Assembly (NCBI GenBank): GCA_001799715.1
Contig: MGTZ01000021.1
Span: 51,846-105,698 of the forward strand
DNA length: 53,853 nucleotides
Direction of reading: 5' to 3'
Origin: Elusimicrobia bacterium GWB2_63_16
GTDB taxonomy: Bacteria; Elusimicrobiota; Elusimicrobia; Elusimicrobiales; UBA9959
In this document: piece by piece, positions 1 to 53,853 of the stretch
How the letters are laid out: each line of letters opens with the position of its first letter
Numbering within the stretch: the stretch's first letter is position 1
Notes under the pieces: generated by a model
Told to the model about the DNA's origin: nothing
Database searches by the model: none
Seen by the model: only the letters and a program-made list of their open reading frames with translations
Program-made: the position numbers and the translations under genes

Positions 1-1270
1 CTTTCACCTCGTACCAGGAATGCAGCTTTATGTTGACGCCCTGGATCAGTATATCCTTTGCCACATTGTTATCGTAGTAAATATCCATCGTGGACGTGCC
101 CATCGTGGCGTCCTGATTGCTGAGCAACACCCCGTGCAGTGTGCAGTTGCCGCCGCCCTGCAGGCCCTGGCTGCCGCCGGTATACATGAAGCCGTGCAGC
201 ATCACCGTGTCAAGCTCATAAGTTATTCCTGTGGCCTGGTAATTAGCGCTCACAGCATCGTTGTAGGTAGCATGCGTGCAGCCCGGGTCATACTCGCTTT
301 TATAATAGCTCCATTCAGCGCCGTATTCCTTCCAGGCCTCCGGCGGCAGGTCGGCGTCATAATTGCCATCCGCGCCGCCGCTGCCGGAAATTATAACGTT
401 ACCAAGAATAATGACCGTACCGCGTATAAAATTGCCGGTGCCGCCGCTTTTAAAGGTAGCGTCGCCTGTAATATAGTAGGTCCTGTTGCTGGTATCGTGA
501 CAGCCTTTGAACTCGGCGTTGCCGATGTGGTAATAGGTGGAGGAGTTGCCGTTGCCGCAGCCGTTAGGGGCGCCGCCGAAGGCCAGGTCGCTGGCCTGGG
601 CCGAACTCAGGTAGGTGGAGAATTTTATCTTGGGGAAAGCCGGGATATCGTAATAGGACCACCAGTAGACGTTGTCGGTAGAGGCCGAGGTGGAGCCGCC
701 GTCCTGCGGCGTCACGTGGCCGGCGCTGTAGTAGCGCGGGTAGGTACGTCCGGTGGCGTCTATGGAGTTACCGGAAATTACCGGCCCCCAATGTATATGG
801 TCGTTGCCGCCGGTATTGGAGACCATGTTGGCCGCGCGGGTGGCGAAGTCGGCCGCGTTGTCGTTGCGCAGTATGGCCTTTATGCGCCGCAGCTGCCCCC
901 CGGTCCTGTCTTTTCCCACGGATTCCACCACGCGCATGTCGGCGTCTGTCGGGTGGGAGGTGATCTGTATGGCATAGGTGCCGCCGCTTTCGGCGGTGTA
1001 GACCTGGTCGAAATTGTAGCCGGCGATGGTTCCCGTGCCGGTCATGATCCACATATCGTCGCTCTCGAGCAGTTTCCAGCGCGCCCTGTCCACGCCGGCC
1101 TCGGCCAGGTGAAAGGCGGTGGTGGACTTCTTTTCCTTCACCGACCATTTTCCCTCGTTCTGCACGAACAGGTCCATCACCGGGAACATCAGCAGCAGGA
1201 ACAACAGAATGCTGATGACCATCGAGATGGCCATCTGCCCGGAGCGCCGCGGCGGGAAGTGTTTTTTCAT
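1..1270 (-). CDS. PilX-like type IV pilus assembly protein (partial, C-terminus off the left edge)
   Basis: Reading leftwards from an ATG at 1270 the frame stays open to base 1, giving at least 423 residues, so the C-terminus lies outside the window. The N-terminus is MKKHFPPRRSGQMAISMVIS followed by one hydrophobic segment (about residues 12-35) and then FHLAEAGVDRARWKL, the 'AEAG' pattern of PilX and GspK-like minor pilins and their helpers. The rest is rich in Gly, Ser, Thr and Tyr, with runs such as GTVIILGNVIISGSGG that look like beta-solenoid or polymer-forming repeats. It lies 1 nt downstream of the prepilin at 1272-1799 and is probably translated with it. The product of 21347-22630 has the same layout, so these are likely paralogues. 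Role as minor pilus component is inferred from layout and neighbours. Confidence 0.75.
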   Translation of the reverse strand, partial: MKKHFPPRRSGQMAISMVISILLFLLLMFPVMDLFVQNEGKWSVKEKKSTTAFHLAEAGVDRARWKLLESDDMWIMTGTGTIAGYNFDQVYTAESGGTYAIQITSHPTDADMRVVESVGKDRTGGQLRRIKAILRNDNAADFATRAANMVSNTGGNDHIHWGPVISGNSIDATGRTYPRYYSAGHVTPQDGGSTSASTDNVYWWSYYDIPAFPKIKFSTYLSSAQASDLAFGGAPNGCGNGNSSTYYHIGNAEFKGCHDTSNRTYYITGDATFKSGGTGNFIRGTVIILGNVIISGSGGADGNYDADLPPEAWKEYGAEWSYYKSEYDPGCTHATYNDAVSANYQATGITYELDTVMLHGFMYTGGSQGLQGGGNCTLHGVLLSNQDATMGTSTMDIYYDNNVAKDILIQGVNIKLHSWYEVK

Positions 1271-1271
1271 A

Positions 1272-1799
1272 TCAGTTCATTATCCTGACTTTTTCCACGG
1301 CCATCTGCAGGGCCTTCGTGCCGCCCTCGTAGGTGGCTTTCTCGAAGGTAATGGAGATGGAGATGATCCCGTCGTCGTCCGTGCGGGGGTAGGTGAAGGC
1401 GATGTAGCGCAGGTTATTGGCTATCAGCTTGCCCGCCAGCATAACGCCATTCAGGTCTCCGGCCGCCTGGTAAAGCTGGGTCCCCTGCTGATAGTAGTAC
1501 ACCCACTTCTGCCCGCCGTAAGAATCGTATTTCTTGAATTTAATGAGGGAATGCGGCGGCTGGCCCGGCATTTCATATACCTCTATGGTGTCCCCCATGG
1601 CCTGCCGCAGGTCGCGGTTGATATTGGCCAGCGCGCCGCGGGCGTTCTTCTGTATCTCCACCCTGGCCGTCAGCAGCTGCACGAACTGGTAGGTCTTGAT
1701 GAAGGTGCGCGGCGCGGCCAGGATCAGCACGCCCATGATGGCGACGACCAGCATCATCTCCATCAGCGTGTAACCGCGTTTTATCTTCAGGCCTTTCAT
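1272..1799 (-). CDS. Prepilin-type protein, PilW-like minor pilin
   Basis: A 175-residue protein with a class III (prepilin) signal: a short basic leader, Gly9, then Tyr10-Thr-Leu-Met-Glu14 and a hydrophobic helix. Cleavage by prepilin peptidase is expected after Gly9, with Glu at the +5 position of the mature protein; Tyr instead of Phe at +1 is tolerated in this family. The globular part (from about residue 45) has the helix-then-sheet composition of minor pilins. It sits 4 nt after the 841-residue prepilin and 1 nt before the PilX-like gene, so the three form one operon in the usual V-W-X order. Probably helps to prime pilus or pseudopilus assembly; which fibre cannot be told from sequence alone. 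Confidence 0.8.
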   Translation of the reverse strand: MKGLKIKRGYTLMEMMLVVAIMGVLILAAPRTFIKTYQFVQLLTARVEIQKNARGALANINRDLRQAMGDTIEVYEMPGQPPHSLIKFKKYDSYGGQKWVYYYQQGTQLYQAAGDLNGVMLAGKLIANNLRYIAFTYPRTDDDGIISISITFEKATYEGGTKALQMAVEKVRIMN

Positions 1800-1803
1800 A
1801 ATG

Positions 1804-4329
1804 TCACCAGCTGAAATCCCTGACCACCGTCTGCCCCGGTGTCACCGCAACGCCGAGGGCCTGCTTGGGCACGGTGCTGGGCGTCGACCCGTTCCAGGTG
1901 GTGTACCAGGCGTACACGTTGTAGGTGTAGCCGCCTTTGACCGGGATATTATAATTGCCCAGCGCGTTGCTGGAAGCGGCGTAATAGACGCCGGTGCCGG
2001 CGCGCAGGACCGGCGTTATGTCCGGGGGATAGGAGCCGGCGCCCAGCGTGGAGGTAGTCACGTAGATCAGCACGCCGGTGGTTATGGGCCGCCCGGCCCC
2101 GTTGACGACGCTGCCGGTGACGTAACCGAAAGCGCCGGTCACGCTGAAAGTGGAAGAGAAAGCGGTGGCCCCGGCGGCCACGGTCACCGTGGTGCTGGAA
2201 GGCGACGCGGCCTCGCCCGTCTCCAGCTGCGGCACCACCACGTAGGTGCCGGTGGAAATGCCGGAGCCAGAGATGGTGAAGTAGCCATCGTCGTCGCTGA
2301 TGCCGTTGCCCTGCTCCACGTCGTCCTTGAGGCCCACCACCGGGATGCCGGGCAGCGGGTCCACGCCGTTGGTGGTGACCCGGCCGCTGATCCGGCCGCC
2401 GTAATAAAGGACGAAATCCACGCCCGGCGCCACCTCGCCCAGGGCCACGCTGACGCCCGTGGAGGAGAGCTCCACGTAGCTGGGGCTCTGGCTCAGGTAG
2501 TTGGCCACCACCGTTATCACGCCCGTAGCCACGGGCAGGGTGTACCTGCCGGAGGAATTGGTATTGACCTGCTCGCTGCCGGCCGAGAACATCTTGATGC
2601 CGGGCAGGGGGGTGCCGGCCGTATTAAGCACGAGGCCGGTGACATAACCGTAGGTCGTCTCCGTGGACAGGCGGATATTCCCGGCGTTGACCACGAAGCC
2701 GTTGGACGACCCGCCGTCGGCGGTCACGCTGGAGAAGGACAGGCCGGTGGAGGCGTAGACCGTCCACGCGCCCGTGGAAACGTTGGTCAGGTTGAACCCG
2801 CCGCCCGAATCGGCGGCTACCGGGGTGGAAAGGCCGTCGTCGGCGAACACCAGCGCTCCCGCCGCGGGGGTCCCGGAATTGCAGGGCTCGGACACCGCGC
2901 TGTTGCGCGGCTGCCGCGGGATCGACGGTTCGTCCACGAAATCGCTGTCGTTAATTTGGGCATCGAAGCAGCGGCCCTCTCCCGAGAATATGCCGGTCGG
3001 CCCGGTCAGCCTGGTGTAGGACTCCCCGTCCTGCAAGCCGATCGTCTGCATAATTGGGGTTCCCTCGTAGCCCTCGGGGTTCTTTTTGCCCACGTTGATA
3101 TTGTTGGTCGCGCTCCAGCCCACCTTGTCATACTCTGGCAATTCCGTAGTGCCGCGCAGCACCACGTAACCGGCCGGGCTGGGGCTGCCGGTGAGAATGA
3201 CGTCGTCCTGGTTGCCCCAGTTGGAATCGCTGTCATAGACCGCGTCGGCCTGCAGCGTCAGGCCGGCCGCCGTCACGGTGCCGGTATTGGCGAAGAGGAA
3301 ATAAGAACCGGGGGCCAGGCTGACGGCGCGGTAGTCTATGTCCGGGAGGACCAGGTCCACCCCCGACTCTTTATAAGCGAAACGCACCAGCTCGTTGGCG
3401 CCGGTGCCCAGGCCGGTGGCCATAGTCCAGGTCCAGGTGGTGGGGTTGTATACCTCCACCCACTCGGCGTTGCCGGTGGCGGTGGTCGTGCTGCCCACTA
3501 TCTGGCTGATCACCAGGTGGTCGGTAACATAGAGCTTCCCGGTCACGGTGCCGCTGGACATTTGCGTCAGCAGGAAATTCTTCTCTGGGGAGGTTTCGCC
3601 CGCCGCCAGGCTGAACTGAGGCAGCGTGCCGGGGAACCAGCCGTCCTTGACGGCCAGCAGCGTGTAGCTGCCGGCCTCTATGGAGAACGAATATTCGCCG
3701 CTGGCGTCCGTTTCGCCGTACATCGAAGGCCGCTCCTGGGCACGCACCACGACCCCCTCCAGGTCGCCGCCGGAATCCTGCACCTTGCCCCTTATAGTCG
3801 AGGTCTTGTTGATGCGCGCCGGGTTCTCGCGCAGGTTGGTCACTTCCAGCTTGCGCCATTCCCCGCGCTCATACCAGGCCACTATAACCTTGATTTCCTT
3901 GAGGCCGGTGTCGGGGTCGTTCCAGTTCAGGTAGGCCAGGTCGCCGCCGGAGTTCTCATTGACCTTGCGGATGAGCACCCTGCGGGTAAAGTTGATGCCG
4001 CCTACGTTCACAACCTCCTCCCCGTTCGGGGCGTGGTCGTAGAGCATCGGGGGGTTGAAATTAGTGTCGGCGGGCACGGCCTGCGTGGTCACCAGCACCC
4101 TGTAATAGGAACGGTTCTTCAGGTATTCCACCCGCTCCTGGGCGATGTTGTTGGCCAGCGACCGGGTTTTGGCCGACTGTATGCCAACGTTGAAATACTT
4201 GAACGCGCCCACCATGCCCAGCACGCCCACGGACATGATGACCATGGCCACCATCAGCTCCACCAGCGTAATGCCGGGGCGCGACGGGGCCGGGAGGGCC
4301 GCGGTTCTGGTTGCAGGGTGTTTTTCCAT
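1804..4329 (-). CDS. Giant PilV-like prepilin with carboxypeptidase-regulatory-like and lamin-tail-like domains
   Basis: An 841-residue protein with prepilin leader ending in Gly19, mature start ITLVELMVAMVIM (Glu24 at +5) and one N-terminal helix. Ordinary minor pilins have about 150-250 residues; here a long extension follows. About residues 160-215 look like a carboxypeptidase-regulatory-like beta domain (IRGKV..LEGVVV..DASGEYSFSIEAGSYTL). About residues 235-400 contain WVEVYNPT, LAPGSYFLFANTG and later VGWSATNN, which resemble a lamin-tail domain. Three more regulatory-like repeats follow, each starting GYVTG or GGRISG and ending in a SGRYTL/DGYFTI strand pair. First gene of pilin operon 1. 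I infer a pilus-tip or surface-exposed adhesin-like subunit; ligand unknown. Confidence 0.8.
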   Translation of the reverse strand: MEKHPATRTAALPAPSRPGITLVELMVAMVIMSVGVLGMVGAFKYFNVGIQSAKTRSLANNIAQERVEYLKNRSYYRVLVTTQAVPADTNFNPPMLYDHAPNGEEVVNVGGINFTRRVLIRKVNENSGGDLAYLNWNDPDTGLKEIKVIVAWYERGEWRKLEVTNLRENPARINKTSTIRGKVQDSGGDLEGVVVRAQERPSMYGETDASGEYSFSIEAGSYTLLAVKDGWFPGTLPQFSLAAGETSPEKNFLLTQMSSGTVTGKLYVTDHLVISQIVGSTTTATGNAEWVEVYNPTTWTWTMATGLGTGANELVRFAYKESGVDLVLPDIDYRAVSLAPGSYFLFANTGTVTAAGLTLQADAVYDSDSNWGNQDDVILTGSPSPAGYVVLRGTTELPEYDKVGWSATNNINVGKKNPEGYEGTPIMQTIGLQDGESYTRLTGPTGIFSGEGRCFDAQINDSDFVDEPSIPRQPRNSAVSEPCNSGTPAAGALVFADDGLSTPVAADSGGGFNLTNVSTGAWTVYASTGLSFSSVTADGGSSNGFVVNAGNIRLSTETTYGYVTGLVLNTAGTPLPGIKMFSAGSEQVNTNSSGRYTLPVATGVITVVANYLSQSPSYVELSSTGVSVALGEVAPGVDFVLYYGGRISGRVTTNGVDPLPGIPVVGLKDDVEQGNGISDDDGYFTISGSGISTGTYVVVPQLETGEAASPSSTTVTVAAGATAFSSTFSVTGAFGYVTGSVVNGAGRPITTGVLIYVTTSTLGAGSYPPDITPVLRAGTGVYYAASSNALGNYNIPVKGGYTYNVYAWYTTWNGSTPSTVPKQALGVAVTPGQTVVRDFSW

Positions 4330-4335
4330 CTTATA

Positions 4336-4361
4336 TTTTACGCGGTCAGGGCCGCGTAAAA
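4336..4361 (-). promoter_or_regulatory. Perfect hairpin just upstream of the giant prepilin start
   Basis: TTTTACGCGG at 4336-4345 pairs perfectly with CCGCGTAAAA at 4352-4361 around a 6-nt loop. On the minus strand it ends 6 nt before the ATG at 4329 and lies after the stop of the gene at 4393-5091. There is no strong Shine-Dalgarno before that ATG. It could be a weak terminator of the upstream gene or a structure that limits translation of the pilin operon; the sequence does not decide. Confidence 0.5.
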
Positions 4362-4392
4362 GGTCAGAAAATGCTCAAATCCAGGTCAAATT

Positions 4393-5091
4393 TTACGGAT
4401 AGGAGCCGGCTTCCTCGGCATAATCCTCGATCGGCTCTTCGGCCTCGGGCTCGGCGGGCGGCTCGGGGGCCGGCGCGGGAGCTGGGGCCGGAGCGGCCTT
4501 CTTCTTCAGCACGCGCTTCTTCTTCATGCCGGGGCGGGGCGCTTCCTTGTCCACCATGACCTGGCCGGCCTCCTCCTCCCCCGCCGGGGCCACGGCGGCG
4601 GCGCCCTTCTTGCGCCTCACCAGCACCTTCTTCCTGGCGGGCTTCGGGGCCGCGGCGGCCTCTTCGGCCTCGGCGGCGGGCTTGTTGGCGGCCTCCAGCA
4701 CGGCGTCGTAGGCCTCGCGCTGCTCGTCGTCGAGGAATTCGCGCACCAGGTCGGGCATGTCCTTGTTGATCTTGACCATGGCGTAGCGGTTCTCGTTCAT
4801 CTTGAAGCGCCACTTCTTTTCTTCGGCGGCGTTCCTGTCGTATTCTTTCATCAGTTTCTCGAACTCGGCGGTTTTCTTCCTCACCGCGGCGCCTATGCGG
4901 TCCTCCTGCTTGGAGCTGAGCCGCAGCGCGGAGGAGAGCTCGGACATTATTTTCCGGGCGTCCGGCCGCTGCACGGCCTCGCCCCTGGGCTCGCCGAGGC
5001 CGGGCATGGCCTCCAGGTCGGTCTTGCTCAGCCCCTGGCAATAAGCGGCGGCGGGCAGCAGCAGCAGCGCGGAAATGATCATTTTCATCAT
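4393..5091 (-). CDS. Secreted helical protein with charged Lys/Ala/Pro-rich tail
   Basis: A 232-residue protein with a signal peptide (ISALLLLPAAAYCQ, cleavage near residue 19). Residues 45-135 are strongly charged and predicted helical, with LRLSSKQEDRIGAAVRKK and a segment ending LDDEQREAYDAVLE, a pattern reminiscent of Spy/LTXXQ-type periplasmic proteins that bind proteins or metals. The tail is low-complexity: blocks of Lys/Arg alternate with Ala/Glu and an Ala-Pro repeat (about residues 200-212). A GGAGGAG Shine-Dalgarno lies about 10 nt before the start; the second Met is a possible alternative. It is 27 nt downstream of the glycosyltransferase. I do not recognise a specific family; the resemblance to the product of 8814-9533 is in layout only. 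Confidence 0.6.
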   Translation of the reverse strand: MMKMIISALLLLPAAAYCQGLSKTDLEAMPGLGEPRGEAVQRPDARKIMSELSSALRLSSKQEDRIGAAVRKKTAEFEKLMKEYDRNAAEEKKWRFKMNENRYAMVKINKDMPDLVREFLDDEQREAYDAVLEAANKPAAEAEEAAAAPKPARKKVLVRRKKGAAAVAPAGEEEAGQVMVDKEAPRPGMKKKRVLKKKAAPAPAPAPAPEPPAEPEAEEPIEDYAEEAGSYP

Positions 5092-5118
5092 ATGGACGTT
5101 CTCCTCCGAAGCGAGTCT

Positions 5119-6354
5119 CTAGTCAACCAAATCGGCTATGGCCACCCGGCTGGTATGCTCGGTGCGGCCCCAGAAGTCGGTGCCGCGCAGCAGCCCCGCC
5201 ACGAACACCGGCAGGCGCAGCAGCCCCAGCGCCGGCTGCAGGAAATAAGCCGCGGCCAGGTCGGGCCGCGCGCGCTCCAGCAGCAGCGCCGTGGCCGGGT
5301 AGAGCAGCAGCGGCACCAGCGAAAGGAATTTCATCGCGTGCTCCACGCCGGGCAGCGCGGCGTAGGCCCAGAGCACGATATTGAACGAGTCCCGGCTCAG
5401 CCAGAGCAGGCCGGCGGCGCAGCCGGCGATGGCGAACCGGTAGGTCTGCGCGGAATACAGGGCGCCCTCGAACGCGCGGGGGTCGCGCAGGCGCAGCGCC
5501 CGGGCGGCCACGGCGGGCAGGTGGCGGCGGGCCGTGTCCAGCGAGCCGCGGGTCCAGCGTATAGTGCGGCACAGGTACTGGGAGAGGGTTTCCGGCTCCT
5601 CGTCGTAGACCACCGCGCGGCTCTCCCACTCTATGCGCACGCCGTGGCGGATGAGCCGCATCTGCATTTCCAGGTCCTCAGTCAGGCAGGTCTCGTCCCA
5701 GGGGAACCTGCGCGCGATCTCGGCGGTGAAGCACATCCCTTTGCCGTGCAGCGTGGCCGAGAGCCCCAGCGCCTGCTTGGGCAGCTGGAAGAACCTGTTG
5801 GAAACGATATGCCCGCCGGCGAGGATCTTCGCGAGCAGGTTGCCGGTGTTCTTGGCCAGCTGCATGCCCTGCGCGGCGGCGGCGCCGGCCTCCAGCCTGT
5901 CGTTCATCGCCTCGAGGAAGAGCGGGTGCGCCAGGGAGTCGGCGTCGAAATAGCAGAAAGCGTCGTAGCTGCCGGCCGCGAAGACGCGCCCGGTGGCCCA
6001 CTTCAGCGCGCGGCCTTTGCCCGGTTTGAGACCGGGGCCGGAATGGTCGAGCACTACGGCGCCGGCGGCGGAGGCCGCGGCGGCAGTGCCGTCCTTGCAG
6101 TGGTCGGCCACCACGTAGATGTCGAACAGTTCACGCGGGTACTTCAGCCCCGCGAGGCTCTGCACGGCCAGGCCCACCACCCCCTCCTCGTCATGGGCGG
6201 GCAGCAGCAGGGCGAAGCGCCGTTTGGAGACGGCGCGCGCGGGCGCGCGCAGGCGCCCGAAGCCCCGGAAGCTCAGGAAAAGATAAAAAAGGCCGGTAAG
6301 CAGCAGGAATAGCTGCGCCAGGTTGGAAAGCAATGTTAATATAAAGTTTCCCAT
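5119..6354 (-). CDS. Membrane-bound family 2 glycosyltransferase
   Basis: A 411-residue GT-A fold transferase. An N-terminal membrane helix (about residues 3-28) is followed by LLLPAHDEEG (nucleotide-sugar binding, near residue 50), VVADHCKDGT, the metal-binding FDADS (near 135), the acceptor-site acidic motif TEDLEM (near 220) and RTIRWTRGS, the RW motif of processive and membrane-linked GT2 enzymes such as poly-N-acetylglucosamine synthases. Two or three hydrophobic segments close the C-terminus. All catalytic motifs are present, so it should be active at the cytoplasmic face, adding sugars to a polysaccharide or lipid. Substrate unknown; no other polysaccharide gene lies next to it. A promoter with good consensus faces it at 6405-6433. 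Confidence 0.82.
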   Translation of the reverse strand: MGNFILTLLSNLAQLFLLLTGLFYLFLSFRGFGRLRAPARAVSKRRFALLLPAHDEEGVVGLAVQSLAGLKYPRELFDIYVVADHCKDGTAAAASAAGAVVLDHSGPGLKPGKGRALKWATGRVFAAGSYDAFCYFDADSLAHPLFLEAMNDRLEAGAAAAQGMQLAKNTGNLLAKILAGGHIVSNRFFQLPKQALGLSATLHGKGMCFTAEIARRFPWDETCLTEDLEMQMRLIRHGVRIEWESRAVVYDEEPETLSQYLCRTIRWTRGSLDTARRHLPAVAARALRLRDPRAFEGALYSAQTYRFAIAGCAAGLLWLSRDSFNIVLWAYAALPGVEHAMKFLSLVPLLLYPATALLLERARPDLAAAYFLQPALGLLRLPVFVAGLLRGTDFWGRTEHTSRVAIADLVD

Positions 6355-6404
6355 ACAGAACAGACCCGCCGGCCGCCCCCCCGGCCCCGGTTATGGATAT
6401 CGTT

Positions 6405-6433
6405 ATAATACAAATGATGGCGTATTAAGGCAA
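6405..6433 (-). promoter_or_regulatory. Sigma70-type promoter for the glycosyltransferase
   Basis: On the minus strand TTGCCT (6433-6428), a 17-nt spacer and TATTAT (6410-6405). Transcription would start near 6398, about 44 nt before the ATG at 6354. It is divergent from the promoter at 6452-6480. Confidence 0.6.
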
Positions 6434-6451
6434 GAGGCCGCCGCTGCGCTG

Positions 6452-6480
6452 TTGACTCTGCGCCTTTTCGGTGTTATATT
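6452..6480 (+). promoter_or_regulatory. Near-consensus sigma70 promoter abutting a start codon
   Basis: TTGACT (6452-6457), a 17-nt spacer, and TATATT (6475-6480). The -10 box ends 6 nt before the ATG at 6487, so the expected +1 is the A of that ATG. No Shine-Dalgarno lies upstream. Reads as a leaderless promoter for the gene at 6487. Confidence 0.75.
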
Positions 6481-6486
6481 ATGGGT

Positions 6487-7374
6487 ATGGCTGACGAAGA
6501 GAAAAGAGCGGGCTGGAAGATCTGGGTATACCTTACTCCCGTTTACATAATAATCGCTATACCGCTGCTGATGTGGATCAACAAGATCAACTCCGGCGAA
6601 GTCGGCCTTTCCAAAGAGGAATACAACGTCTTCAACGCCTCCGAAGGCGAGGTCAAGAAGCGCCAGCAGCAGCAGAACTACGACCCCGGCCTGACGGACA
6701 TCGGTTATGCGGTGCGCTACCGCAGCGGCGGCGAGGCCGAAGGCGGCTCCGGAGGCGGCAGCGCTTCGAGGGACGAGCAGCAGAAGGCCCGCGAGGCGGC
6801 CGCGGCGCGCCAGCAGGCCGCCGACGGCAAGCAGGGCTACAACGCCAAGCCGGCCGCGCAGACAGCGCTGGAATCCGCGGACACCAGGGCCAAGGAGCAG
6901 ATGGGCCTGGGCAACCAGAAGGGCTACCTTACCTACGCCGTGGGAAAAACGATGAACAACCCGAAGGCCGTGGCGGCGCTGATGAACAATTCATGGGTGG
7001 TCAAAGGCTTCATGGGGCGGTCCACGGTAAAAGGCGCGCTCGGCAGCCCCGAGGGCCTCAACAACTACCTTAAGAACACCAATGCTGTGAATAATTTCCT
7101 CGGCAACAGCGTGGTGCAGGCCGCGATGAACAACCCGGCCCTGGTGAGCGCTTTCGCCGGCAGCGCCATGGCCAGCGCAATACTCTCCTCCCCGGGAGTG
7201 CAGGGCATGATGCAGAACCCCCAGGCGCTGATGGAGCTGGCCAACACCAATCCGCAGGTCATGCAGCTGCTCTCCAACCCCAACGTTATGACCGCCCTCA
7301 TGAACAACCCGCAGACGGCCGGCCTGGCCGCTGGCCTGGGCGGCGGAACGGGCGGCGGCTTCAACCCCAAGTAA
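6487..7374 (+). CDS. Single-pass membrane protein with degenerate Asn-Pro helical repeats
   Basis: The frame opens at 6481, but the promoter geometry puts transcription start at 6487, which is also an in-frame ATG (ATG GCT GAC), so I start there: 295 residues, MADEEKRAGWK. A membrane helix covers about residues 12-29 (VYLTPVYIIIAIPLLMWI). Residues 50-140 are Gln/Ala/Gly-rich and probably disordered. From about 150 the protein is built of short helical units separated by NNP, NP or SP (MNNPKAVAAL, MNNPALVSAF, MQNPQALMEL, SNPNVMTALM), resembling the NP-rich helical repeats of STI1/ubiquilin-type proteins. The tail is Gly-rich. Function unknown; possibly a membrane-anchored protein-binding or scaffold factor. 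Confidence 0.65.
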   Translation: MADEEKRAGWKIWVYLTPVYIIIAIPLLMWINKINSGEVGLSKEEYNVFNASEGEVKKRQQQQNYDPGLTDIGYAVRYRSGGEAEGGSGGGSASRDEQQKAREAAAARQQAADGKQGYNAKPAAQTALESADTRAKEQMGLGNQKGYLTYAVGKTMNNPKAVAALMNNSWVVKGFMGRSTVKGALGSPEGLNNYLKNTNAVNNFLGNSVVQAAMNNPALVSAFAGSAMASAILSSPGVQGMMQNPQALMELANTNPQVMQLLSNPNVMTALMNNPQTAGLAAGLGGGTGGGFNPK

Positions 7375-7416
7375 CTCCCAACCCGCGCCGGTCCTTAAAG
7401 CATGACGGCCCTTTAT

Positions 7417-7431
7417 CGAGGCGAAGCCTCG
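7417..7431. other. Small perfect hairpin between genes
   Basis: CGAGGC and GCCTCG flank a GAA triloop. No T-run follows on either strand, so it is not a typical intrinsic terminator, though it lies where one would end the gene at 6487-7374. Confidence 0.4.
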
Positions 7432-7439
7432 GTGGCCTG

Positions 7440-7469
7440 TTGACACAAATCAACCAAAAGTCCTATATT
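7440..7469 (+). promoter_or_regulatory. Sigma70-type promoter for the subtilase
   Basis: TTGACA (7440-7445), an 18-nt spacer and TATATT (7464-7469); expected start near 7476. The subtilase ATG at 7511 has its own GGAGGA Shine-Dalgarno (7502-7507), so this gene has a normal leader of about 35 nt. Confidence 0.75.
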
Positions 7470-7510
7470 GGGCATAGGCCTCTTGGCCCTTTGCACACTT
7501 TGGAGGACAA

Positions 7511-8743
7511 ATGAACAAACTGTTAACCCTAGCCGCAGCCATCATCCTCGCCGCGGCGGTAAGCGCCCAGGCGTCGCAGAAGATCATAACCTTCGACAGC
7601 GCCTATAAGAGCGCCATCGAGAAGGGCATCGCCAACATCGGCGGCAAGGTCACCAGGAAGTTCGCCCTGGTGGACGCCGTGGTGGCCGTGTTCCCCGACG
7701 ATACCAAGGACGCCAGCATCTATTCCCTGCCCGGCGTCACCAACGTGGACGAGGACCGCTACATACGCTGGATCTCGGCCCCCGCCTCCATGAATTCCGT
7801 GCCGCTCCCCACCCTGGCGGGCGCCCTGGACATGATACGCACCGGCGAAGGCTGGGCGGCCCCCGCTTTCGGCGAGATACGCGCCGAAGTGGACCCTTCC
7901 GAGAAGGAGATCCCCTGGGGCGTGCGGCGCGTCAACGCGGCCGGCGCCTGGGACCTCACCGCCGGCAGGGGCGTGAAGGTGGCCGTTGTGGACACCGGCG
8001 TGGACTACAACCACCCCGACCTGGCCCCCAACTATAAAGGCGGCTACAACGCCGTCACCCCCGGCGCCTCCCCCCTCGACGACCAGGGGCACGGCACGCA
8101 CGTGTCGGGCACCATAGCGGCGGTAAAGGACAATAACGGCGTGGTGGGCGTGGCCCCGGCCGTGGACCTCTACGGCGTGAAAGTGCTGGACAAGAACGGT
8201 TCCGGCCAGTACTCCTGGATAGTCGCAGGCATCGAGTGGGCCATCCAGAACGGCATGCACGTCATCAATATGAGCCTCGGCGGCGGTTCCGGCACCGAAG
8301 CGATGAAGCAGGTAATGACGAAGGCGCATGAGGCCGGCGTGACGGTGGTCTGCGCTGCCGGCAACGACTCCGGCCCGGTGAACTATCCCGCCAAGTACCC
8401 GGAGGCCATAGCGGTCTCCGCTTCCGATTCCTCCGACAGGATAGCCTCTTTCTCCTCGCGCGGCGCCGAGATAGCCATCATCGCCCCCGGCGTAAGCGTC
8501 TACTCGACCAAGAAAGGCGGCGGCTACACCAGCATGTCCGGCACCTCTATGGCCTGCCCGCACGCGGCCGGCCTGGCCGCCCTCGCGGTGGGCGCCGGCG
8601 CCGAGGGTCCCGACGCGGTGCGCGCGGCCCTCAAGGCCGCCGCGGTCCCGCTGCCGAACCTCAAGCCCACCGACCAGGGCGCGGGCCTCGTGAACGCCGG
8701 CAAGATCAAGGAGAACGCCCTCTGGTACTACGAGATAAAGTAA
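7511..8743 (+). CDS. Secreted subtilisin-like serine protease (peptidase S8)
   Basis: A 410-residue preproprotease. Residues 1-22 are a signal peptide; about 23-85 look like an inhibitor I9-type propeptide. The catalytic triad is complete: Asp161 in VVDTGVD, His194 in HGTHVSG, Ser346 in GTSMACPHAAG, with oxyanion Asn285 in AAGND. A flexible stretch of about 50 residues (85-135) links prodomain and catalytic domain. There is no C-terminal sorting domain, so it is probably released or periplasmic after autoprocessing. Monocistronic: own promoter upstream, strong bidirectional terminator downstream. Substrate unknown; general protein degradation or processing of surface proteins are both possible. 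Confidence 0.93.
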   Translation: MNKLLTLAAAIILAAAVSAQASQKIITFDSAYKSAIEKGIANIGGKVTRKFALVDAVVAVFPDDTKDASIYSLPGVTNVDEDRYIRWISAPASMNSVPLPTLAGALDMIRTGEGWAAPAFGEIRAEVDPSEKEIPWGVRRVNAAGAWDLTAGRGVKVAVVDTGVDYNHPDLAPNYKGGYNAVTPGASPLDDQGHGTHVSGTIAAVKDNNGVVGVAPAVDLYGVKVLDKNGSGQYSWIVAGIEWAIQNGMHVINMSLGGGSGTEAMKQVMTKAHEAGVTVVCAAGNDSGPVNYPAKYPEAIAVSASDSSDRIASFSSRGAEIAIIAPGVSVYSTKKGGGYTSMSGTSMACPHAAGLAALAVGAGAEGPDAVRAALKAAAVPLPNLKPTDQGAGLVNAGKIKENALWYYEIK

Positions 8744-8760
8744 GCTCCGGGGCGCAAACA

Positions 8761-8790
8761 AAAACCCCGCGGCCAGGCCGCGGGGTTTTT
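8761..8790. terminator. Bidirectional intrinsic terminator
   Basis: AAAACCCCGCGG and CCGCGGGGTTTT form a GC-rich stem flanked by A- and T-runs. It lies between the convergent subtilase and the gene at 8814-9533 and should stop transcription from both sides. Confidence 0.9.
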
Positions 8791-8813
8791 TATTTATCGA
8801 GCTTCGGTACTTT

Positions 8814-9533
8814 TTACCAGCCGTAGCCCTCGCCGGTCAGCTGTTCCAGGCGCTGCTCCACTATCTTGGCCTTGCTGGCCTTGCGTTTCTCCAGGTTCTT
8901 CTTGAGCCTGCCTATCTCTTCTTCCATGTGCCTGGCGCGCATTTCCTGCCCCTTGCTCTTGAGGTCGAACAGCTCGCCCAGCACCACCTTCAGGCGCTCG
9001 CGTATGCTCTTCTTGTCAGAGTCGGAAGCCTTGTTGTACCTGAGGGAGAGCTCCTTGCTCTCGAACTCCAGCGCCAGCGCGCGCACGGCATCCTTCTCGA
9101 TGGTCTCGTCCTGCTGCATCCTGGCCATGGCGAACAGCTTGCCGGACATCTGCAGGACCATCTTGTACTTGGCGGGAGCGGTCTCTTTGAGATCCTCCAC
9201 CTTCTTGGCGAAGGCGGGATCGTGCTTCTTGATCACGCCCAGCACCTTCTCCTCGGGGAAGGAGCCGCCTTCCTTGCCCTGGCGCATCATCATCCGCTTC
9301 TTTACGAGCATCCGCTCCTGGTCCATGTCCTGGCCCTGACCGCGCTGCTGCATGCCGGGACCCATCTGGCCGCGGCCGCCCATGCCGGGGCGCATGCCGG
9401 ACTCGCCCGGGCCGTCTTCCATCATCTCCACTTCTTCCTCGTCCTCGGGCCCGGGGCCTTCCTGCGCGGCCGCGAAAGCCGGCGCGCAGAGCAGCGCCAG
9501 CGCCATGGTCCATAACGTAAGTTTCTTGTTCAT
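8814..9533 (-). CDS. Periplasmic Met/Gly-rich helical protein, probable target of the adjacent ECF sigma factor
   Basis: A 239-residue protein with signal peptide ending near AFAAAQ. After an acidic patch comes a Met/Gly/Gln-rich stretch (about residues 46-80: GMRPGMGGRGQMGPGM) and then a long charged helical region (about 95-235) with heptad-like spacing ending ERLKVVLGELFDLKSKGQEM and RLEQL. That LFDLK-helix pattern is seen in small periplasmic proteins encoded with ECF sigma factors. Met-rich motifs can bind Cu(I), but this is speculation. A good AAGGAGG Shine-Dalgarno precedes the start. Third gene after sigma and anti-sigma, 25 nt apart, so probably an envelope stress sensor or effector. 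No assigned family. Confidence 0.65.
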   Translation of the reverse strand: MNKKLTLWTMALALLCAPAFAAAQEGPGPEDEEEVEMMEDGPGESGMRPGMGGRGQMGPGMQQRGQGQDMDQERMLVKKRMMMRQGKEGGSFPEEKVLGVIKKHDPAFAKKVEDLKETAPAKYKMVLQMSGKLFAMARMQQDETIEKDAVRALALEFESKELSLRYNKASDSDKKSIRERLKVVLGELFDLKSKGQEMRARHMEEEIGRLKKNLEKRKASKAKIVEQRLEQLTGEGYGW

Positions 9534-9558
9534 ACCGCCTCCTTGTTAAAACCCCTCG

Positions 9559-10038
9559 CTAAACGTTTTTACTGAAATCCAGGCTCTCATCCTCCAGGTC
9601 GCTCAAGCCGTACTCCCAGTCGCCCTGCGCCGACAGCGCGTCGGCCTGCGCCTGGTACACGGAATATTCCACCGAGTCCAGGCCGGAGTCCAGGCCGCTG
9701 TTCCAGGCCAGGTCGGCGGCGGCCGTGCGGCCGGAGAAAGCGAAAACGAAAGCCATGGCCGAGGCCAGCGCGCCGGAGAGCAGCGCCTCCCCCCAGCTGA
9801 ACCTGAAGCCGCGGCGGCCCTCGGCGGCGGCGCGGGCGGCCCGCAGCACCGCCAGGACGGTATTGCGGGAAGGCTCGGCCTTGAAAGCGGAAAGGGCGCC
9901 GCCGGCGGCCCGCAACGCGGCCAGTTCCGCCCGGCAGGAGGCGCAACCCGGCAAATGCGCTTCCACCTCGGCCGCCAGCCCCTGGCCGGCCTCGCCGTAG
10001 GTGTAAAGTATAAGTTTCTCGCCGTATTCGCAGTTCAT
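9559..10038 (-). CDS. Zinc-finger (ZAS-type) membrane anti-sigma factor
   Basis: The frame opens at 10059, but the ATG at 10038 has a GGGAG Shine-Dalgarno at the right distance and gives the normal family start (MNCEYGEKL), so I use it: 159 residues. Cys3, His28, Cys32 and Cys35 (HLPGCASC) form the zinc-binding anti-sigma pattern HxxxCxxC. A single membrane helix (about 83-103) is followed by a short acidic periplasmic tail. It would hold the sigma factor encoded just upstream at the inner membrane until a periplasmic signal releases it. It is 38 nt after the sigma gene and 25 nt before the periplasmic protein gene, the usual sigma/anti-sigma/effector order. Confidence 0.85.
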   Translation of the reverse strand: MNCEYGEKLILYTYGEAGQGLAAEVEAHLPGCASCRAELAALRAAGGALSAFKAEPSRNTVLAVLRAARAAAEGRRGFRFSWGEALLSGALASAMAFVFAFSGRTAAADLAWNSGLDSGLDSVEYSVYQAQADALSAQGDWEYGLSDLEDESLDFSKNV

Positions 10039-10076
10039 AACCGTCTCCCGTATATACAACGCGCCGGCCCCCGTTT

Positions 10077-10649
10077 TTATTGCGCGTCCCCGCCCAGTTT
10101 TTCCCTGAGTCTGGCCGCGGCCCGGCTCATGCGCGCCAGCACCGTGCCTATGGGCACTTTCAGCGTTTCCGCTATTTCCTTAAAAGAAAGCTCCGAGTAA
10201 TGCCGCAGGTAGAAGACCTCCCGCTGGTCCGGGGACAGGGAGGCCAGCGCGGCGTCTATGCGGGCCGCCTCGGTCTTGCCGTAGAAGGCCTCTGCCGGCC
10301 CCGGCTCGGCCGAGGCCGTGAAGTCGGCGGGGCCGGGCTTGTCCCCGTCCCCGTACAGCGACACCTCGCCGCGCGCGGAGCCCCGTCTGAAATGGTCCAT
10401 CGCGGCGTTTCGGGCCACCGTGAACAGCCAGGCCTTGAACTTCTCGCGCTCGTTGTAGGCGCCCGGGTTGCGCACCAGCTTCAGGAATACCTCCTGGAAC
10501 AGGTCCTCGGCCGCGTCGCGGCGGCCGGTCAGGCGCAACAGGTAGCCGAACAGGGCAGCCTGGTGGCGCTGCATCAGCAGCCCCAGGGCCTCGGCGTCCC
10601 CGGCCTTGAAGGCGGAGACCAGTTCGGGATCGGTGTTTTCTTCGGACAT
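10077..10649 (-). CDS. ECF-type RNA polymerase sigma factor
   Basis: A 190-residue group 4 sigma factor. Region 2 covers about residues 15-90 (LFGYLLRLTGRRDAAEDLFQ, then FKAWLFTVARNAAMDHFRR, the DNA-melting and -10 recognition helices). A variable linker of about 35 residues follows, and region 4 covers about 130-185 (LSPDQREVFYLRHYSELSF, then the helix-turn-helix KEIAETLKVPIGTVLARM for the -35 element). Region 3 is absent, as expected. It heads an operon with its own anti-sigma, so autoregulation is likely. No clear Shine-Dalgarno precedes the ATG. Target genes are unknown; the adjacent periplasmic protein gene is the obvious candidate. Confidence 0.92.
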   Translation of the reverse strand: MSEENTDPELVSAFKAGDAEALGLLMQRHQAALFGYLLRLTGRRDAAEDLFQEVFLKLVRNPGAYNEREKFKAWLFTVARNAAMDHFRRGSARGEVSLYGDGDKPGPADFTASAEPGPAEAFYGKTEAARIDAALASLSPDQREVFYLRHYSELSFKEIAETLKVPIGTVLARMSRAAARLREKLGGDAQ

Positions 10650-10754
10650 TATAGGCCGCGGTTAAACAACACGGCGGCCGCTCCTTTTATCGTGGCCCCG
10701 CCAGCGTTGCCTTACAGTATACTCCCTTATTCTATACTCTCCCCATAATTTCAT

Positions 10755-10768
10755 ACGATATATATCGT
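10755..10768. promoter_or_regulatory. 14-nt perfect palindrome next to the SpoIID gene start
   Basis: ACGATATATATCGT is self-complementary and ends 1 nt before the GTG at 10770, in the divergent region between the ECF sigma gene and the TPR-SpoIID gene. It could be an operator. It also contains TATATA 5 nt before the GTG, so it may double as a -10 element for a leaderless transcript. Confidence 0.4.
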
Positions 10769-10769
10769 C

Positions 10770-12833
10770 GTGCGGAAAATCAATCTTATTCTTTTATTTC
10801 TCCTGTTACAATCCCGGGCCGTTTTCGCCGCCCCGGACCCCTACGCCCTTTACCTCAAAGGAGACCTGCGCCTGGCCGCCTCGGCCTATATGGCGCTGGC
10901 CGCGGAAAATCCCGCCGACGCCAGGCCGCTGCAGAACGCCGCCATGTCGCTGCGCCAGGCCGGCCGCTACCCCGAAGCCGCCGCCGCGCTGGTGCGCGCC
11001 CTGGAGCGCGAGCCGCACGCCCCCGACATCTACTCGGAGCTGGGCTGGCTGCGCTTCCACCAGGCCGACTACGACGGCGCGCGCTCGGCCTTCGAGACGG
11101 CCATCCGCATACAGTCGCTGCACGCCCGCGCCGAGCTGGGCCTCGCCAGCGTCTACGCCAACCTCGAGGACAAAACCCGCACGCTGGAGCATCTGGAAAA
11201 ATACCGCCAGCTCAGGCCCGACTTTTCCGGCGTGGATTATATCCTGGCCTGGAACTACACCAATTTCAACATGCACCGGGAAGCCGAGGAAGCCCTGATA
11301 GAGGCCCTGCGCAAGGACCCGTCCTTCACCGAGGCCCGCCTGCCGCTGGCCGGCATCTACGCCCGGCAGGGCAAGTTCGACGAGGCCTGGAACCAGTACC
11401 ACCGCGTGCTCTCCTACGCGCCCGGCCACCCGGTGGCCTCCAAGATGATGAAGGTGCTGGAGGGCAAGCTCAGCAAGCAGCCCGAGGAGATACGCCCGCC
11501 CTTCCGCATCACCAAGCCGCTGGTGATGGAGCCCGTGGACGCCCTGGCGAGCCTTTCCGACTCGGTGCGCATACGCGTGGGCATAGGCACCACCGCCACC
11601 GGCAAGCAGGGCGCGAATAACCTGCTAAAAATAAAATCCTTCGAAGGCCTCACCGTGACCGGCAAGGCCAGCAGAAAACTTTTCGCGACGATACCGCCCG
11701 ACCAGGCCTGGACCGTGGAGGCCGAGGACGGCAAGGTGGCGCTCAAGGACCCGGCCGGCACCGTATACGGGCGCTTCGCGGGGCCCATACTGGTTAAACC
11801 CGGCAAGCCGGAGGGGACGGTGATCTTCGACGCCTCCGCCAAGACCAGGAATCCCTTCTTCCGCTGGTCGGACCGGCAGTACCGCGGCTACGTTGAGCTT
11901 TACCCCAACGGCAGCCGCGGCATAGGCGTGGTCAACGTGGTGGAGAACGAGCTGTACCTGCTGGGCGTGGTGCCGAGCGAAGTGGCGCCGCAATGGCCGT
12001 TCGAGTCGCTCAAGGCGCAGGCCGTGATAGCCCGCACGCAGGTGCTCATCCGCCGGGCGCGCGGCGGCATACACAAGAAGGACGGCTACCATCTCTGCGA
12101 CGGCCAGCATTGCCAGGCCTACAAGGGCAAATCCATAGAAGCCAACACCACCACCCGCGCGGTGGTGGACACCGAGGGCGAGATCCTCACCTACCGCGGC
12201 CGCCCGGCCTATACCTTCTACCACTCCAACTGCGGCGGCTGGATACAGGCCTCCAAGGAAGTCACCGGCTGGGGCGATTCCCCCTACCTGGTCACCAAGG
12301 CCGACGGCGACCCCGGCAAGGCCGAAGCCCCGCGCGACCCCTGGGAATGGCATTTATGGATAACCGGCAACCCGCCGGCCAACTGCAATTACCCCGGCCG
12401 GGTACGCGCCTCGGAATACCGCTGGATGAAGATCATCCGCCAGAAGGACATGACCTTCCGCATCAACAAGGATTATTCGGTGGGCGAGATAATCAACATC
12501 ATACCGCTGCGCCGCAGCCCGTCGGGCAACGTCAACGGCCTGCGCGTGGTGGGCACCCGGCGCACCGTGGACGTGACCCGCGAGCATCTGATCCGCAATT
12601 TGCTGGGCTTCAGTTCCCTCAAGAGCACTCTGTTCGAGATAGAGGTCAACCGCCACAAGAACGGCAAGGTGCGCAACTACTGGATCTACGGCGGCGGCTG
12701 GGGCCACGCCATCGGCCTGTGCCAGAGCGGCGCCGCCGGCCTGGCCGGTAAGTACGACAAGAGCTACAAGGATATCCTGGAATTCTACTTCCCCGGCACC
12801 AACATCCGCCGCATCAAATACGTTAAGAAGTAG
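10770..12833 (+). CDS. Secreted TPR protein with SpoIID/LytB-type amidase-enhancer domain
   Basis: A 687-residue protein from a GTG start with no Shine-Dalgarno. Residues 1-20 are a signal peptide. About 25-235 hold five or six tetratricopeptide repeats (for example PDIYSELGWLRFHQADYDGA). After a beta-rich linker, about 370-680 form a SpoIID domain: VVENELYLLGVVPSEVAPQW, ALKAQAVIARTQ-like LKAQAVIARTQVL, the substrate-groove segment YHSNCGGWI, and the terminal GWGHAIGLCQSGAAGLA. SpoIID-type proteins are lytic transglycosylases that act on denuded peptidoglycan; in non-sporulating bacteria they modify the envelope. The TPR half probably docks it to a partner. It ends in a TAG that is part of the inverted repeat at 12831-12916. 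Confidence 0.85.
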   Translation: MRKINLILLFLLLQSRAVFAAPDPYALYLKGDLRLAASAYMALAAENPADARPLQNAAMSLRQAGRYPEAAAALVRALEREPHAPDIYSELGWLRFHQADYDGARSAFETAIRIQSLHARAELGLASVYANLEDKTRTLEHLEKYRQLRPDFSGVDYILAWNYTNFNMHREAEEALIEALRKDPSFTEARLPLAGIYARQGKFDEAWNQYHRVLSYAPGHPVASKMMKVLEGKLSKQPEEIRPPFRITKPLVMEPVDALASLSDSVRIRVGIGTTATGKQGANNLLKIKSFEGLTVTGKASRKLFATIPPDQAWTVEAEDGKVALKDPAGTVYGRFAGPILVKPGKPEGTVIFDASAKTRNPFFRWSDRQYRGYVELYPNGSRGIGVVNVVENELYLLGVVPSEVAPQWPFESLKAQAVIARTQVLIRRARGGIHKKDGYHLCDGQHCQAYKGKSIEANTTTRAVVDTEGEILTYRGRPAYTFYHSNCGGWIQASKEVTGWGDSPYLVTKADGDPGKAEAPRDPWEWHLWITGNPPANCNYPGRVRASEYRWMKIIRQKDMTFRINKDYSVGEIINIIPLRRSPSGNVNGLRVVGTRRTVDVTREHLIRNLLGFSSLKSTLFEIEVNRHKNGKVRNYWIYGGGWGHAIGLCQSGAAGLAGKYDKSYKDILEFYFPGTNIRRIKYVKK

Positions 12834-12916
12834 GGGACGCTGCTTCCTAACTTCCTAACCCATAGCGTTACATTAGGGGCGCTGAAAATTAGGAAGTTAG
12901 GAAGCAGCGTCCCCTA
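12831..12916. repeat. Perfect inverted repeat A (28-nt arms) supplying stop codons to both convergent genes
   Basis: The left arm (12831-12858, starting TAGGGGACGCTGC) is the exact reverse complement of the right arm (12889-12916, ending GCAGCGTCCCCTA), separated by 30 nt. Each arm contains CTTCCTAA twice in tandem. The outer TAG on each side is the stop codon of the SpoIID gene on the plus strand and of korB on the minus strand. No T-run follows, so it is unlike a plain terminator. It shares only its GGGGAC tip with the elements at 18965-19057 and 43376-43415. Confidence 0.9.
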
Positions 12917-13912
12917 TTTTATTTCCCAGGCATCGGGGCCGGAGAGCAGGGTCTCCAGCTCGTGTTCCTTTGTGTTCCCCACGGGCTTGACCTGCTCGTA
13001 GTACAGCTCCTCGAAAGAGGGCTTGCCGGTGGCGCGGAAGACGCCCAGCGGCACCGGGAAAGCGGGCTGGGAGAGGCCGCTGATCAGGTAGGCCATCTCG
13101 GCGTTGGTCTCGTCGTAGACGGCGATGTCCGCCGGCGGCCGGCCGGGCTCGAAGGCCACCACTTCGGGCCGGAAATTCCTGAAGACTATCCCCCTGTCCT
13201 TCTTGGTCCCGTACACCAGCGGCTTGCCGTGTTCCACGCGCAGCAGCACGTCCTCGCGGGTGGCGGGGTCCTTGAGCGGGTCGAACTCCTTGTCGGAGAA
13301 AGGCACGCATTTCTGGAAGATCTCCACGAAGGTGGTGCCGTTATGCCGGGCCGCCCGCTCCAGGATGGCGGTGGTGCCGGGGATATCGTTGTCTATGCCG
13401 CGGGCCACGAAGGTGCAGTCCAGGCCGACGGCGAAGCGGGCCGGGTTGAACGGGTAATCTATAGACCCCGCCGGCGTGCTCTTGGTCTTGGTGCCGGGCT
13501 GGGTGGTGGGCGAGGCCTGGCCCTTGGTCAGCGCGTAGATGCGGTTGTTGAACAGCACTATCTTGAGGCCGATGTTGCGGCGGATGGCGTGCATCATGTG
13601 GTTGCCGCCGATGGACAGGCCGTCGCCGTCGCCGGTGATCACCCAGACCGCCAGGTCCGGGTTGGAGAGCTTCACGCCGGAGGCCACCGCGGCCGCGCGG
13701 CCGTGGATGGAATGGAAGCCGTAAGTATTGACGTAATACGGGAAGCGGCTGGAGCAGCCGATGCCGGAGATGACGGCATACTTCTCGTGCGGCAGGCCCA
13801 TGCCGGCGAACACCTTCTGCATCATGTTCAGGATGGCGAAGTCGCCGCAGCCGGGGCACCACTTCACGGGCAGGTTGGAGGAAAAATCCTTGGCGGTAAG
13901 TTTGAGTTCCAT
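12914..13912 (-). CDS. korB: 2-oxoacid:ferredoxin oxidoreductase, beta subunit (probable 2-oxoglutarate type)
   Basis: A 332-residue subunit that binds thiamine diphosphate and a [4Fe-4S] cluster. Cys19 and Cys22 (WCPGCGDF), Cys53 (GIGCSSRF) and Cys202 (FQKCVPF) match the four cluster ligands of two-subunit KorB enzymes. GDGDGLSIGGNH (from 95) is the thiamine-Mg motif, followed by NNRIYALTKGQASPTT. With KorA it oxidises 2-oxoglutarate and CoA to succinyl-CoA and CO2, reducing ferredoxin, or runs in reverse. It follows korA by 1 nt. No separate ferredoxin-like delta subunit is present, as in the KorAB type. Specificity for 2-oxoglutarate rather than pyruvate is inferred mainly from the divergent sucCD genes. 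Confidence 0.9.
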   Translation of the reverse strand: MELKLTAKDFSSNLPVKWCPGCGDFAILNMMQKVFAGMGLPHEKYAVISGIGCSSRFPYYVNTYGFHSIHGRAAAVASGVKLSNPDLAVWVITGDGDGLSIGGNHMMHAIRRNIGLKIVLFNNRIYALTKGQASPTTQPGTKTKSTPAGSIDYPFNPARFAVGLDCTFVARGIDNDIPGTTAILERAARHNGTTFVEIFQKCVPFSDKEFDPLKDPATREDVLLRVEHGKPLVYGTKKDRGIVFRNFRPEVVAFEPGRPPADIAVYDETNAEMAYLISGLSQPAFPVPLGVFRATGKPSFEELYYEQVKPVGNTKEHELETLLSGPDAWEIK

Positions 13913-13913
13913 A

Positions 13914-15767
13914 TTATTTCCCTAGGACCTCCTTTATCTTGGCGAGTATTTCGTCGGAGTTCAGCGGCTGGCCCTGCACCTTGTTGAGGCCTATGGGTTC
14001 GGCCAGGTACTCCGCGCGCAGGAGCAGGCGCAGCTGACCCGTGTTCTCCTCGGGCACCAGCACCCGGCGGAAGCGCTTCAGGATGCCGCCGAGGTCCGGC
14101 GGCAGCGGCCAGAGGTTGCGGATATGCGCCGAGGAGACGGCCAGGCCGGCCTTGCGGGCCTCGCCCATGGCCTCGGTGATGGCGCCGTAGGTAGACCCCC
14201 AGCCCAGCACCAGCAGCTCTCCGGCCTCGGGGCCGTTGATCTTTGTCGGCGGGATCTCACGGGTTATCCCCGCTATCTTGGCGGCGCGGATGTCCGTCAT
14301 CCGCTGGTGATTCTCCGGGTCGTAGCTGATGGCCCCGGTATCCTCGGCCTTCTCCAGGCCGCCTATGCGGTGCTCATAGCCTTTCAGGCCTGGCCAGGCC
14401 CAGGGCCTGGCCAGGGTTACCGGGTCGCGCCGGTAAGGCTTGAAGTCCTCCGGCGCGGGCAGCGGCGGCAGGTCGAATTTGGGCAGCTCGGACAGCTTCG
14501 GTATGCGGAAAGGCTCGGAGCCGTTGGACAGGTAGGAATTGGACAGCACTATCACCGGGGTCATGTACTTGACGGCCAGGCGGGCGGCCTCCAGCGTGGT
14601 GGTGAAGCAGTCCGCCGGCGAGCTGGCGGCCAGCACCGGCAGCGGGCTCTCGCCGTGGCGGCCGAACACGGCCTGCAGCAGGTCGCTCTGCTCGGTCTTG
14701 GTGGGCAGGCCGGTGGAAGGGCCGCCGCGCTGCACGTCCACTATCACCATGGGCAGTTCCGTTATAACGCCGAGGCCTATGGCCTCTATCTTCAGCGACA
14801 GGCCCGGGCCGCTGGTGCCGGTGGCGGCGAGCTCGCCGGCAAAGGCCGCGCCCACGGTGGCGCACATGGCCGCTATCTCATCCTCGGCCTGGAACACCAC
14901 CACGTCGTTGGCGCGGTGCCTGGAGAGCGTCTGCAGGATCTCGGTGGCCGGGGTGATGGGGTAGGAGCCGTAGAACAGCTTCTTTTTCAGCAATTTGGCG
15001 GCGGTGATCAGCGCGTAGGCGGCGGCTTCGTTGCCGGTCAGGTTGCGGTATTTGCCGGGGGCGACGGAGCTTTTCCTGGTCTGGAAGCGCGCGTCGAAGA
15101 TCTCGGTGGTCTCGGCGTAATCGTAGCCGGCCTCCAGCGCCAGGACATTGGCCGCGGCCAGGGCCGGGCTCTTGCCGAACTTGGCGCCGATGCGCTCCTT
15201 GGTGGGGCCCAGCGGCAGGCCGTACATCCAGAACAGGATGCCCAGCATGTAGAAATTCTTGCATTTGAGGACCTGGGCCTTCTGCAGGCCGGAATCCTTC
15301 AGCGCGTTCTCGGTCAGCGCGTTGGCGGGCACGGCTATCACGCGGTAATTGTCCAGAGAGCCGTCCTCCAGCGGGTTGGCCTTGTAGCCGGCCTTGTCCA
15401 GCGCCGACTGCGCGAAGGCGTCGGAGTTGGCGATGATGACGGAGCCCTTGTCGAGGTTCTTCAGGTTCACGGCCAGCGCGGCGGGATTCATGACCACCAG
15501 CACGTTGGGCCGGTTGCCGGGGGTCATCACGGAGTCGTCGCCGAAGGAGATCTGGAAGCCGCTGACGCCCGACAGCGAACCGGCCGGGGCGCGGATCTCG
15601 GCCGGGTAATCCGGCAGGGTGCTGAGATCGTTGCCGGCCACCGCGGTGGCGCTGGCGAACTGGCTGCCCACCAGCTGTATGCCGTCCCCCGAGTCCCCGG
15701 CGAAGCGCACGGTGACCGAACTGAGCTCGCTGACGTTTACGTTTCTTTCTTTCCCCGCTTCGCTCAT
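13914..15767 (-). CDS. korA: 2-oxoacid:ferredoxin oxidoreductase, fused gamma-alpha subunit
   Basis: The frame is open from 15839, but the ATG at 15767 has a GAGAGG Shine-Dalgarno and gives a natural start, MSEAGKERN: 617 residues. The first ~190 residues are the gamma domain (FAGDSGDGIQLVG, then PAEIRAPAGS). From about 240 comes the alpha domain, with GNEAAAYALITAAKLL, SYPITPATEIL, AEDEIAA and VDVQRGGPSTGLPTKTEQ, the hallmarks of the KorA substrate- and thiamine-binding half. Gamma-alpha fusion is normal for two-subunit enzymes. The gene is divergent from sucCD across 145 nt, so the complex and succinyl-CoA synthetase are likely co-regulated. Confidence 0.92.
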   Translation of the reverse strand: MSEAGKERNVNVSELSSVTVRFAGDSGDGIQLVGSQFASATAVAGNDLSTLPDYPAEIRAPAGSLSGVSGFQISFGDDSVMTPGNRPNVLVVMNPAALAVNLKNLDKGSVIIANSDAFAQSALDKAGYKANPLEDGSLDNYRVIAVPANALTENALKDSGLQKAQVLKCKNFYMLGILFWMYGLPLGPTKERIGAKFGKSPALAAANVLALEAGYDYAETTEIFDARFQTRKSSVAPGKYRNLTGNEAAAYALITAAKLLKKKLFYGSYPITPATEILQTLSRHRANDVVVFQAEDEIAAMCATVGAAFAGELAATGTSGPGLSLKIEAIGLGVITELPMVIVDVQRGGPSTGLPTKTEQSDLLQAVFGRHGESPLPVLAASSPADCFTTTLEAARLAVKYMTPVIVLSNSYLSNGSEPFRIPKLSELPKFDLPPLPAPEDFKPYRRDPVTLARPWAWPGLKGYEHRIGGLEKAEDTGAISYDPENHQRMTDIRAAKIAGITREIPPTKINGPEAGELLVLGWGSTYGAITEAMGEARKAGLAVSSAHIRNLWPLPPDLGGILKRFRRVLVPEENTGQLRLLLRAEYLAEPIGLNKVQGQPLNSDEILAKIKEVLGK

Positions 15768-15839
15768 TTTGGTACCTCTCAGGACCCGAAAAAGAGGCTC
15801 GAAAACGCCGCTTTTTTTCGGCTTTACCTTGAAGCCCAA

Positions 15840-15864
15840 ATTATACTACAAATTGTCTTATAAT
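15840..15864. promoter_or_regulatory. Divergent -10 elements between korAB and sucCD
   Basis: A minus-strand TATAAT (15845-15840) would start transcription about 66 nt before korA, and a plus-strand TATAAT (15859-15864) about 42 nt before sucC. Neither has a good -35 at 16-18 nt, so positive control or a different sigma factor is possible. The two -10 boxes are only 13 nt apart and the promoters should interfere with each other. Confidence 0.5.
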
Positions 15865-15912
15865 TGACTATAGCGCGGCAGGCGCCGCGCCCGGCTTTCC
15901 CAAGGAGATTTA

Positions 15913-17073
15913 ATGAAGCTTTTAGAATACGAAGGCAAGGAAGTTTTCGAACGCTACGGCATACCGATGCTGCCCCGCTGCGGCGTGCTCAGGATAGGCG
16001 ACAGCGCCGAAAACCTCAAGATAGACGGCCCCGGGCCCTGGGTGGTGAAGGCCCAGGTGCTGGCCGGCGGCCGCGGCAAGGCCGGCGGCGTGAAGCTGGC
16101 CAAGACGGCGGCCGAGGCGCGCGACCTGGCCGGGCAGATGCTGGGCATGAAGATCGTCACCCACCAGACCCAGGGCAAGGCCCTGACCGTGGAAGAGGTG
16201 CTGGTGGAGCACGCCGGCGGCATAGACCGCGAGATCTACATCTCCGTGGTGCTGGACCGCAAGGCCGGCGCCCCCGCCGTCATAGCCTCGGCCGAGGGCG
16301 GCATGAGCATAGAGGAACTGGCCCAGTCCCACCCGCAGAAGATAGTGCGCGTGGCGGTGGACGCCGAGAGCGGCCTGCTGGACTTCCAGGCCCGGCAGCT
16401 GGCCTTCGACCTGAAGATCCCCCAGAAGAATTTCTGCGAGTTCACCGTCTTCGCCAGGCAGCTGGTAAAATGCTTCGTCGAGATGGACGCCAGCCTGGTG
16501 GAGGTGAATCCGCTGATCATCTCGTCCGACGGCCGCCTGCTGGCCCTGGACTCCAAGATAGTCACCGACGACAACGCCCTGTTCCGCCACAAGGACCAGG
16601 CCGCCAAGCCCGACCACGAGGCCTCCGAGATAGAGAAAGAGGCCAAGGGCATCGGCATCAACTATATCGGCCTCGACGGCGACATCGGCTGCATGGTCAA
16701 CGGCGCGGGCCTGGCCATGGCCACGCTCGACACCGTGAAGATGGCCGGCGGCGACGCGGCCAATTTCCTGGACGTGGGCGGCGGCGCCAACGTGGAGCAG
16801 ATCACCAAGGCCTTCCAGATCATCCTCAAGGACCCCAAGGTGAAGGCCGTACTGGTGAACATCTTCGGCGGCATCATGAAATGCGACAACATCGCCGCCG
16901 GCGTGGTGGAAGCCTCCAGGAAGGTGCATATCAAGGTACCCCTGATAGTGCGGCTGGAAGGCACCAACGTGGAGGAAGGCAAGGCCATCCTGGCCAGGTC
17001 CGGCATAAAGATAGAGCAGGCCGATTCGCTGTGGGAAGCCGCGCAGAAAGCCGTGGCCGCCGCCAAGAGGTAA
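15913..17073 (+). CDS. sucC: Succinyl-CoA synthetase, beta subunit
   Basis: A 386-residue subunit, normal length. The ATP-grasp half covers about 1-235 ([44 protein letters not shown]). The CoA-ligase half follows ([48 protein letters not shown]). It forms a complex with SucD to convert succinyl-CoA, ADP or GDP and phosphate to succinate and nucleotide triphosphate. AAGGAG lies 8 nt before the ATG. sucD follows after 5 nt. The pairing with divergent korAB completes a ferredoxin-linked step from 2-oxoglutarate to succinate. Confidence 0.96.
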
Positions 17074-17078
17074 ACCAT

Positions 17079-17993
17079 ATGTCCATACTCCTAGACAAGA
17101 ACACCAAGCTCCTCGTCCACGGCCTTACCGGAGCGCAGGGCTCCTTCCACGCCGGGCAGTGCATGGAATACGGCTCCAAAGTGGTGGGCGGCGTCACGCC
17201 CGGCAAGGGCGGCACCGAACATTTGGGCGTGCCGGTTTTCAACACGGCCAAGGACGCCGTCAGGGACACGGGCGCCAACGCCTCGCTGATCTTCGTCCCA
17301 CCGCCCTACGCGGCCGATTCCATCCTGGAAGCCGCCGACGCCGGGGTCTCGGTGGTCATCTGCATCACCGAGGGCATCCCGGTGATGGACATGGTGCGCG
17401 TGAAAAAGCGCCTGGCCGCCGTCAACGCCTGCGGCCGCAGGGTCACGCTGGTGGGGCCCAACTGCCCCGGCGTGATCACCCCCGGCGAGTGCAAAGCGGG
17501 CATCATGCCCGGCTACATCCACAAGCCCGGCTCGGTCGGGGTGGTGTCGCGCTCCGGCACGCTCACCTACGAGGCCGTCTGGCAGGTCACCTGCCAGGGC
17601 CTGGGCCAGAGCTCCGTGGTGGGCATAGGCGGCGACCCGGTGCAGGGCATGAATTTCGTGGACGCGCTGCGTCTTTTCCAGGGCGATCCCCGGACCGAGG
17701 CCGTCATCATGATAGGCGAGATAGGCGGCTCGGCCGAAGAGGACGCGGCCCGCTACATCAAGGCCGAGATGACCAAGCCGGTGTTCTGCTTCGTCGCGGG
17801 CAAGACCGCGCCCCCCGGCCGCCGCATGGGCCACGCGGGCGCCATCGTGGAGGGCGGGGCGGGCACGCACGCCTCAAAGGTGGAGGCCCTGGCGGCCGCC
17901 GGCGCCACGGTGGTGGACAACCTTTCGGAGATAGGCGCGGCGGTGGCCGGAGCGCTGGCCCCGAAGGCGAAGGCAAAGTCCGCGCGGAAATAG
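17079..17993 (+). CDS. sucD: Succinyl-CoA synthetase, alpha subunit
   Basis: A 304-residue subunit. The start [10 protein letters not shown] is chosen 5 nt after the sucC stop; the frame is open much further upstream only because it runs through sucC out of phase. The Rossmann CoA-binding half contains [14 protein letters not shown] and [11 protein letters not shown]; the ligase half contains [38 protein letters not shown] and the phosphorylated His252 in [11 protein letters not shown]. All catalytic residues are present. Works with SucC. Confidence 0.96.
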
Positions 17994-18036
17994 TAGAATT
18001 AGCAGAGCGATAGAACGGCGAGGCGGACGCGGAACA

Positions 18037-18963
18037 ATGATAAAGCGCTACAAGATAGAAGGCCACCAGATAAAACCCGTAGAGGCGGAGACGCCCCAGA
18101 TCTGGGTGGTGGTCAGCCCCAACGACGACGAAAAGAAATGGCTGGTCGAGAACTTCAACCTCGACGAGCACAACTTCGCCTCCGCCTTCGACCCGGAAGA
18201 ACCCGCCCGCATGGAGTTCGAGCCGGACCACCTGGCGCTGATCTTCAAGCGCCCCAAGAACTACTCCTCCAAAGACCATTTCATGTTCAAGGTCACGTCG
18301 ATGGGCCTGTTCCTGTTCAAGGACAAGCTCATCCTCGCGCTGTCGGAGGACATCAACATGTTCTCCGGCAAGTACTTCAAGCAGGTCACCGGCATCCGCG
18401 AAGTGTTCCTCAAGCTCATTTATAACTCCATTTTCCATTTCATGGAACATCTCAAGGTCATCAACATGATAGCCGACGAGATAGAGAGCAAGATCACCCA
18501 CTCGATGGAGAACCGCCACCTGCTCAACCTCTTCACCCTCGAGAAGAGCCTGGTATACTATCTCAACGCCATCAACGCCAATTCCTACGTCATCGACCGC
18601 CTCAAGCATAACACCGACAAGATGGAGCTGACGCAGAAGAGCGTGGAGTTCCTCGACGACATCATCATCGAGAACAACCAGTGCTACCGGCAGGCCGAGA
18701 TCTACTCCAACATCTTCTCCTCGCTCGTGGGCGCCCGCGCCTCCATCGTGGCCAACAACCTCAACATCCTGATGAAGAACCTCAACGCCATCGTCATCGC
18801 CGTGGCGGTGCCGAGCTTCTTCGCCGGCGTGGGCGGCATGTCCGAACTGAAGTCCATCATCGGCGTAGGCCACACCGGCGCGGCCTACGCGATCTTCATG
18901 ACCGCGATGCTGCTGGTAGGCTCGGCCACTTTCATCCTCATCAAGCGCCTTGAGAAGCATTAG
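18037..18963 (+). CDS. CorA-family metal transporter with altered selectivity motif
   Basis: A 308-residue protein of the CorA fold: a soluble alpha/beta domain, a long charged helix (about 125-245, including HSMENRHLLNLFTLEKSLVYYL) and two C-terminal membrane helices (about 248-264 and 282-302). The pore-loop motif that is normally YGMN reads GGMSE (266-270), so Tyr and Asn are replaced by Gly and Ser. Length and topology are otherwise normal. CorA proteins form pentamers that pass Mg2+, Co2+ or Ni2+, and ZntB relatives pass Zn2+; the changed motif leaves the ion and direction open. It starts 43 nt after sucD and ends at the inverted repeat at 18965-19057. Confidence 0.85.
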   Translation: MIKRYKIEGHQIKPVEAETPQIWVVVSPNDDEKKWLVENFNLDEHNFASAFDPEEPARMEFEPDHLALIFKRPKNYSSKDHFMFKVTSMGLFLFKDKLILALSEDINMFSGKYFKQVTGIREVFLKLIYNSIFHFMEHLKVINMIADEIESKITHSMENRHLLNLFTLEKSLVYYLNAINANSYVIDRLKHNTDKMELTQKSVEFLDDIIIENNQCYRQAEIYSNIFSSLVGARASIVANNLNILMKNLNAIVIAVAVPSFFAGVGGMSELKSIIGVGHTGAAYAIFMTAMLLVGSATFILIKRLEKH

Positions 18964-18964
18964 A

Positions 18965-19057
18965 GGGGACGTTCTTAACTATTGGACTATTCGCTCCGAT
19001 AGCGCTCTTGAACGCCCCGAAATATTCTGAAATAGTCCAATAGTTAAGAACGTCCCC
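18965..19057. repeat. Perfect inverted repeat B (27-nt arms) ending at the rimO start codon
   Basis: The left arm 18965-18991 (GGGGACGTTCTTAACTATTG...) is the exact reverse complement of the right arm 19031-19057 (...TTAAGAACGTCCCC), with a 39-nt spacer. It begins 1 nt after the stop codon of the CorA-like gene and its last base touches the ATG of rimO, so it fills the whole gap. No Shine-Dalgarno remains for rimO. The tips match elements A and C, the arms do not. Confidence 0.9.
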
Positions 19058-20359
19058 ATGCCAAAACTGTTCATCGTTTCTTTAGGCTGCCCCAAGAACC
19101 TCTCCGACGCCGAGGTCATGGCCGGCGAACTGGCCGCCGCCGGCTGGGAGCTGGTGGCGGACGAGGAGGGCGCCGACGCCGCCCTGGTCAACACCTGCGC
19201 CTTCCTGGGCTCGGCCGTGGCGGAGTCCGAGGGCGAGATACGCCGCCTGCTGGGCCTGAAGGCCCGCGGCAAGCTTTCCAAGGTGATAGTTTCCGGCTGC
19301 CTGGTGGAGCGCGAGCGCGAGGGCCTGCTCAGGCGCTTCCCCGGCCTGGACGCCGCCGTGGGAGTGCACGCCCTGGCCAGCGCGGCCAAGGCCATAGAAG
19401 AAGGCCGCAGCTATATCCTGCCCGCCGCCGGCCCGCTGGACTCCCCCCGCCTCAAGGCGCGCCTGACGGCGCCGCACAGCGCCTACCTCAAGGTGGCCGA
19501 CGGCTGCGACAACCGCTGCGCCTATTGCCTGATCCCCTCTATACGCGGCGGTTTCCGCTCCAAGCCCGTGGAGGCCCTGGCCGAGGAGGCGCGCAACCTG
19601 GCCGCGAGCGGCGCGGTGGAGATCTCGCTGATAGCGCAGGACACCACCTCCTACGGCGCCGACCTGTACGGCCGGCCGCGCCTGCCCTGGCTGCTCAACA
19701 CGCTGCTGCAGACCCCAGGCGTGAAATGGTGGCGGCTGATGTACGTCTACCCCGAGCGCCTCACCAAGGACGTGATAGAGGTGATGCGGGGCAACAAAAA
19801 CGTGGTGCGCTACCTGGACATGCCGCTGCAGCACGTCTCCGACCGCATCCTGAAGCGCATGAACCGCTCCTCCACCGAGAAGTCCATCAAGGACAAGATC
19901 GCCGAGCTGAAGCGCGCCATGCCCGACATCGCCATCCGCACCAACTTCATAGTCGGCTTCCCGGGCGAGACCAAAGAGGATTTTAACCGGCTGCTCGGCT
20001 TCGTCAAGAAAGCCCGCCTGGACAGCGTGGGCGTGTTCAAGTATTCCAGGGAGCCCGGCACCACGGCCGCGGGCTTCCCCGGCCAGGTACCGGAGGAAGT
20101 GAAGGAAGAGCGGGCCGGAGCCCTGATACAGGCGCAGAGCCGGGTACTGGACGCCGTCAACCTGGACCTCAAAGGCAAGAAATTGGACGTGCTGATGGAT
20201 TCGCCGCTGTTCGGCCGCACCTACCGCGACGCGCCGGAGATAGACGGCCGCGTGGAAGTGGAAGCGCTGCCGGGCCGGCCGCTCAAGGCCGGGGACCTGG
20301 TAAAGGTCAAGATAACCGGCGCCGTGGGCTACCTGCGCAAGGCCAGGGCCCTGCCCTGA
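19058..20359 (+). CDS. rimO: Ribosomal protein S12 methylthiotransferase
   Basis: A 433-residue radical SAM methylthiotransferase. The UPF0004 domain carries three cluster cysteines: Cys11 (SLGCPKN), Cys47 (VNTCAFLGSA) and Cys81 (SGCLVERE). The radical SAM cluster is Cys150, Cys154, Cys157 (CDNRCAYC). The PSIRGGFRSKP sequence after it, and SLGCPKNLSDAE at the start, favour RimO over MiaB. A TRAM domain fills about 368-433. It adds a methylthio group to an Asp of ribosomal protein S12. The ATG abuts inverted repeat B with no ribosome-binding site in between, so translation may be weak, coupled to the upstream gene or inhibited by the hairpin. Confidence 0.93.
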   Translation: MPKLFIVSLGCPKNLSDAEVMAGELAAAGWELVADEEGADAALVNTCAFLGSAVAESEGEIRRLLGLKARGKLSKVIVSGCLVEREREGLLRRFPGLDAAVGVHALASAAKAIEEGRSYILPAAGPLDSPRLKARLTAPHSAYLKVADGCDNRCAYCLIPSIRGGFRSKPVEALAEEARNLAASGAVEISLIAQDTTSYGADLYGRPRLPWLLNTLLQTPGVKWWRLMYVYPERLTKDVIEVMRGNKNVVRYLDMPLQHVSDRILKRMNRSSTEKSIKDKIAELKRAMPDIAIRTNFIVGFPGETKEDFNRLLGFVKKARLDSVGVFKYSREPGTTAAGFPGQVPEEVKEERAGALIQAQSRVLDAVNLDLKGKKLDVLMDSPLFGRTYRDAPEIDGRVEVEALPGRPLKAGDLVKVKITGAVGYLRKARALP

Positions 20360-20381
20360 CAAGCGCCCTCCCCGGTCTTTC

Positions 20382-20738
20382 CTAGTAGAGCCCCTTCTCT
20401 ATAAGTTCGTCGTCGTCCATGCCGAAATGGTGGGCGATCTCGTGCAGCAGCGTGTGACGGATGGCGCCGAGCAGCTTGGCCTCCGACGCGCGCCCTGCCG
20501 CTATATTATCCATGAAAAGCGTGATCTTATCCGGCATAACGCCGCTGTAAGAGGTGCCGCGCCCGGAGAGGGGTATCCCTTCGTAGAGCCCCAACAGCCC
20601 GCGGCCGAAGCGCCGCTCCTGCGCCCGGGTGGGCGCGGCCGCCACCGCGATCACCACGTTGTCGAGGCGCGCGCGGAATTCCCGCGGCAGCTTTTTCACG
20701 GCTTCTTCCACGAGTTTTTCAAACCCCTCAATTTCCAT
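20382..20738 (-). CDS. Minimal zincin-type metallopeptidase family protein
   Basis: The frame opens at 20792, but the ATG at 20738 fits the family start (MEIEGFEKLVEEAV) and overlaps the stop of the upstream gene by 11 nt, so I use it: 118 residues. HTLLHEIAHHFGMDDDEL contains the HExxH zinc motif (His99, Glu100, His103) and a third acidic/His ligand region, as in the short 'metallopeptidase family' (Zincin_1). It has no signal peptide, so it is probably cytoplasmic. Substrate unknown. It is the last gene of pilin operon 2, but the family is widespread and need not be linked to pili. Confidence 0.8.
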   Translation of the reverse strand: MEIEGFEKLVEEAVKKLPREFRARLDNVVIAVAAAPTRAQERRFGRGLLGLYEGIPLSGRGTSYSGVMPDKITLFMDNIAAGRASEAKLLGAIRHTLLHEIAHHFGMDDDELIEKGLY

Positions 20739-21345
20739 AAAAAAGACGCTGTCCGCGGCTAAAGAACCAGATAAGCCCCCGATAAATCCCATAGCACAGG
20801 AAAATCAGCACCCCTATCATAAGTGAGGGCCTGGCTTTAGGAATAACGTTGGCGGCTATTATTATCGAACTGCCCAGCGGCAGCAGGACGCAGTCGAAAA
20901 GCACCTTAAGGCACAGCACAGGCTTATAACCGACAGGCGGCAGTTTGACGCCTGTATCCATGAGCGAGAGCGCGTATATCTCCCGCAACCGCGCCTTCAG
21001 TGCGGCGTTCCCCGGGTCGCCCCTCAGTTTTGCCCTGTATTCCGCGGCCATGTCTCCCAGCCTCCCGGCGCGCAGCGCGGAGGCCAGGAGCATGGCGTGC
21101 GCCTCCGCGGAGGAAGGATCGGCGAGCTCGGCCTTGCGCAGCGCGTCCAGCGCCAGCGTCTCGAACACCGCGCCGCCGCCGCGGGCTTTCAGCGATAACG
21201 CCCTGGCCAGGCCTATATACGCCGGCGCGGAGCCCGGCTCCGTCCGGATGGCCGAGTTGTAATAATGGATGGCCCTGTCGGGATCCCCGCCGGCCACGTG
21301 CCGCGCCCCAAGTTCCATGAACCTGTCGAAGCCTATCTCCTCCAT
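20728..21345 (-). CDS. TPR protein with two C-terminal membrane helices
   Basis: A 205-residue protein. About residues 5-125 contain three TPR-like units (DRFMELGARHVAGGDPDRAIHYYNSA region; AYIGLARALSLKA; AEAHAMLLASALRAGRL). Two hydrophobic segments follow (about 143-165 and 173-192). There is no signal peptide, so the TPR part should face the cytoplasm with a C-terminal membrane anchor. It begins 1 nt after the PilX-like gene of operon 2. It may be an assembly factor for that cluster; this rests on position only. Confidence 0.7.
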   Translation of the reverse strand: MEEIGFDRFMELGARHVAGGDPDRAIHYYNSAIRTEPGSAPAYIGLARALSLKARGGGAVFETLALDALRKAELADPSSAEAHAMLLASALRAGRLGDMAAEYRAKLRGDPGNAALKARLREIYALSLMDTGVKLPPVGYKPVLCLKVLFDCVLLPLGSSIIIAANVIPKARPSLMIGVLIFLCYGIYRGLIWFFSRGQRLFYGN

Positions 21346-21346
21346 A

Positions 21347-22630
21347 TCACCTCATGTGCCAGGTCATCAGCACCGGCCTTTCCGGCAGACCCGGAGGCGG
21401 GTTGACGTTCAACCACACGTCGTAAGCCATCGCGTTGCCGCCGCCGAAGCCGGAGAGCGTGACCGGCTTGTTCCTGGTGCCGTAAATGTAGAGTTTTTTC
21501 GAGGAGCCGCCGGAGGCGCTGATGTTCTGGCTCCCCCTGTTAAAGAATATCCCGCAGGCGGTCAGGTCCTGGGCCGGGGAACTGGTCTTCCCCTGCAGCG
21601 CTATCCCGTTGGAGGCCAGCAGGGCGATGGAGTTGCCGTATATCGCCGACGTGGTGGTTGCGCCGGTCAGCGGATCGTAGTACAGCAGGTCCGAAGCCGC
21701 CGAGGATTGCCCCACCGTTATCTTCCCCTTTGAGCCGCTGGTGTTGGTGGTGGCCACGGTGACCCGGCCGCGGACGGTGCCGAATACGGTCAGGTTGGCG
21801 TTCTCGCCCAGTATTATCATGCCGGACTCGACGATAGGGACAGTGATGGTGGTCCCGACCACGGTGAACGTGCCCGAAGACGGATAAGCGTTGAAGCGCA
21901 GCGTCCTGTCCGAAGTCAGCCTGTAGGCGTAATTGACCTTGTAGTAGTCCTCCCGCAGCGAAGGGTAAACCATGTCGGAAGGATAGAAGCTAAAGGTGGC
22001 CCCGCTCACGTCCGGGCTGCCGGAGAGCGTGCCCGAGTAGTAGACATCCCCGTCCACGGCGACGTTGGTGCCGCTGACGTTCAGGTTCCCCCCCACTATC
22101 AGCGGGCCCCCGGCAAAGCGCACATTGGAACCGGTGATGGAAAGGTTCCCTGTTATCCACCATTTCCCGTAATAGGTGATATTGCTGGCGCTGATCGTGA
22201 AGGCTCCGTCGATCATGGTGCCGAAGTCGGTCAGATCGGAGATGAACTGCACGGCCGCGTGCAGTTTCTTATCAGACAGCGGATTGGCGGCGTTCCCTCC
22301 GTATTTGCCGGAAGCCTCTATATACAGCCTGTGGGCCGCCGCGTCGGCTTCCGTTACGGACGACGCGAAGCCGGCGGACCTGAACGCTTCGTCGCGGGCC
22401 AGCTCCTGAGGATCATAATGGCCCTCGTAATAGTTCTGCGAGAATTGCCGCATGAGGTCCACAAGGGAGGAATTGGCCAGCGCCCCCGCCATCCCGAGCT
22501 GTTTTTCCTTGCTGGAATGCTTCAGCGCGGAAGTTGTGTATATCAGCAGGTAGATGACCAGCGGCACCAGGACCAGGACCATCATGTTGACCAGCACTAT
22601 GGCCACCCCCGGACGTGTCTTCCGCGTCAT
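21347..22630 (-). CDS. PilX-like pilus assembly protein of operon 2
   Basis: The frame is open to 22930, but the ATG at 22630 overlaps the upstream stop (TGATG) and gives the sensible N-terminus MTRKTRPGVAIVLVNMM: 427 residues. One membrane helix (about 8-30) is followed by a helical stretch and then a long Gly/Ser/Thr/Val-rich region with repeated short strands (ITGNLSITGSNVRF, GGNLNVSGTNVAVDGDVYYSG), like a beta-solenoid or polymer-forming fold. The same layout is seen in the partial protein at 1-1270. Fourth gene in the order small membrane protein, PilV-like, PilW-like, PilX-like. Probably a minor pilus component or its helper. Confidence 0.75.
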   Translation of the reverse strand: MTRKTRPGVAIVLVNMMVLVLVPLVIYLLIYTTSALKHSSKEKQLGMAGALANSSLVDLMRQFSQNYYEGHYDPQELARDEAFRSAGFASSVTEADAAAHRLYIEASGKYGGNAANPLSDKKLHAAVQFISDLTDFGTMIDGAFTISASNITYYGKWWITGNLSITGSNVRFAGGPLIVGGNLNVSGTNVAVDGDVYYSGTLSGSPDVSGATFSFYPSDMVYPSLREDYYKVNYAYRLTSDRTLRFNAYPSSGTFTVVGTTITVPIVESGMIILGENANLTVFGTVRGRVTVATTNTSGSKGKITVGQSSAASDLLYYDPLTGATTTSAIYGNSIALLASNGIALQGKTSSPAQDLTACGIFFNRGSQNISASGGSSKKLYIYGTRNKPVTLSGFGGGNAMAYDVWLNVNPPPGLPERPVLMTWHMR

Positions 22631-23499
22631 CAGCGCCTCCTCTTTAGCGCCAGCAGCGGCGGCATGATCTCGGCGCCCAGCATGGAATCCGGCTTTCCGT
22701 CGGAGTTGGTATCGGCTTCCGCGTAAACGGCTACCGAGGTCACGTATTTCAATTCTCCGGCCGTGTCCAGCCCGCCGCTCCTGTCGCCGTGCCCTACGGG
22801 GGGCGTCGTCCAGTCTATCTCCCGCTCGGTGATAACGCCGTCCTCCTCGCCCTCGTCGCCGGTGGCGGCGGCGCCGTCGCCCCCCAGGTCTATCTTCCTG
22901 CCCAGGTCCTCGCGCTTCGCCCCGTAGCACGTCAGCGTAAAAGAACTCACGGCCGCGGCCAGCTCGAAAACGACCGGCGCACCCCCGTTCACCGACACGG
23001 AGCGGTAGACCTTCCGCTCCGCGGCGGAATAATAGATGGAAACCCGCAGGTCCACGTTCCCGTCGTTGTCATCATCGTCGTCCTCCAGGTCGTAACCGGC
23101 GCGCCACTGGTCGGCGGCGGACAGAGAGAAGCGTGCGGCGGCGTCCCCGTCGTCGTCAGTATCCTTGATGTTGGCGGTCCCGTCGCCGTCCAGATCGGAG
23201 TACAGACCGTAGCCCGGAGCCCTGACGATATCGCAGCGGAAGGTGACCGACGAGGCGGAAACGGACTCCAGTTGGTTGGCCTCGTAGAGGTCGCTCTCCG
23301 CCTTGGCCAGCAGCAGGCGCAGCCCGAAGGACCCCTTCATCTCTGTTTCCGCCTTACCGGCCGCCCGGGTGAAACCGAAAAAGAACCGGGAAAAGGCCGC
23401 GACCGCGATGCCGAGCACCGCGGTGTAAACCACGACCTCGGCGAGGGTGAACCCGCCCCTGCGACGCCGCCCCGAGAGAAAAGAGGTCCTTGCCGCCAT
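22630..23499 (-). CDS. PilW-like prepilin with calcium-binding-type Asp-rich repeats
   Basis: The ATG at 23499 overlaps the upstream stop (TAATG); the frame is open further upstream but without a plausible start. 289 residues. Prepilin signal: RRRRGG then Phe17-Thr-Leu-Ala-Glu21, cleavage after Gly16. The body contains Asp-rich segments typical of Ca2+-binding thrombospondin-3 or dockerin-like loops: DLDGDGTANIKDTDDDGD (about 115-132), DLEDDDDDNDGNVD (about 148-161) and DTNSDGKPD near the C-terminus. Such loops could stiffen or tether the fibre tip in a calcium-dependent way; this is inference. Middle gene of operon 2. Confidence 0.8.
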   Translation of the reverse strand: MAARTSFLSGRRRRGGFTLAEVVVYTAVLGIAVAAFSRFFFGFTRAAGKAETEMKGSFGLRLLLAKAESDLYEANQLESVSASSVTFRCDIVRAPGYGLYSDLDGDGTANIKDTDDDGDAAARFSLSAADQWRAGYDLEDDDDDNDGNVDLRVSIYYSAAERKVYRSVSVNGGAPVVFELAAAVSSFTLTCYGAKREDLGRKIDLGGDGAAATGDEGEEDGVITEREIDWTTPPVGHGDRSGGLDTAGELKYVTSVAVYAEADTNSDGKPDSMLGAEIMPPLLALKRRR

Positions 23500-25196
23500 T
23501 AGTCCTCCACCGTGAAGCCCCAGGATTCCACGCTCGTCTTCTTGTCCGCCGGCGAGTCGGCCCAGTGGCTGACCGTGATCTCGGCGGTGTGGGCGGAACC
23601 CGGCTGAAAAGACGATGGCGGGGTGTAAGAAACCGTCCCGGACTCGGCGTCCCAGCACGAGGCGATATTGGCCGAGGAGACCGCGACGCCGCCGTCCACC
23701 CTGAGGGTGATGCTGAACGGGTCTATGCCGGACTGGTTGTCGAACAGCCTGCACGAGATCTCCGGCTGGGCCGGAGCGGAGGCCCCGAGCGGCGTCTTGT
23801 TGGCCACGGAGGGCGCCGAATGATCCTCAGCGCCTACGGAAACCGTGAAAGTCCAAGTGGAGTTCACCTTATAATAGGCGTTGTCTCCGCCCTCGAGGTA
23901 GACGGTATATTCGGAACCGTCGGCGAGCTTGGCCGGCAGCCCCGTAGCCGGGTCCGTCCAGCGTATCCTCCCGTCGGACGCTGAATACTCATACGGCACC
24001 TCTGCCCCGTTCACGCGCATCGTGATCACCTCGCGGCAGATGCCGCAGGGGGTGCCGGAAAAGAGCGGCGCGTCGGCCAGCACCGCGCCGACGTACGGCA
24101 TCAGGTCCGCCACCGCTCCGGACGGAGCCTGGGCGGAAATGGCGGGAGGGTTCAGGTCGCGCGTGACCCGGCGGGGCGCGTAGGGGGAATAATAGGTGTC
24201 CTTCGTGGCCTGGGCATAGATGGTGTTTTCGCCCTCCTGCAGCGCGTTAGTGACGGCCAGCGACTGGAGGTCGAAACCGCCGGAAGCGTCGGCCTGCAGC
24301 GTGTCGGCCACGGCGGTCATGGAATTCACGTGGAATTTCACCGAGGCCAGCGGCACGGTCTCCCCCCAGAGACGCAGGAAATGCGTGGAATCCGCCCGGT
24401 AGGCGGCCACCTCGGCCGGATACGTCCTGAACAACGGCAGCGCGAAAGAGGCCGCGCGCGCGGGGTCTGAAAGGTCGTAAAGGCAGGTATCGTTGGCCGG
24501 CTGATTGACGAACATTTTCAGGTCCGCCCCGCTGGAGCGGCTCTCGATGCCGGAAAGCATCTCCAGGGAGATCAGGTCGGTCTGCGTGTGTATCACCCTG
24601 CCGCGGCGGTACAGCTTCAGCGTGACCTCCTTCATGTTCGTGTCAGGCAGTTCGCTGGCCGTCTTGTCCAGCGCGGTCGAGACGTAGGTGTCGAAATAAT
24701 CCGCGTCGGAATTGGCCTTAAAATAGCGCACGCCCTCGTCATAATCGTCGCGGCCGTTGCCGTCCGAATCCACAAAATCGCGCAGGTCGCTGAAAAGGCC
24801 GTTGCCATTGGCGTCGGAGACGTCGCGCAGCTTGAACTTCACATCCAGCGTCCAGCGGTCCACCGAATACCTGGAAGCGAGGCGTGTCGCCTCGCGCAGC
24901 AGGCCCAGATACGGGTAGGCCGCCTTCTGCAGCGTAACCGGGCCGAAAGTTCCGGAAATGCCGTAACCAGGCAGCGCCGAATCGGCGTCGAAGACGTAGT
25001 AGTATTCCATCGTCTTGAACTTGGCGAAGATGGCCGAAGCCACCCTTGAGGTATAGCTGTTCTCCCTGGTCTTCACGGACACCACGGCGAGATACTGGAG
25101 CATGTAGGCGAGGCTCAGGCCCAGTATCGCGAGCAGAAAAATGGCCATCATGGCCTCGACGAGGCCGAAGCCGCGGCGCGTTCCCCCGGCGCGCAT
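23499..25196 (-). CDS. Large PilV-like prepilin with Ig-like extension
   Basis: A 565-residue protein. Prepilin signal RRG then Phe10-Gly-Leu-Val-Glu14, with cleavage after Gly9 and a hydrophobic helix to about residue 34. An Asp-rich calcium-type segment (DANGNGLFSDLRDFVDSDGNG, split by one strand) lies near 135-155. About 230-560 look like two or three Ig-like or bacterial cadherin-like beta domains (LNPPAISAQAPSG..., HSAPSVANKTPLG...). Two short Cys motifs (CGICRE near 373) may form a disulphide. Much longer than usual minor pilins, like its counterpart at 1804-4329. Probably tip-exposed; ligand unknown. Confidence 0.8.
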   Translation of the reverse strand: MRAGGTRRGFGLVEAMMAIFLLAILGLSLAYMLQYLAVVSVKTRENSYTSRVASAIFAKFKTMEYYYVFDADSALPGYGISGTFGPVTLQKAAYPYLGLLREATRLASRYSVDRWTLDVKFKLRDVSDANGNGLFSDLRDFVDSDGNGRDDYDEGVRYFKANSDADYFDTYVSTALDKTASELPDTNMKEVTLKLYRRGRVIHTQTDLISLEMLSGIESRSSGADLKMFVNQPANDTCLYDLSDPARAASFALPLFRTYPAEVAAYRADSTHFLRLWGETVPLASVKFHVNSMTAVADTLQADASGGFDLQSLAVTNALQEGENTIYAQATKDTYYSPYAPRRVTRDLNPPAISAQAPSGAVADLMPYVGAVLADAPLFSGTPCGICREVITMRVNGAEVPYEYSASDGRIRWTDPATGLPAKLADGSEYTVYLEGGDNAYYKVNSTWTFTVSVGAEDHSAPSVANKTPLGASAPAQPEISCRLFDNQSGIDPFSITLRVDGGVAVSSANIASCWDAESGTVSYTPPSSFQPGSAHTAEITVSHWADSPADKKTSVESWGFTVED

Positions 25197-25197
25197 A

Positions 25198-25512
25198 TCA
25201 GCCCCCCCCGCCCCGCGTCATGGCCGAGTACCGCCGGCCCAGCATGTAAAAAAGTCCGGAGATGAACGGCAGGGCGACCGCGACGGTAAGCGCCAGATTG
25301 GAGATTATCCGCTGGTGGATGAGGTCTATCAGGGCTGGCTCGAGCTGCGGGTAGGACTGCGCCGCGAAAGTAACCGCGGAGGCGTAGAAACCCAGGAACA
25401 TGGAGAGCATCGCTATGAGCGAGCCCGCCAGCGTGTATTCCAGAAGGGGGAATTTCCGCGGGTGAGCCTCTAGCCCCGAATCTGCTTTGTCCGCATTTTT
25501 CTCAACTCTCAT
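25198..25512 (-). CDS. Small two-helix membrane protein heading the pilin operon
   Basis: The frame opens at 25827, but the ATG at 25512 has a GGGGGAC Shine-Dalgarno, giving 104 residues, MRVEKNADKADSG. Two hydrophobic segments (about 24-49 and 69-92) are joined by a short loop. The C-terminus is basic and Gly-rich. It ends 1 nt before the PilV-like gene, so it is translated with the pilin set. I do not recognise a family. Operon 1 shows no counterpart within this window. Confidence 0.65.
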   Translation of the reverse strand: MRVEKNADKADSGLEAHPRKFPLLEYTLAGSLIAMLSMFLGFYASAVTFAAQSYPQLEPALIDLIHQRIISNLALTVAVALPFISGLFYMLGRRYSAMTRGGGG

Positions 25513-25553
25513 AGTCCCCCCGTATCGCGCAGGATCGGTATCCGATACCACCG

Positions 25554-25982
25554 CTACTTCGAGATAAAATAGATGCCGCCGGAGAGCAGCAGGGTGCCTA
25601 TCATCTTGTTGAGCGTGATGTTCTCGCCGAGGAACAGCACGGCCATCGCGAAGGTCACGAAGGGGTAGGTGGAGCTGAGCGGCACGATCTTGGTGGCCGA
25701 GCCGCCGGAGAGCGCCTTCAGGTAGAAGAAGACGCCGCCCATGGAGACCACCACGCTGGAGACCACGAAGATCGGCCCCAGCTTGTCGGAGCCGAGCAGC
25801 GCCTGTTTGGTCTGCGCGTATTTCCACAGCACCAGCGGCACGAATAAGGCGATCATGAACAGCGAGCGCACGTAGAAGGCGCCCGACGGGTCCATGTGCT
25901 TGAGGCAGGCCTTGTCGAAGAAGGCGCCCATGCCCCAGCCCAGGATGGCCAGCAGCAGGAAAATTACGGTAGAGAGTTCCAT
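25554..25982 (-). CDS. Single-domain EamA-type transporter
   Basis: A 142-residue membrane protein with five hydrophobic segments, matching one EamA domain rather than the usual pair of two. The C-terminal TYPFVTFAMAVLFLGENITL followed by an LLSGGIYFIS helix is the typical EamA ending. Such half-size proteins work as dimers, like small multidrug transporters. Substrate unknown. It starts 7 nt after the TPR protein gene and ends 41 nt before the small membrane protein gene. Confidence 0.8.
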   Translation of the reverse strand: MELSTVIFLLLAILGWGMGAFFDKACLKHMDPSGAFYVRSLFMIALFVPLVLWKYAQTKQALLGSDKLGPIFVVSSVVVSMGGVFFYLKALSGGSATKIVPLSSTYPFVTFAMAVLFLGENITLNKMIGTLLLSGGIYFISK

Positions 25983-25989
25983 ACGGCTA

Positions 25990-27186
25990 CTAGGGCGGCG
26001 GCATCTGGCCGGGCAGCTCGGCCGCGGCGAAAGGGTTTTTGAGATAACGCTCGATGGATTCCGAGAAGCCCCACTCGTCCTTGTAAGTCCCGGCTTCCTT
26101 GTAGAAGACCGTGGCTTTGCCGCGCAGGCCCATCAGGTCGTGTACGTTGCCCAGGCGCACTATGGCCCAGACGCCCCAGCGCGCGGGGTGCGCCTTGGGG
26201 TCTTCCTTCAGCGTGGCGGCGGCGCGGCCGAAATAGTCGGCGGCCTCGGCCAGCTTGCCCTCCACCAAATAGGTAGTGCCGATGGCCGTCAGCACGCGCG
26301 GCAGGTAGCGGCGGCGGTACGGGGCCCGGCCCTCGTTGACGGACTTCAGGTAGTCCAGCGCCTCGCGGCGGCTTTCGGCGTACTGCTTGTCCTCGAACAG
26401 CGAGACGATCTGCACGAAATGCATCTGCGGGTGGTTCGGGTAGGCGGCGCGCAGTTCCTTGGACCACTTCACGGCCAGCCGGGAATTAACGTAAGGGCTG
26501 CCGGTGGTGGTGTAGATCTCTATCAGCAGCAGCTTGGCGGCCAGGGCGTTGAAATAGCCCTTCTCCTTGCAGACGGCCAGCATCTCTATACCCTTGGCGG
26601 CGTCACCCTTCATCAGCACGCTCGCCAGCACCTTGATGGCGCCGTGCAGCGTACCCGCGTAGTACTCGTACATGCCCAGGCCGAGGTAGGCGTCGTAGAG
26701 TTCCGGCTCTATCTTGAGCGAGCGGTGCATGTAGGCCAGCGCCTTGCGGCCGTCGAAATAGGCTTTGATCCAGCGGTGCTGCAGCACGGCCAGGCGCGCG
26801 CGCAGGCCGTACAGGCCGCCGAGGCACAGGTTGGCGTTGGCGTCTCCGGGATGCTTCTTCAGCCAGGCCTTGCCGGTATCGATGGCCCTGTCGGTCATCG
26901 CCTCGTACTCCTTCTCGAGTTTAGGGTCGGACTCGTCCTCGAGGTATTCCAGGGTGGCCCACTTGGTCATCGCCATGCCGAAATGCGGGTACGGGTGCTC
27001 GGGATACTTTTCCAGGGCGGCGGAGAAATTCTTCACCGCCTCCGGGATGTCCACGGCGTAGATAGCCTCTATGCCCTTCTTGGAAAGGACCCTGAGATCC
27101 TCGGGCAGAGGTTCCGACTTGGGCGTGGCGGCCAGGGCCGCGGAGGCGCAGAGCGAGAGCGCCGCGGTGACCAGTATTTTCCTCAT
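25990..27186 (-). CDS. Secreted TPR-repeat protein
   Basis: A 398-residue protein with signal peptide (LVTAALSLCASAALAA, cleavage near 20). Helical repeats cover most of the rest: IPEAVKNFSAALEKYPEHPYPHF-type TPR units at about 48-80, further degenerate repeats through the middle, and EGKLAEAADYFGRAAATLKED near 315. No Cys at the expected lipoprotein site, so probably periplasmic. Its ATG overlaps the serS stop by 4 nt (ATGA), so translation is coupled. Function unknown; the link to serS may be only operon economy. Confidence 0.75.
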   Translation of the reverse strand: MRKILVTAALSLCASAALAATPKSEPLPEDLRVLSKKGIEAIYAVDIPEAVKNFSAALEKYPEHPYPHFGMAMTKWATLEYLEDESDPKLEKEYEAMTDRAIDTGKAWLKKHPGDANANLCLGGLYGLRARLAVLQHRWIKAYFDGRKALAYMHRSLKIEPELYDAYLGLGMYEYYAGTLHGAIKVLASVLMKGDAAKGIEMLAVCKEKGYFNALAAKLLLIEIYTTTGSPYVNSRLAVKWSKELRAAYPNHPQMHFVQIVSLFEDKQYAESRREALDYLKSVNEGRAPYRRRYLPRVLTAIGTTYLVEGKLAEAADYFGRAAATLKEDPKAHPARWGVWAIVRLGNVHDLMGLRGKATVFYKEAGTYKDEWGFSESIERYLKNPFAAAELPGQMPPP

Positions 27187-28451
27187 ATCGTTATCCTGTC
27201 CGCGCCCATGTATTTACGCAGGGCCTCGGGCACCGTCACGGTGCCGTCCGCCTGCTGGAACTGCTCGAGGATGGCCGGGAACAGCCTGCTGGTGGCCATG
27301 CACGAGCCGTTGAGGGTGTGCAGCAGCTCGTTCTTGCCGGTGGCGGCGCGCTTGAAGCGCATGCCGCCGCGGCGGGCCTGGTAGTCGTGGGCGTTGGAGA
27401 CCGAGCTGACCTCCTTGTAGCCCTTCATGCTGGGGATCCAGACCTCTATATCGTAGGTGCGGGCCATGCTGGCGCTGCAGTCCTTGGCGGCCAGCTTTAC
27501 CAGCCGGTAGTGCAGGCCGAGCGCCCGCATGACGGCCTCCACGTGGCCGACCATCTCGTCGAAGCAGCGTTGAGAGTCCTCGGGCCGGGCGAACTGGATC
27601 AGCTCCACCTTATTGAACTGGTGGCCGCGTATCATGCCGCGCTCGTTGGCGCCGTAGCCGCCGGCCTCCTTGCGATAGCAGGGGGTGTAGGCGAAATATT
27701 TCCTCGGCAGCTCCTCTTCTTTCAGGATCTCGTCGCGGTGCAGGCTGATCAGCGCGGTCTCGGCCGTGGGCAGCAGGAACTGCGTCTTATCCTCGGGCCC
27801 GGCCAGCAGGAACACGTCGTCCTTGAACTTGGGGAACTGCCCGGCGGTGTAGCCGCACTCGTAGTTGAGGATATGCGGCGGCAGCGTGAAGGAATAGCCG
27901 TTGGCCAGATGCGTCTCTACGAAGAGGTTCATCAGCGCCCATTCCAGGCGGGCGCCCTGGTCGCGGTACACCCAGAAGCCCGCGCCGCCCAGCTTGGCGC
28001 CGCGCTCGTAGTCCACCAGGCCGAGGTCCTTGCAGAGCTCTATGTGCGCCTTGGCCGCGAAAGCGAATTCCGGCCTAGCGCCCCATTCGCGCAGCACCTC
28101 ATTGTTCTCCTTGCCGCCGGCTACGACGTCGTCGGCGGGCAGGTTGGGCATTTCCGCCATCAATTTCGAGAGCTCCGCCTCCACGGCGGCGGCTTCGGCG
28201 TCGAGCGCCTTCACCCTGGCGGAGATCTCTTTCATCTCGGCGAAGACGGCCTGTTGCGCTTCCTTCGCCAGCTGTTTTACGCTCGCGGAGGCGGCGTTCT
28301 TCTTCATCTTGAGGGCGTCGGCCTCCACGATGAGCTCGCGGCGCTTGCGGTCCAGCGCGAGCACCGGCTCGAGGTCCACGACGTCGAGGCGCTTGAGCAG
28401 CGCCTGCCTGACCTTGTCGGGATTGGTCCTGATGAGATTAATGTCCAGCAT
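27183..28451 (-). CDS. serS: Seryl-tRNA synthetase
   Basis: A 422-residue class II synthetase of normal length. Residues 1-100 form the N-terminal coiled-coil tRNA-binding arm (MLDINLIRTNPDKV, then long helices with KMKKNAASASVKQLAKEA). The catalytic core shows motif 2 (YRKEAGGYGANERGMIRGHQF) and motif 3 (NGSCMATSRLFPAILE). It charges tRNA-Ser, and tRNA-Sec where present. GGAG lies 8 nt before the ATG. The gene sits between a secreted protein and a TPR protein in one transcription unit. Confidence 0.96.
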   Translation of the reverse strand: MLDINLIRTNPDKVRQALLKRLDVVDLEPVLALDRKRRELIVEADALKMKKNAASASVKQLAKEAQQAVFAEMKEISARVKALDAEAAAVEAELSKLMAEMPNLPADDVVAGGKENNEVLREWGARPEFAFAAKAHIELCKDLGLVDYERGAKLGGAGFWVYRDQGARLEWALMNLFVETHLANGYSFTLPPHILNYECGYTAGQFPKFKDDVFLLAGPEDKTQFLLPTAETALISLHRDEILKEEELPRKYFAYTPCYRKEAGGYGANERGMIRGHQFNKVELIQFARPEDSQRCFDEMVGHVEAVMRALGLHYRLVKLAAKDCSASMARTYDIEVWIPSMKGYKEVSSVSNAHDYQARRGGMRFKRAATGKNELLHTLNGSCMATSRLFPAILEQFQQADGTVTVPEALRKYMGADRITI

Positions 28452-28486
28452 GTGTGGCTCCGTGGCCTGCCCGCGGCTAACCGGGG

Positions 28487-29017
28487 TCAGGGCCTAGCTA
28501 TTTCGATGACCGCTTCGCGGATGATGGCGGCGGGTTCGTCCCCGTGGCGGGGGCCGGCCATGACCTCCAGCTTGAGGGCCGTAGGCGCGAAACCGCTGTT
28601 CTTCAGCTTGTTCAGCTGGTTCTGCAGCTCGAAGCGGATGACCCTGGCCTGCCGCTCGGAGGCGGCTCCCACCTTGGAGACGCGCACCTCCTCTACGTAG
28701 TAGGGCACGCACCAGAAAGCCTTGTCGGCGGAGTCGCCGTCCTTGAGCAGGCGCAGGCTGAGCACGTAGCGCAGCACCACGCCCTCGGCGGCCTTGGGGG
28801 ACTTGTTGCGCAGCGTGACCAGCGCGCGCAGGTAGTCGGTAAATTTCACGGCCGGGTCGGCGCGCAGCTGCGCGACGGGGGCGTAGGGGGTGCGGTCCTT
28901 GCCGACCAGTTTGGAGATCTCCCAGTCGATCTTAAGGATCTCCACCTGGGCGGCCAGGGGCGCGGCGGACAGCAGTAAGGAGCAGAAGAGCAGGAGCGGC
29001 ATCGGGTTCTTTATCAT
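28487..29017 (-). CDS. Secreted protein of unknown function
   Basis: A 176-residue protein with signal peptide (MPLLLFCSLLLSAAPLAAQ). The mature part alternates strands and helices, with ILKIDWEISKLVG at its start, FTDYLRALVTLRNKSPKAAEG in the middle and a C-terminal Lys/Leu-rich strand. The phrase VTLRNKSPKAAEGVVLRY suggests a beta-sandwich domain that handles conserved comparative text cannot confirm. GGAGAAC precedes the ATG. It lies between cheC and serS. No recognised family; probably periplasmic or surface-associated. Confidence 0.6.
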   Translation of the reverse strand: MIKNPMPLLLFCSLLLSAAPLAAQVEILKIDWEISKLVGKDRTPYAPVAQLRADPAVKFTDYLRALVTLRNKSPKAAEGVVLRYVLSLRLLKDGDSADKAFWCVPYYVEEVRVSKVGAASERQARVIRFELQNQLNKLKNSGFAPTALKLEVMAGPRHGDEPAAIIREAVIEIARP

Positions 29018-29047
29018 GTTGTTCTCCGTAATTGCGAAAAAAAGGGA

Positions 29048-29650
29048 TCAGCCGGCTTCGGGCGAGGCCTCGAGGGCGGCTTCCAGTTCCTCGGGGATCA
29101 CCGCGATCACCTCGGCGCCGGCCTCGCTGCCGTCGAAATCGAGGTTAAGAGACACGGTTATCACGCCGTGCCGGCCGGGCTTCTCCATCGAAGCCCACAG
29201 GGCCTCGAGCAGCGAGGGCACCTCGCCCTGCACGCACCTGGGCACCGAGGGCAGGAACTGCCGGTTCAGCGCCGCGGACAGGGACCCGGCGAGCGAATTC
29301 AGGATGATGTTGCCCATCTCCGAGAGCAGCAGCTCGTGCGCCTGGCTGAGCTTGGGCAGCCTGGAAAAAGAAAAACCGAGAAAAGCGCGCGACAGCGTCT
29401 CCGCTTCGTCGGGGCTGAAGACCACCATGGCGCTGAAGGGATAGTCGCCCTTGACGTCGAAGTAGACCGCGGCCCCCACGCGCTCGGCCTCGGCGGCGCG
29501 CTCGCGGGCCGCCTCCGACATGCTGCGCGTCGTGACCGCCACGGAGCCCACGCTCCATTTGCCGGTGGAAAGGCGGGAAAGCCTGGAGACGCACTTCAGC
29601 ATGCTCTCCCTGGCCACGCGCTCCAGTATTTTCCCGGCTTTCTGTCCCAT
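29048..29650 (-). CDS. CheC/CheX-like CheY-P phosphatase
   Basis: A 200-residue protein. LLLSEMGNIILNSL (Glu111, Asn114, Asn118) is the Glu-x-x-Asn active-site helix of the CheC/CheX/FliY phosphatases. The second such helix of classic CheC is not obvious: the matching stretch near VPSLLEALWASM lacks the Asn. That single site resembles CheX or one-site CheC proteins. The start overlaps the cheY stop (TGATG), so the phosphatase is made with its substrate. No CheA, CheW or receptor gene is near, so it may serve another response such as pilus motility. Confidence 0.78.
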   Translation of the reverse strand: MGQKAGKILERVARESMLKCVSRLSRLSTGKWSVGSVAVTTRSMSEAARERAAEAERVGAAVYFDVKGDYPFSAMVVFSPDEAETLSRAFLGFSFSRLPKLSQAHELLLSEMGNIILNSLAGSLSAALNRQFLPSVPRCVQGEVPSLLEALWASMEKPGRHGVITVSLNLDFDGSEAGAEVIAVIPEELEAALEASPEAG

Positions 29651-30003
29651 CAGGCAAGGCTTTTCATCAGGATCTTGAAATCGTCGAAAGAGAACGGCTT
29701 GCGCAGTATCGCGCTCACGCCCTTGTCGGAGAGCCGGCGGTCTATCTCGTCCTGCTCCACCGCCGTCACCACCACCACCCGGGCGGCCGGGTCCAGCGCC
29801 CGCAGGTCCCCGAGTATCTCCACGCCCGAACGGCCGGGCAGGATCAGGTCGAGGAAAACCACGTCCGGCTTGCTCTCACCGTAGAGCCGCACGGCGGCCG
29901 CGCCGTCCTCGGCCTCCCCCACCACCTCATGCCCCAGCTTTTCCAGCAGGGACTTTATCGTATAGCGCGTCAGCGCGTTGTCGTCCACGAGCAGCACTTT
30001 CAT
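29650..30003 (-). CDS. CheY-like single-domain response regulator
   Basis: A 117-residue receiver domain with all functional residues: acidic pocket Asp7-Asp8, phosphoacceptor Asp52 (VFLDLILPG), Thr80 and Lys102 (LRKPF). There is no output domain, so it signals by binding a partner. GGGGGAG lies before the ATG, just after the metK terminator, and the gene overlaps the phosphatase gene behind it. No kinase is encoded in the window. Confidence 0.92.
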   Translation of the reverse strand: MKVLLVDDNALTRYTIKSLLEKLGHEVVGEAEDGAAAVRLYGESKPDVVFLDLILPGRSGVEILGDLRALDPAARVVVVTAVEQDEIDRRLSDKGVSAILRKPFSFDDFKILMKSLA

Positions 30004-30020
30004 ACTCCCCCCTTTAGGGT

Positions 30021-30060
30021 AAAACGCGCCGGGGCCAAACCCCCGCTTGCCCCAGGCGCG
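30021..30060 (-). terminator. Intrinsic terminator after metK
   Basis: Read on the minus strand, CGCGCC-T-GGGGC pairs with GCCCC-GGCGCG across one bulged base and is followed by TTTT. It lies 14 nt after the metK stop and separates metK from cheY-cheC. Confidence 0.75.
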
Positions 30061-30074
30061 CAGGAACCTTTAAA

Positions 30075-31274
30075 CTAGCAGCAGCAGCAGTCGCAGGCCG
30101 CCTTGGCGGTACCGGCGGCCTTCTTGGCCAGCGCGGCGGCCATGTCGGTCTTCTCCCAGGCGAAGCCGGCGCGGCCGAAGTGGCCGTAAGCGGCGGTCTT
30201 GCGGAACACCGGGGCGCGCAGCTTCAGCGTCTCGATGATGCCCTTGGGCGTCAGCTTGAACAGCGAGCGCACGATCTTGACCAGGCTCTCGTCGGCCACC
30301 AGGCCCGTGCCGTGGGTGTCGACGTAGAGGCCCACCGGTTCGGCCACGCCGATGGCGTAGGCCAGCTGCACGGTGCACTCGCGGGCGAGCTTGGCCGCCA
30401 CGATGTTCTTGGCGATGTAGCGCGCCATGTAGGCCGCGGAGCGGTCCACCTTGGTGCAGTCCTTGCCGGAGAACGCGCCGCCGCCGTGCGGGGCCACGCC
30501 GCCGTAGGTGTCCACGATGATCTTGCGGCCGGTCACGCCGGTGTCGGACTGCGGGCCGCCGACCACGAACTTGCCGGTCGGGTTGATGAAGACCTTGGTG
30601 TTCTTGTCCATCATCCGCTTGTCGATGATAGGGGTGATGACGGCCTCGATGATCTCACGGCGGGACTTCTCGGTGATCTGGTGGCCGCTCTTGTCGAGGA
30701 TCTCCTCGGTGTGCTGGGAGGAGACCACGATGGTCTCGATGCGGACCGGCTTGCCGTCGTGGTATTCCACGGTCACCTGCGTCTTGCCGTCGGGGCCGAG
30801 GTAGGGGAGGATATTTTTCTTGCGGACCTCGGTAAGGCGCATGGAGAGGCGCTGGGCCAGCTGCAGCGGCAGCGGCATAAGCTCGGGGGTCTCGTCGGAG
30901 GCGTAGCCCACCATCAGGCCCTGGTCACCGGCGCCGCCGGTGTCCACGCCCTGGGCGATGTCGGGGCTCTGGCGGCCGATGACGTTGATGACCGCGCAGG
31001 TCTCGTAGTTGAAGCCGTACTTGGTGTGGGTGTAGCCGATGTCCTTGATGACGCTGCGGGCGAGCTCGTCGATGTCGACGTAGGTCTTCGTGGTTATCTC
31101 GCCGCCCACCACCACCATGCCGCGGGTGATGAAGGTCTCGCAGGCCACGCGGCCGGCCGGGTCCTTCTTCATGATCTCGTCGAGTACCGCGTCCGAGATC
31201 TGGTCGCAGACCTTGTCCGGGTGCCCTTCCGTCACCGACTCCGAGCTTACGAAACGCTTGCCTTTAAAGTTCAT
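30075..31274 (-). CDS. metK: S-adenosylmethionine synthetase with Cys-rich tail
   Basis: A 399-residue MetK. Motifs include EGHPDK (16-21), the central [12 protein letters not shown]-type ATP loop, and [19 protein letters not shown] for the phosphate-binding P-loop-like segment. It makes S-adenosylmethionine from methionine and ATP. The domain end is followed by a short linker and five cysteines in the last six residues (C394, then D, C396-C399), coded by four TGC triplets in tandem. Such a tail is not part of the enzyme core and might bind metal or form disulphides. GGAGGA precedes the start. Confidence 0.95.
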
Positions 31275-31308
31275 GTGTTTTCCTCCGTTATCCTTAAATT
31301 ATCCTTGA

Positions 31309-31314
31309 ATTATA
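31309..31314 (-). promoter_or_regulatory. -10 element upstream of metK
   Basis: TATAAT on the minus strand, 34 nt before the metK ATG; no good -35. Between it and the start the 8-mer AAGGATAA occurs twice. The predicted leader is too short for a SAM riboswitch. Confidence 0.4.
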
Positions 31315-31335
31315 CCAATTTCCCCGCGGCGCCCC

Positions 31336-32745
31336 CTACTTCTGCTCTATCAGTTTGAAGGCCAGGTCCAGGAACTTCCTGGTGTTCTCCTGGGTGTCGG
31401 TCTCGGCGTAGGTGCGCAGCAGCGGCTCGGTGCCGGACGGGCGCATCAGCACCCACCAGTCGTTGTCGAGCACGATCTTCAGGCCGTCTATCGTGTTGGT
31501 CTCCGTGATCTTGTGGCCCAGCAGGATCTTGGGCAGCTTCTTCTTGATCTTCACGGCGAAAGAGTGCTTGTTCGGGATGGTCTTCTCCAGCCTGAAATCG
31601 CGGCGGATGAAGGCCGACTTGCCGTACTTCTTCTCTATCCCGGCGTACAGCTCGGAGATGCTCTTGCCGGTCTTTACCGCCATGTCCATGAAGAACAGCG
31701 TGGTCAGCGCGCCGTCGCGCTCGGGCAGGTTGCCCTTCCAGGTGTAGCCGCCGGACTCTTCCACGCCGAAGGTGACGTCCTCGTTGAGCATCTTCTCGGC
31801 GATATACTTGAAGCCCACCAGCGTCTCCTCGAAAGGCAGGTTCACCGCGCGGGCGATGCGCTTGGTCAGGTAACCCATGCTGACGGCCTGCGCCACCTTA
31901 CCCTTGTATTTGCCGGTGGCGAGCAGCTGCTCCAGGATGAGCGGCGCGATCTGGCAGGGGGTCATGTAGACGCCCTTGTCGGAGACCAGGGCGAAGCGGT
32001 CCGCGTCGCCGTCGAGCGCCACGCCGAACAGGGCCTTATGCTTCTTCACGGCGGCCACGAGTTCCTGCAGGTTCTTCTCCACCGGCTCGGGGGCCATGCC
32101 GCCGAACAGCGGGTCGTGGCTCTCGCGGATCTTGATGATGTTCTTGGAGTTGAAGAGCGAGGCGGTCTCGGCGCCGGCGCCGTGCATGAAGTCTATCACC
32201 ACCGGGCCGGGCAGCTTGGCCAGCACCTTGGCGGCGTTGATCCGGGAATTGAGATATTCGAGATAGGCGGGGCGGAAGTCCTTCACGGCCACCTGCGCGC
32301 CGGCGGTCTTCATCGGCACGGCCTTGGCCACGTAGTTCTCGATGTCGGCGGTGACGGCCGGCGGGGCCGAGCGGCCGTTCTGCTTTACCTTGATGCCGTT
32401 GTAGTGGTGGTCATTGTGGCTGGCGGTGATCACCACGCCCATCCCGTAGCCCTTGGCGGTCAGCAGGCTGACGGCCGGCGTGGGCAGCGGCGTGGAGCTC
32501 AGCGTGACGTTCAGGCCGTTGGCGGCCAGCACCTCGGCCAAGGTCCGGGCGAAGCGGTCCGACATGAAGCGCCGGTCGTAACCCACGGCGATGGTGGGTT
32601 TTTCGGTGCGCATGTACTTGTAGGCGACATAGTCGGCCATGCCCTGCGCGGTCTTGCGCACGATGTCGTAGGTGAAATCCTTGGCGATGATGCCGCGGAA
32701 ACCGTCCGTGCCGAAAGAAACGTGGTTTACCTGGTGGGAGCTCAT
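31336..32745 (-). CDS. Phosphoglucomutase/phosphomannomutase family enzyme
   Basis: A 469-residue alpha-D-phosphohexomutase of normal four-domain layout. FGTDGFRG (11-18), the phosphoserine loop TASHND (Ser109), the metal loop DGDADR (about 244-249), the sugar-binding loop EESGGY (about 325) and the phosphate-binding RPSGTEP (about 436) are all intact. It interconverts hexose 1- and 6-phosphates and feeds glycogen, surface polysaccharide or peptidoglycan precursor routes. Glucose versus mannose or glucosamine cannot be settled from these motifs. GAGAGG lies before the ATG. Confidence 0.9.
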   Translation of the reverse strand: MSSHQVNHVSFGTDGFRGIIAKDFTYDIVRKTAQGMADYVAYKYMRTEKPTIAVGYDRRFMSDRFARTLAEVLAANGLNVTLSSTPLPTPAVSLLTAKGYGMGVVITASHNDHHYNGIKVKQNGRSAPPAVTADIENYVAKAVPMKTAGAQVAVKDFRPAYLEYLNSRINAAKVLAKLPGPVVIDFMHGAGAETASLFNSKNIIKIRESHDPLFGGMAPEPVEKNLQELVAAVKKHKALFGVALDGDADRFALVSDKGVYMTPCQIAPLILEQLLATGKYKGKVAQAVSMGYLTKRIARAVNLPFEETLVGFKYIAEKMLNEDVTFGVEESGGYTWKGNLPERDGALTTLFFMDMAVKTGKSISELYAGIEKKYGKSAFIRRDFRLEKTIPNKHSFAVKIKKKLPKILLGHKITETNTIDGLKIVLDNDWWVLMRPSGTEPLLRTYAETDTQENTRKFLDLAFKLIEQK

Positions 32746-32828
32746 GCAGTCCTCTCTTTATACCGATAGGCCGGCCTCGGCCGGAACCTTCCGAAGGATA
32801 TATATAATAATAAAATTAAGGGGAGAAC
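32746..32828 (-). other. Intergenic stretch with an AT-rich tract and two small hairpins
   Basis: Reading on the minus strand, an A/T-only tract (TTTTATTATTATATATA) is followed by CCTTCGGAAGG and then CCGGCC-GA-GGCCGG. No T-run follows the stems. Probably an internal promoter region for the mutase gene with structured leader; low certainty. Confidence 0.3.
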
Positions 32829-33950
32829 TCAAACCCGGCGCGGCCGGAGCGCGGACAGCAGGGCCGGGGCGGCCCTGAATACCGCGGCCTCCAGCGCCGC
32901 GGCCGGGCGGCCGGCGGGCCCGGCCTCTATGACGCCGCGCACACCGCGCCGGGCCAGCGGAGCGCCGCTCCGAAGCGAGGAGCTGCCGCAGGCCACGATC
33001 GCCGGTATGCCCAGGCTCCTGGCGGCCGCGATGGCGGCCCCCGGCGCCTTGCCGTAGAAAGTCTGCTCGTCGAAGCGTCCTTCCCCCGTCACCAACAGGT
33101 CCGCCCGGGCCAGCGCCCGGTAAAAACCGGAGCGCTCCAGCACATAGGCCGAACCGTCGTCGAGCTCCGCCCCGAAGAAAGCCGCCAGCCCGGCCCCCAG
33201 GCCGCCGGCGGCCGCCCCGCCCCGCAGGCGGGCCGCGGCTACCCCGAGGGAGCTTTTCAGGACTTTGGCGTAATTCACGAGGGTCCGCTCCAGGAAAGCC
33301 ACCTCTGCGGGCCCGGCTCCCTTCTGCGGGCCGAAAACGCGGGCCGAACCCAGGCGCCCGCATAGCGGGTTTTTGACGTCGGCCAGGCCGCGCACCCGCA
33401 CCCCGCGCAGCAATTTCCTGGCGCGGCCGGGGAACACCGCGGCCAGGGCGGCCAGGCCGCGCGCGCCCCGCCCTATCTCGCGCCCCGCCGCGTCCGTCAG
33501 AGAAAAACCGAAAGCCTGCGCGCAGCCGGCGCCCCCGTCGTTGGAGGCGCTGCCGCCCAGGCCCACCACGATCTCCCTGGCCCCGGCGATCGCGGCCGCG
33601 AGCATCAGCTGTCCCACGCCCCGGGTGGAGGCGTCCAGCGGCCGCAATTTTTTACCGTTCAGGCGCCGCAGGCCCGCGGCCTCGGCCATCTCTATGACGG
33701 CGGTGGGGCCCGCCAGCAGCCAGCGCGCGTTCAGGCGGCCGCCGAGCGGCCCTTCCACGGAATTGTTCATAAAGCGCCCGCCCAGCGCCGGGGCCAGCGC
33801 CTCCAGCAGGCCGTCTCCCCCATCGGCTATGGGCAGCACCTCCAGCCTGGCGCCGGGGCAGGCGCGGGCCAGGGCCCGCGCCGCGGCCGCACCGGCCTGC
33901 GCGGCGGTCAGGGTACCCTTGAAGGCGTTGGGAGCTATCAGAATTCTCAC
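32829..33950 (-). CDS. Glycerate kinase (GarK/GlxK family)
   Basis: A 373-residue kinase from a GTG start, MRILIAPNAFKGTL, the classic family opening. DGGDGLLEAL (near 43), VEGPLG, MAEAAGLR, GLGGSASNDGGAG (near 130) and ADLLVTGEGRFDEQT (near 284) are all present. It phosphorylates D-glycerate, usually at the 2-position in this family, feeding lower glycolysis. It is divergent from the radical SAM gene and upstream of the phosphohexomutase, so it may share transcription with that gene. Confidence 0.93.
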   Translation of the reverse strand: MRILIAPNAFKGTLTAAQAGAAAARALARACPGARLEVLPIADGGDGLLEALAPALGGRFMNNSVEGPLGGRLNARWLLAGPTAVIEMAEAAGLRRLNGKKLRPLDASTRGVGQLMLAAAIAGAREIVVGLGGSASNDGGAGCAQAFGFSLTDAAGREIGRGARGLAALAAVFPGRARKLLRGVRVRGLADVKNPLCGRLGSARVFGPQKGAGPAEVAFLERTLVNYAKVLKSSLGVAAARLRGGAAAGGLGAGLAAFFGAELDDGSAYVLERSGFYRALARADLLVTGEGRFDEQTFYGKAPGAAIAAARSLGIPAIVACGSSSLRSGAPLARRGVRGVIEAGPAGRPAAALEAAVFRAAPALLSALRPRRV

Positions 33951-33997
33951 GCTCTAAATGATAGAATAATAAAGGCGCGCTTAGGAACGCCGTACCT

Positions 33998-34654
33998 ATG
34001 GAAGAACACAAGCCAAGCATCGTTTACCGCTACGGGGAGGGGCTCTACGTGAACCTCACCAACCGCTGCCCCACGGCCTGCGTCTTCTGCGTAAAGAACT
34101 CCTGGAAGATGGACTACCGCGGCAGCGACCTGAACCTGCAGGGCGCCGAGCCTTCGCCGGCCGAAGTGCTGGCGCTGGCCAAGGCCGAATGGGCCGCGGC
34201 CCCGTTCAAGGAATTCGTTTTCTGCGGCTACGGCGAGCCCACGATGCGCCTGGAAGCCCTGCTGGCCTGCGCGCGCATGATACGCAACGGCCGCGCCGAG
34301 CCCCTGCCCAAAAACCTCCGCATCCGGCTCAACACCAACGGCCTGGCCAACGCCGTCTGGGGCCGCAACGTGGTGCCCGAGATGAAGGGCCTCATAGATT
34401 CCGTGCACGTCAGTCTGAACTCGGCCGATCCGGCGCAGTGGCGCGAGCGCATGCGCCCGATGGACCCGTGGGCCGACACCGGCTTCGAGAAGGTCAAGGA
34501 ATTCATAAGGGAAGCGTCCCTGCTGCTGCCGGAGGCCGTGGCCTCGGTGGTGGAGGACAAGGACGTGGACCTGGCCAAATTCCGCGAGCTGGCGGAGCGG
34601 CTGGGGGCCGAAGTGCGCGTGCGGCCCCGCCTCGAGACGGAGGCCGGCAAATGA
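33998..34654 (+). CDS. Radical SAM protein, TatD-associated type
   Basis: A 218-residue short radical SAM enzyme. LYVNLTNRCPTACVFCVKNS contains the cluster motif CxxxCxxC (Cys24, Cys28, Cys31). FVFCGYGEPTMR is the GGE-like SAM-binding strand and RLNTNGLAN follows. This compact form matches the family often encoded next to or fused with TatD nucleases; no tatD gene is in the window. Substrate unknown. AGGA is 14 nt before the ATG, a weak site. Its stop overlaps the next start by 4 nt. Confidence 0.82.
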   Translation: MEEHKPSIVYRYGEGLYVNLTNRCPTACVFCVKNSWKMDYRGSDLNLQGAEPSPAEVLALAKAEWAAAPFKEFVFCGYGEPTMRLEALLACARMIRNGRAEPLPKNLRIRLNTNGLANAVWGRNVVPEMKGLIDSVHVSLNSADPAQWRERMRPMDPWADTGFEKVKEFIREASLLLPEAVASVVEDKDVDLAKFRELAERLGAEVRVRPRLETEAGK

Positions 34655-35115
34655 TGGAACGCAAGTCCATGCTGCTGCTGCTGGCGGCGGCGGTGTTCGT
34701 CCTCGTCAGCGTGCCCAGCGTCATCTTCAACAACGCGATCAAGAAATATTTCAGCTTCGTCGGCCAGTGGAACGTGGCGACGATAAAACCCTCGCGCACC
34801 GCCGTCATCCCGTCCATGCACGCCCGGGCCGACAAGTCCCCCGAAGCACCCCAGCCCGAGCTGCGCTTCGCCCGGTTCACCATAAAGATCGCCGGCGCCA
34901 AAGACGTGCGGATAGCCGGCGACTTCAACAAGTGGAACCCCGACGCCCTGGTCCTTTCCAGGAAGGACGCCAGGACCTGGGAAGCCATAGTGCCGCTGCC
35001 CCCGGGCAAATACAAATATCTCTGCCGCATAGACGGCCAGGACGTGCTGGACCCGCTTAACCCCGACACGGACATGGAATCGGGGCGCAAAGTCTCGGTG
35101 CTTACCGTAAAATAA
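34651..35115 (+). CDS. Membrane-anchored protein with CBM48/glycogen-binding-like domain
   Basis: A 154-residue protein starting with ATG in an ATGA overlap with the radical SAM gene. One N-terminal membrane helix (about 7-24) leads to a linker and an early-set beta domain (about 72-154): VRIAGDFNKWNPDAL, LPPGKYKYLCRIDGQ, DPLNPD are typical of the AMPK-beta/isoamylase N-terminal fold. No catalytic domain follows. The anchor suggests the domain lies in the periplasm, binding a glucan or serving as a structural module. Followed after 1 nt by a secreted protein with a glucodextranase-type C-terminal domain. Confidence 0.78.
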   Translation: MMERKSMLLLLAAAVFVLVSVPSVIFNNAIKKYFSFVGQWNVATIKPSRTAVIPSMHARADKSPEAPQPELRFARFTIKIAGAKDVRIAGDFNKWNPDALVLSRKDARTWEAIVPLPPGKYKYLCRIDGQDVLDPLNPDTDMESGRKVSVLTVK

Positions 35116-35116
35116 C

Positions 35117-36799
35117 ATGAAGAAAAATCGCTTCTTCCTCGCGCTGGCCGCGGCATTCTTTATTGGTTCGGTCCCGTCGTACGCCCAGCAGGCCTTCCTC
35201 TGGGTGCCCTCCGGCGAGGCCGGCCTGGAAGAAGTGACGGCCGCCCTGGAAGCGGACAAGGCCCTGCGGCTCACCGCGGCCTTCGCCTCGCTGCCCAAGG
35301 GCCTGGCCCCCCGCCTGAAGGCCCTGGAGGCCGAAGGCCGGCTGGAACTGGCCCTGCGCCCGGCCGGGGATCCCCCGCTTCCGCTGCTCTATTACCCCGG
35401 CGCCGGCGAGGTGAAGTGGGAGGGCAAGCCCTCCTCCGCCGCCATGCAGTCGGACCAGTATTTCCTCTCGCTGCGGCTCAGCCTGGCCAGGGACGCCGCC
35501 CTCAAGGACCTGGGCAAGGCCCCGGCCGGCCTGGTGTCCCCGCCCGGCGGGCTGGCCGCCGATTATTTCCCGCTGGCCCGCGCGCTGGGTGTAAAATGGA
35601 TAGCATGCGGCCCGCTGGCCTCCACGGCCGCCGCCGTAATGCAGGCCGGCGGCGTCTACGCCGTGCCTTTCGCCCCTTACTCCACGGCCGCCGCGGCGGG
35701 GCCCTTCGTGGTTTTCGACGAAACCCTGGCGGCCGACCCGGCCGCCCTGCGCGCCCTGCTGGCGGCGGAACTGAAGTCTCTCGTGCCGCAGGCCAGGCTT
35801 ACCGTCTCCGACGCCCTCAGGACCGCGATTTCCACCTCCGCCGTGGCCGGCGAGATCTCGGCCGCGGCCGCGCCCTGGGCCGGGGATTACTCCCGCCTGG
35901 CCTCCGCCCGGCTGCAGGCCGGCGCGCTGGCGGCGCTGGCCCGCACCCGCGCCGACCTGATGCTGCACCTGAACGCCGCCCAGGGCGACTACCGTAAGGC
36001 CGCGCCGGCCTTTGAAGAATATTTTTCGGCCGAGGACGGCGCCACGCTGCTGGCGCTGGCCTCCTCCGAGCCGGAAGCGGCCGCCGAAGCCGAGACCGGC
36101 CTGCGCGGCGCGCTGGCCAGCGCCTACCGCCTGATGAACAAGCAGCCGCCGGCCTGGGTTTTTTCCAGCCTTACCGACGCCGCCTCCGGCTCGGCCGCGG
36201 CAGGGGAACTGGCCGTGGAAAAATTCCCCGGCGGCTTCCTGATCAGCAACTCCGACAGGCCCGCCGTCCCGCCGGCCGCCACCCCCGGCCTGCCGGCCGC
36301 CTCCGACCCGGCCAGGATCTGGAAACTGTCCGCCCTCAAGGTCTCCACCGGTCCGGACGGCACCCTGTTCCAGTTCAAGCCGGGCGCCCTGGACAACGCG
36401 CACAAGAACGCCGCTGGTTTCAGCCACCTCCTCATCGACCTCTATATGGACGTCAACCACCGCCCGCGCGCCGGCGTTACGCGCACGCTGGAGGGCCGTC
36501 CCTTCAGGCTTTTCCCCGAGAACGCCTGGGAGTACGCCCTGGAGATCTCGCCGGCCGGGGCCGCGCTGCACAAGCTCACGCCCCGGGGCCCGGCCAAGAC
36601 CGCGAATCTGCGCGTAACCGCGGAAGAGGGCTGGATAAAGGTGCTGGTGCCCCCCGCCGCCATGCGCGGCACTCCCGGCTTCTGGGGCTACGCCGCGCTG
36701 CTGCTGGCCCCCGCGGACGGCGGCTACACGATCACGGATCATATCGCCGAGGACGTCTCTAACGGCTACATCTACGCCGTACGCCCCGGCAGGCGGTAA
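35117..36799 (+). CDS. Secreted protein with glucodextranase-like C-terminal DOMON domain
   Basis: A 560-residue protein with signal peptide (FLALAAAFFIGSVPSYAQ). About residues 25-230 look like an (alpha/beta) domain of the polysaccharide-deacetylase/GH57-like type (LVSPPGGLAADYFPLARALGVKW), but I see no clear catalytic metal triad. About 385-555 match a glucodextranase C-terminal DOMON-like beta-sandwich (HLLIDLYMDVNHRPRAGVTR, then AWEYALEI and the terminal DVSNGYIYAVRPGRR). It is translated with the CBM48-like anchor gene. Probably binds or processes a polysaccharide at the envelope; enzyme activity is unproven. Confidence 0.72.
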   Translation: MKKNRFFLALAAAFFIGSVPSYAQQAFLWVPSGEAGLEEVTAALEADKALRLTAAFASLPKGLAPRLKALEAEGRLELALRPAGDPPLPLLYYPGAGEVKWEGKPSSAAMQSDQYFLSLRLSLARDAALKDLGKAPAGLVSPPGGLAADYFPLARALGVKWIACGPLASTAAAVMQAGGVYAVPFAPYSTAAAAGPFVVFDETLAADPAALRALLAAELKSLVPQARLTVSDALRTAISTSAVAGEISAAAAPWAGDYSRLASARLQAGALAALARTRADLMLHLNAAQGDYRKAAPAFEEYFSAEDGATLLALASSEPEAAAEAETGLRGALASAYRLMNKQPPAWVFSSLTDAASGSAAAGELAVEKFPGGFLISNSDRPAVPPAATPGLPAASDPARIWKLSALKVSTGPDGTLFQFKPGALDNAHKNAAGFSHLLIDLYMDVNHRPRAGVTRTLEGRPFRLFPENAWEYALEISPAGAALHKLTPRGPAKTANLRVTAEEGWIKVLVPPAAMRGTPGFWGYAALLLAPADGGYTITDHIAEDVSNGYIYAVRPGRR

Positions 36800-36826
36800 A
36801 CGCAGGACACAGCCTCAGGAGGCGCC

Positions 36827-37585
36827 ATGGCCGACAGGGATAAAATAATCGCATACACGGACTCCTACCTGGATTCCCGGAACATCAAGGACGCCTCGCT
36901 CAACGGCCTGCAGGCCGAGGGCCGGACCGAAGTGAAGAAGATAGCCTTCGGGGTTTCGGCCTCACTGGAATGCATAAAGCGGGCCGCGGCCTGCGGCGCC
37001 GACATGCTGATAGTGCATCACGGCCTGGTCTGGGAGCGCCGCGCGCAGACCTTCACCGGCCCCCTCAAGCGCAAACTGGAAACGCTGTTCGGTTCCGGCC
37101 TCTCGCTCTGCGCCTGGCACTTGCCGCTGGACAAGCACCCGGTGGTGGGCAACAACGCCCGGCTGCTGGCCCTGCTCGGCGCGAAAGGCCTGAAGCCGTT
37201 CGGCTCTTACGACGGCGAGACCATAGGCTGGCGCGGCACCCTGCCCAAGCCCCTGACCATAAACGACATAGCCGCGGCCCTGGCCATCAAGCTGGACGCG
37301 GAGCCGCTCTGCTTCCGCTTCGGCACGGAGAAGATCCGCACCGTAGGCGCGGTCAGCGGCGGCGCGGCGCGCATGTTCGAGCAGGCCGCGGCGGCCGGGC
37401 TGGACCTCTACCTCACCGGCGAGGTTAGCGAGCCCACGCAGGAATACGCCCGCGAAACGCGCGGCAACTTCATAGCGGCAGGCCACTACAATTCGGAGAA
37501 GCCCGGCGTGCAGGCGCTGGCGGGCGTGCTGGAGAAGAAGTTCGGCGTGCGGACCGAGTTCATCGACATCCCCAACCCCGCTTAA
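36827..37585 (+). CDS. Nif3-like dinuclear metal centre protein
   Basis: A 252-residue protein of the Nif3/GTP cyclohydrolase I type 2 family. Metal ligands are visible in IVHHGLVW (His64, His65), in LPLDKHP (near 103) and in GHYNSEKPG (near 220). Members form hexamers with two metals per subunit; the cellular role is unsettled. AGGAGG lies 6 nt before the ATG. It ends at a bidirectional terminator. Confidence 0.88.
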   Translation: MADRDKIIAYTDSYLDSRNIKDASLNGLQAEGRTEVKKIAFGVSASLECIKRAAACGADMLIVHHGLVWERRAQTFTGPLKRKLETLFGSGLSLCAWHLPLDKHPVVGNNARLLALLGAKGLKPFGSYDGETIGWRGTLPKPLTINDIAAALAIKLDAEPLCFRFGTEKIRTVGAVSGGAARMFEQAAAAGLDLYLTGEVSEPTQEYARETRGNFIAAGHYNSEKPGVQALAGVLEKKFGVRTEFIDIPNPA

Positions 37586-37602
37586 AGCGTTCCCCCGCAA
37601 AT

Positions 37603-37630
37603 AAAAAAGGCCGCCCGCGCGGCCTTTTTT
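37603..37630. terminator. Bidirectional intrinsic terminator
   Basis: AAAAAAGGCCGC (37603-37614) pairs perfectly with GCGGCCTTTTTT (37619-37630). It lies between the convergent Nif3-like gene and the MFS gene. Confidence 0.93.
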
Positions 37631-37644
37631 ATTTCCCGCCGGGC

Positions 37645-38877
37645 CTAGGCCGGCTTATAGTCTATGCGCGGCAGCAGCAGGATCACGAAGGACAGCAGGA
37701 GCACGGCGGCGGCGTTCATGGCTATGCAGAAATCCACGGAGAGCCGCTCGGCCAGCACGCCGTTGACCATGAAGGCCAGCGGCATCACCGCGTAGGCCAG
37801 CGTGGTCAGCACCGAGAAGAAGCGGCCCTTCATCTCGTCGGGCACGGTGGCCTGGAAGAGGGTGAGCGCCAGCGTGTTGCCGCCTCCCAGCGCCGCACCC
37901 GCGCCGAAGAGCAGCGCGCAGACCAGGTACCTGTTGCCCGCGAAATACAGGCCGCCGAAGCTCAGCCCCATCAGCAGCACGGAAGCGAAGAGCCAGCCGT
38001 AGATGTTGCCGTAGGACTTCCTGAAGCTCAGCGAGGCCGCCAGGGCCGCCGAGCCCAGCGCGAAGAAGGTCTCGAACACGGCCAGCCAGGTCACCGACTC
38101 GTTGAGGCGGAACTTCACTATCATCGGTATCAGTATGAGTATAGGCGACACGAAGAAATTGAACAGCGCGAAAGCCAGGATCAGCGAGAGGATGGGCCTG
38201 TGGCCGAAGGTGTAGGCCAGCCCCTCCTTGAACTCGGCTATGAAAGAGCTCTCGGTCCTCTGCTCCGGGTCCAGGTCCGTCTTAATGCCCAGCACGGCCG
38301 CGAACGAAGCGGCGTAGCCGGCCGCGTTGAACAGGAAAGCCCCGGCCACGCCGGCCGCGGCCATCAGCACGCTGCCCAGCGCCGAGCCGAACACGTTGGA
38401 CAGCTGCAGCACGGAGGCGTCGGCGGCCACCGCCTGCGGCATTTTCTCCGGCGAGGTCAGCCGCAGGATGGAGGCGGCCACGGCGGACTCGAACAGCGGC
38501 CCGAAGCCGGCTATCAGGAAGCAGATGGCGTAGAGCAGCCACAGGTTCAGCCGCCCGCTCCAGAGCAGCAGCGCCAGCGCCAGCACCAGCGCGGCGCGCG
38601 CGGCGTCGGCGGCCAGCATCACCAGGCGCTTGTTGGTCCGGTCGGACAGCGTGCCCAGCAGCGGCCCGAACAGCACCACCGGCAGCACGTTGACCGCCAT
38701 GATGAGCCCCAGATGGAACTTGGAGCGCTCCCCGGCGGTGGAGAGCACCCACCAGGCGATCGCTATGGAGAAGAACTTGTCGCCCACGGCCGAGATGATG
38801 CGCCCCAGGAACAGGCGCCGGAAGTCGGCGAACAGCGCCAGCGGGTGGGTTTTCAGTTCTCCAATGATCTCTCTCAT
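37645..38877 (-). CDS. MFS exporter
   Basis: A 410-residue protein with about twelve membrane helices. The N-terminal FRRLFLGRIISAVGDKFFSI and the loop GTLSDRTNKR (between helices 2 and 3) match the MFS_3/enterobactin-exporter-like group. Length is normal. It probably exports a drug or small metabolite. A TAGAAT hexamer ends exactly 6 nt before the ATG and there is no Shine-Dalgarno, so the transcript is probably leaderless. Divergent from the purine permease gene. Confidence 0.85.
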   Translation of the reverse strand: MREIIGELKTHPLALFADFRRLFLGRIISAVGDKFFSIAIAWWVLSTAGERSKFHLGLIMAVNVLPVVLFGPLLGTLSDRTNKRLVMLAADAARAALVLALALLLWSGRLNLWLLYAICFLIAGFGPLFESAVAASILRLTSPEKMPQAVAADASVLQLSNVFGSALGSVLMAAAGVAGAFLFNAAGYAASFAAVLGIKTDLDPEQRTESSFIAEFKEGLAYTFGHRPILSLILAFALFNFFVSPILILIPMIVKFRLNESVTWLAVFETFFALGSAALAASLSFRKSYGNIYGWLFASVLLMGLSFGGLYFAGNRYLVCALLFGAGAALGGGNTLALTLFQATVPDEMKGRFFSVLTTLAYAVMPLAFMVNGVLAERLSVDFCIAMNAAAVLLLSFVILLLPRIDYKPA

Positions 38878-38883
38878 GGAGTA

Positions 38884-38889
38884 ATTCTA
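38884..38889 (-). promoter_or_regulatory. -10 element placing +1 on the MFS start codon
   Basis: TAGAAT on the minus strand followed by six bases and then ATG (38877). No Shine-Dalgarno; the -35 region is poor. Confidence 0.5.
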
Positions 38890-38937
38890 TAAAATACGGC
38901 CGAGCGACTTTCATCAATCCCCGGAAATGCCGGAAAA

Positions 38938-38946
38938 TGCTAAATT
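38938..38946 (+). promoter_or_regulatory. Extended -10 element placing +1 on the permease start codon
   Basis: TGC-TAAATT: an extended -10 (TGn) directly before the hexamer at 38941-38946, then ACCCTT and the ATG at 38953. No Shine-Dalgarno. Two near-identical 9-10-mers (CCGGAAATG, CCGGAAAATG) lie just upstream and may bind a regulator. Confidence 0.55.
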
Positions 38947-38952
38947 ACCCTT

Positions 38953-40377
38953 ATGGATAAATTCTTCAAATTCGCCGAGCGCGGCACCGATTTAAAGACC
39001 GAGTTCCTCTCCGGAGCCGCCACCTTCCTGACGATGGCCTACATCATCTTCGTGAACCCCGGCATCCTGTCCGCCGCCGGCGTACCGTTCGCCGGCGCGG
39101 TCACCGCCACCGCCCTCGGCGCGGCCGTAATGAGCGTGCTGATGGGCCTGGTGGCCAACCGGCCGCTGGCGCTGGCCAGCGGCATGGGCATCAACGCCGT
39201 CATCACCTTCTCCGTCATCGGCTTCCAGCAGGCCAACGTGCCGTGGCAGGTGGGCATGTCGGTCATCTTCATCGAGGGCCTGCTGATCCTGGGCCTCGTG
39301 CTTACCGGCTTCCGCGAGGCCGTGATGAACGCCATCCCGCTCAACCTCAAGCGCGCCATCGGCGTGGGCATCGGCCTGTTCATCACCCTCATCGGCCTCA
39401 ACCAGGGCGGCCTCATCCGCCCGGCCCCGGTGACGCTGGTCTCGCTCGGGGATTTCTCGCAGCCCTATGTCTGGATAGCCCTCATCGGGTTCTTCTCCAC
39501 GGCTTTTTTCATGGCCGCCAAAATCAAAGGCGACATACTCTGGGGCATACTGACGGCGACCCTGGCGGCGCTGCTGTTCGGCGTCACCTCCGCCCCCTCC
39601 TCCGCCTTCGCCGCGCCCGACTTCTCCACCTTCTTCGCCCCTTTCCAGTACGTCAACGGCAGCCCCGCCCTGTTCCAGGCGCTGACGCCGGCGCTGGGCT
39701 TCGTCATCTTCGCCATCATGCTCACCGACTTCTTCGACACCATGGGCACCGTGGTGGCCGTGGGCGAACAGGCCGGCTTCGTCAACAAGGACGGCTCGGT
39801 GAAGGATATCAACAAGATCCTGCTGGTAGACTCCGCCGCCGCGGTCACGGGCGGCCTGTTCGGGGCCAGTTCCATCACCACCTACGTGGAGTCGGCCGCC
39901 GGCGTGGCCGAGGGCGGGCGCACCGGCCTCTCTCCCATCGTCACGGGCCTGTTCTTCGCCCTTTGCGCTTTCTTCTCGCCGCTGGTGCAGATGATAGGCG
40001 GCGGCTTCCGCCTGGAGAACGCGCGGCAATACTGCCTGCTGGTAGACGGCGGCTTCACCGCTCCGCCCGACGTGCTGGCGCCCGGGTACGGCGACTATTT
40101 CGTCTACCCCATCACCGCGGGCGCGCTGATCATAGTGGGCTCGCTGCTGATGAAGACGGTGCGCGAGATAGACTGGGACAAATTCGACGAGGCGCTGCCG
40201 GCCTTCCTGACGATAGTCGGCATACCGCTGACCTACAATATCAGTTACGGCATCGGCTTCGGCTTCATCACCTACACGGCCATGCGGCTGATCCGCGGCA
40301 GGTTCAGGGAGATCCACCCGCTGATGTACGCGGTCAGCGCCGCCTTCCTGCTGTCTTTCGTCCTGGGCTCCAGGTAG
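38953..40377 (+). CDS. NCS2-family purine permease (AzgA-like)
   Basis: A 474-residue protein with twelve or more membrane helices. FKFAERGTDLKTEFLSGAATFLTMAYI and the NPGIL segment match the adenine/guanine/hypoxanthine permease branch, and ASGMGINAVITFSV and FDTMGTVVAVGEQAG are the two substrate-site regions. It imports purines with protons. It fits with nearby pyrB as nucleotide-related, though they are not in one operon. Leaderless start likely. Confidence 0.9.
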   Translation: MDKFFKFAERGTDLKTEFLSGAATFLTMAYIIFVNPGILSAAGVPFAGAVTATALGAAVMSVLMGLVANRPLALASGMGINAVITFSVIGFQQANVPWQVGMSVIFIEGLLILGLVLTGFREAVMNAIPLNLKRAIGVGIGLFITLIGLNQGGLIRPAPVTLVSLGDFSQPYVWIALIGFFSTAFFMAAKIKGDILWGILTATLAALLFGVTSAPSSAFAAPDFSTFFAPFQYVNGSPALFQALTPALGFVIFAIMLTDFFDTMGTVVAVGEQAGFVNKDGSVKDINKILLVDSAAAVTGGLFGASSITTYVESAAGVAEGGRTGLSPIVTGLFFALCAFFSPLVQMIGGGFRLENARQYCLLVDGGFTAPPDVLAPGYGDYFVYPITAGALIIVGSLLMKTVREIDWDKFDEALPAFLTIVGIPLTYNISYGIGFGFITYTAMRLIRGRFREIHPLMYAVSAAFLLSFVLGSR

Positions 40378-40390
40378 CGGTTTAATTTCG

Positions 40391-40396
40391 TATAAT
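40391..40396 (+). promoter_or_regulatory. -10 element before the DUF2157 gene
   Basis: A perfect TATAAT ends 12 nt before the ATG at 40409, leaving a leader of about 6 nt; no good -35 and no Shine-Dalgarno. Confidence 0.4.
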
Positions 40397-40408
40397 TTCA
40401 GCGGGGCT

Positions 40409-41728
40409 ATGTCTTACCATTCCAAACTCAAAACCGACCTGCAGGGCGCCGCTGCGGCGGGCCTCATAACGCCCGAACAGGCCGACAAGGTCTGGGAGCG
40501 CTCCTATTCCATGCGCACCTTCGCCTCTTTCAAGGCCGCCCACTGGATAGGCGCGGCCGCGGGGCTGTTCGTGGCGCTGGGCCTGATCCTGGTAGTGGCC
40601 AGCAACTGGGACAAGATAGGCGCCATAGCCAAGATGGGCGCCTTCCTGCTGCTCTTCTACGGCATCGGCGAAGCCGTGCTGCGGCTGGAGAGCAAGCCCG
40701 CCGCCGCCATACCGCTGGAAACCCTCTGGTTCTTCATGCCGGTGCTCGGCATCGGCCTGTACGCGCAGATCTTCAATCTCAGCGGCGACCCCGTTAAGCC
40801 CTACCTGGTGTGGGCCGCCCTGTCCGCCCCGCTGGCCGTCTTCTCCAAACGACCGCTGGCCGCCTACCTGTGCGCCATCCTGCTGTTCACCGTGCTGTAC
40901 TGGGGCACCATGGGCTCCGCCAATATGCTCTCGCTGACGGCCCGCTACAACTCGGGCAGCCAGCCGCTCTGGCACTGGGCGCTGGCGCTGGGCACGCTGG
41001 GCGCCGGCGCGGCGCTGTACCCCGGCAAGCGCCTCGGCCTGCCGCTGGGCGCCGGCGTGGTCTGGCTCTTCGTCATGATGGTGGCCGACACCGCCATAAA
41101 AGTGCGCTCCGAGGCCCTGGTGCTGCTGACCGGCATGTCGCTGGCCGTGCTGTGGCTCACCTACGGCCGCGAGACCGCCGAGGAAAAAGCCGGCCTGCCG
41201 CTCACCGCCTGGACAGCCGCCGTCTACCTGATGACCTTCTTCTGGCATTACCGGGGCCACTCCAGTTACGGCTCCTCCTCCTCGGACACCGCCGCCGGCG
41301 GCGCAATAGCCTGGCTGCTCTTCGCCGGCGCGCTGATCAGCGCGCTGTTCAGGAAGCAGCGGCTGCTCCCCGAGGGCGCCACCGAGGATTACCTGGCCAA
41401 GGCCCTGCTCGCGGCCTCCATGCTGGGCGCCTTCCTGCTGTTCGACGCCAGCGAGGGCTCGGCTAAGATCCTGGCAGTGATCGCCAACGTGATACTGGCC
41501 GCCTACGGCGCCGGCTGCATAATCAGCGGCGCCAGGACGGCCAACGAGAAGCTCATTAACCGCGGCGTGCTGGTGATCACGCTCACCGCCATTACCCGCT
41601 TCGTGGACCTCTTCGGCGGCCTGCTCAAGAGCGGCGTCGCTTTTATCGTTACCGGCCTGGCCTTCGGGGCGCTGGCCTATTTCGTCAACCAGGGCCGCAA
41701 GGCCCTGATAGAGTCGGTGAAGAAATGA
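40409..41728 (+). CDS. DUF2157 membrane protein
   Basis: A 439-residue protein. A short cytoplasmic N-terminal helical domain (SYHSKLKTDLQGAAAAGLITPEQADKV) with the typical 'glycine-leucine-isoleucine-threonine' turn precedes about twelve membrane helices. The first helix reads IGAAAGLFVALGLILVVASNWD, the DUF2157 signature. Function is unknown for the family. Its stop overlaps the start of the GDYXXLXY gene by 4 nt, the usual partner. Confidence 0.88.
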   Translation: MSYHSKLKTDLQGAAAAGLITPEQADKVWERSYSMRTFASFKAAHWIGAAAGLFVALGLILVVASNWDKIGAIAKMGAFLLLFYGIGEAVLRLESKPAAAIPLETLWFFMPVLGIGLYAQIFNLSGDPVKPYLVWAALSAPLAVFSKRPLAAYLCAILLFTVLYWGTMGSANMLSLTARYNSGSQPLWHWALALGTLGAGAALYPGKRLGLPLGAGVVWLFVMMVADTAIKVRSEALVLLTGMSLAVLWLTYGRETAEEKAGLPLTAWTAAVYLMTFFWHYRGHSSYGSSSSDTAAGGAIAWLLFAGALISALFRKQRLLPEGATEDYLAKALLAASMLGAFLLFDASEGSAKILAVIANVILAAYGAGCIISGARTANEKLINRGVLVITLTAITRFVDLFGGLLKSGVAFIVTGLAFGALAYFVNQGRKALIESVKK

Positions 41729-42231
41729 GCAAACTCCGCATAATCCTTCTTGCCCAGCTGGCCTTCTTCGGCGCCTGGGGCGGCTGGCTGCTCTCCTCGC
41801 GCAACGCCGATTCCCCCGAGTTTTACCTTGAGACCGCGCCGGTGGACCCCCGCGACCTCATCAGCGGCACCTACGTCGCGCTCACCTATGACATCTCCCG
41901 GCCCACGGCCGGCGATTGCCGTGACTTCAGGAATTTCGGACCGGTCTTCGTAAAGCTTGAGCACCGGGGCGGGACGGCGAACACCGCCGACGGCCCGGTG
42001 CCGGTCTACGAGGCCGTGGACTGCAGCGCCAATCCCCCGCAGGAGCCCGGCTGGGCGGCCGCCAGCCTGCAGCACGGTTTCGGCGGAATGACGGCCCTCT
42101 ACGGCATTGAACGCTTTTTCCTTAACGAGAACGACCCGCGCAAGGACGCCGTCAGCGGCACCGTAGTGGCCAAGGTAAAGATCGGCCACGGCCGCCGCCT
42201 CGACCTCCTGGACCTGGTCAAAAAGATCTAG
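41725..42231 (+). CDS. GDYXXLXY-domain protein
   Basis: A 168-residue membrane-anchored protein (one helix, about 5-24) with DPRDLISGTYVALTYDI: the family motif GDYxxLxY appears as G48-T-Y50-V-A-L53-T-Y55, with Asp replaced by Thr. The family is nearly always encoded beside DUF2157 proteins, as here by an ATGA overlap, so the two likely form one envelope complex of unknown role. Confidence 0.88.
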   Translation: MSKLRIILLAQLAFFGAWGGWLLSSRNADSPEFYLETAPVDPRDLISGTYVALTYDISRPTAGDCRDFRNFGPVFVKLEHRGGTANTADGPVPVYEAVDCSANPPQEPGWAAASLQHGFGGMTALYGIERFFLNENDPRKDAVSGTVVAKVKIGHGRRLDLLDLVKKI

Positions 42232-42233
42232 CC

Positions 42234-42288
42234 CGCCAGCCGGCCCTACCGCCGTTACCGCCCGCTGGCGCAACCGCCCCGGGCGGTT
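42234..42288 (+). promoter_or_regulatory. Two hairpins in the pyrB leader
   Basis: CGCCAGC (42234-42240) pairs with GCTGGCG (42264-42270); immediately after, AACCGCCC (42272-42279) pairs with GGGCGGTT (42281-42288). Only TTTG follows, so termination would be weak. They may end the upstream transcript or control pyrB. Confidence 0.45.
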
Positions 42289-42309
42289 TGCCTAAATAAA
42301 GGAGCCCTC

Positions 42310-43371
42310 ATGCAGAGAACACAGGAAATGACCAGCGTGCAGCCGGACTGGGAGAATTTCTATCCCCGCCCCATCTCTGAAAAAACGCCCTTCTTTTCGC
42401 GCGACGGGCGCGTTTACGACTGCCTGTTCGCCCAGCAGCTCAACCGCGACCTGCTGACGCTCCTGTTCCGCACGGCCGACCGCCTGCGCGAGGTGACTCA
42501 GCATAAGGACGGCGCCGACTACATCTCCGGCCTGCTCTCCGATAAGCGCGCCATGCTTTACTTCGCGCAGCCCTCCACCCGCACCTTCATGTCCTTCCTC
42601 AACGCCTGCCACATCCTGGGCGTGAAGACCTCCGAGATCCGCGACACCAGCACCTCCTCCGAGGTCAAAGGCGAGACCCCCGAGGACACCGTGCGCACCT
42701 TCTCGAGCTACGTGGACATGATCATCATGCGCCACCCCACGCCGGGCTTCGTGGAGAAGACGGCCTGGCTGATGAACCGCACGGGCCGCCCGGTGCCGAT
42801 CATCAGCGGCGGCTCCGGCAAGGACCAGCATCCCACGCAGGCGCTGCTCGACACCTACACGCTCTACCGCAGCTTCAACGGCGACATGGACGGCAAACAT
42901 ATCGTGATGGTGGGCGATCTCAAGCGTGGCCGCACCGTGCGGTCGCTCTCCTACCTGATGAAGAACTACAACAAGATCTCCCTCTCCTTCGTCTCGCCCA
43001 AGGAGTTCCGCATGGAGTCCGACATCCTCGACTTCCTCAAGCGCCACAATATCCCGTTCCAGGAGACCGAGGACTTCAAGGGCGTGATGAAGACGGCCGA
43101 CGCCATCTACATGACGCGCATCCAGGACGAGCACGACAAGTCCGGCGAAAGCAAGGGCGTGGATTACTCCCCCTTCTACTTCAGACAGGAGCACCTCAAG
43201 GACATAAAGAAGACCTGCGTGATCATGCACCCGCTGCCGCGCCGCCACGAGATAGAGGTGAGCGTGGACGACGACCCGCGCGCCGTGTTCTGGCGGCAGG
43301 AGCGCAACGGCATGTGGGCCCGCGCGGCCCTGATGGCCTATATCTTCGGCGTGGACGGTAAGATCCGCTAA
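42310..43371 (+). CDS. pyrB: Aspartate carbamoyltransferase catalytic subunit
   Basis: A 353-residue transcarbamoylase, about 40 residues longer than the usual PyrB because of an N-terminal extension. The carbamoyl-phosphate site Ser89-Thr-Arg-Thr92 (PSTRTFMSF), HPTQALLD (about 177-184), GDLKRGRTVRSL and MHPLPRRHEI are present; the GDLKxGRTVxSL and HPLPR motifs favour aspartate over ornithine as second substrate. It makes carbamoyl aspartate in pyrimidine synthesis. No pyrI is adjacent. AAGGAG lies before the ATG; inverted repeat C follows 4 nt after the stop. Confidence 0.93.
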   Translation: MQRTQEMTSVQPDWENFYPRPISEKTPFFSRDGRVYDCLFAQQLNRDLLTLLFRTADRLREVTQHKDGADYISGLLSDKRAMLYFAQPSTRTFMSFLNACHILGVKTSEIRDTSTSSEVKGETPEDTVRTFSSYVDMIIMRHPTPGFVEKTAWLMNRTGRPVPIISGGSGKDQHPTQALLDTYTLYRSFNGDMDGKHIVMVGDLKRGRTVRSLSYLMKNYNKISLSFVSPKEFRMESDILDFLKRHNIPFQETEDFKGVMKTADAIYMTRIQDEHDKSGESKGVDYSPFYFRQEHLKDIKKTCVIMHPLPRRHEIEVSVDDDPRAVFWRQERNGMWARAALMAYIFGVDGKIR

Positions 43372-43375
43372 AATA

Positions 43376-43415
43376 GGGACAGCGCCCTGTTATCTCAATA
43401 CTAGGGCGCTGTCCC
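43376..43415. repeat. Perfect inverted repeat C (13-nt arms) after pyrB
   Basis: GGGACAGCGCCCT (43376-43388) and AGGGCGCTGTCCC (43403-43415) are exact reverse complements around a 14-nt loop. It lies 4 nt after the pyrB stop. Only the GGGAC/GTCCC tips match elements A and B. Confidence 0.88.
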
Positions 43416-43506
43416 CAATAAAAAGCCGCGCGCGGGGCTAACTCCCTCGGGTTTCTCTGCTAAGCTATATGTGACCTTGCAGTTCCGGTTTAGGAGGCGC
43501 TTAAAC

Positions 43507-44394
43507 ATGAAGAACTTCTTTTTACCGCTTTTCCTGGCCGCGGCGCTGATGCCGTCGGCGGCCGCAGCAGAAGGCCGCTTCGGCGACGCCGTGGCCGCCT
43601 TGCGGAGACAGCCTGCCGGCACACCGGAACAGGCCGTCATCAATGTCCTGAAATATATGCGGCACAGCCTCGTCCTTGATCCGGACGTTCCCTTCCAGCG
43701 CGAGCCCCATGCCTGGACGGGGCGAGAGGTGATCGAGGCCGGCACCGTTAACGGCTGCGTGGAGGCGGCAAAGGCGTTCTTCGCCCTCTCCCGGGCCGCT
43801 TATCCGAAATTCAGGCTGGTCTACCTGGACTCCTTCAATTCAGCCCGCCCTGACGGCGGCCACGCGGTGGTGGAGGCCGCCGCCTCCGACGGACGGGCGT
43901 ATATTGTGGACACCTCCGCGTTCCCGAGAATGCCTGGCGCGTTCAGGCTGACCGACAAGGACCTTTCCAGGCCCGTGCCATTCAATCCCAAGTACACGGG
44001 AAAAGTCCTGCAGTTCAACAAAAGCGTAGACGTTTTCGCCACGCATGAAGGCGGCAGGTACCTGCTCTACGTCTACCCCTACGGCACAGTCTTCGGCCCT
44101 CTGAAGGAAAAACGCGAGTTCGGCACCCTGGAGGAGATGAACCGCGCCCTCGGAAAATACCCCGCCGCCGTGGTCGACGCGGCCTACCTCCGGGACAAAG
44201 GCATTGCGCTGCAGTACCTGGACACCGGCAGGTCCGCCTTCCTGTTCGCCGGGGCCAGGCACGTGGTCTATACCTGCTATACCAGGCTCCCCTATCCCGA
44301 CAACGCTTTGGAGGTGGAGGCCGTCGCGCGGGAGGCCTATGCCGGGACAGGAGCAGCCGGCACCTGCAACCGCGCCGCGCTCCGCCGCCCTTAA
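43507..44394 (+). CDS. Secreted transglutaminase-like cysteine protease family protein
   Basis: Start chosen at 43507 because AGGAGG lies just upstream and a signal peptide begins there (LPLFLAAALMPSAAAA): 295 residues. Cys84 (NGCVEAAKAFFALSRA), His119 (DGGHAVVEA) and Asp135 (IVDTSAF) form the transglutaminase/papain-like triad in the right order and spacing. Thus it may cleave or crosslink peptides, or handle cell-wall material, in the periplasm. A C-terminal beta-rich part (about 160-290) is of unknown type. Monocistronic; terminator downstream. Confidence 0.78.
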   Translation: MKNFFLPLFLAAALMPSAAAAEGRFGDAVAALRRQPAGTPEQAVINVLKYMRHSLVLDPDVPFQREPHAWTGREVIEAGTVNGCVEAAKAFFALSRAAYPKFRLVYLDSFNSARPDGGHAVVEAAASDGRAYIVDTSAFPRMPGAFRLTDKDLSRPVPFNPKYTGKVLQFNKSVDVFATHEGGRYLLYVYPYGTVFGPLKEKREFGTLEEMNRALGKYPAAVVDAAYLRDKGIALQYLDTGRSAFLFAGARHVVYTCYTRLPYPDNALEVEAVAREAYAGTGAAGTCNRAALRRP

Positions 44395-44409
44395 CGCCGC
44401 ACCCGACAA

Positions 44410-44436
44410 AAAGCCCCCGGTTTTGCCGGGGGCTTT
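44410..44436. terminator. Bidirectional intrinsic terminator
   Basis: AAAGCCCCCGG (44410-44420) and CCGGGGGCTTT (44426-44436), perfect stem with a TTTTG loop and a T-rich tail, between two convergent genes. Confidence 0.92.
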
Positions 44437-44457
44437 CTTTTATCGGGCCGACTGGGC

Positions 44458-46758
44458 TTAGTCGCTGAGCACGGTGGGGTCGGCGAAGCGGTCGCGCAGG
44501 GCGTTGGCGTTGCCCAGCTGCTCGCCGTAGCCGGCCTGCAGGTTATTGTTGTACATGTCGTAGCTGTTGGCGATGTTCTCCTCGCCCTTGATGCGCTTGT
44601 CGGTACGGAGGTCCATCTTGGCGTAGATGTCCTTCACGTCCACGAGCTGTATCAGCACCTGCATCATGTTCTCGTAGCCCACGCGGCTCTTGCCTTTGCC
44701 GCCCAGCACCTGGGAGAGGCGCGCGGCGCGGGCCTTCTGGTCGCCCTCCTCGCGCACGCTGGCTATGTCGGCGATGATGCGGGAGGCGTTGGTGCAGAAG
44801 GAATTGACCACGGAGAGCGGGTCGAAGCTGTCGTCCTGGCGCTCGTAGTCGCTGAGGATCTTGCGGGCGGCCTTCCAGTCGTAATCCACCTTGCCCTCTT
44901 TGTCCATCTTGAAGAGGTGGCGGACCTTCTCGAGGATCTCGCGGTCCAGGCCTTCCATCACGTTGAGCACGGCCTTCATCACGCTGATGGCGGGGGCCAC
45001 CAGGATGGAGTTCACGGCCTTCTGCGTGAAGACCAGGGAGAAGGACATCAGCGCGGATTTATAGCGCTTGCTGTCGAGCACCGGGTTGCCCCACTCGTCG
45101 GTCTCGGTGGAGTTCGCCGGGTCGAGCCTGGGGAACAGCGAGTTCGCGTCCACCATGAAGTCCTTGTTGACGCCGTTGCCCTGCACGCCGGCGAACTTCA
45201 GGATCTCGTTCATGTTCTCCACCATGCCGCGGGCGTCGCGCTCGTCGTGCTTGATGTACCCCTCGTAGCGCTGGTAGACCACGGCGGCGTCGGACACCTT
45301 GCCGCCCTTGTCCTCGTAGTTGACCACGTAGAAGTTCTGGTTGGTGTTGTGCTTGAAGATCTTGCCCACTATCGGGATATTGATGTTGCTGACCGACTGG
45401 TTCTTGGAGGCGTTGTGCACGTGCAGCACCTGGTCGCTGTCGGTGGTCTGGTAGCGGTCGTAGCGCTGGCCGGAATTGGATTCGCTGTGCATCACCACGG
45501 GCAGCACGATGTTCATGCCGTTGGAGGTGCCGTTGAAGTGGTTGGCGCCGGCGAAGGTGGAGTTAAGCCCCAGGCCCTGCGAGGCGACTTCGTCCACCTG
45601 CTGCATGGCGGCGGCGCCGGCGGCGTTGTCGTCCATGTCGGTGAAGTCGTTAAAGCGCACGCCCATCTCGATGAGGCGCTTGATGATGCTGAGGTCGCCC
45701 TTCAGGAAGTCGACCAGCTTGGCGACCTGCTGGGGGTTCTTGGGGTCGATGATGAATTCGAGCAGCAGTTTCTTGCCCTTGGCGCGGCTGTGGGAAACCC
45801 CGAACTTGAGGGCTATGTACTTGTTGAATTCCTTAACGATGCTCTTGTTGATCTCTTTGCCCAGGGCCTCGATGAAATAGGATTCGGCTTCCGGCAGACC
45901 TATCATGCCGGCGTCGAAGGAGGTGCCCACGGAGGCGCCGGCGCTCTTGACGGTGATGCGGTCCAGGCGGATGCGCATGCGCAGGCGGTTCTCGTCCATC
46001 TTGAAGAGGGTGACGGAGGGCTTCATCTCCTTGGAGGTACCCAGCGAGAAGGCCACGTTAAGCCAGGGCTGCACCGGGTAGCCCAGGCCGCCGCTGACGC
46101 CCAGGTACATGCGGGCGGGGAATTTCCAGATCTCATTGACCTTCATCTCGCCTATGCGCTTCTCGTTGATGGGGAGGATGGTCTTTACTTTGCGCAGGTC
46201 GGCCAGCTTCAGCAGGTTCTTGCAGTACTTGCTCTCTTCGGTCTTGCGCACCACCACCGACTTGCCCTCGAGGCCGCCGGAGAAACCGATGTTGAAAGCG
46301 TTGCCGTTGACGTTGAAGATGTCGGTAAAGGTGTGACCGGCGTTCAGTTTCACGCCCACTTCGTCGATCACGGCGATCTTGTTGTCCGGGTACTGCTTCA
46401 TGTAGCGCTTGAACTTGCCTTCCACGCCGGCGATGTCGGCAATGTCGAAGCCGGCTTCGATCGGGATCTCCACGTCTTTACAGATGTCGTCGAAAACGTC
46501 GCTCTTGAGGTCTTCCCAGAAGTGCAGCAGCTCGTTGTTGCCGGGCTGGGGCTGGGAGGGCTGGGCCTCGGGAGCTTTGGGATCCGGCACGCCGGCGGCG
46601 CCGGAGCGCAGGCCGTTCACCAGGTCGGCCATGGAGCCTTTGTCGGCTCCCTCGAAGAAGGAAGAGAAGTCATTAGCGCGGGCCGGCGCGTTCAGCGCGC
46701 AGACCAGCGAGAGGAAAACTACCGCGGATTTGATGGTGGTGGTTTTTTCGTGATTCAT
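44458..46758 (-). CDS. Large secreted protein of unknown family
   Basis: A 766-residue protein with a signal peptide (VVFLSLVCALNAPARAN, cleavage near 29). A Pro/Gln-rich linker (about 60-73) precedes a mixed alpha/beta body with few cysteines. One segment (about 165-260) has strand pairs such as MYLGVSGGLGYPVQPW and RLRMRIRLDRITVK that could be part of a beta barrel or BPI/TULIP-like fold; from about 560 it is mostly helical (SVMKAVLNVMEGLDREILEKV). No enzyme motif seen. The start has no Shine-Dalgarno and a TAAACT hexamer lies 7 nt upstream. Divergent from the FnIII gene. Possibly lineage-specific. Confidence 0.6.
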   Translation of the reverse strand: MNHEKTTTIKSAVVFLSLVCALNAPARANDFSSFFEGADKGSMADLVNGLRSGAAGVPDPKAPEAQPSQPQPGNNELLHFWEDLKSDVFDDICKDVEIPIEAGFDIADIAGVEGKFKRYMKQYPDNKIAVIDEVGVKLNAGHTFTDIFNVNGNAFNIGFSGGLEGKSVVVRKTEESKYCKNLLKLADLRKVKTILPINEKRIGEMKVNEIWKFPARMYLGVSGGLGYPVQPWLNVAFSLGTSKEMKPSVTLFKMDENRLRMRIRLDRITVKSAGASVGTSFDAGMIGLPEAESYFIEALGKEINKSIVKEFNKYIALKFGVSHSRAKGKKLLLEFIIDPKNPQQVAKLVDFLKGDLSIIKRLIEMGVRFNDFTDMDDNAAGAAAMQQVDEVASQGLGLNSTFAGANHFNGTSNGMNIVLPVVMHSESNSGQRYDRYQTTDSDQVLHVHNASKNQSVSNINIPIVGKIFKHNTNQNFYVVNYEDKGGKVSDAAVVYQRYEGYIKHDERDARGMVENMNEILKFAGVQGNGVNKDFMVDANSLFPRLDPANSTETDEWGNPVLDSKRYKSALMSFSLVFTQKAVNSILVAPAISVMKAVLNVMEGLDREILEKVRHLFKMDKEGKVDYDWKAARKILSDYERQDDSFDPLSVVNSFCTNASRIIADIASVREEGDQKARAARLSQVLGGKGKSRVGYENMMQVLIQLVDVKDIYAKMDLRTDKRIKGEENIANSYDMYNNNLQAGYGEQLGNANALRDRFADPTVLSD

Positions 46759-46828
46759 TACAGATAGTTTATCGCAAATAAGGCTTTTTCATAAGAGGCC
46801 AAGTGCCCAGCCCGGCTTTGTATTAATG

Positions 46829-46896
46829 CCCAGGCCCACGTAGGCCCCCCCGGCCCCCCGGCCTGGGTCTTCTGGCCCGCGCCCCCGCCAGCGGGG
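46829..46896. repeat. C-run and inverted-repeat region between divergent genes
   Basis: CCCAGGCC (46829-46836) and GGCCTGGG (46860-46867) flank runs of seven and six C; a second stem CCCCGC-CA-GCGGGG lies at 46883-46896. The minus strand is G-run-rich and might form a quadruplex. The 250-nt gap also holds a TATAAT at 46939-46944, about 60 nt before the FnIII gene. Confidence 0.5.
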
Positions 46897-46938
46897 CCCA
46901 TACTAGTACTTAATAAGCGCGTTTATATAAGAAAAGTG

Positions 46939-46944
46939 TATAAT
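46939..46944 (+). promoter_or_regulatory. -10 element for the FnIII/PorV operon
   Basis: TATAAT in an AT-rich tract, expected start near 46951, leader of about 60 nt with a GCGGT/ACCGC stem. No clear -35. Confidence 0.4.
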
Positions 46945-47011
46945 CAGTTTCGGCGGTAAAGTATTTCACCGCGAAGTTTTAAGGGGTTTGGCTCATCCAG
47001 AGGTATATTCG

Positions 47012-50000
47012 ATGAAAAGAACAGGATTTCTATCCTTAATATTGCCGCTTTTATTGATTTGGGCCGCAGGTACGGCTCATGCGGCAGTCTCAAAAACCTC
47101 CAAAAGAGTAATCCGCCTGGTTTCCAATCCAGCCATCACAGTAGTACCGGGCTTCACGGCCGGGGCAAGTGCCACCACGGCTCTACAATGGAGCTGGTCC
47201 ACTGGCTCGTTCACCGGCTCCGGCTTGACCGGCTATAAACTCTATACCTCCAGCGCGGCTGGCACCCACATATCTCTCGCGCTCAACACCAGCTATTATA
47301 TTGATACCGGCCTGGAAGCGAACAAGGCCTATACGCGCTGGCTTACGGTCTACGATGCCACCGAAGAAGGCAGCGACACTGAGCACCTGCAGAAGTATAC
47401 CTACGCCATCCCGCCGGCTGAAATAGCTATCTCCTCGGATGCCCCTACGGCCGCCCCGACCGTCAACTCCCTCTCCCTGCCTTGGGCCAGGCTCACCGAC
47501 ACCATTGTTTCCACCAGCGCCTACGTGGAGATACCGCCCGCGTACTGGTTCCCCAACACGGTGCACGCAAGCGCCTACGTGGTGGAATGCTCCACCGACG
47601 GCGGGGCGACCTATGTCCGCAACCGGGCCTTCTTCGTGCCGTGGAACACCTTCCCCACCCTTAGCAACCGGCATTACATGATAAGGGTAGGCGCCGTGAA
47701 CGGCGACGAAGAGCTGACCCCTGGAGTTTACAGCGCCACCAGGACCTTCACGACCCCACCGCTTACTCCGGAGAACTTCACGGCCGTGGCCATCTCCTCC
47801 TACTCCATCCAATGGCGCTGGGGCAAGGATATATTCGCGGGGACAGATATCACCGGCTTCAAAGTTTACCATTCCACCATCGCGGCGGAAGACGTGCTGC
47901 CGGAAGCCGGTGATATCGGGGAACCTGTGGCCACGCTGGGGGCCAATACCAGCTACTGGACCGAGGTTTACGTGGACAGCGCAGCGGTCCTTACGGCGAA
48001 CTCGCGCCATACGCGCTGGATCAAGGCCGTGGGCTACCTTGAAAGTGAAAAATCCGCCACCCTCCAGAAGTACACATATGCCATAGCCCCCGGCTCCGCG
48101 ACTGCGGTATGGCTTGACCCGGATCCTTATTGGGTGGCCCATGTCCAAGAGCAATCCCTCTCCCTCAACTGGCCGATTATCGGGGTATCCTCCACGGTAT
48201 TCGGTGACCAATGGCGCCTGGGCATAGCCTCCCAGTACGTGATGTATCATTCTACCGTCTCCGGCTTCACGGTGGCAGTGACATCGACGATAGCGGGTTC
48301 GCCCCCGCAGTCCGTAACGGGCCTGACGGATAACACCAAATACGACCTGCGTATAGGCGCCATCAACGGCGACGGTGAACAGACGCCTGATGACGCCATG
48401 AATCCGTATGCTTTCAGCCAGACCTACAGAGTGATGACCCGTCCCGAGCCCCCATCCAACTACACCTGCGGCTCCTGGACGGATACGGCCATGCGCTGCA
48501 CCTGGTCCACCTCCACCTACGTCAACGCGGACTATATCGAAGGCTACAGCTTGGGAAAGCTTCGTGTTTGCCACGCCTCGGACGGCTCGCCGGTCGACTG
48601 CTGGAACCCCTTGGATTCCCTGGCCGGAGTGGCCAGCCATGAATACAGCCTGGACTACCTGGAAACCAACAGCACGCACACCATCTCCATCTGGGTGAAC
48701 CAGCAGGACCCCGCCTGGGTGGCGGGCAACCCCCATTTTGACGCGAGCCCTAAGGAATGGGAGTACTATTACTACAACTTCGGCAGCTACCGGCTGGATA
48801 AGGGCGGTGCCACCTTCGCCACGCCGCCCAGCGATGTAGCCTTTGACACCGTCACGGCGCGGTCAATAAGCATCTGGTGGAAGCATCCGGAAGTCCCGGC
48901 CACCTCCTACAGGATAGAGCGCGCCACCACCACGAAGGAAGCCGGCCCCTGGGTCTTCGTCTCCAGCTCTACCGGCAACAGGTATATAGACAGCGACCTG
49001 ACCCCGCTTACCACCTATTCCTACCGCTTAGGCGCGATCAACCTGCTGGGCGTACAGACCACCGGGCTTGCGGCCGCTACAAACGGCCAGCGCCGCGACT
49101 ACAGCTTCCTCAGCAGCACAATGACGAAGCACACGTCGCCGGCGATCTACGGCGTCGCCTACGGCACCAGCGCCATCTCCTGGTCCTGGACCGACAGTAC
49201 CGCCGGCGTGCTTTCCTACAACATCTACGACTCCACCTACGGCCTGCTCACTTCCGGTCTGGCCCCCTCTGCCACCTTCTGGCTGGAGGTGAACCTCTCG
49301 AGCGCCAACACCAGTTATACCCGCAATATCGCCTCACTGCGGGCCGACACCGGCGTCGGCGAGTACGGCGAAGTTTCGGCCGTCACCTTAGCCAACCCCC
49401 CGGCGGCGCTGGCCGCCACAGCTACGGGCCATCACAGCATATCTCTCGCCTGGTCCGGCAACGGCGGCACGCGCTACAGCCTTTCGCGCTCACCGGACCT
49501 GCTCACCTGGACGCCGCTGAAAACCTGGAGCGATGCGCTCACTTCCGCCGCGATCACGGACTCAGGCCTCCAACTGGATACCACCTATTATTACTCGGTA
49601 AGCGCATACAACTCCGAAGGCCGCGTTTCGCTTTCCAGCGCCACTTCGGCCGCTATCCTCACGCTGGGGCTTCCCGCCGGAGTAACCGCCGTCTATTCCA
49701 CGGCCACTATCGCACAGTCAATAACAGCCCCGCTGCCCGGCGTGGGCCAGGTCGCGGTGTCGCTACCGGCCGGGGCGATTACCGAAAACGGTTATGTCCG
49801 CGTAAGCACCAGCGCGGCCACAGTGCCGGTGGATATCTCAAAGGCCTCGCTTGACGCGGCAACGCTAGCCTTCGCGCCGAACGCAGTAGTTACCGGGTCC
49901 ATCCTCGAGTTGCACTACTACAACCTGTTCGGCGCCGCCATGACTGGCAACTTCGCCAGCCCGGCAAGAGTGGCCATCACGTACACCGACGCCAACGGCG

Positions 50001-50488
50001 ACGGCGTACTTGACGGGGTAACGCCGCAGGCCCCCGTCGACACGCTAAAACTCCTCTCCCTGGACACCACAGCGGGGGAATGGGTTCCGTTGAGAGATTC
50101 CTTTATCGACAGGACGGGCAAGACGGTATACTCCGACATAAGTCATTTTTCGTTCTACTCGCTCGGCAGCATTATCTCCGCGGCCGGCGAACTGGAGGAC
50201 AGCTTCGCCTACCCGAACCCCTACAGGCCCGGCAGTTCCGGCAGCTTCGGGAACACCTCCTTTGGCGAGGGGATTGTCTTTGAATCCCTACCGGCCAGAT
50301 CCAGGATCAAGATCTATAACACGGCAGGCGGTTTGGTAAGGGAAGTATCCGACGGCGACGGTGACGGACGCTGCCTGTGGGATGGCAGGAACTCCAACGG
50401 AACCGCCGCGGCCTCAGGTGTATACATCTACCTGGTGAACTCCCCGGCAGGCGGGAAAAAGACAGGACGCATATCCATCATCAGGTAA
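47012..50488 (+). CDS. Secreted FnIII-repeat surface protein with type IX-like C-terminal domain
   Basis: The frame opens at a TTG at 46988, but the ATG at 47012 has AGAGG upstream and starts a proper signal peptide (MKRTGFLSLILPLLLIWAAG): 1158 residues. About seven fibronectin III-like repeats follow, with recurring signatures (TAVAISSYSIQWRW, TSAISWSWTDSTAG, LATNTSYTR-type strands). About 890-1050 is a ZU5/FlgD-like region. The last ~90 residues (from YPNPYRPGSSG to GVYIYLVNSPAGGKKTGRIS) match the type A sorting tail of type IX secretion substrates. The following gene encodes a PorV-like protein, the shuttle that such tails use. Codon third positions seem less GC-biased than the neighbours. 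Confidence 0.82.
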   Translation: MKRTGFLSLILPLLLIWAAGTAHAAVSKTSKRVIRLVSNPAITVVPGFTAGASATTALQWSWSTGSFTGSGLTGYKLYTSSAAGTHISLALNTSYYIDTGLEANKAYTRWLTVYDATEEGSDTEHLQKYTYAIPPAEIAISSDAPTAAPTVNSLSLPWARLTDTIVSTSAYVEIPPAYWFPNTVHASAYVVECSTDGGATYVRNRAFFVPWNTFPTLSNRHYMIRVGAVNGDEELTPGVYSATRTFTTPPLTPENFTAVAISSYSIQWRWGKDIFAGTDITGFKVYHSTIAAEDVLPEAGDIGEPVATLGANTSYWTEVYVDSAAVLTANSRHTRWIKAVGYLESEKSATLQKYTYAIAPGSATAVWLDPDPYWVAHVQEQSLSLNWPIIGVSSTVFGDQWRLGIASQYVMYHSTVSGFTVAVTSTIAGSPPQSVTGLTDNTKYDLRIGAINGDGEQTPDDAMNPYAFSQTYRVMTRPEPPSNYTCGSWTDTAMRCTWSTSTYVNADYIEGYSLGKLRVCHASDGSPVDCWNPLDSLAGVASHEYSLDYLETNSTHTISIWVNQQDPAWVAGNPHFDASPKEWEYYYYNFGSYRLDKGGATFATPPSDVAFDTVTARSISIWWKHPEVPATSYRIERATTTKEAGPWVFVSSSTGNRYIDSDLTPLTTYSYRLGAINLLGVQTTGLAAATNGQRRDYSFLSSTMTKHTSPAIYGVAYGTSAISWSWTDSTAGVLSYNIYDSTYGLLTSGLAPSATFWLEVNLSSANTSYTRNIASLRADTGVGEYGEVSAVTLANPPAALAATATGHHSISLAWSGNGGTRYSLSRSPDLLTWTPLKTWSDALTSAAITDSGLQLDTTYYYSVSAYNSEGRVSLSSATSAAILTLGLPAGVTAVYSTATIAQSITAPLPGVGQVAVSLPAGAITENGYVRVSTSAATVPVDISKASLDAATLAFAPNAVVTGSILELHYYNLFGAAMTGNFASPARVAITYTDANGDGVLDGVTPQAPVDTLKLLSLDTTAGEWVPLRDSFIDRTGKTVYSDISHFSFYSLGSIISAAGELEDSFAYPNPYRPGSSGSFGNTSFGEGIVFESLPARSRIKIYNTAGGLVREVSDGDGDGRCLWDGRNSNGTAAASGVYIYLVNSPAGGKKTGRISIIR

Positions 50489-50521
50489 CCAGCCGGGGCT
50501 GTTGCCCGGAGGAGAATATTT

Positions 50522-51472
50522 ATGTTTAAAGTTTTAATACCAGCTCTATTCACCGCGCTCCTGCTCCCGACCGCCGGCCACGCGGGGGAAGAGGGATATT
50601 CCGGAGCGCAGTTCCTCCGCCTCGGAGGCGGGGCAAGGGCCGCAGCCATGGGAGATTCGGCCGCGGCCAGCGGCGGAGCACAGGCGATGTTCCACAATCC
50701 CGCAGGCCTGACCGGGGCCGTTGCGACCGAGCTGCTCTTTTCCCATGCCAAGTGGATCGCGGACCTGAATTATTCCAACCTGGCGGCGGTACGGAACAGC
50801 CCCGGAGGCGCGTACGGCCTGGCCGTCAGCTACCTCTCCTTCCCGTCAACCGATAAGTACGACAGGCTGGGCAACAAGTTATCAGAAAGCTATTCCGCCT
50901 CCGATATGTCCGCGGCCGTTGGTTTTGCCAGAAAGTTCGGTGCCGCCACAGACCTTGGGGTCAGCGTGAAATACGTGCGCAGCGTCCTGGAGGATGAAAC
51001 AGCAACGGCGGCAGCCGCCGACGTGGGTTTCAGACATGAGGCGATAAAGGACAAACTCCGCTTAGGTCTAGCCCTGCAGAACGCGGGCACAAAGCTCAGG
51101 TACATAGAAGCGCAGTCCCGCCTCCCGCTGACGCTAAGATTTGGAGGAGAATACACTCTCCACTTGCCCCATGAGGATGGCATGCGCAAGCACATTACAT
51201 TCGCCACAGAATTTAGCCACCTGAAGGATGCGGGCGTTTATGCCGGGGCCGGTATAGAGTTCGGCACTAGTTACGACAAAGGGAACCACTTCGCCATGCG
51301 CCTGGGCTATCGGACTAACAAGCTCGGCAGCGCGTCAGGGATTTCCGCCGGCCTGGCCGTGGACATGAAATCCTCCATAGCGGAATACGCCTACGCGCCC
51401 ATGGGCGATCTGGGCAACACGCACAGGCTTTCTTTAACCGTTAAATTCGGCAAGCAACCCGGCGTGAAATAA
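50522..51472 (+). CDS. PorV/PorQ-like outer-membrane protein
   Basis: A 316-residue protein with signal peptide (PALFTALLLPTAGHAG) and a 14-strand-type beta barrel. The N-terminal GAQFLRLGGGARAAAMGDS and AMFHNPAGLTG are the signature of the PorV/PorQ (UPF0164) family. In Bacteroidota PorV carries type IX cargo from the translocon to the attachment complex. Here it is 33 nt after a protein with a type IX-like tail, GGAGGAG before the ATG. No SprA/PorT/PorL homologue is in the window, so a full system is not shown. Confidence 0.87.
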   Translation: MFKVLIPALFTALLLPTAGHAGEEGYSGAQFLRLGGGARAAAMGDSAAASGGAQAMFHNPAGLTGAVATELLFSHAKWIADLNYSNLAAVRNSPGGAYGLAVSYLSFPSTDKYDRLGNKLSESYSASDMSAAVGFARKFGAATDLGVSVKYVRSVLEDETATAAAADVGFRHEAIKDKLRLGLALQNAGTKLRYIEAQSRLPLTLRFGGEYTLHLPHEDGMRKHITFATEFSHLKDAGVYAGAGIEFGTSYDKGNHFAMRLGYRTNKLGSASGISAGLAVDMKSSIAEYAYAPMGDLGNTHRLSLTVKFGKQPGVK

Positions 51473-51504
51473 AGCAGTCCCGCCCGAGTGTACTCAATAT
51501 CACC

Positions 51505-51532
51505 TTGAAATTCCCCCAGGTTCTGGTATAAC
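51505..51532 (+). promoter_or_regulatory. Promoter for the response regulator
   Basis: TTGAAA (51505-51510), 16-nt spacer, and an extended -10 TGG-TATAAC (51527-51532); start near 51539, leaving a leader of about 80 nt. Confidence 0.65.
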
Positions 51533-51543
51533 GTACTTGAGGG

Positions 51544-51585
51544 GCAGCGGCCGTAACGACAAGCAGGGCTTGGTCGTTAGGCTGC
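51544..51585 (+). promoter_or_regulatory. Long hairpin in the response-regulator leader
   Basis: GCAGC pairs with GCTGC (51544-51548 and 51581-51585), enclosing TAACGAC/GTCGTTA (51554-51560 and 51573-51579) and AAGC/GCTT. It lies between the promoter and the AAGGAGG site of the gene and has no T-run, so it is a candidate stabilising or regulatory leader rather than a terminator. Confidence 0.5.
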
Positions 51586-51617
51586 AAAGTCGTTTCTGTT
51601 CCTGACAAGGAGGGAAT

Positions 51618-52061
51618 ATGAGTACCTCTGGCCCGCAGCTCAGCATCCTGCTGGTGGACGACAACGAAGACGACGCCTTGATGGCAAAGCACGCCTTCGC
51701 CAAACTGGCCATACCGCATCAGATGCAGGTGGTCACGGACGGCTTGGCCGCCCTGGACTACCTGAATTGCGCCGGCAAGTTCGCCGGCCGCAAGAACACC
51801 CTGCCGGACCTGCTGCTGCTGGACATCAATATGCCGGGTATGGACGGCTTCTCTCTGCTCAAGGCAATGAAGGCCGACAAGGCGCTCAAAAAGATCCCGG
51901 TGGTGATGCTGACCACCTCCGCCTCGCGCGAGGACGTCTCGCACAGCTACGAGTGCGGCGCGGCCTCGTTCCTGACCAAACCCGACTCCTTCGACGGCTA
52001 CCACGCGCTGATGGGCCAGTTCAGCTCCTACTGGATGTCCGTCTCCCTGCTGCCGGAATAA
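51618..52061 (+). CDS. Rcp1-type single-domain response regulator
   Basis: A 147-residue receiver with the Rcp1-like insert (about residues 50-62) and intact residues Asp14-Asp15, Asp69 (LLLDINMPGMDG), Thr99 and Lys121 (FLTKPDSF). No output domain. Rcp1-type regulators usually pair with phytochrome-like or hybrid histidine kinases, none of which is encoded here. Own promoter, structured leader and downstream terminator make it a single-gene unit. Confidence 0.9.
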   Translation: MSTSGPQLSILLVDDNEDDALMAKHAFAKLAIPHQMQVVTDGLAALDYLNCAGKFAGRKNTLPDLLLLDINMPGMDGFSLLKAMKADKALKKIPVVMLTTSASREDVSHSYECGAASFLTKPDSFDGYHALMGQFSSYWMSVSLLPE

Positions 52062-52075
52062 CGCCCCCGCGCGCA

Positions 52076-52105
52076 AAAAAGGCCGCCCATAAAGGCGGCC
52101 TTTTT
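52076..52105. terminator. Bidirectional intrinsic terminator
   Basis: AAAAAGGCCGCC and GGCGGCCTTTTT pair around a 6-nt loop, between the response regulator gene and the convergent HTH gene. Confidence 0.92.
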
Positions 52106-52172
52106 AATTTCCGGAGGCCAGGTATCGCGCTCCCCAGGCGTTAAAGTTCTCCCCTTATCCCGGAGTCTGCCT

Positions 52173-53018
52173 TCAGAAATCGAAGAGCTTCACTACGCGG
52201 CTTTCTATGCCGAACAGGGCGGAATCTTTGGTCTTCTCACCGGTAACGTAGGCGCTGGCGGCGGACATGGTCAGGGACATCAGCGGGTAATAAGCGGCCA
52301 GGTCCGCGGCGTCGGCGCGCAGCACGCTCATCCTCCGCCAGGCGAGCGCGCCGGAATCTATCATCCTCGCCTGGTAGCCCCTCATGCGGTCGTTGAGCCC
52401 CGGCGGAAGCATTTCCGCCCGAGGGAACTCCAGGGTGACATTGTCTCCCGGGAACTTGTATGAACCCCGCTTTATCATCTTTGCCAGCCCGGCCCTGGCG
52501 AAAGCAGCCAGTATTTTCGAGGCCTCGGCTTTCTTCAGGCCCGCCGTCCTGGCGAAGCCGTCGCAAGGCCAGCCCCCCGTGTCGTTCACGAACACGATAA
52601 AGGCGCGGTAATGCTCATAAGTGGAAAGTATGAGCACCGCCTGCTCCACGGTGATGGGCTGCTTTTTAATTAATTTCCCCAGGGCCTTATGCGCCGGGGA
52701 AAGGCCCGGCGTATCCGTTCTGATGGAGATGAAGGGCTCGAAAACAAAACCGTAAGCCTCTTCGCCGGCCGTGGTCTTAAGCCAGGTAGCGGCGAGCTTT
52801 CCCGCGGGCGGGCTTTTGGGAATGAGGCGCAGCGCCAGCGAGATGCGGCGCAGCATTTCGGGCGAAGGCAGGGCTTTGCCCTGTTCGAAGAGCAGGTAGT
52901 TGCGGTAGGAGAAAGTGAGCACCGGCTTGCCGCCGTTGTCGTGATAGAAGCGGTACGCCGTGGGAAAGCCCGCGGTTTTGCGCAGGCCGATCAGGGCTTC
53001 CGAAAAGATTGTAGCCAT
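52173..53018 (-). CDS. Helix-turn-helix regulatory protein, two-domain
   Basis: A 281-residue protein. Residues 1-65 resemble an XRE-like helix-turn-helix (FSEALIGLRKTAGF, then YLLFEQGKALPSPEMLRRISLAL). About 120-195 resemble a winged helix (GFARTAGLKKAEASKILAAFARAGLAKM, then a strand pair). The C-terminal part is alpha-helical. This arrangement recalls TIGR02147-type regulators, whose role is unclear. Promoter TTGTCA-17-TAGAAT ends 6 nt before the ATG with no Shine-Dalgarno, so the mRNA should be leaderless. Confidence 0.65.
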   Translation of the reverse strand: MATIFSEALIGLRKTAGFPTAYRFYHDNGGKPVLTFSYRNYLLFEQGKALPSPEMLRRISLALRLIPKSPPAGKLAATWLKTTAGEEAYGFVFEPFISIRTDTPGLSPAHKALGKLIKKQPITVEQAVLILSTYEHYRAFIVFVNDTGGWPCDGFARTAGLKKAEASKILAAFARAGLAKMIKRGSYKFPGDNVTLEFPRAEMLPPGLNDRMRGYQARMIDSGALAWRRMSVLRADAADLAAYYPLMSLTMSAASAYVTGEKTKDSALFGIESRVVKLFDF

Positions 53019-53024
53019 AAACCA

Positions 53025-53053
53025 ATTCTACCTTAAGCGCATTTACCTGACAA
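53025..53053 (-). promoter_or_regulatory. Leaderless-type promoter of the HTH gene
   Basis: On the minus strand TTGTCA (53053-53048), 17-nt spacer, TAGAAT (53030-53025), then TGGTTT and the ATG at 53018. The predicted +1 is the A of the start codon. Confidence 0.7.
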
Positions 53054-53173
53054 CACAGCGAAGAAAGTCCGCGCTGAAACGCGGTTTGCCTCCAATCCCG
53101 AACGTAAGCCGGTCGTCCCTTAAATTGGCTCTTTCGCCTCAGGCGGCGGCGCGCGAGTACTGTTATCCTATCT

Positions 53174-53190
53174 GTGAGAGGAAATCTCAC
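53174..53190. other. Small perfect hairpin upstream of the last gene
   Basis: GTGAGA and TCTCAC flank GGAAA. The 228-nt gap between the HTH gene and 53247 otherwise shows no recognised RNA or riboswitch motif. Confidence 0.35.
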
Positions 53191-53246
53191 CCCGGGTTCT
53201 GCGGCAGGTCGGGGCAAACGTCAGAGAATAAGGGAGCTAAAATTAA

Positions 53247-53853
53247 ATGAAAAGAATTACGATGATAGCGGCAGCGGCAATGTTCGCGGGAGCGAACCTC
53301 GGTTTCGCCTCAGGCCCGGAGGGGCTGCGGTCCGGCGGGGACGGCAGTCTTAACGCGTTGGCCGTAAAAGCGGCGGCGCTGAAAGCCGCCGGGGCGGCCA
53401 AAGACGTTTCCCCCATGCCCGGCTTTGCCAAAGCCTTCGCGCAAGAGAACGGGCTAAAGGCGGCGGCTTCAGCCGAAGCGCTCTCCTTAAATATTAAGGC
53501 CAGGGACGGGATCAGATTGAAGACAATAGTAGTCTACATGTCCTCAAGCGACTCCCTTTCCTGCACCCACGCGTCTTATTCCGACGGCGCTTATAACCGG
53601 GTCCCGAACGTTTTCGACAAGGAGATCCCCGCCGCGGTATCCGGAGAGCTGAACAGGATAAAGATAGGGATGACGCTCAACGACAACTGCCGCTCGCAGG
53701 CGGTGGGGATGGCGATAGAGGCCGTTCACCCCGCGATCCCGGAGGATTCCAACAGGATAGCGATCTCCCTGAGCGCCTCGAACCAGGATTCGCTCGTGCA
53801 GCGGATAATCTTCACTCAGTACAACTCGCCGTATATCGGCATTTTCTACGGCA
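53247..53853 (+). CDS. Secreted protein (partial, C-terminus off the right edge)
   Basis: From the ATG at 53247 (GGGAGC upstream) the frame stays open to the window end: 202 residues. A signal peptide (MIAAAAMFAGANLGFAS) is followed by an Ala-rich helical stretch and then a beta-rich domain with DSLSCTHASYSDG and IGMTLNDNCRSQAVG; its two Cys could form a disulphide. No recognised family. Confidence 0.65.
   Translation, partial: MKRITMIAAAAMFAGANLGFASGPEGLRSGGDGSLNALAVKAAALKAAGAAKDVSPMPGFAKAFAQENGLKAAASAEALSLNIKARDGIRLKTIVVYMSSSDSLSCTHASYSDGAYNRVPNVFDKEIPAAVSGELNRIKIGMTLNDNCRSQAVGMAIEAVHPAIPEDSNRIAISLSASNQDSLVQRIIFTQYNSPYIGIFYG

Follow-up and report, generated by a model that had tools for sequence, protein, structure and literature searches.

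In the window analysed here, a stretch of 53,853 nucleotides from Elusimicrobia bacterium GWB2_63_16 (contig MGTZ01000021.1, positions 51,846 to 105,698), a gene for a fibronectin type III (FnIII) protein with a C-terminal sorting-type tail is followed by a gene for an outer membrane barrel. This arrangement raises the question of whether the two genes belong to a type IX secretion system (T9SS) and, if so, whether the barrel serves all cargos in common or belongs to this cargo alone.

The published background is given here from excerpts of the cited papers. A survey of 2016 found the T9SS in Bacteroidetes only (PMC4793230), and a review of 2024 described it as limited to the FCB superphylum (PMC11205867). 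In F. johnsoniae PorV serves the type A cargos, while type B cargos require a cognate barrel of the PorP/SprF kind, whose gene commonly lies immediately downstream (PMC12618676). PorP-like barrels have been proposed as anchors (PMC9143113), and PorV and PorQ have been described as holding PorU and PorZ (PMC5562754). Within the excerpts covered by our literature search, which had most subscription papers and all preprints outside its scope, no description was found of SprA or of cognate PorV pairs in Elusimicrobiota; the excerpts of PMC7031533, PMC12204202 and PMC8542988 likewise held no such type IX description for this phylum.

The gene pair of the window

The cargo gene lies in an open reading frame (ORF) running from 46988 to 50488, with a probable ATG start at 47012 and a signal peptide (MKRTGFLSLILPLLLIWAAGTAHA). 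It is followed on the same strand by the barrel ORF, whose product of 316 aa has, as judged by eye, a signal peptide of its own (Table 1). The initial annotation had taken this second gene for a PorV/PorQ-like barrel, which was confirmed by a score of 154.3 bits with PorV_fam (NF033709; curated cut-off 90). The barrel was closer to the PorQ model (E 1e-30) than to the PorV model (E 4e-18). Searched alone against PDB it returned only two S-layer proteins (E 0.3-0.4), its relation to known structures needing a profile, and a scan of the genome contigs with this single protein gave no relative. The tail of the cargo scored below all curated cut-offs (TIGR04183, 15.8 vs 23 bits; CHU_C, 24.5 vs 27; FlgD_ig, 23.5 vs 27), its top match being the C-terminal end of the PorZ model (E 7e-11).

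Table 1. Features of the cargo-barrel gene pair, in positions of the window.
Feature	Position	Strand	Evidence
Cargo: signal peptide, FnIII domains and C-terminal sorting-type tail	47012..50488	+	ORF; five fn3 stretches (PF00041, E 2e-21)
Tail at the C-terminus of the cargo (94 codons), with a divergent T9SS CTD / FlgD-Ig-like fold	50204..50485	+	Profile A1, 99 bits at C21:102049-102330; PDB neighbours of A1
Spacer, 33 bases, with Shine-Dalgarno-like GGAGGA; cargo and barrel genes in the same frame	50489..50521	+	Sequence
Outer membrane barrel of the PorV/PorQ family, the putative cognate partner of this cargo	50522..51472	+	NF033709, 154 bits vs 90; Foldseek PorV 8gl6_F

Two other secreted-looking ORFs lie close to the pair, at 44458-46758 on the minus strand and 53247-53853 on the plus strand. 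Neither had a Pfam match at E<=1; in NCBIfam the former had no match and the latter a single one at E 0.16.

Tail and barrel families

Seventeen tails were scanned at E<=0.01. All of them matched TIGR04183, the T9SS type A sorting domain, so that the type A-like sorting tail earlier ascribed to the FnIII protein holds for the family, with the window's own tail below the cut-off. The PorZ model was matched by 15 of the tails, the PorU model by 13, the FlgD model by ten and the type B domain TIGR04131 by two. Among the Pfam families, FlgD_ig was matched by 12 tails, and Por_Secre_tail and CHU_C by ten each. A tail profile (A1), for which 17 tails from the 20 pairs described below were used, ranked PorZ (E 2e-10) and PorU (2e-8) ahead of FlgD (8e-7) in PDB, followed by a fly NHL-type protein (2e-5) and by T9SS sorting domains of translocon structures (4e-4 and 7e-4). 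The assignment of these tails to one type is not clear-cut. Of nine cargo bodies scanned, four contained fn3, and Kelch, SBBP and PQQ propellers, an M6 peptidase and other domains were also identified; with bodies this varied, the tail is a module carried by different proteins.

All 16 barrels scanned matched PorV_fam, and no PorP model (PorP/SprF family) was found among the family matches listed for them. The top match of the barrel profile A3 in PDB was PorV (E 1e-34). C-terminal extensions were identified on paired barrels, namely LysM (C57) and TPR (C36, C28 and C60), and a TPR extension was also present on an unpaired barrel (C45); such LysM or TPR extensions would be consistent with attachment to the cell wall. 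Matches to LysM, CsgG/TolB_N-like and HEAT were noted at the C-termini of the PorV-family barrels at L034:3373-4830, L056:8596-9966 and L053:2141-3538. An alignment of 16 PorV members was too diverse for patterns to be read from it.

Pairing of cargo and barrel genes

The window's genome, 91% complete and 2.87 Mb long over 62 contigs, contains 29 distinct ORFs matching NF033709 (30 places, two of them within one ORF). Among 14 control genomes PorV_fam was matched in one, Bacteroides ihuae, below the cut-off. A tail gene is located immediately upstream and on the same strand in 20 of the 29 PorV-family ORFs, with gaps of -4 to 234 bases (fewer than 35 bases in 17 of the 20 pairs), and the two-gene unit that had been proposed for the window is thereby a recurrent arrangement in this genome; nine barrels have no tail gene immediately upstream. 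The tails of the 20 pairs were first judged by eye, and all 20 were afterwards matched by the tail profile.

The initial annotation had also called for a count of such tails and of the barrels belonging to them, and this count favoured pairing. At E<=0.01 profile A1 gave matches at 30 places; as a single ORF holds four of these, they correspond to 27 distinct tail ORFs, a number biased by the composition of the profile towards that kind of tail. Twenty of these ORFs immediately precede a barrel, one is a second cargo standing in tandem before such a pair (C60), one lies immediately after a barrel (C61), and no barrel adjoins the other five (C7:40148, C30, C28:54830, C20:56977 and C20:73775).

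In 79 named loci, mostly of Elusimicrobiota and chosen on the barrel, 64 of 82 barrels had a same-strand tail ORF within 400 bases upstream, a figure that takes in one weak pair (L207, E 4e-4) and leaves out two whose overlap exceeds the limit (L174 and L221); a C-terminal tail was present on 71 of the 2820 mechanical ORFs of these loci. Both pair counts, that from the 29 barrels of the genome and that from the 79 loci, start from barrels. Given the size of the genome and its 29 barrels, we would expect well under one adjacent pair by chance, and the pairing of cargo and barrel is not due to chance.

The barrel relatives in named genomes carried mostly the titles Elusimicrobia or Elusimicrobiota; by title, five of the 79 loci fall under other phylum names and nine are given only as “bacterium”. 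The nearest eight relatives were 80-88% identical to C60_58184, another barrel of the same genome, which stood first in the query.

Predicted docking and co-divergence of tail and barrel

Tail, spacer and barrel of the window were predicted as a single chain with a pLDDT of 86.3 and a pTM of 0.85, and a second natural pair (L200) predicted in the same manner gave 88.0 and 0.84. Residues with pLDDT>=70 made up 84% of the window chain and 86% of the L200 chain, which puts the pTM near the value for a rigid tail-barrel body; for a freely placed tail we estimate a pTM of about 0.65. These two cognate single-chain predictions suggest that the tail sits firmly against the barrel. In a Foldseek comparison the first match of the tail and barrel model was PorV of the RemA-CTD-bound translocon (8gl6_F, E 8e-13), with FadL/TodX ranking after PorV.

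Distances between tails and distances between barrels were correlated across 19 paralogous pairs (Spearman 0.47, Mantel p 5e-4), which are 19 of the 20 pairs, one having been left out for its masked bases. Without one near-duplicate the correlation was 0.43 (p 1e-3), and tail and barrel pointed to the same nearest neighbour for only 5 of 18 paralogues. An alignment of joined chains with loose tails (A5), in which the tails were seemingly misplaced onto the barrel part, was left unused.

The SprA homologue and its co-occurrence with tails

A search of the genome for SprA, which the initial annotation had proposed, identified a homologue in a 1776-codon frame on contig C8 through TIGR04189. As a protein it scored 127 bits (E 4e-37), below the curated cut-off of 200, which may explain why routine annotation would miss SprA. 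The homologue alone had no match in PDB at E<=1. A profile built from it and 20 relatives of the phylum (A2) matched, among 177,635 PDB sequences, only F. johnsoniae SprA (two sequences, E 7e-36 and 1e-35), with three stretches passing and their order kept. The Pfam model SprA_N (PF14349) matched neither the window's genome nor any of the 14 controls and, since it was silent in all 14 controls, this is an uninformative test and not a sign of SprA being absent. The case that had been named as speaking against a type IX-like pair, namely a plain FlgD-like tail in a genome with neither SprA nor GldKLMN, is not what was found: a SprA homologue is present, and PDB places PorZ and PorU over FlgD.

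Among 149 genomes of the phylum, TIGR04189 was matched at E<=0.001 in at least 129, the curated cut-off being passed in none of the 149 (best two candidates per genome); none of the 14 controls was matched at this threshold, and at E<=1 one was, Thermus composti. The best candidates scored per genome numbered at most 2 for TIGR04189, 13 for PorV_fam and 36 for tails, and the match counts are lower bounds. Tails were found in 123 of the 129 genomes with SprA versus 4 of the 20 without it (Fisher p 2e-13, confounded by kinship), and within genus g24 in 12 of 14 versus 1 of 12 (Fisher p 2e-4); these counts were made by hand, two unlisted genomes (G139 and G141, by elimination) being counted as tail-less. 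The members of g24 without SprA mostly have smaller genomes, so that general genome reduction is part of the co-loss. Six genomes with SprA gave no tail match, and the four with tails and no SprA match (G048, G075, G117 and G143) are assemblies of 110-280 contigs.

The surroundings of SprA were inspected by eye in 21 loci. Genes resembling lptF and lptG are located upstream on the opposite strand in 17 of them, and an unsecured same-strand cluster is found downstream in 17, with a comF-like gene there in L100; no motor gene was recognised near SprA in the 21 loci.

Profile A2 also matched 10 of 12 genomes tried, whose titles include Aerophobetes, Poribacteria, Desantisbacteria and Dependentiae, binning errors being possible. 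SprA homologues are present in G149, G150, G152 and G153, the genomes of L191, L206, L211 and L218, and in L211 and L218 the tail gene precedes the barrel too.

Other type IX components

The search for PorU, proposed together with that for SprA, came out negative: its sortase family (C25, PF01364) was found in one of 41 genomes and was absent from that of the window. GldM had no match in the window's genome, GldL had one weak match in the 41 genomes, and the GldN model matched nowhere in the 41, in searches that included no known-T9SS genome. The only Peptidase_C25 matches of the 41 genomes, G006:C83 and C55 (L229 and L230), are two pieces on separate contigs, each covering one half of the model.

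Proposed mechanism and alternative explanations

We favour, with a probability of roughly two in three, an export route that is type IX-like and SprA-based, each cargo having a PorV/PorQ-type barrel of its own that probably acts as a lasting anchor and not as a shared shuttle. The type IX-like interpretation of the first reading is thus supported, and so is the partnership of cargo and barrel, while the word “shuttle” would probably be better replaced by “cognate anchor”.

The sequence of export, binding and anchoring that we infer makes the pair of the window one of about 20 cargo-barrel units of such a route. The cargo would reach the periplasm by means of its signal peptide, as its sequence indicates, and would cross the outer membrane via the SprA homologue. 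Its Ig-like tail would then be caught by the PorV/PorQ-type barrel coded immediately downstream, a docking suggested by the two structure predictions, and the barrel would most likely stay bound as a dedicated anchor and not be recycled as a common shuttle. Three observations favour a lasting anchor: tail and barrel are mostly one-to-one and adjacent, the C25 sortase family is absent from 40 of the 41 genomes, and extensions such as LysM and TPR are present on several barrels. A wider proposal, which we put forward tentatively and at somewhat below even odds, is that SprA-based export occurs outside Bacteroidota without a PorU sortase or a recognisable Gld motor, the own PorV/PorQ barrels of type A-like cargos being lasting and sometimes cell-wall-tethered anchors, and that this may be an older version of the type IX system, or one reduced independently, spread across several little-known phyla.

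An ordinary T9SS, in which interchangeable barrel shuttles would pass all cargos to a PorU-type sortase and gene adjacency would reflect co-regulation only, is unlikely. Such a system would account for the joint finding of SprA, PorV-family barrels and sorting-type tails, and the 5 of 27 tails without an adjacent barrel would need a shared one. However, the C25 (PorU) family occurs in a single genome of 41, there are about 20 divergent barrels, each next to its own cargo, and the type A cargos of F. johnsoniae are reported to use one common PorV (PMC12618676).

It is highly unlikely that the PorV-like barrel is itself the export pore for its partner, independently of SprA, as in two-partner secretion. 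One-to-one gene pairs are typical of that pathway, and one-to-one gene pairs are what is seen here. Yet the barrel is of the PorV/FadL class, whose members are reported to be 14-stranded and to bind CTD cargo, the pore itself probably being SprA (PMC9143113), and tails are mostly missing where SprA, found in at least 129 of the 149 genomes, is missing.

The least likely explanation, a plain FlgD-like Ig tail beside a FadL-type uptake barrel, neither of them serving the secretion of a partner, can point to FlgD_ig in 12 of 17 tails, to the extra FlgD-Ig-like copies within the body of cargo L057 and to FadL/TodX among the structure matches, but TIGR04183 matches all 17 tails, PorZ and PorU outrank FlgD for the tail as PorV outranks the FadL class for the barrel, and the adjacency of the genes and their co-occurrence with SprA would be left unexplained.

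Relation to known systems

The proposed SprA-based route with cognate anchors resembles the T9SS type A pathway of P. gingivalis and F. johnsoniae (type A CTD, PorV shuttle and PorU sortase) in its SprA homologue, its PorV-family barrel and its type A-related tail. It differs in having many barrels, mostly one per cargo, in its host phylum, Elusimicrobiota, in the near absence of the C25 sortase family (1 of 41 genomes) and in GldL, GldM and GldN being unrecognised, in a search that included no known-T9SS genome. With the type B pathway (type B CTD and PorP/SprF, as in SprB-SprF of F. johnsoniae) it shares, according to the excerpts covered, the order of a cargo followed by its own barrel, the specific pairs and the proposed anchoring role of the barrel. 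Unlike in type B, the barrel is of the PorV/PorQ family instead of PorP/SprF, and TIGR04131 is matched by 2 of 17 tails versus 17 of 17 for the type A model, although Pfam CHU_C still matches ten.

A further likeness is found in the attachment complex of P. gingivalis, where a secreted protein is retained at the cell surface by a PorV/PorQ barrel of its own, at about 1:1 (PMC5562754, in the excerpts covered); the tail profile is nearest PorZ and PorU, and the window barrel nearer the PorQ than the PorV model. In contrast to that complex, the cargos here are FnIII, propeller or peptidase proteins and not sortase parts, and there are about 20 pairs in this genome. In their gene logic the pairs follow type B, and their parts are of the PorZ-PorQ kind. 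If this is true, the conserved SprA and the set of cognate cargos and barrels would constitute a protein export route for Elusimicrobiota, and type A-like tails would be able to work with dedicated barrels. The roughly 20 natural tail/barrel pairs of one genome offer material for recognition studies.

Very large and very small cargos

In G000, one open frame, 12,767 codons long and free of N, occupies contig C36:58234-96534 (L095, L096 and L052). It has a signal-peptide-like start and a sorting-type tail, its product is estimated at more than 1 megadalton, and a PorV-family gene with TPRs follows 234 bases on. By comparison, L042:4612-4959 and L033:8508-8906 encode cargos of 116 and 133 aa, barely beyond a signal peptide plus a tail, and each is followed immediately by a PorV-family gene with TPRs. 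The mini-cargo of L042 lies behind a tail-bearing frame of 6,032 codons (101 N inside), which makes two cargos for one barrel.
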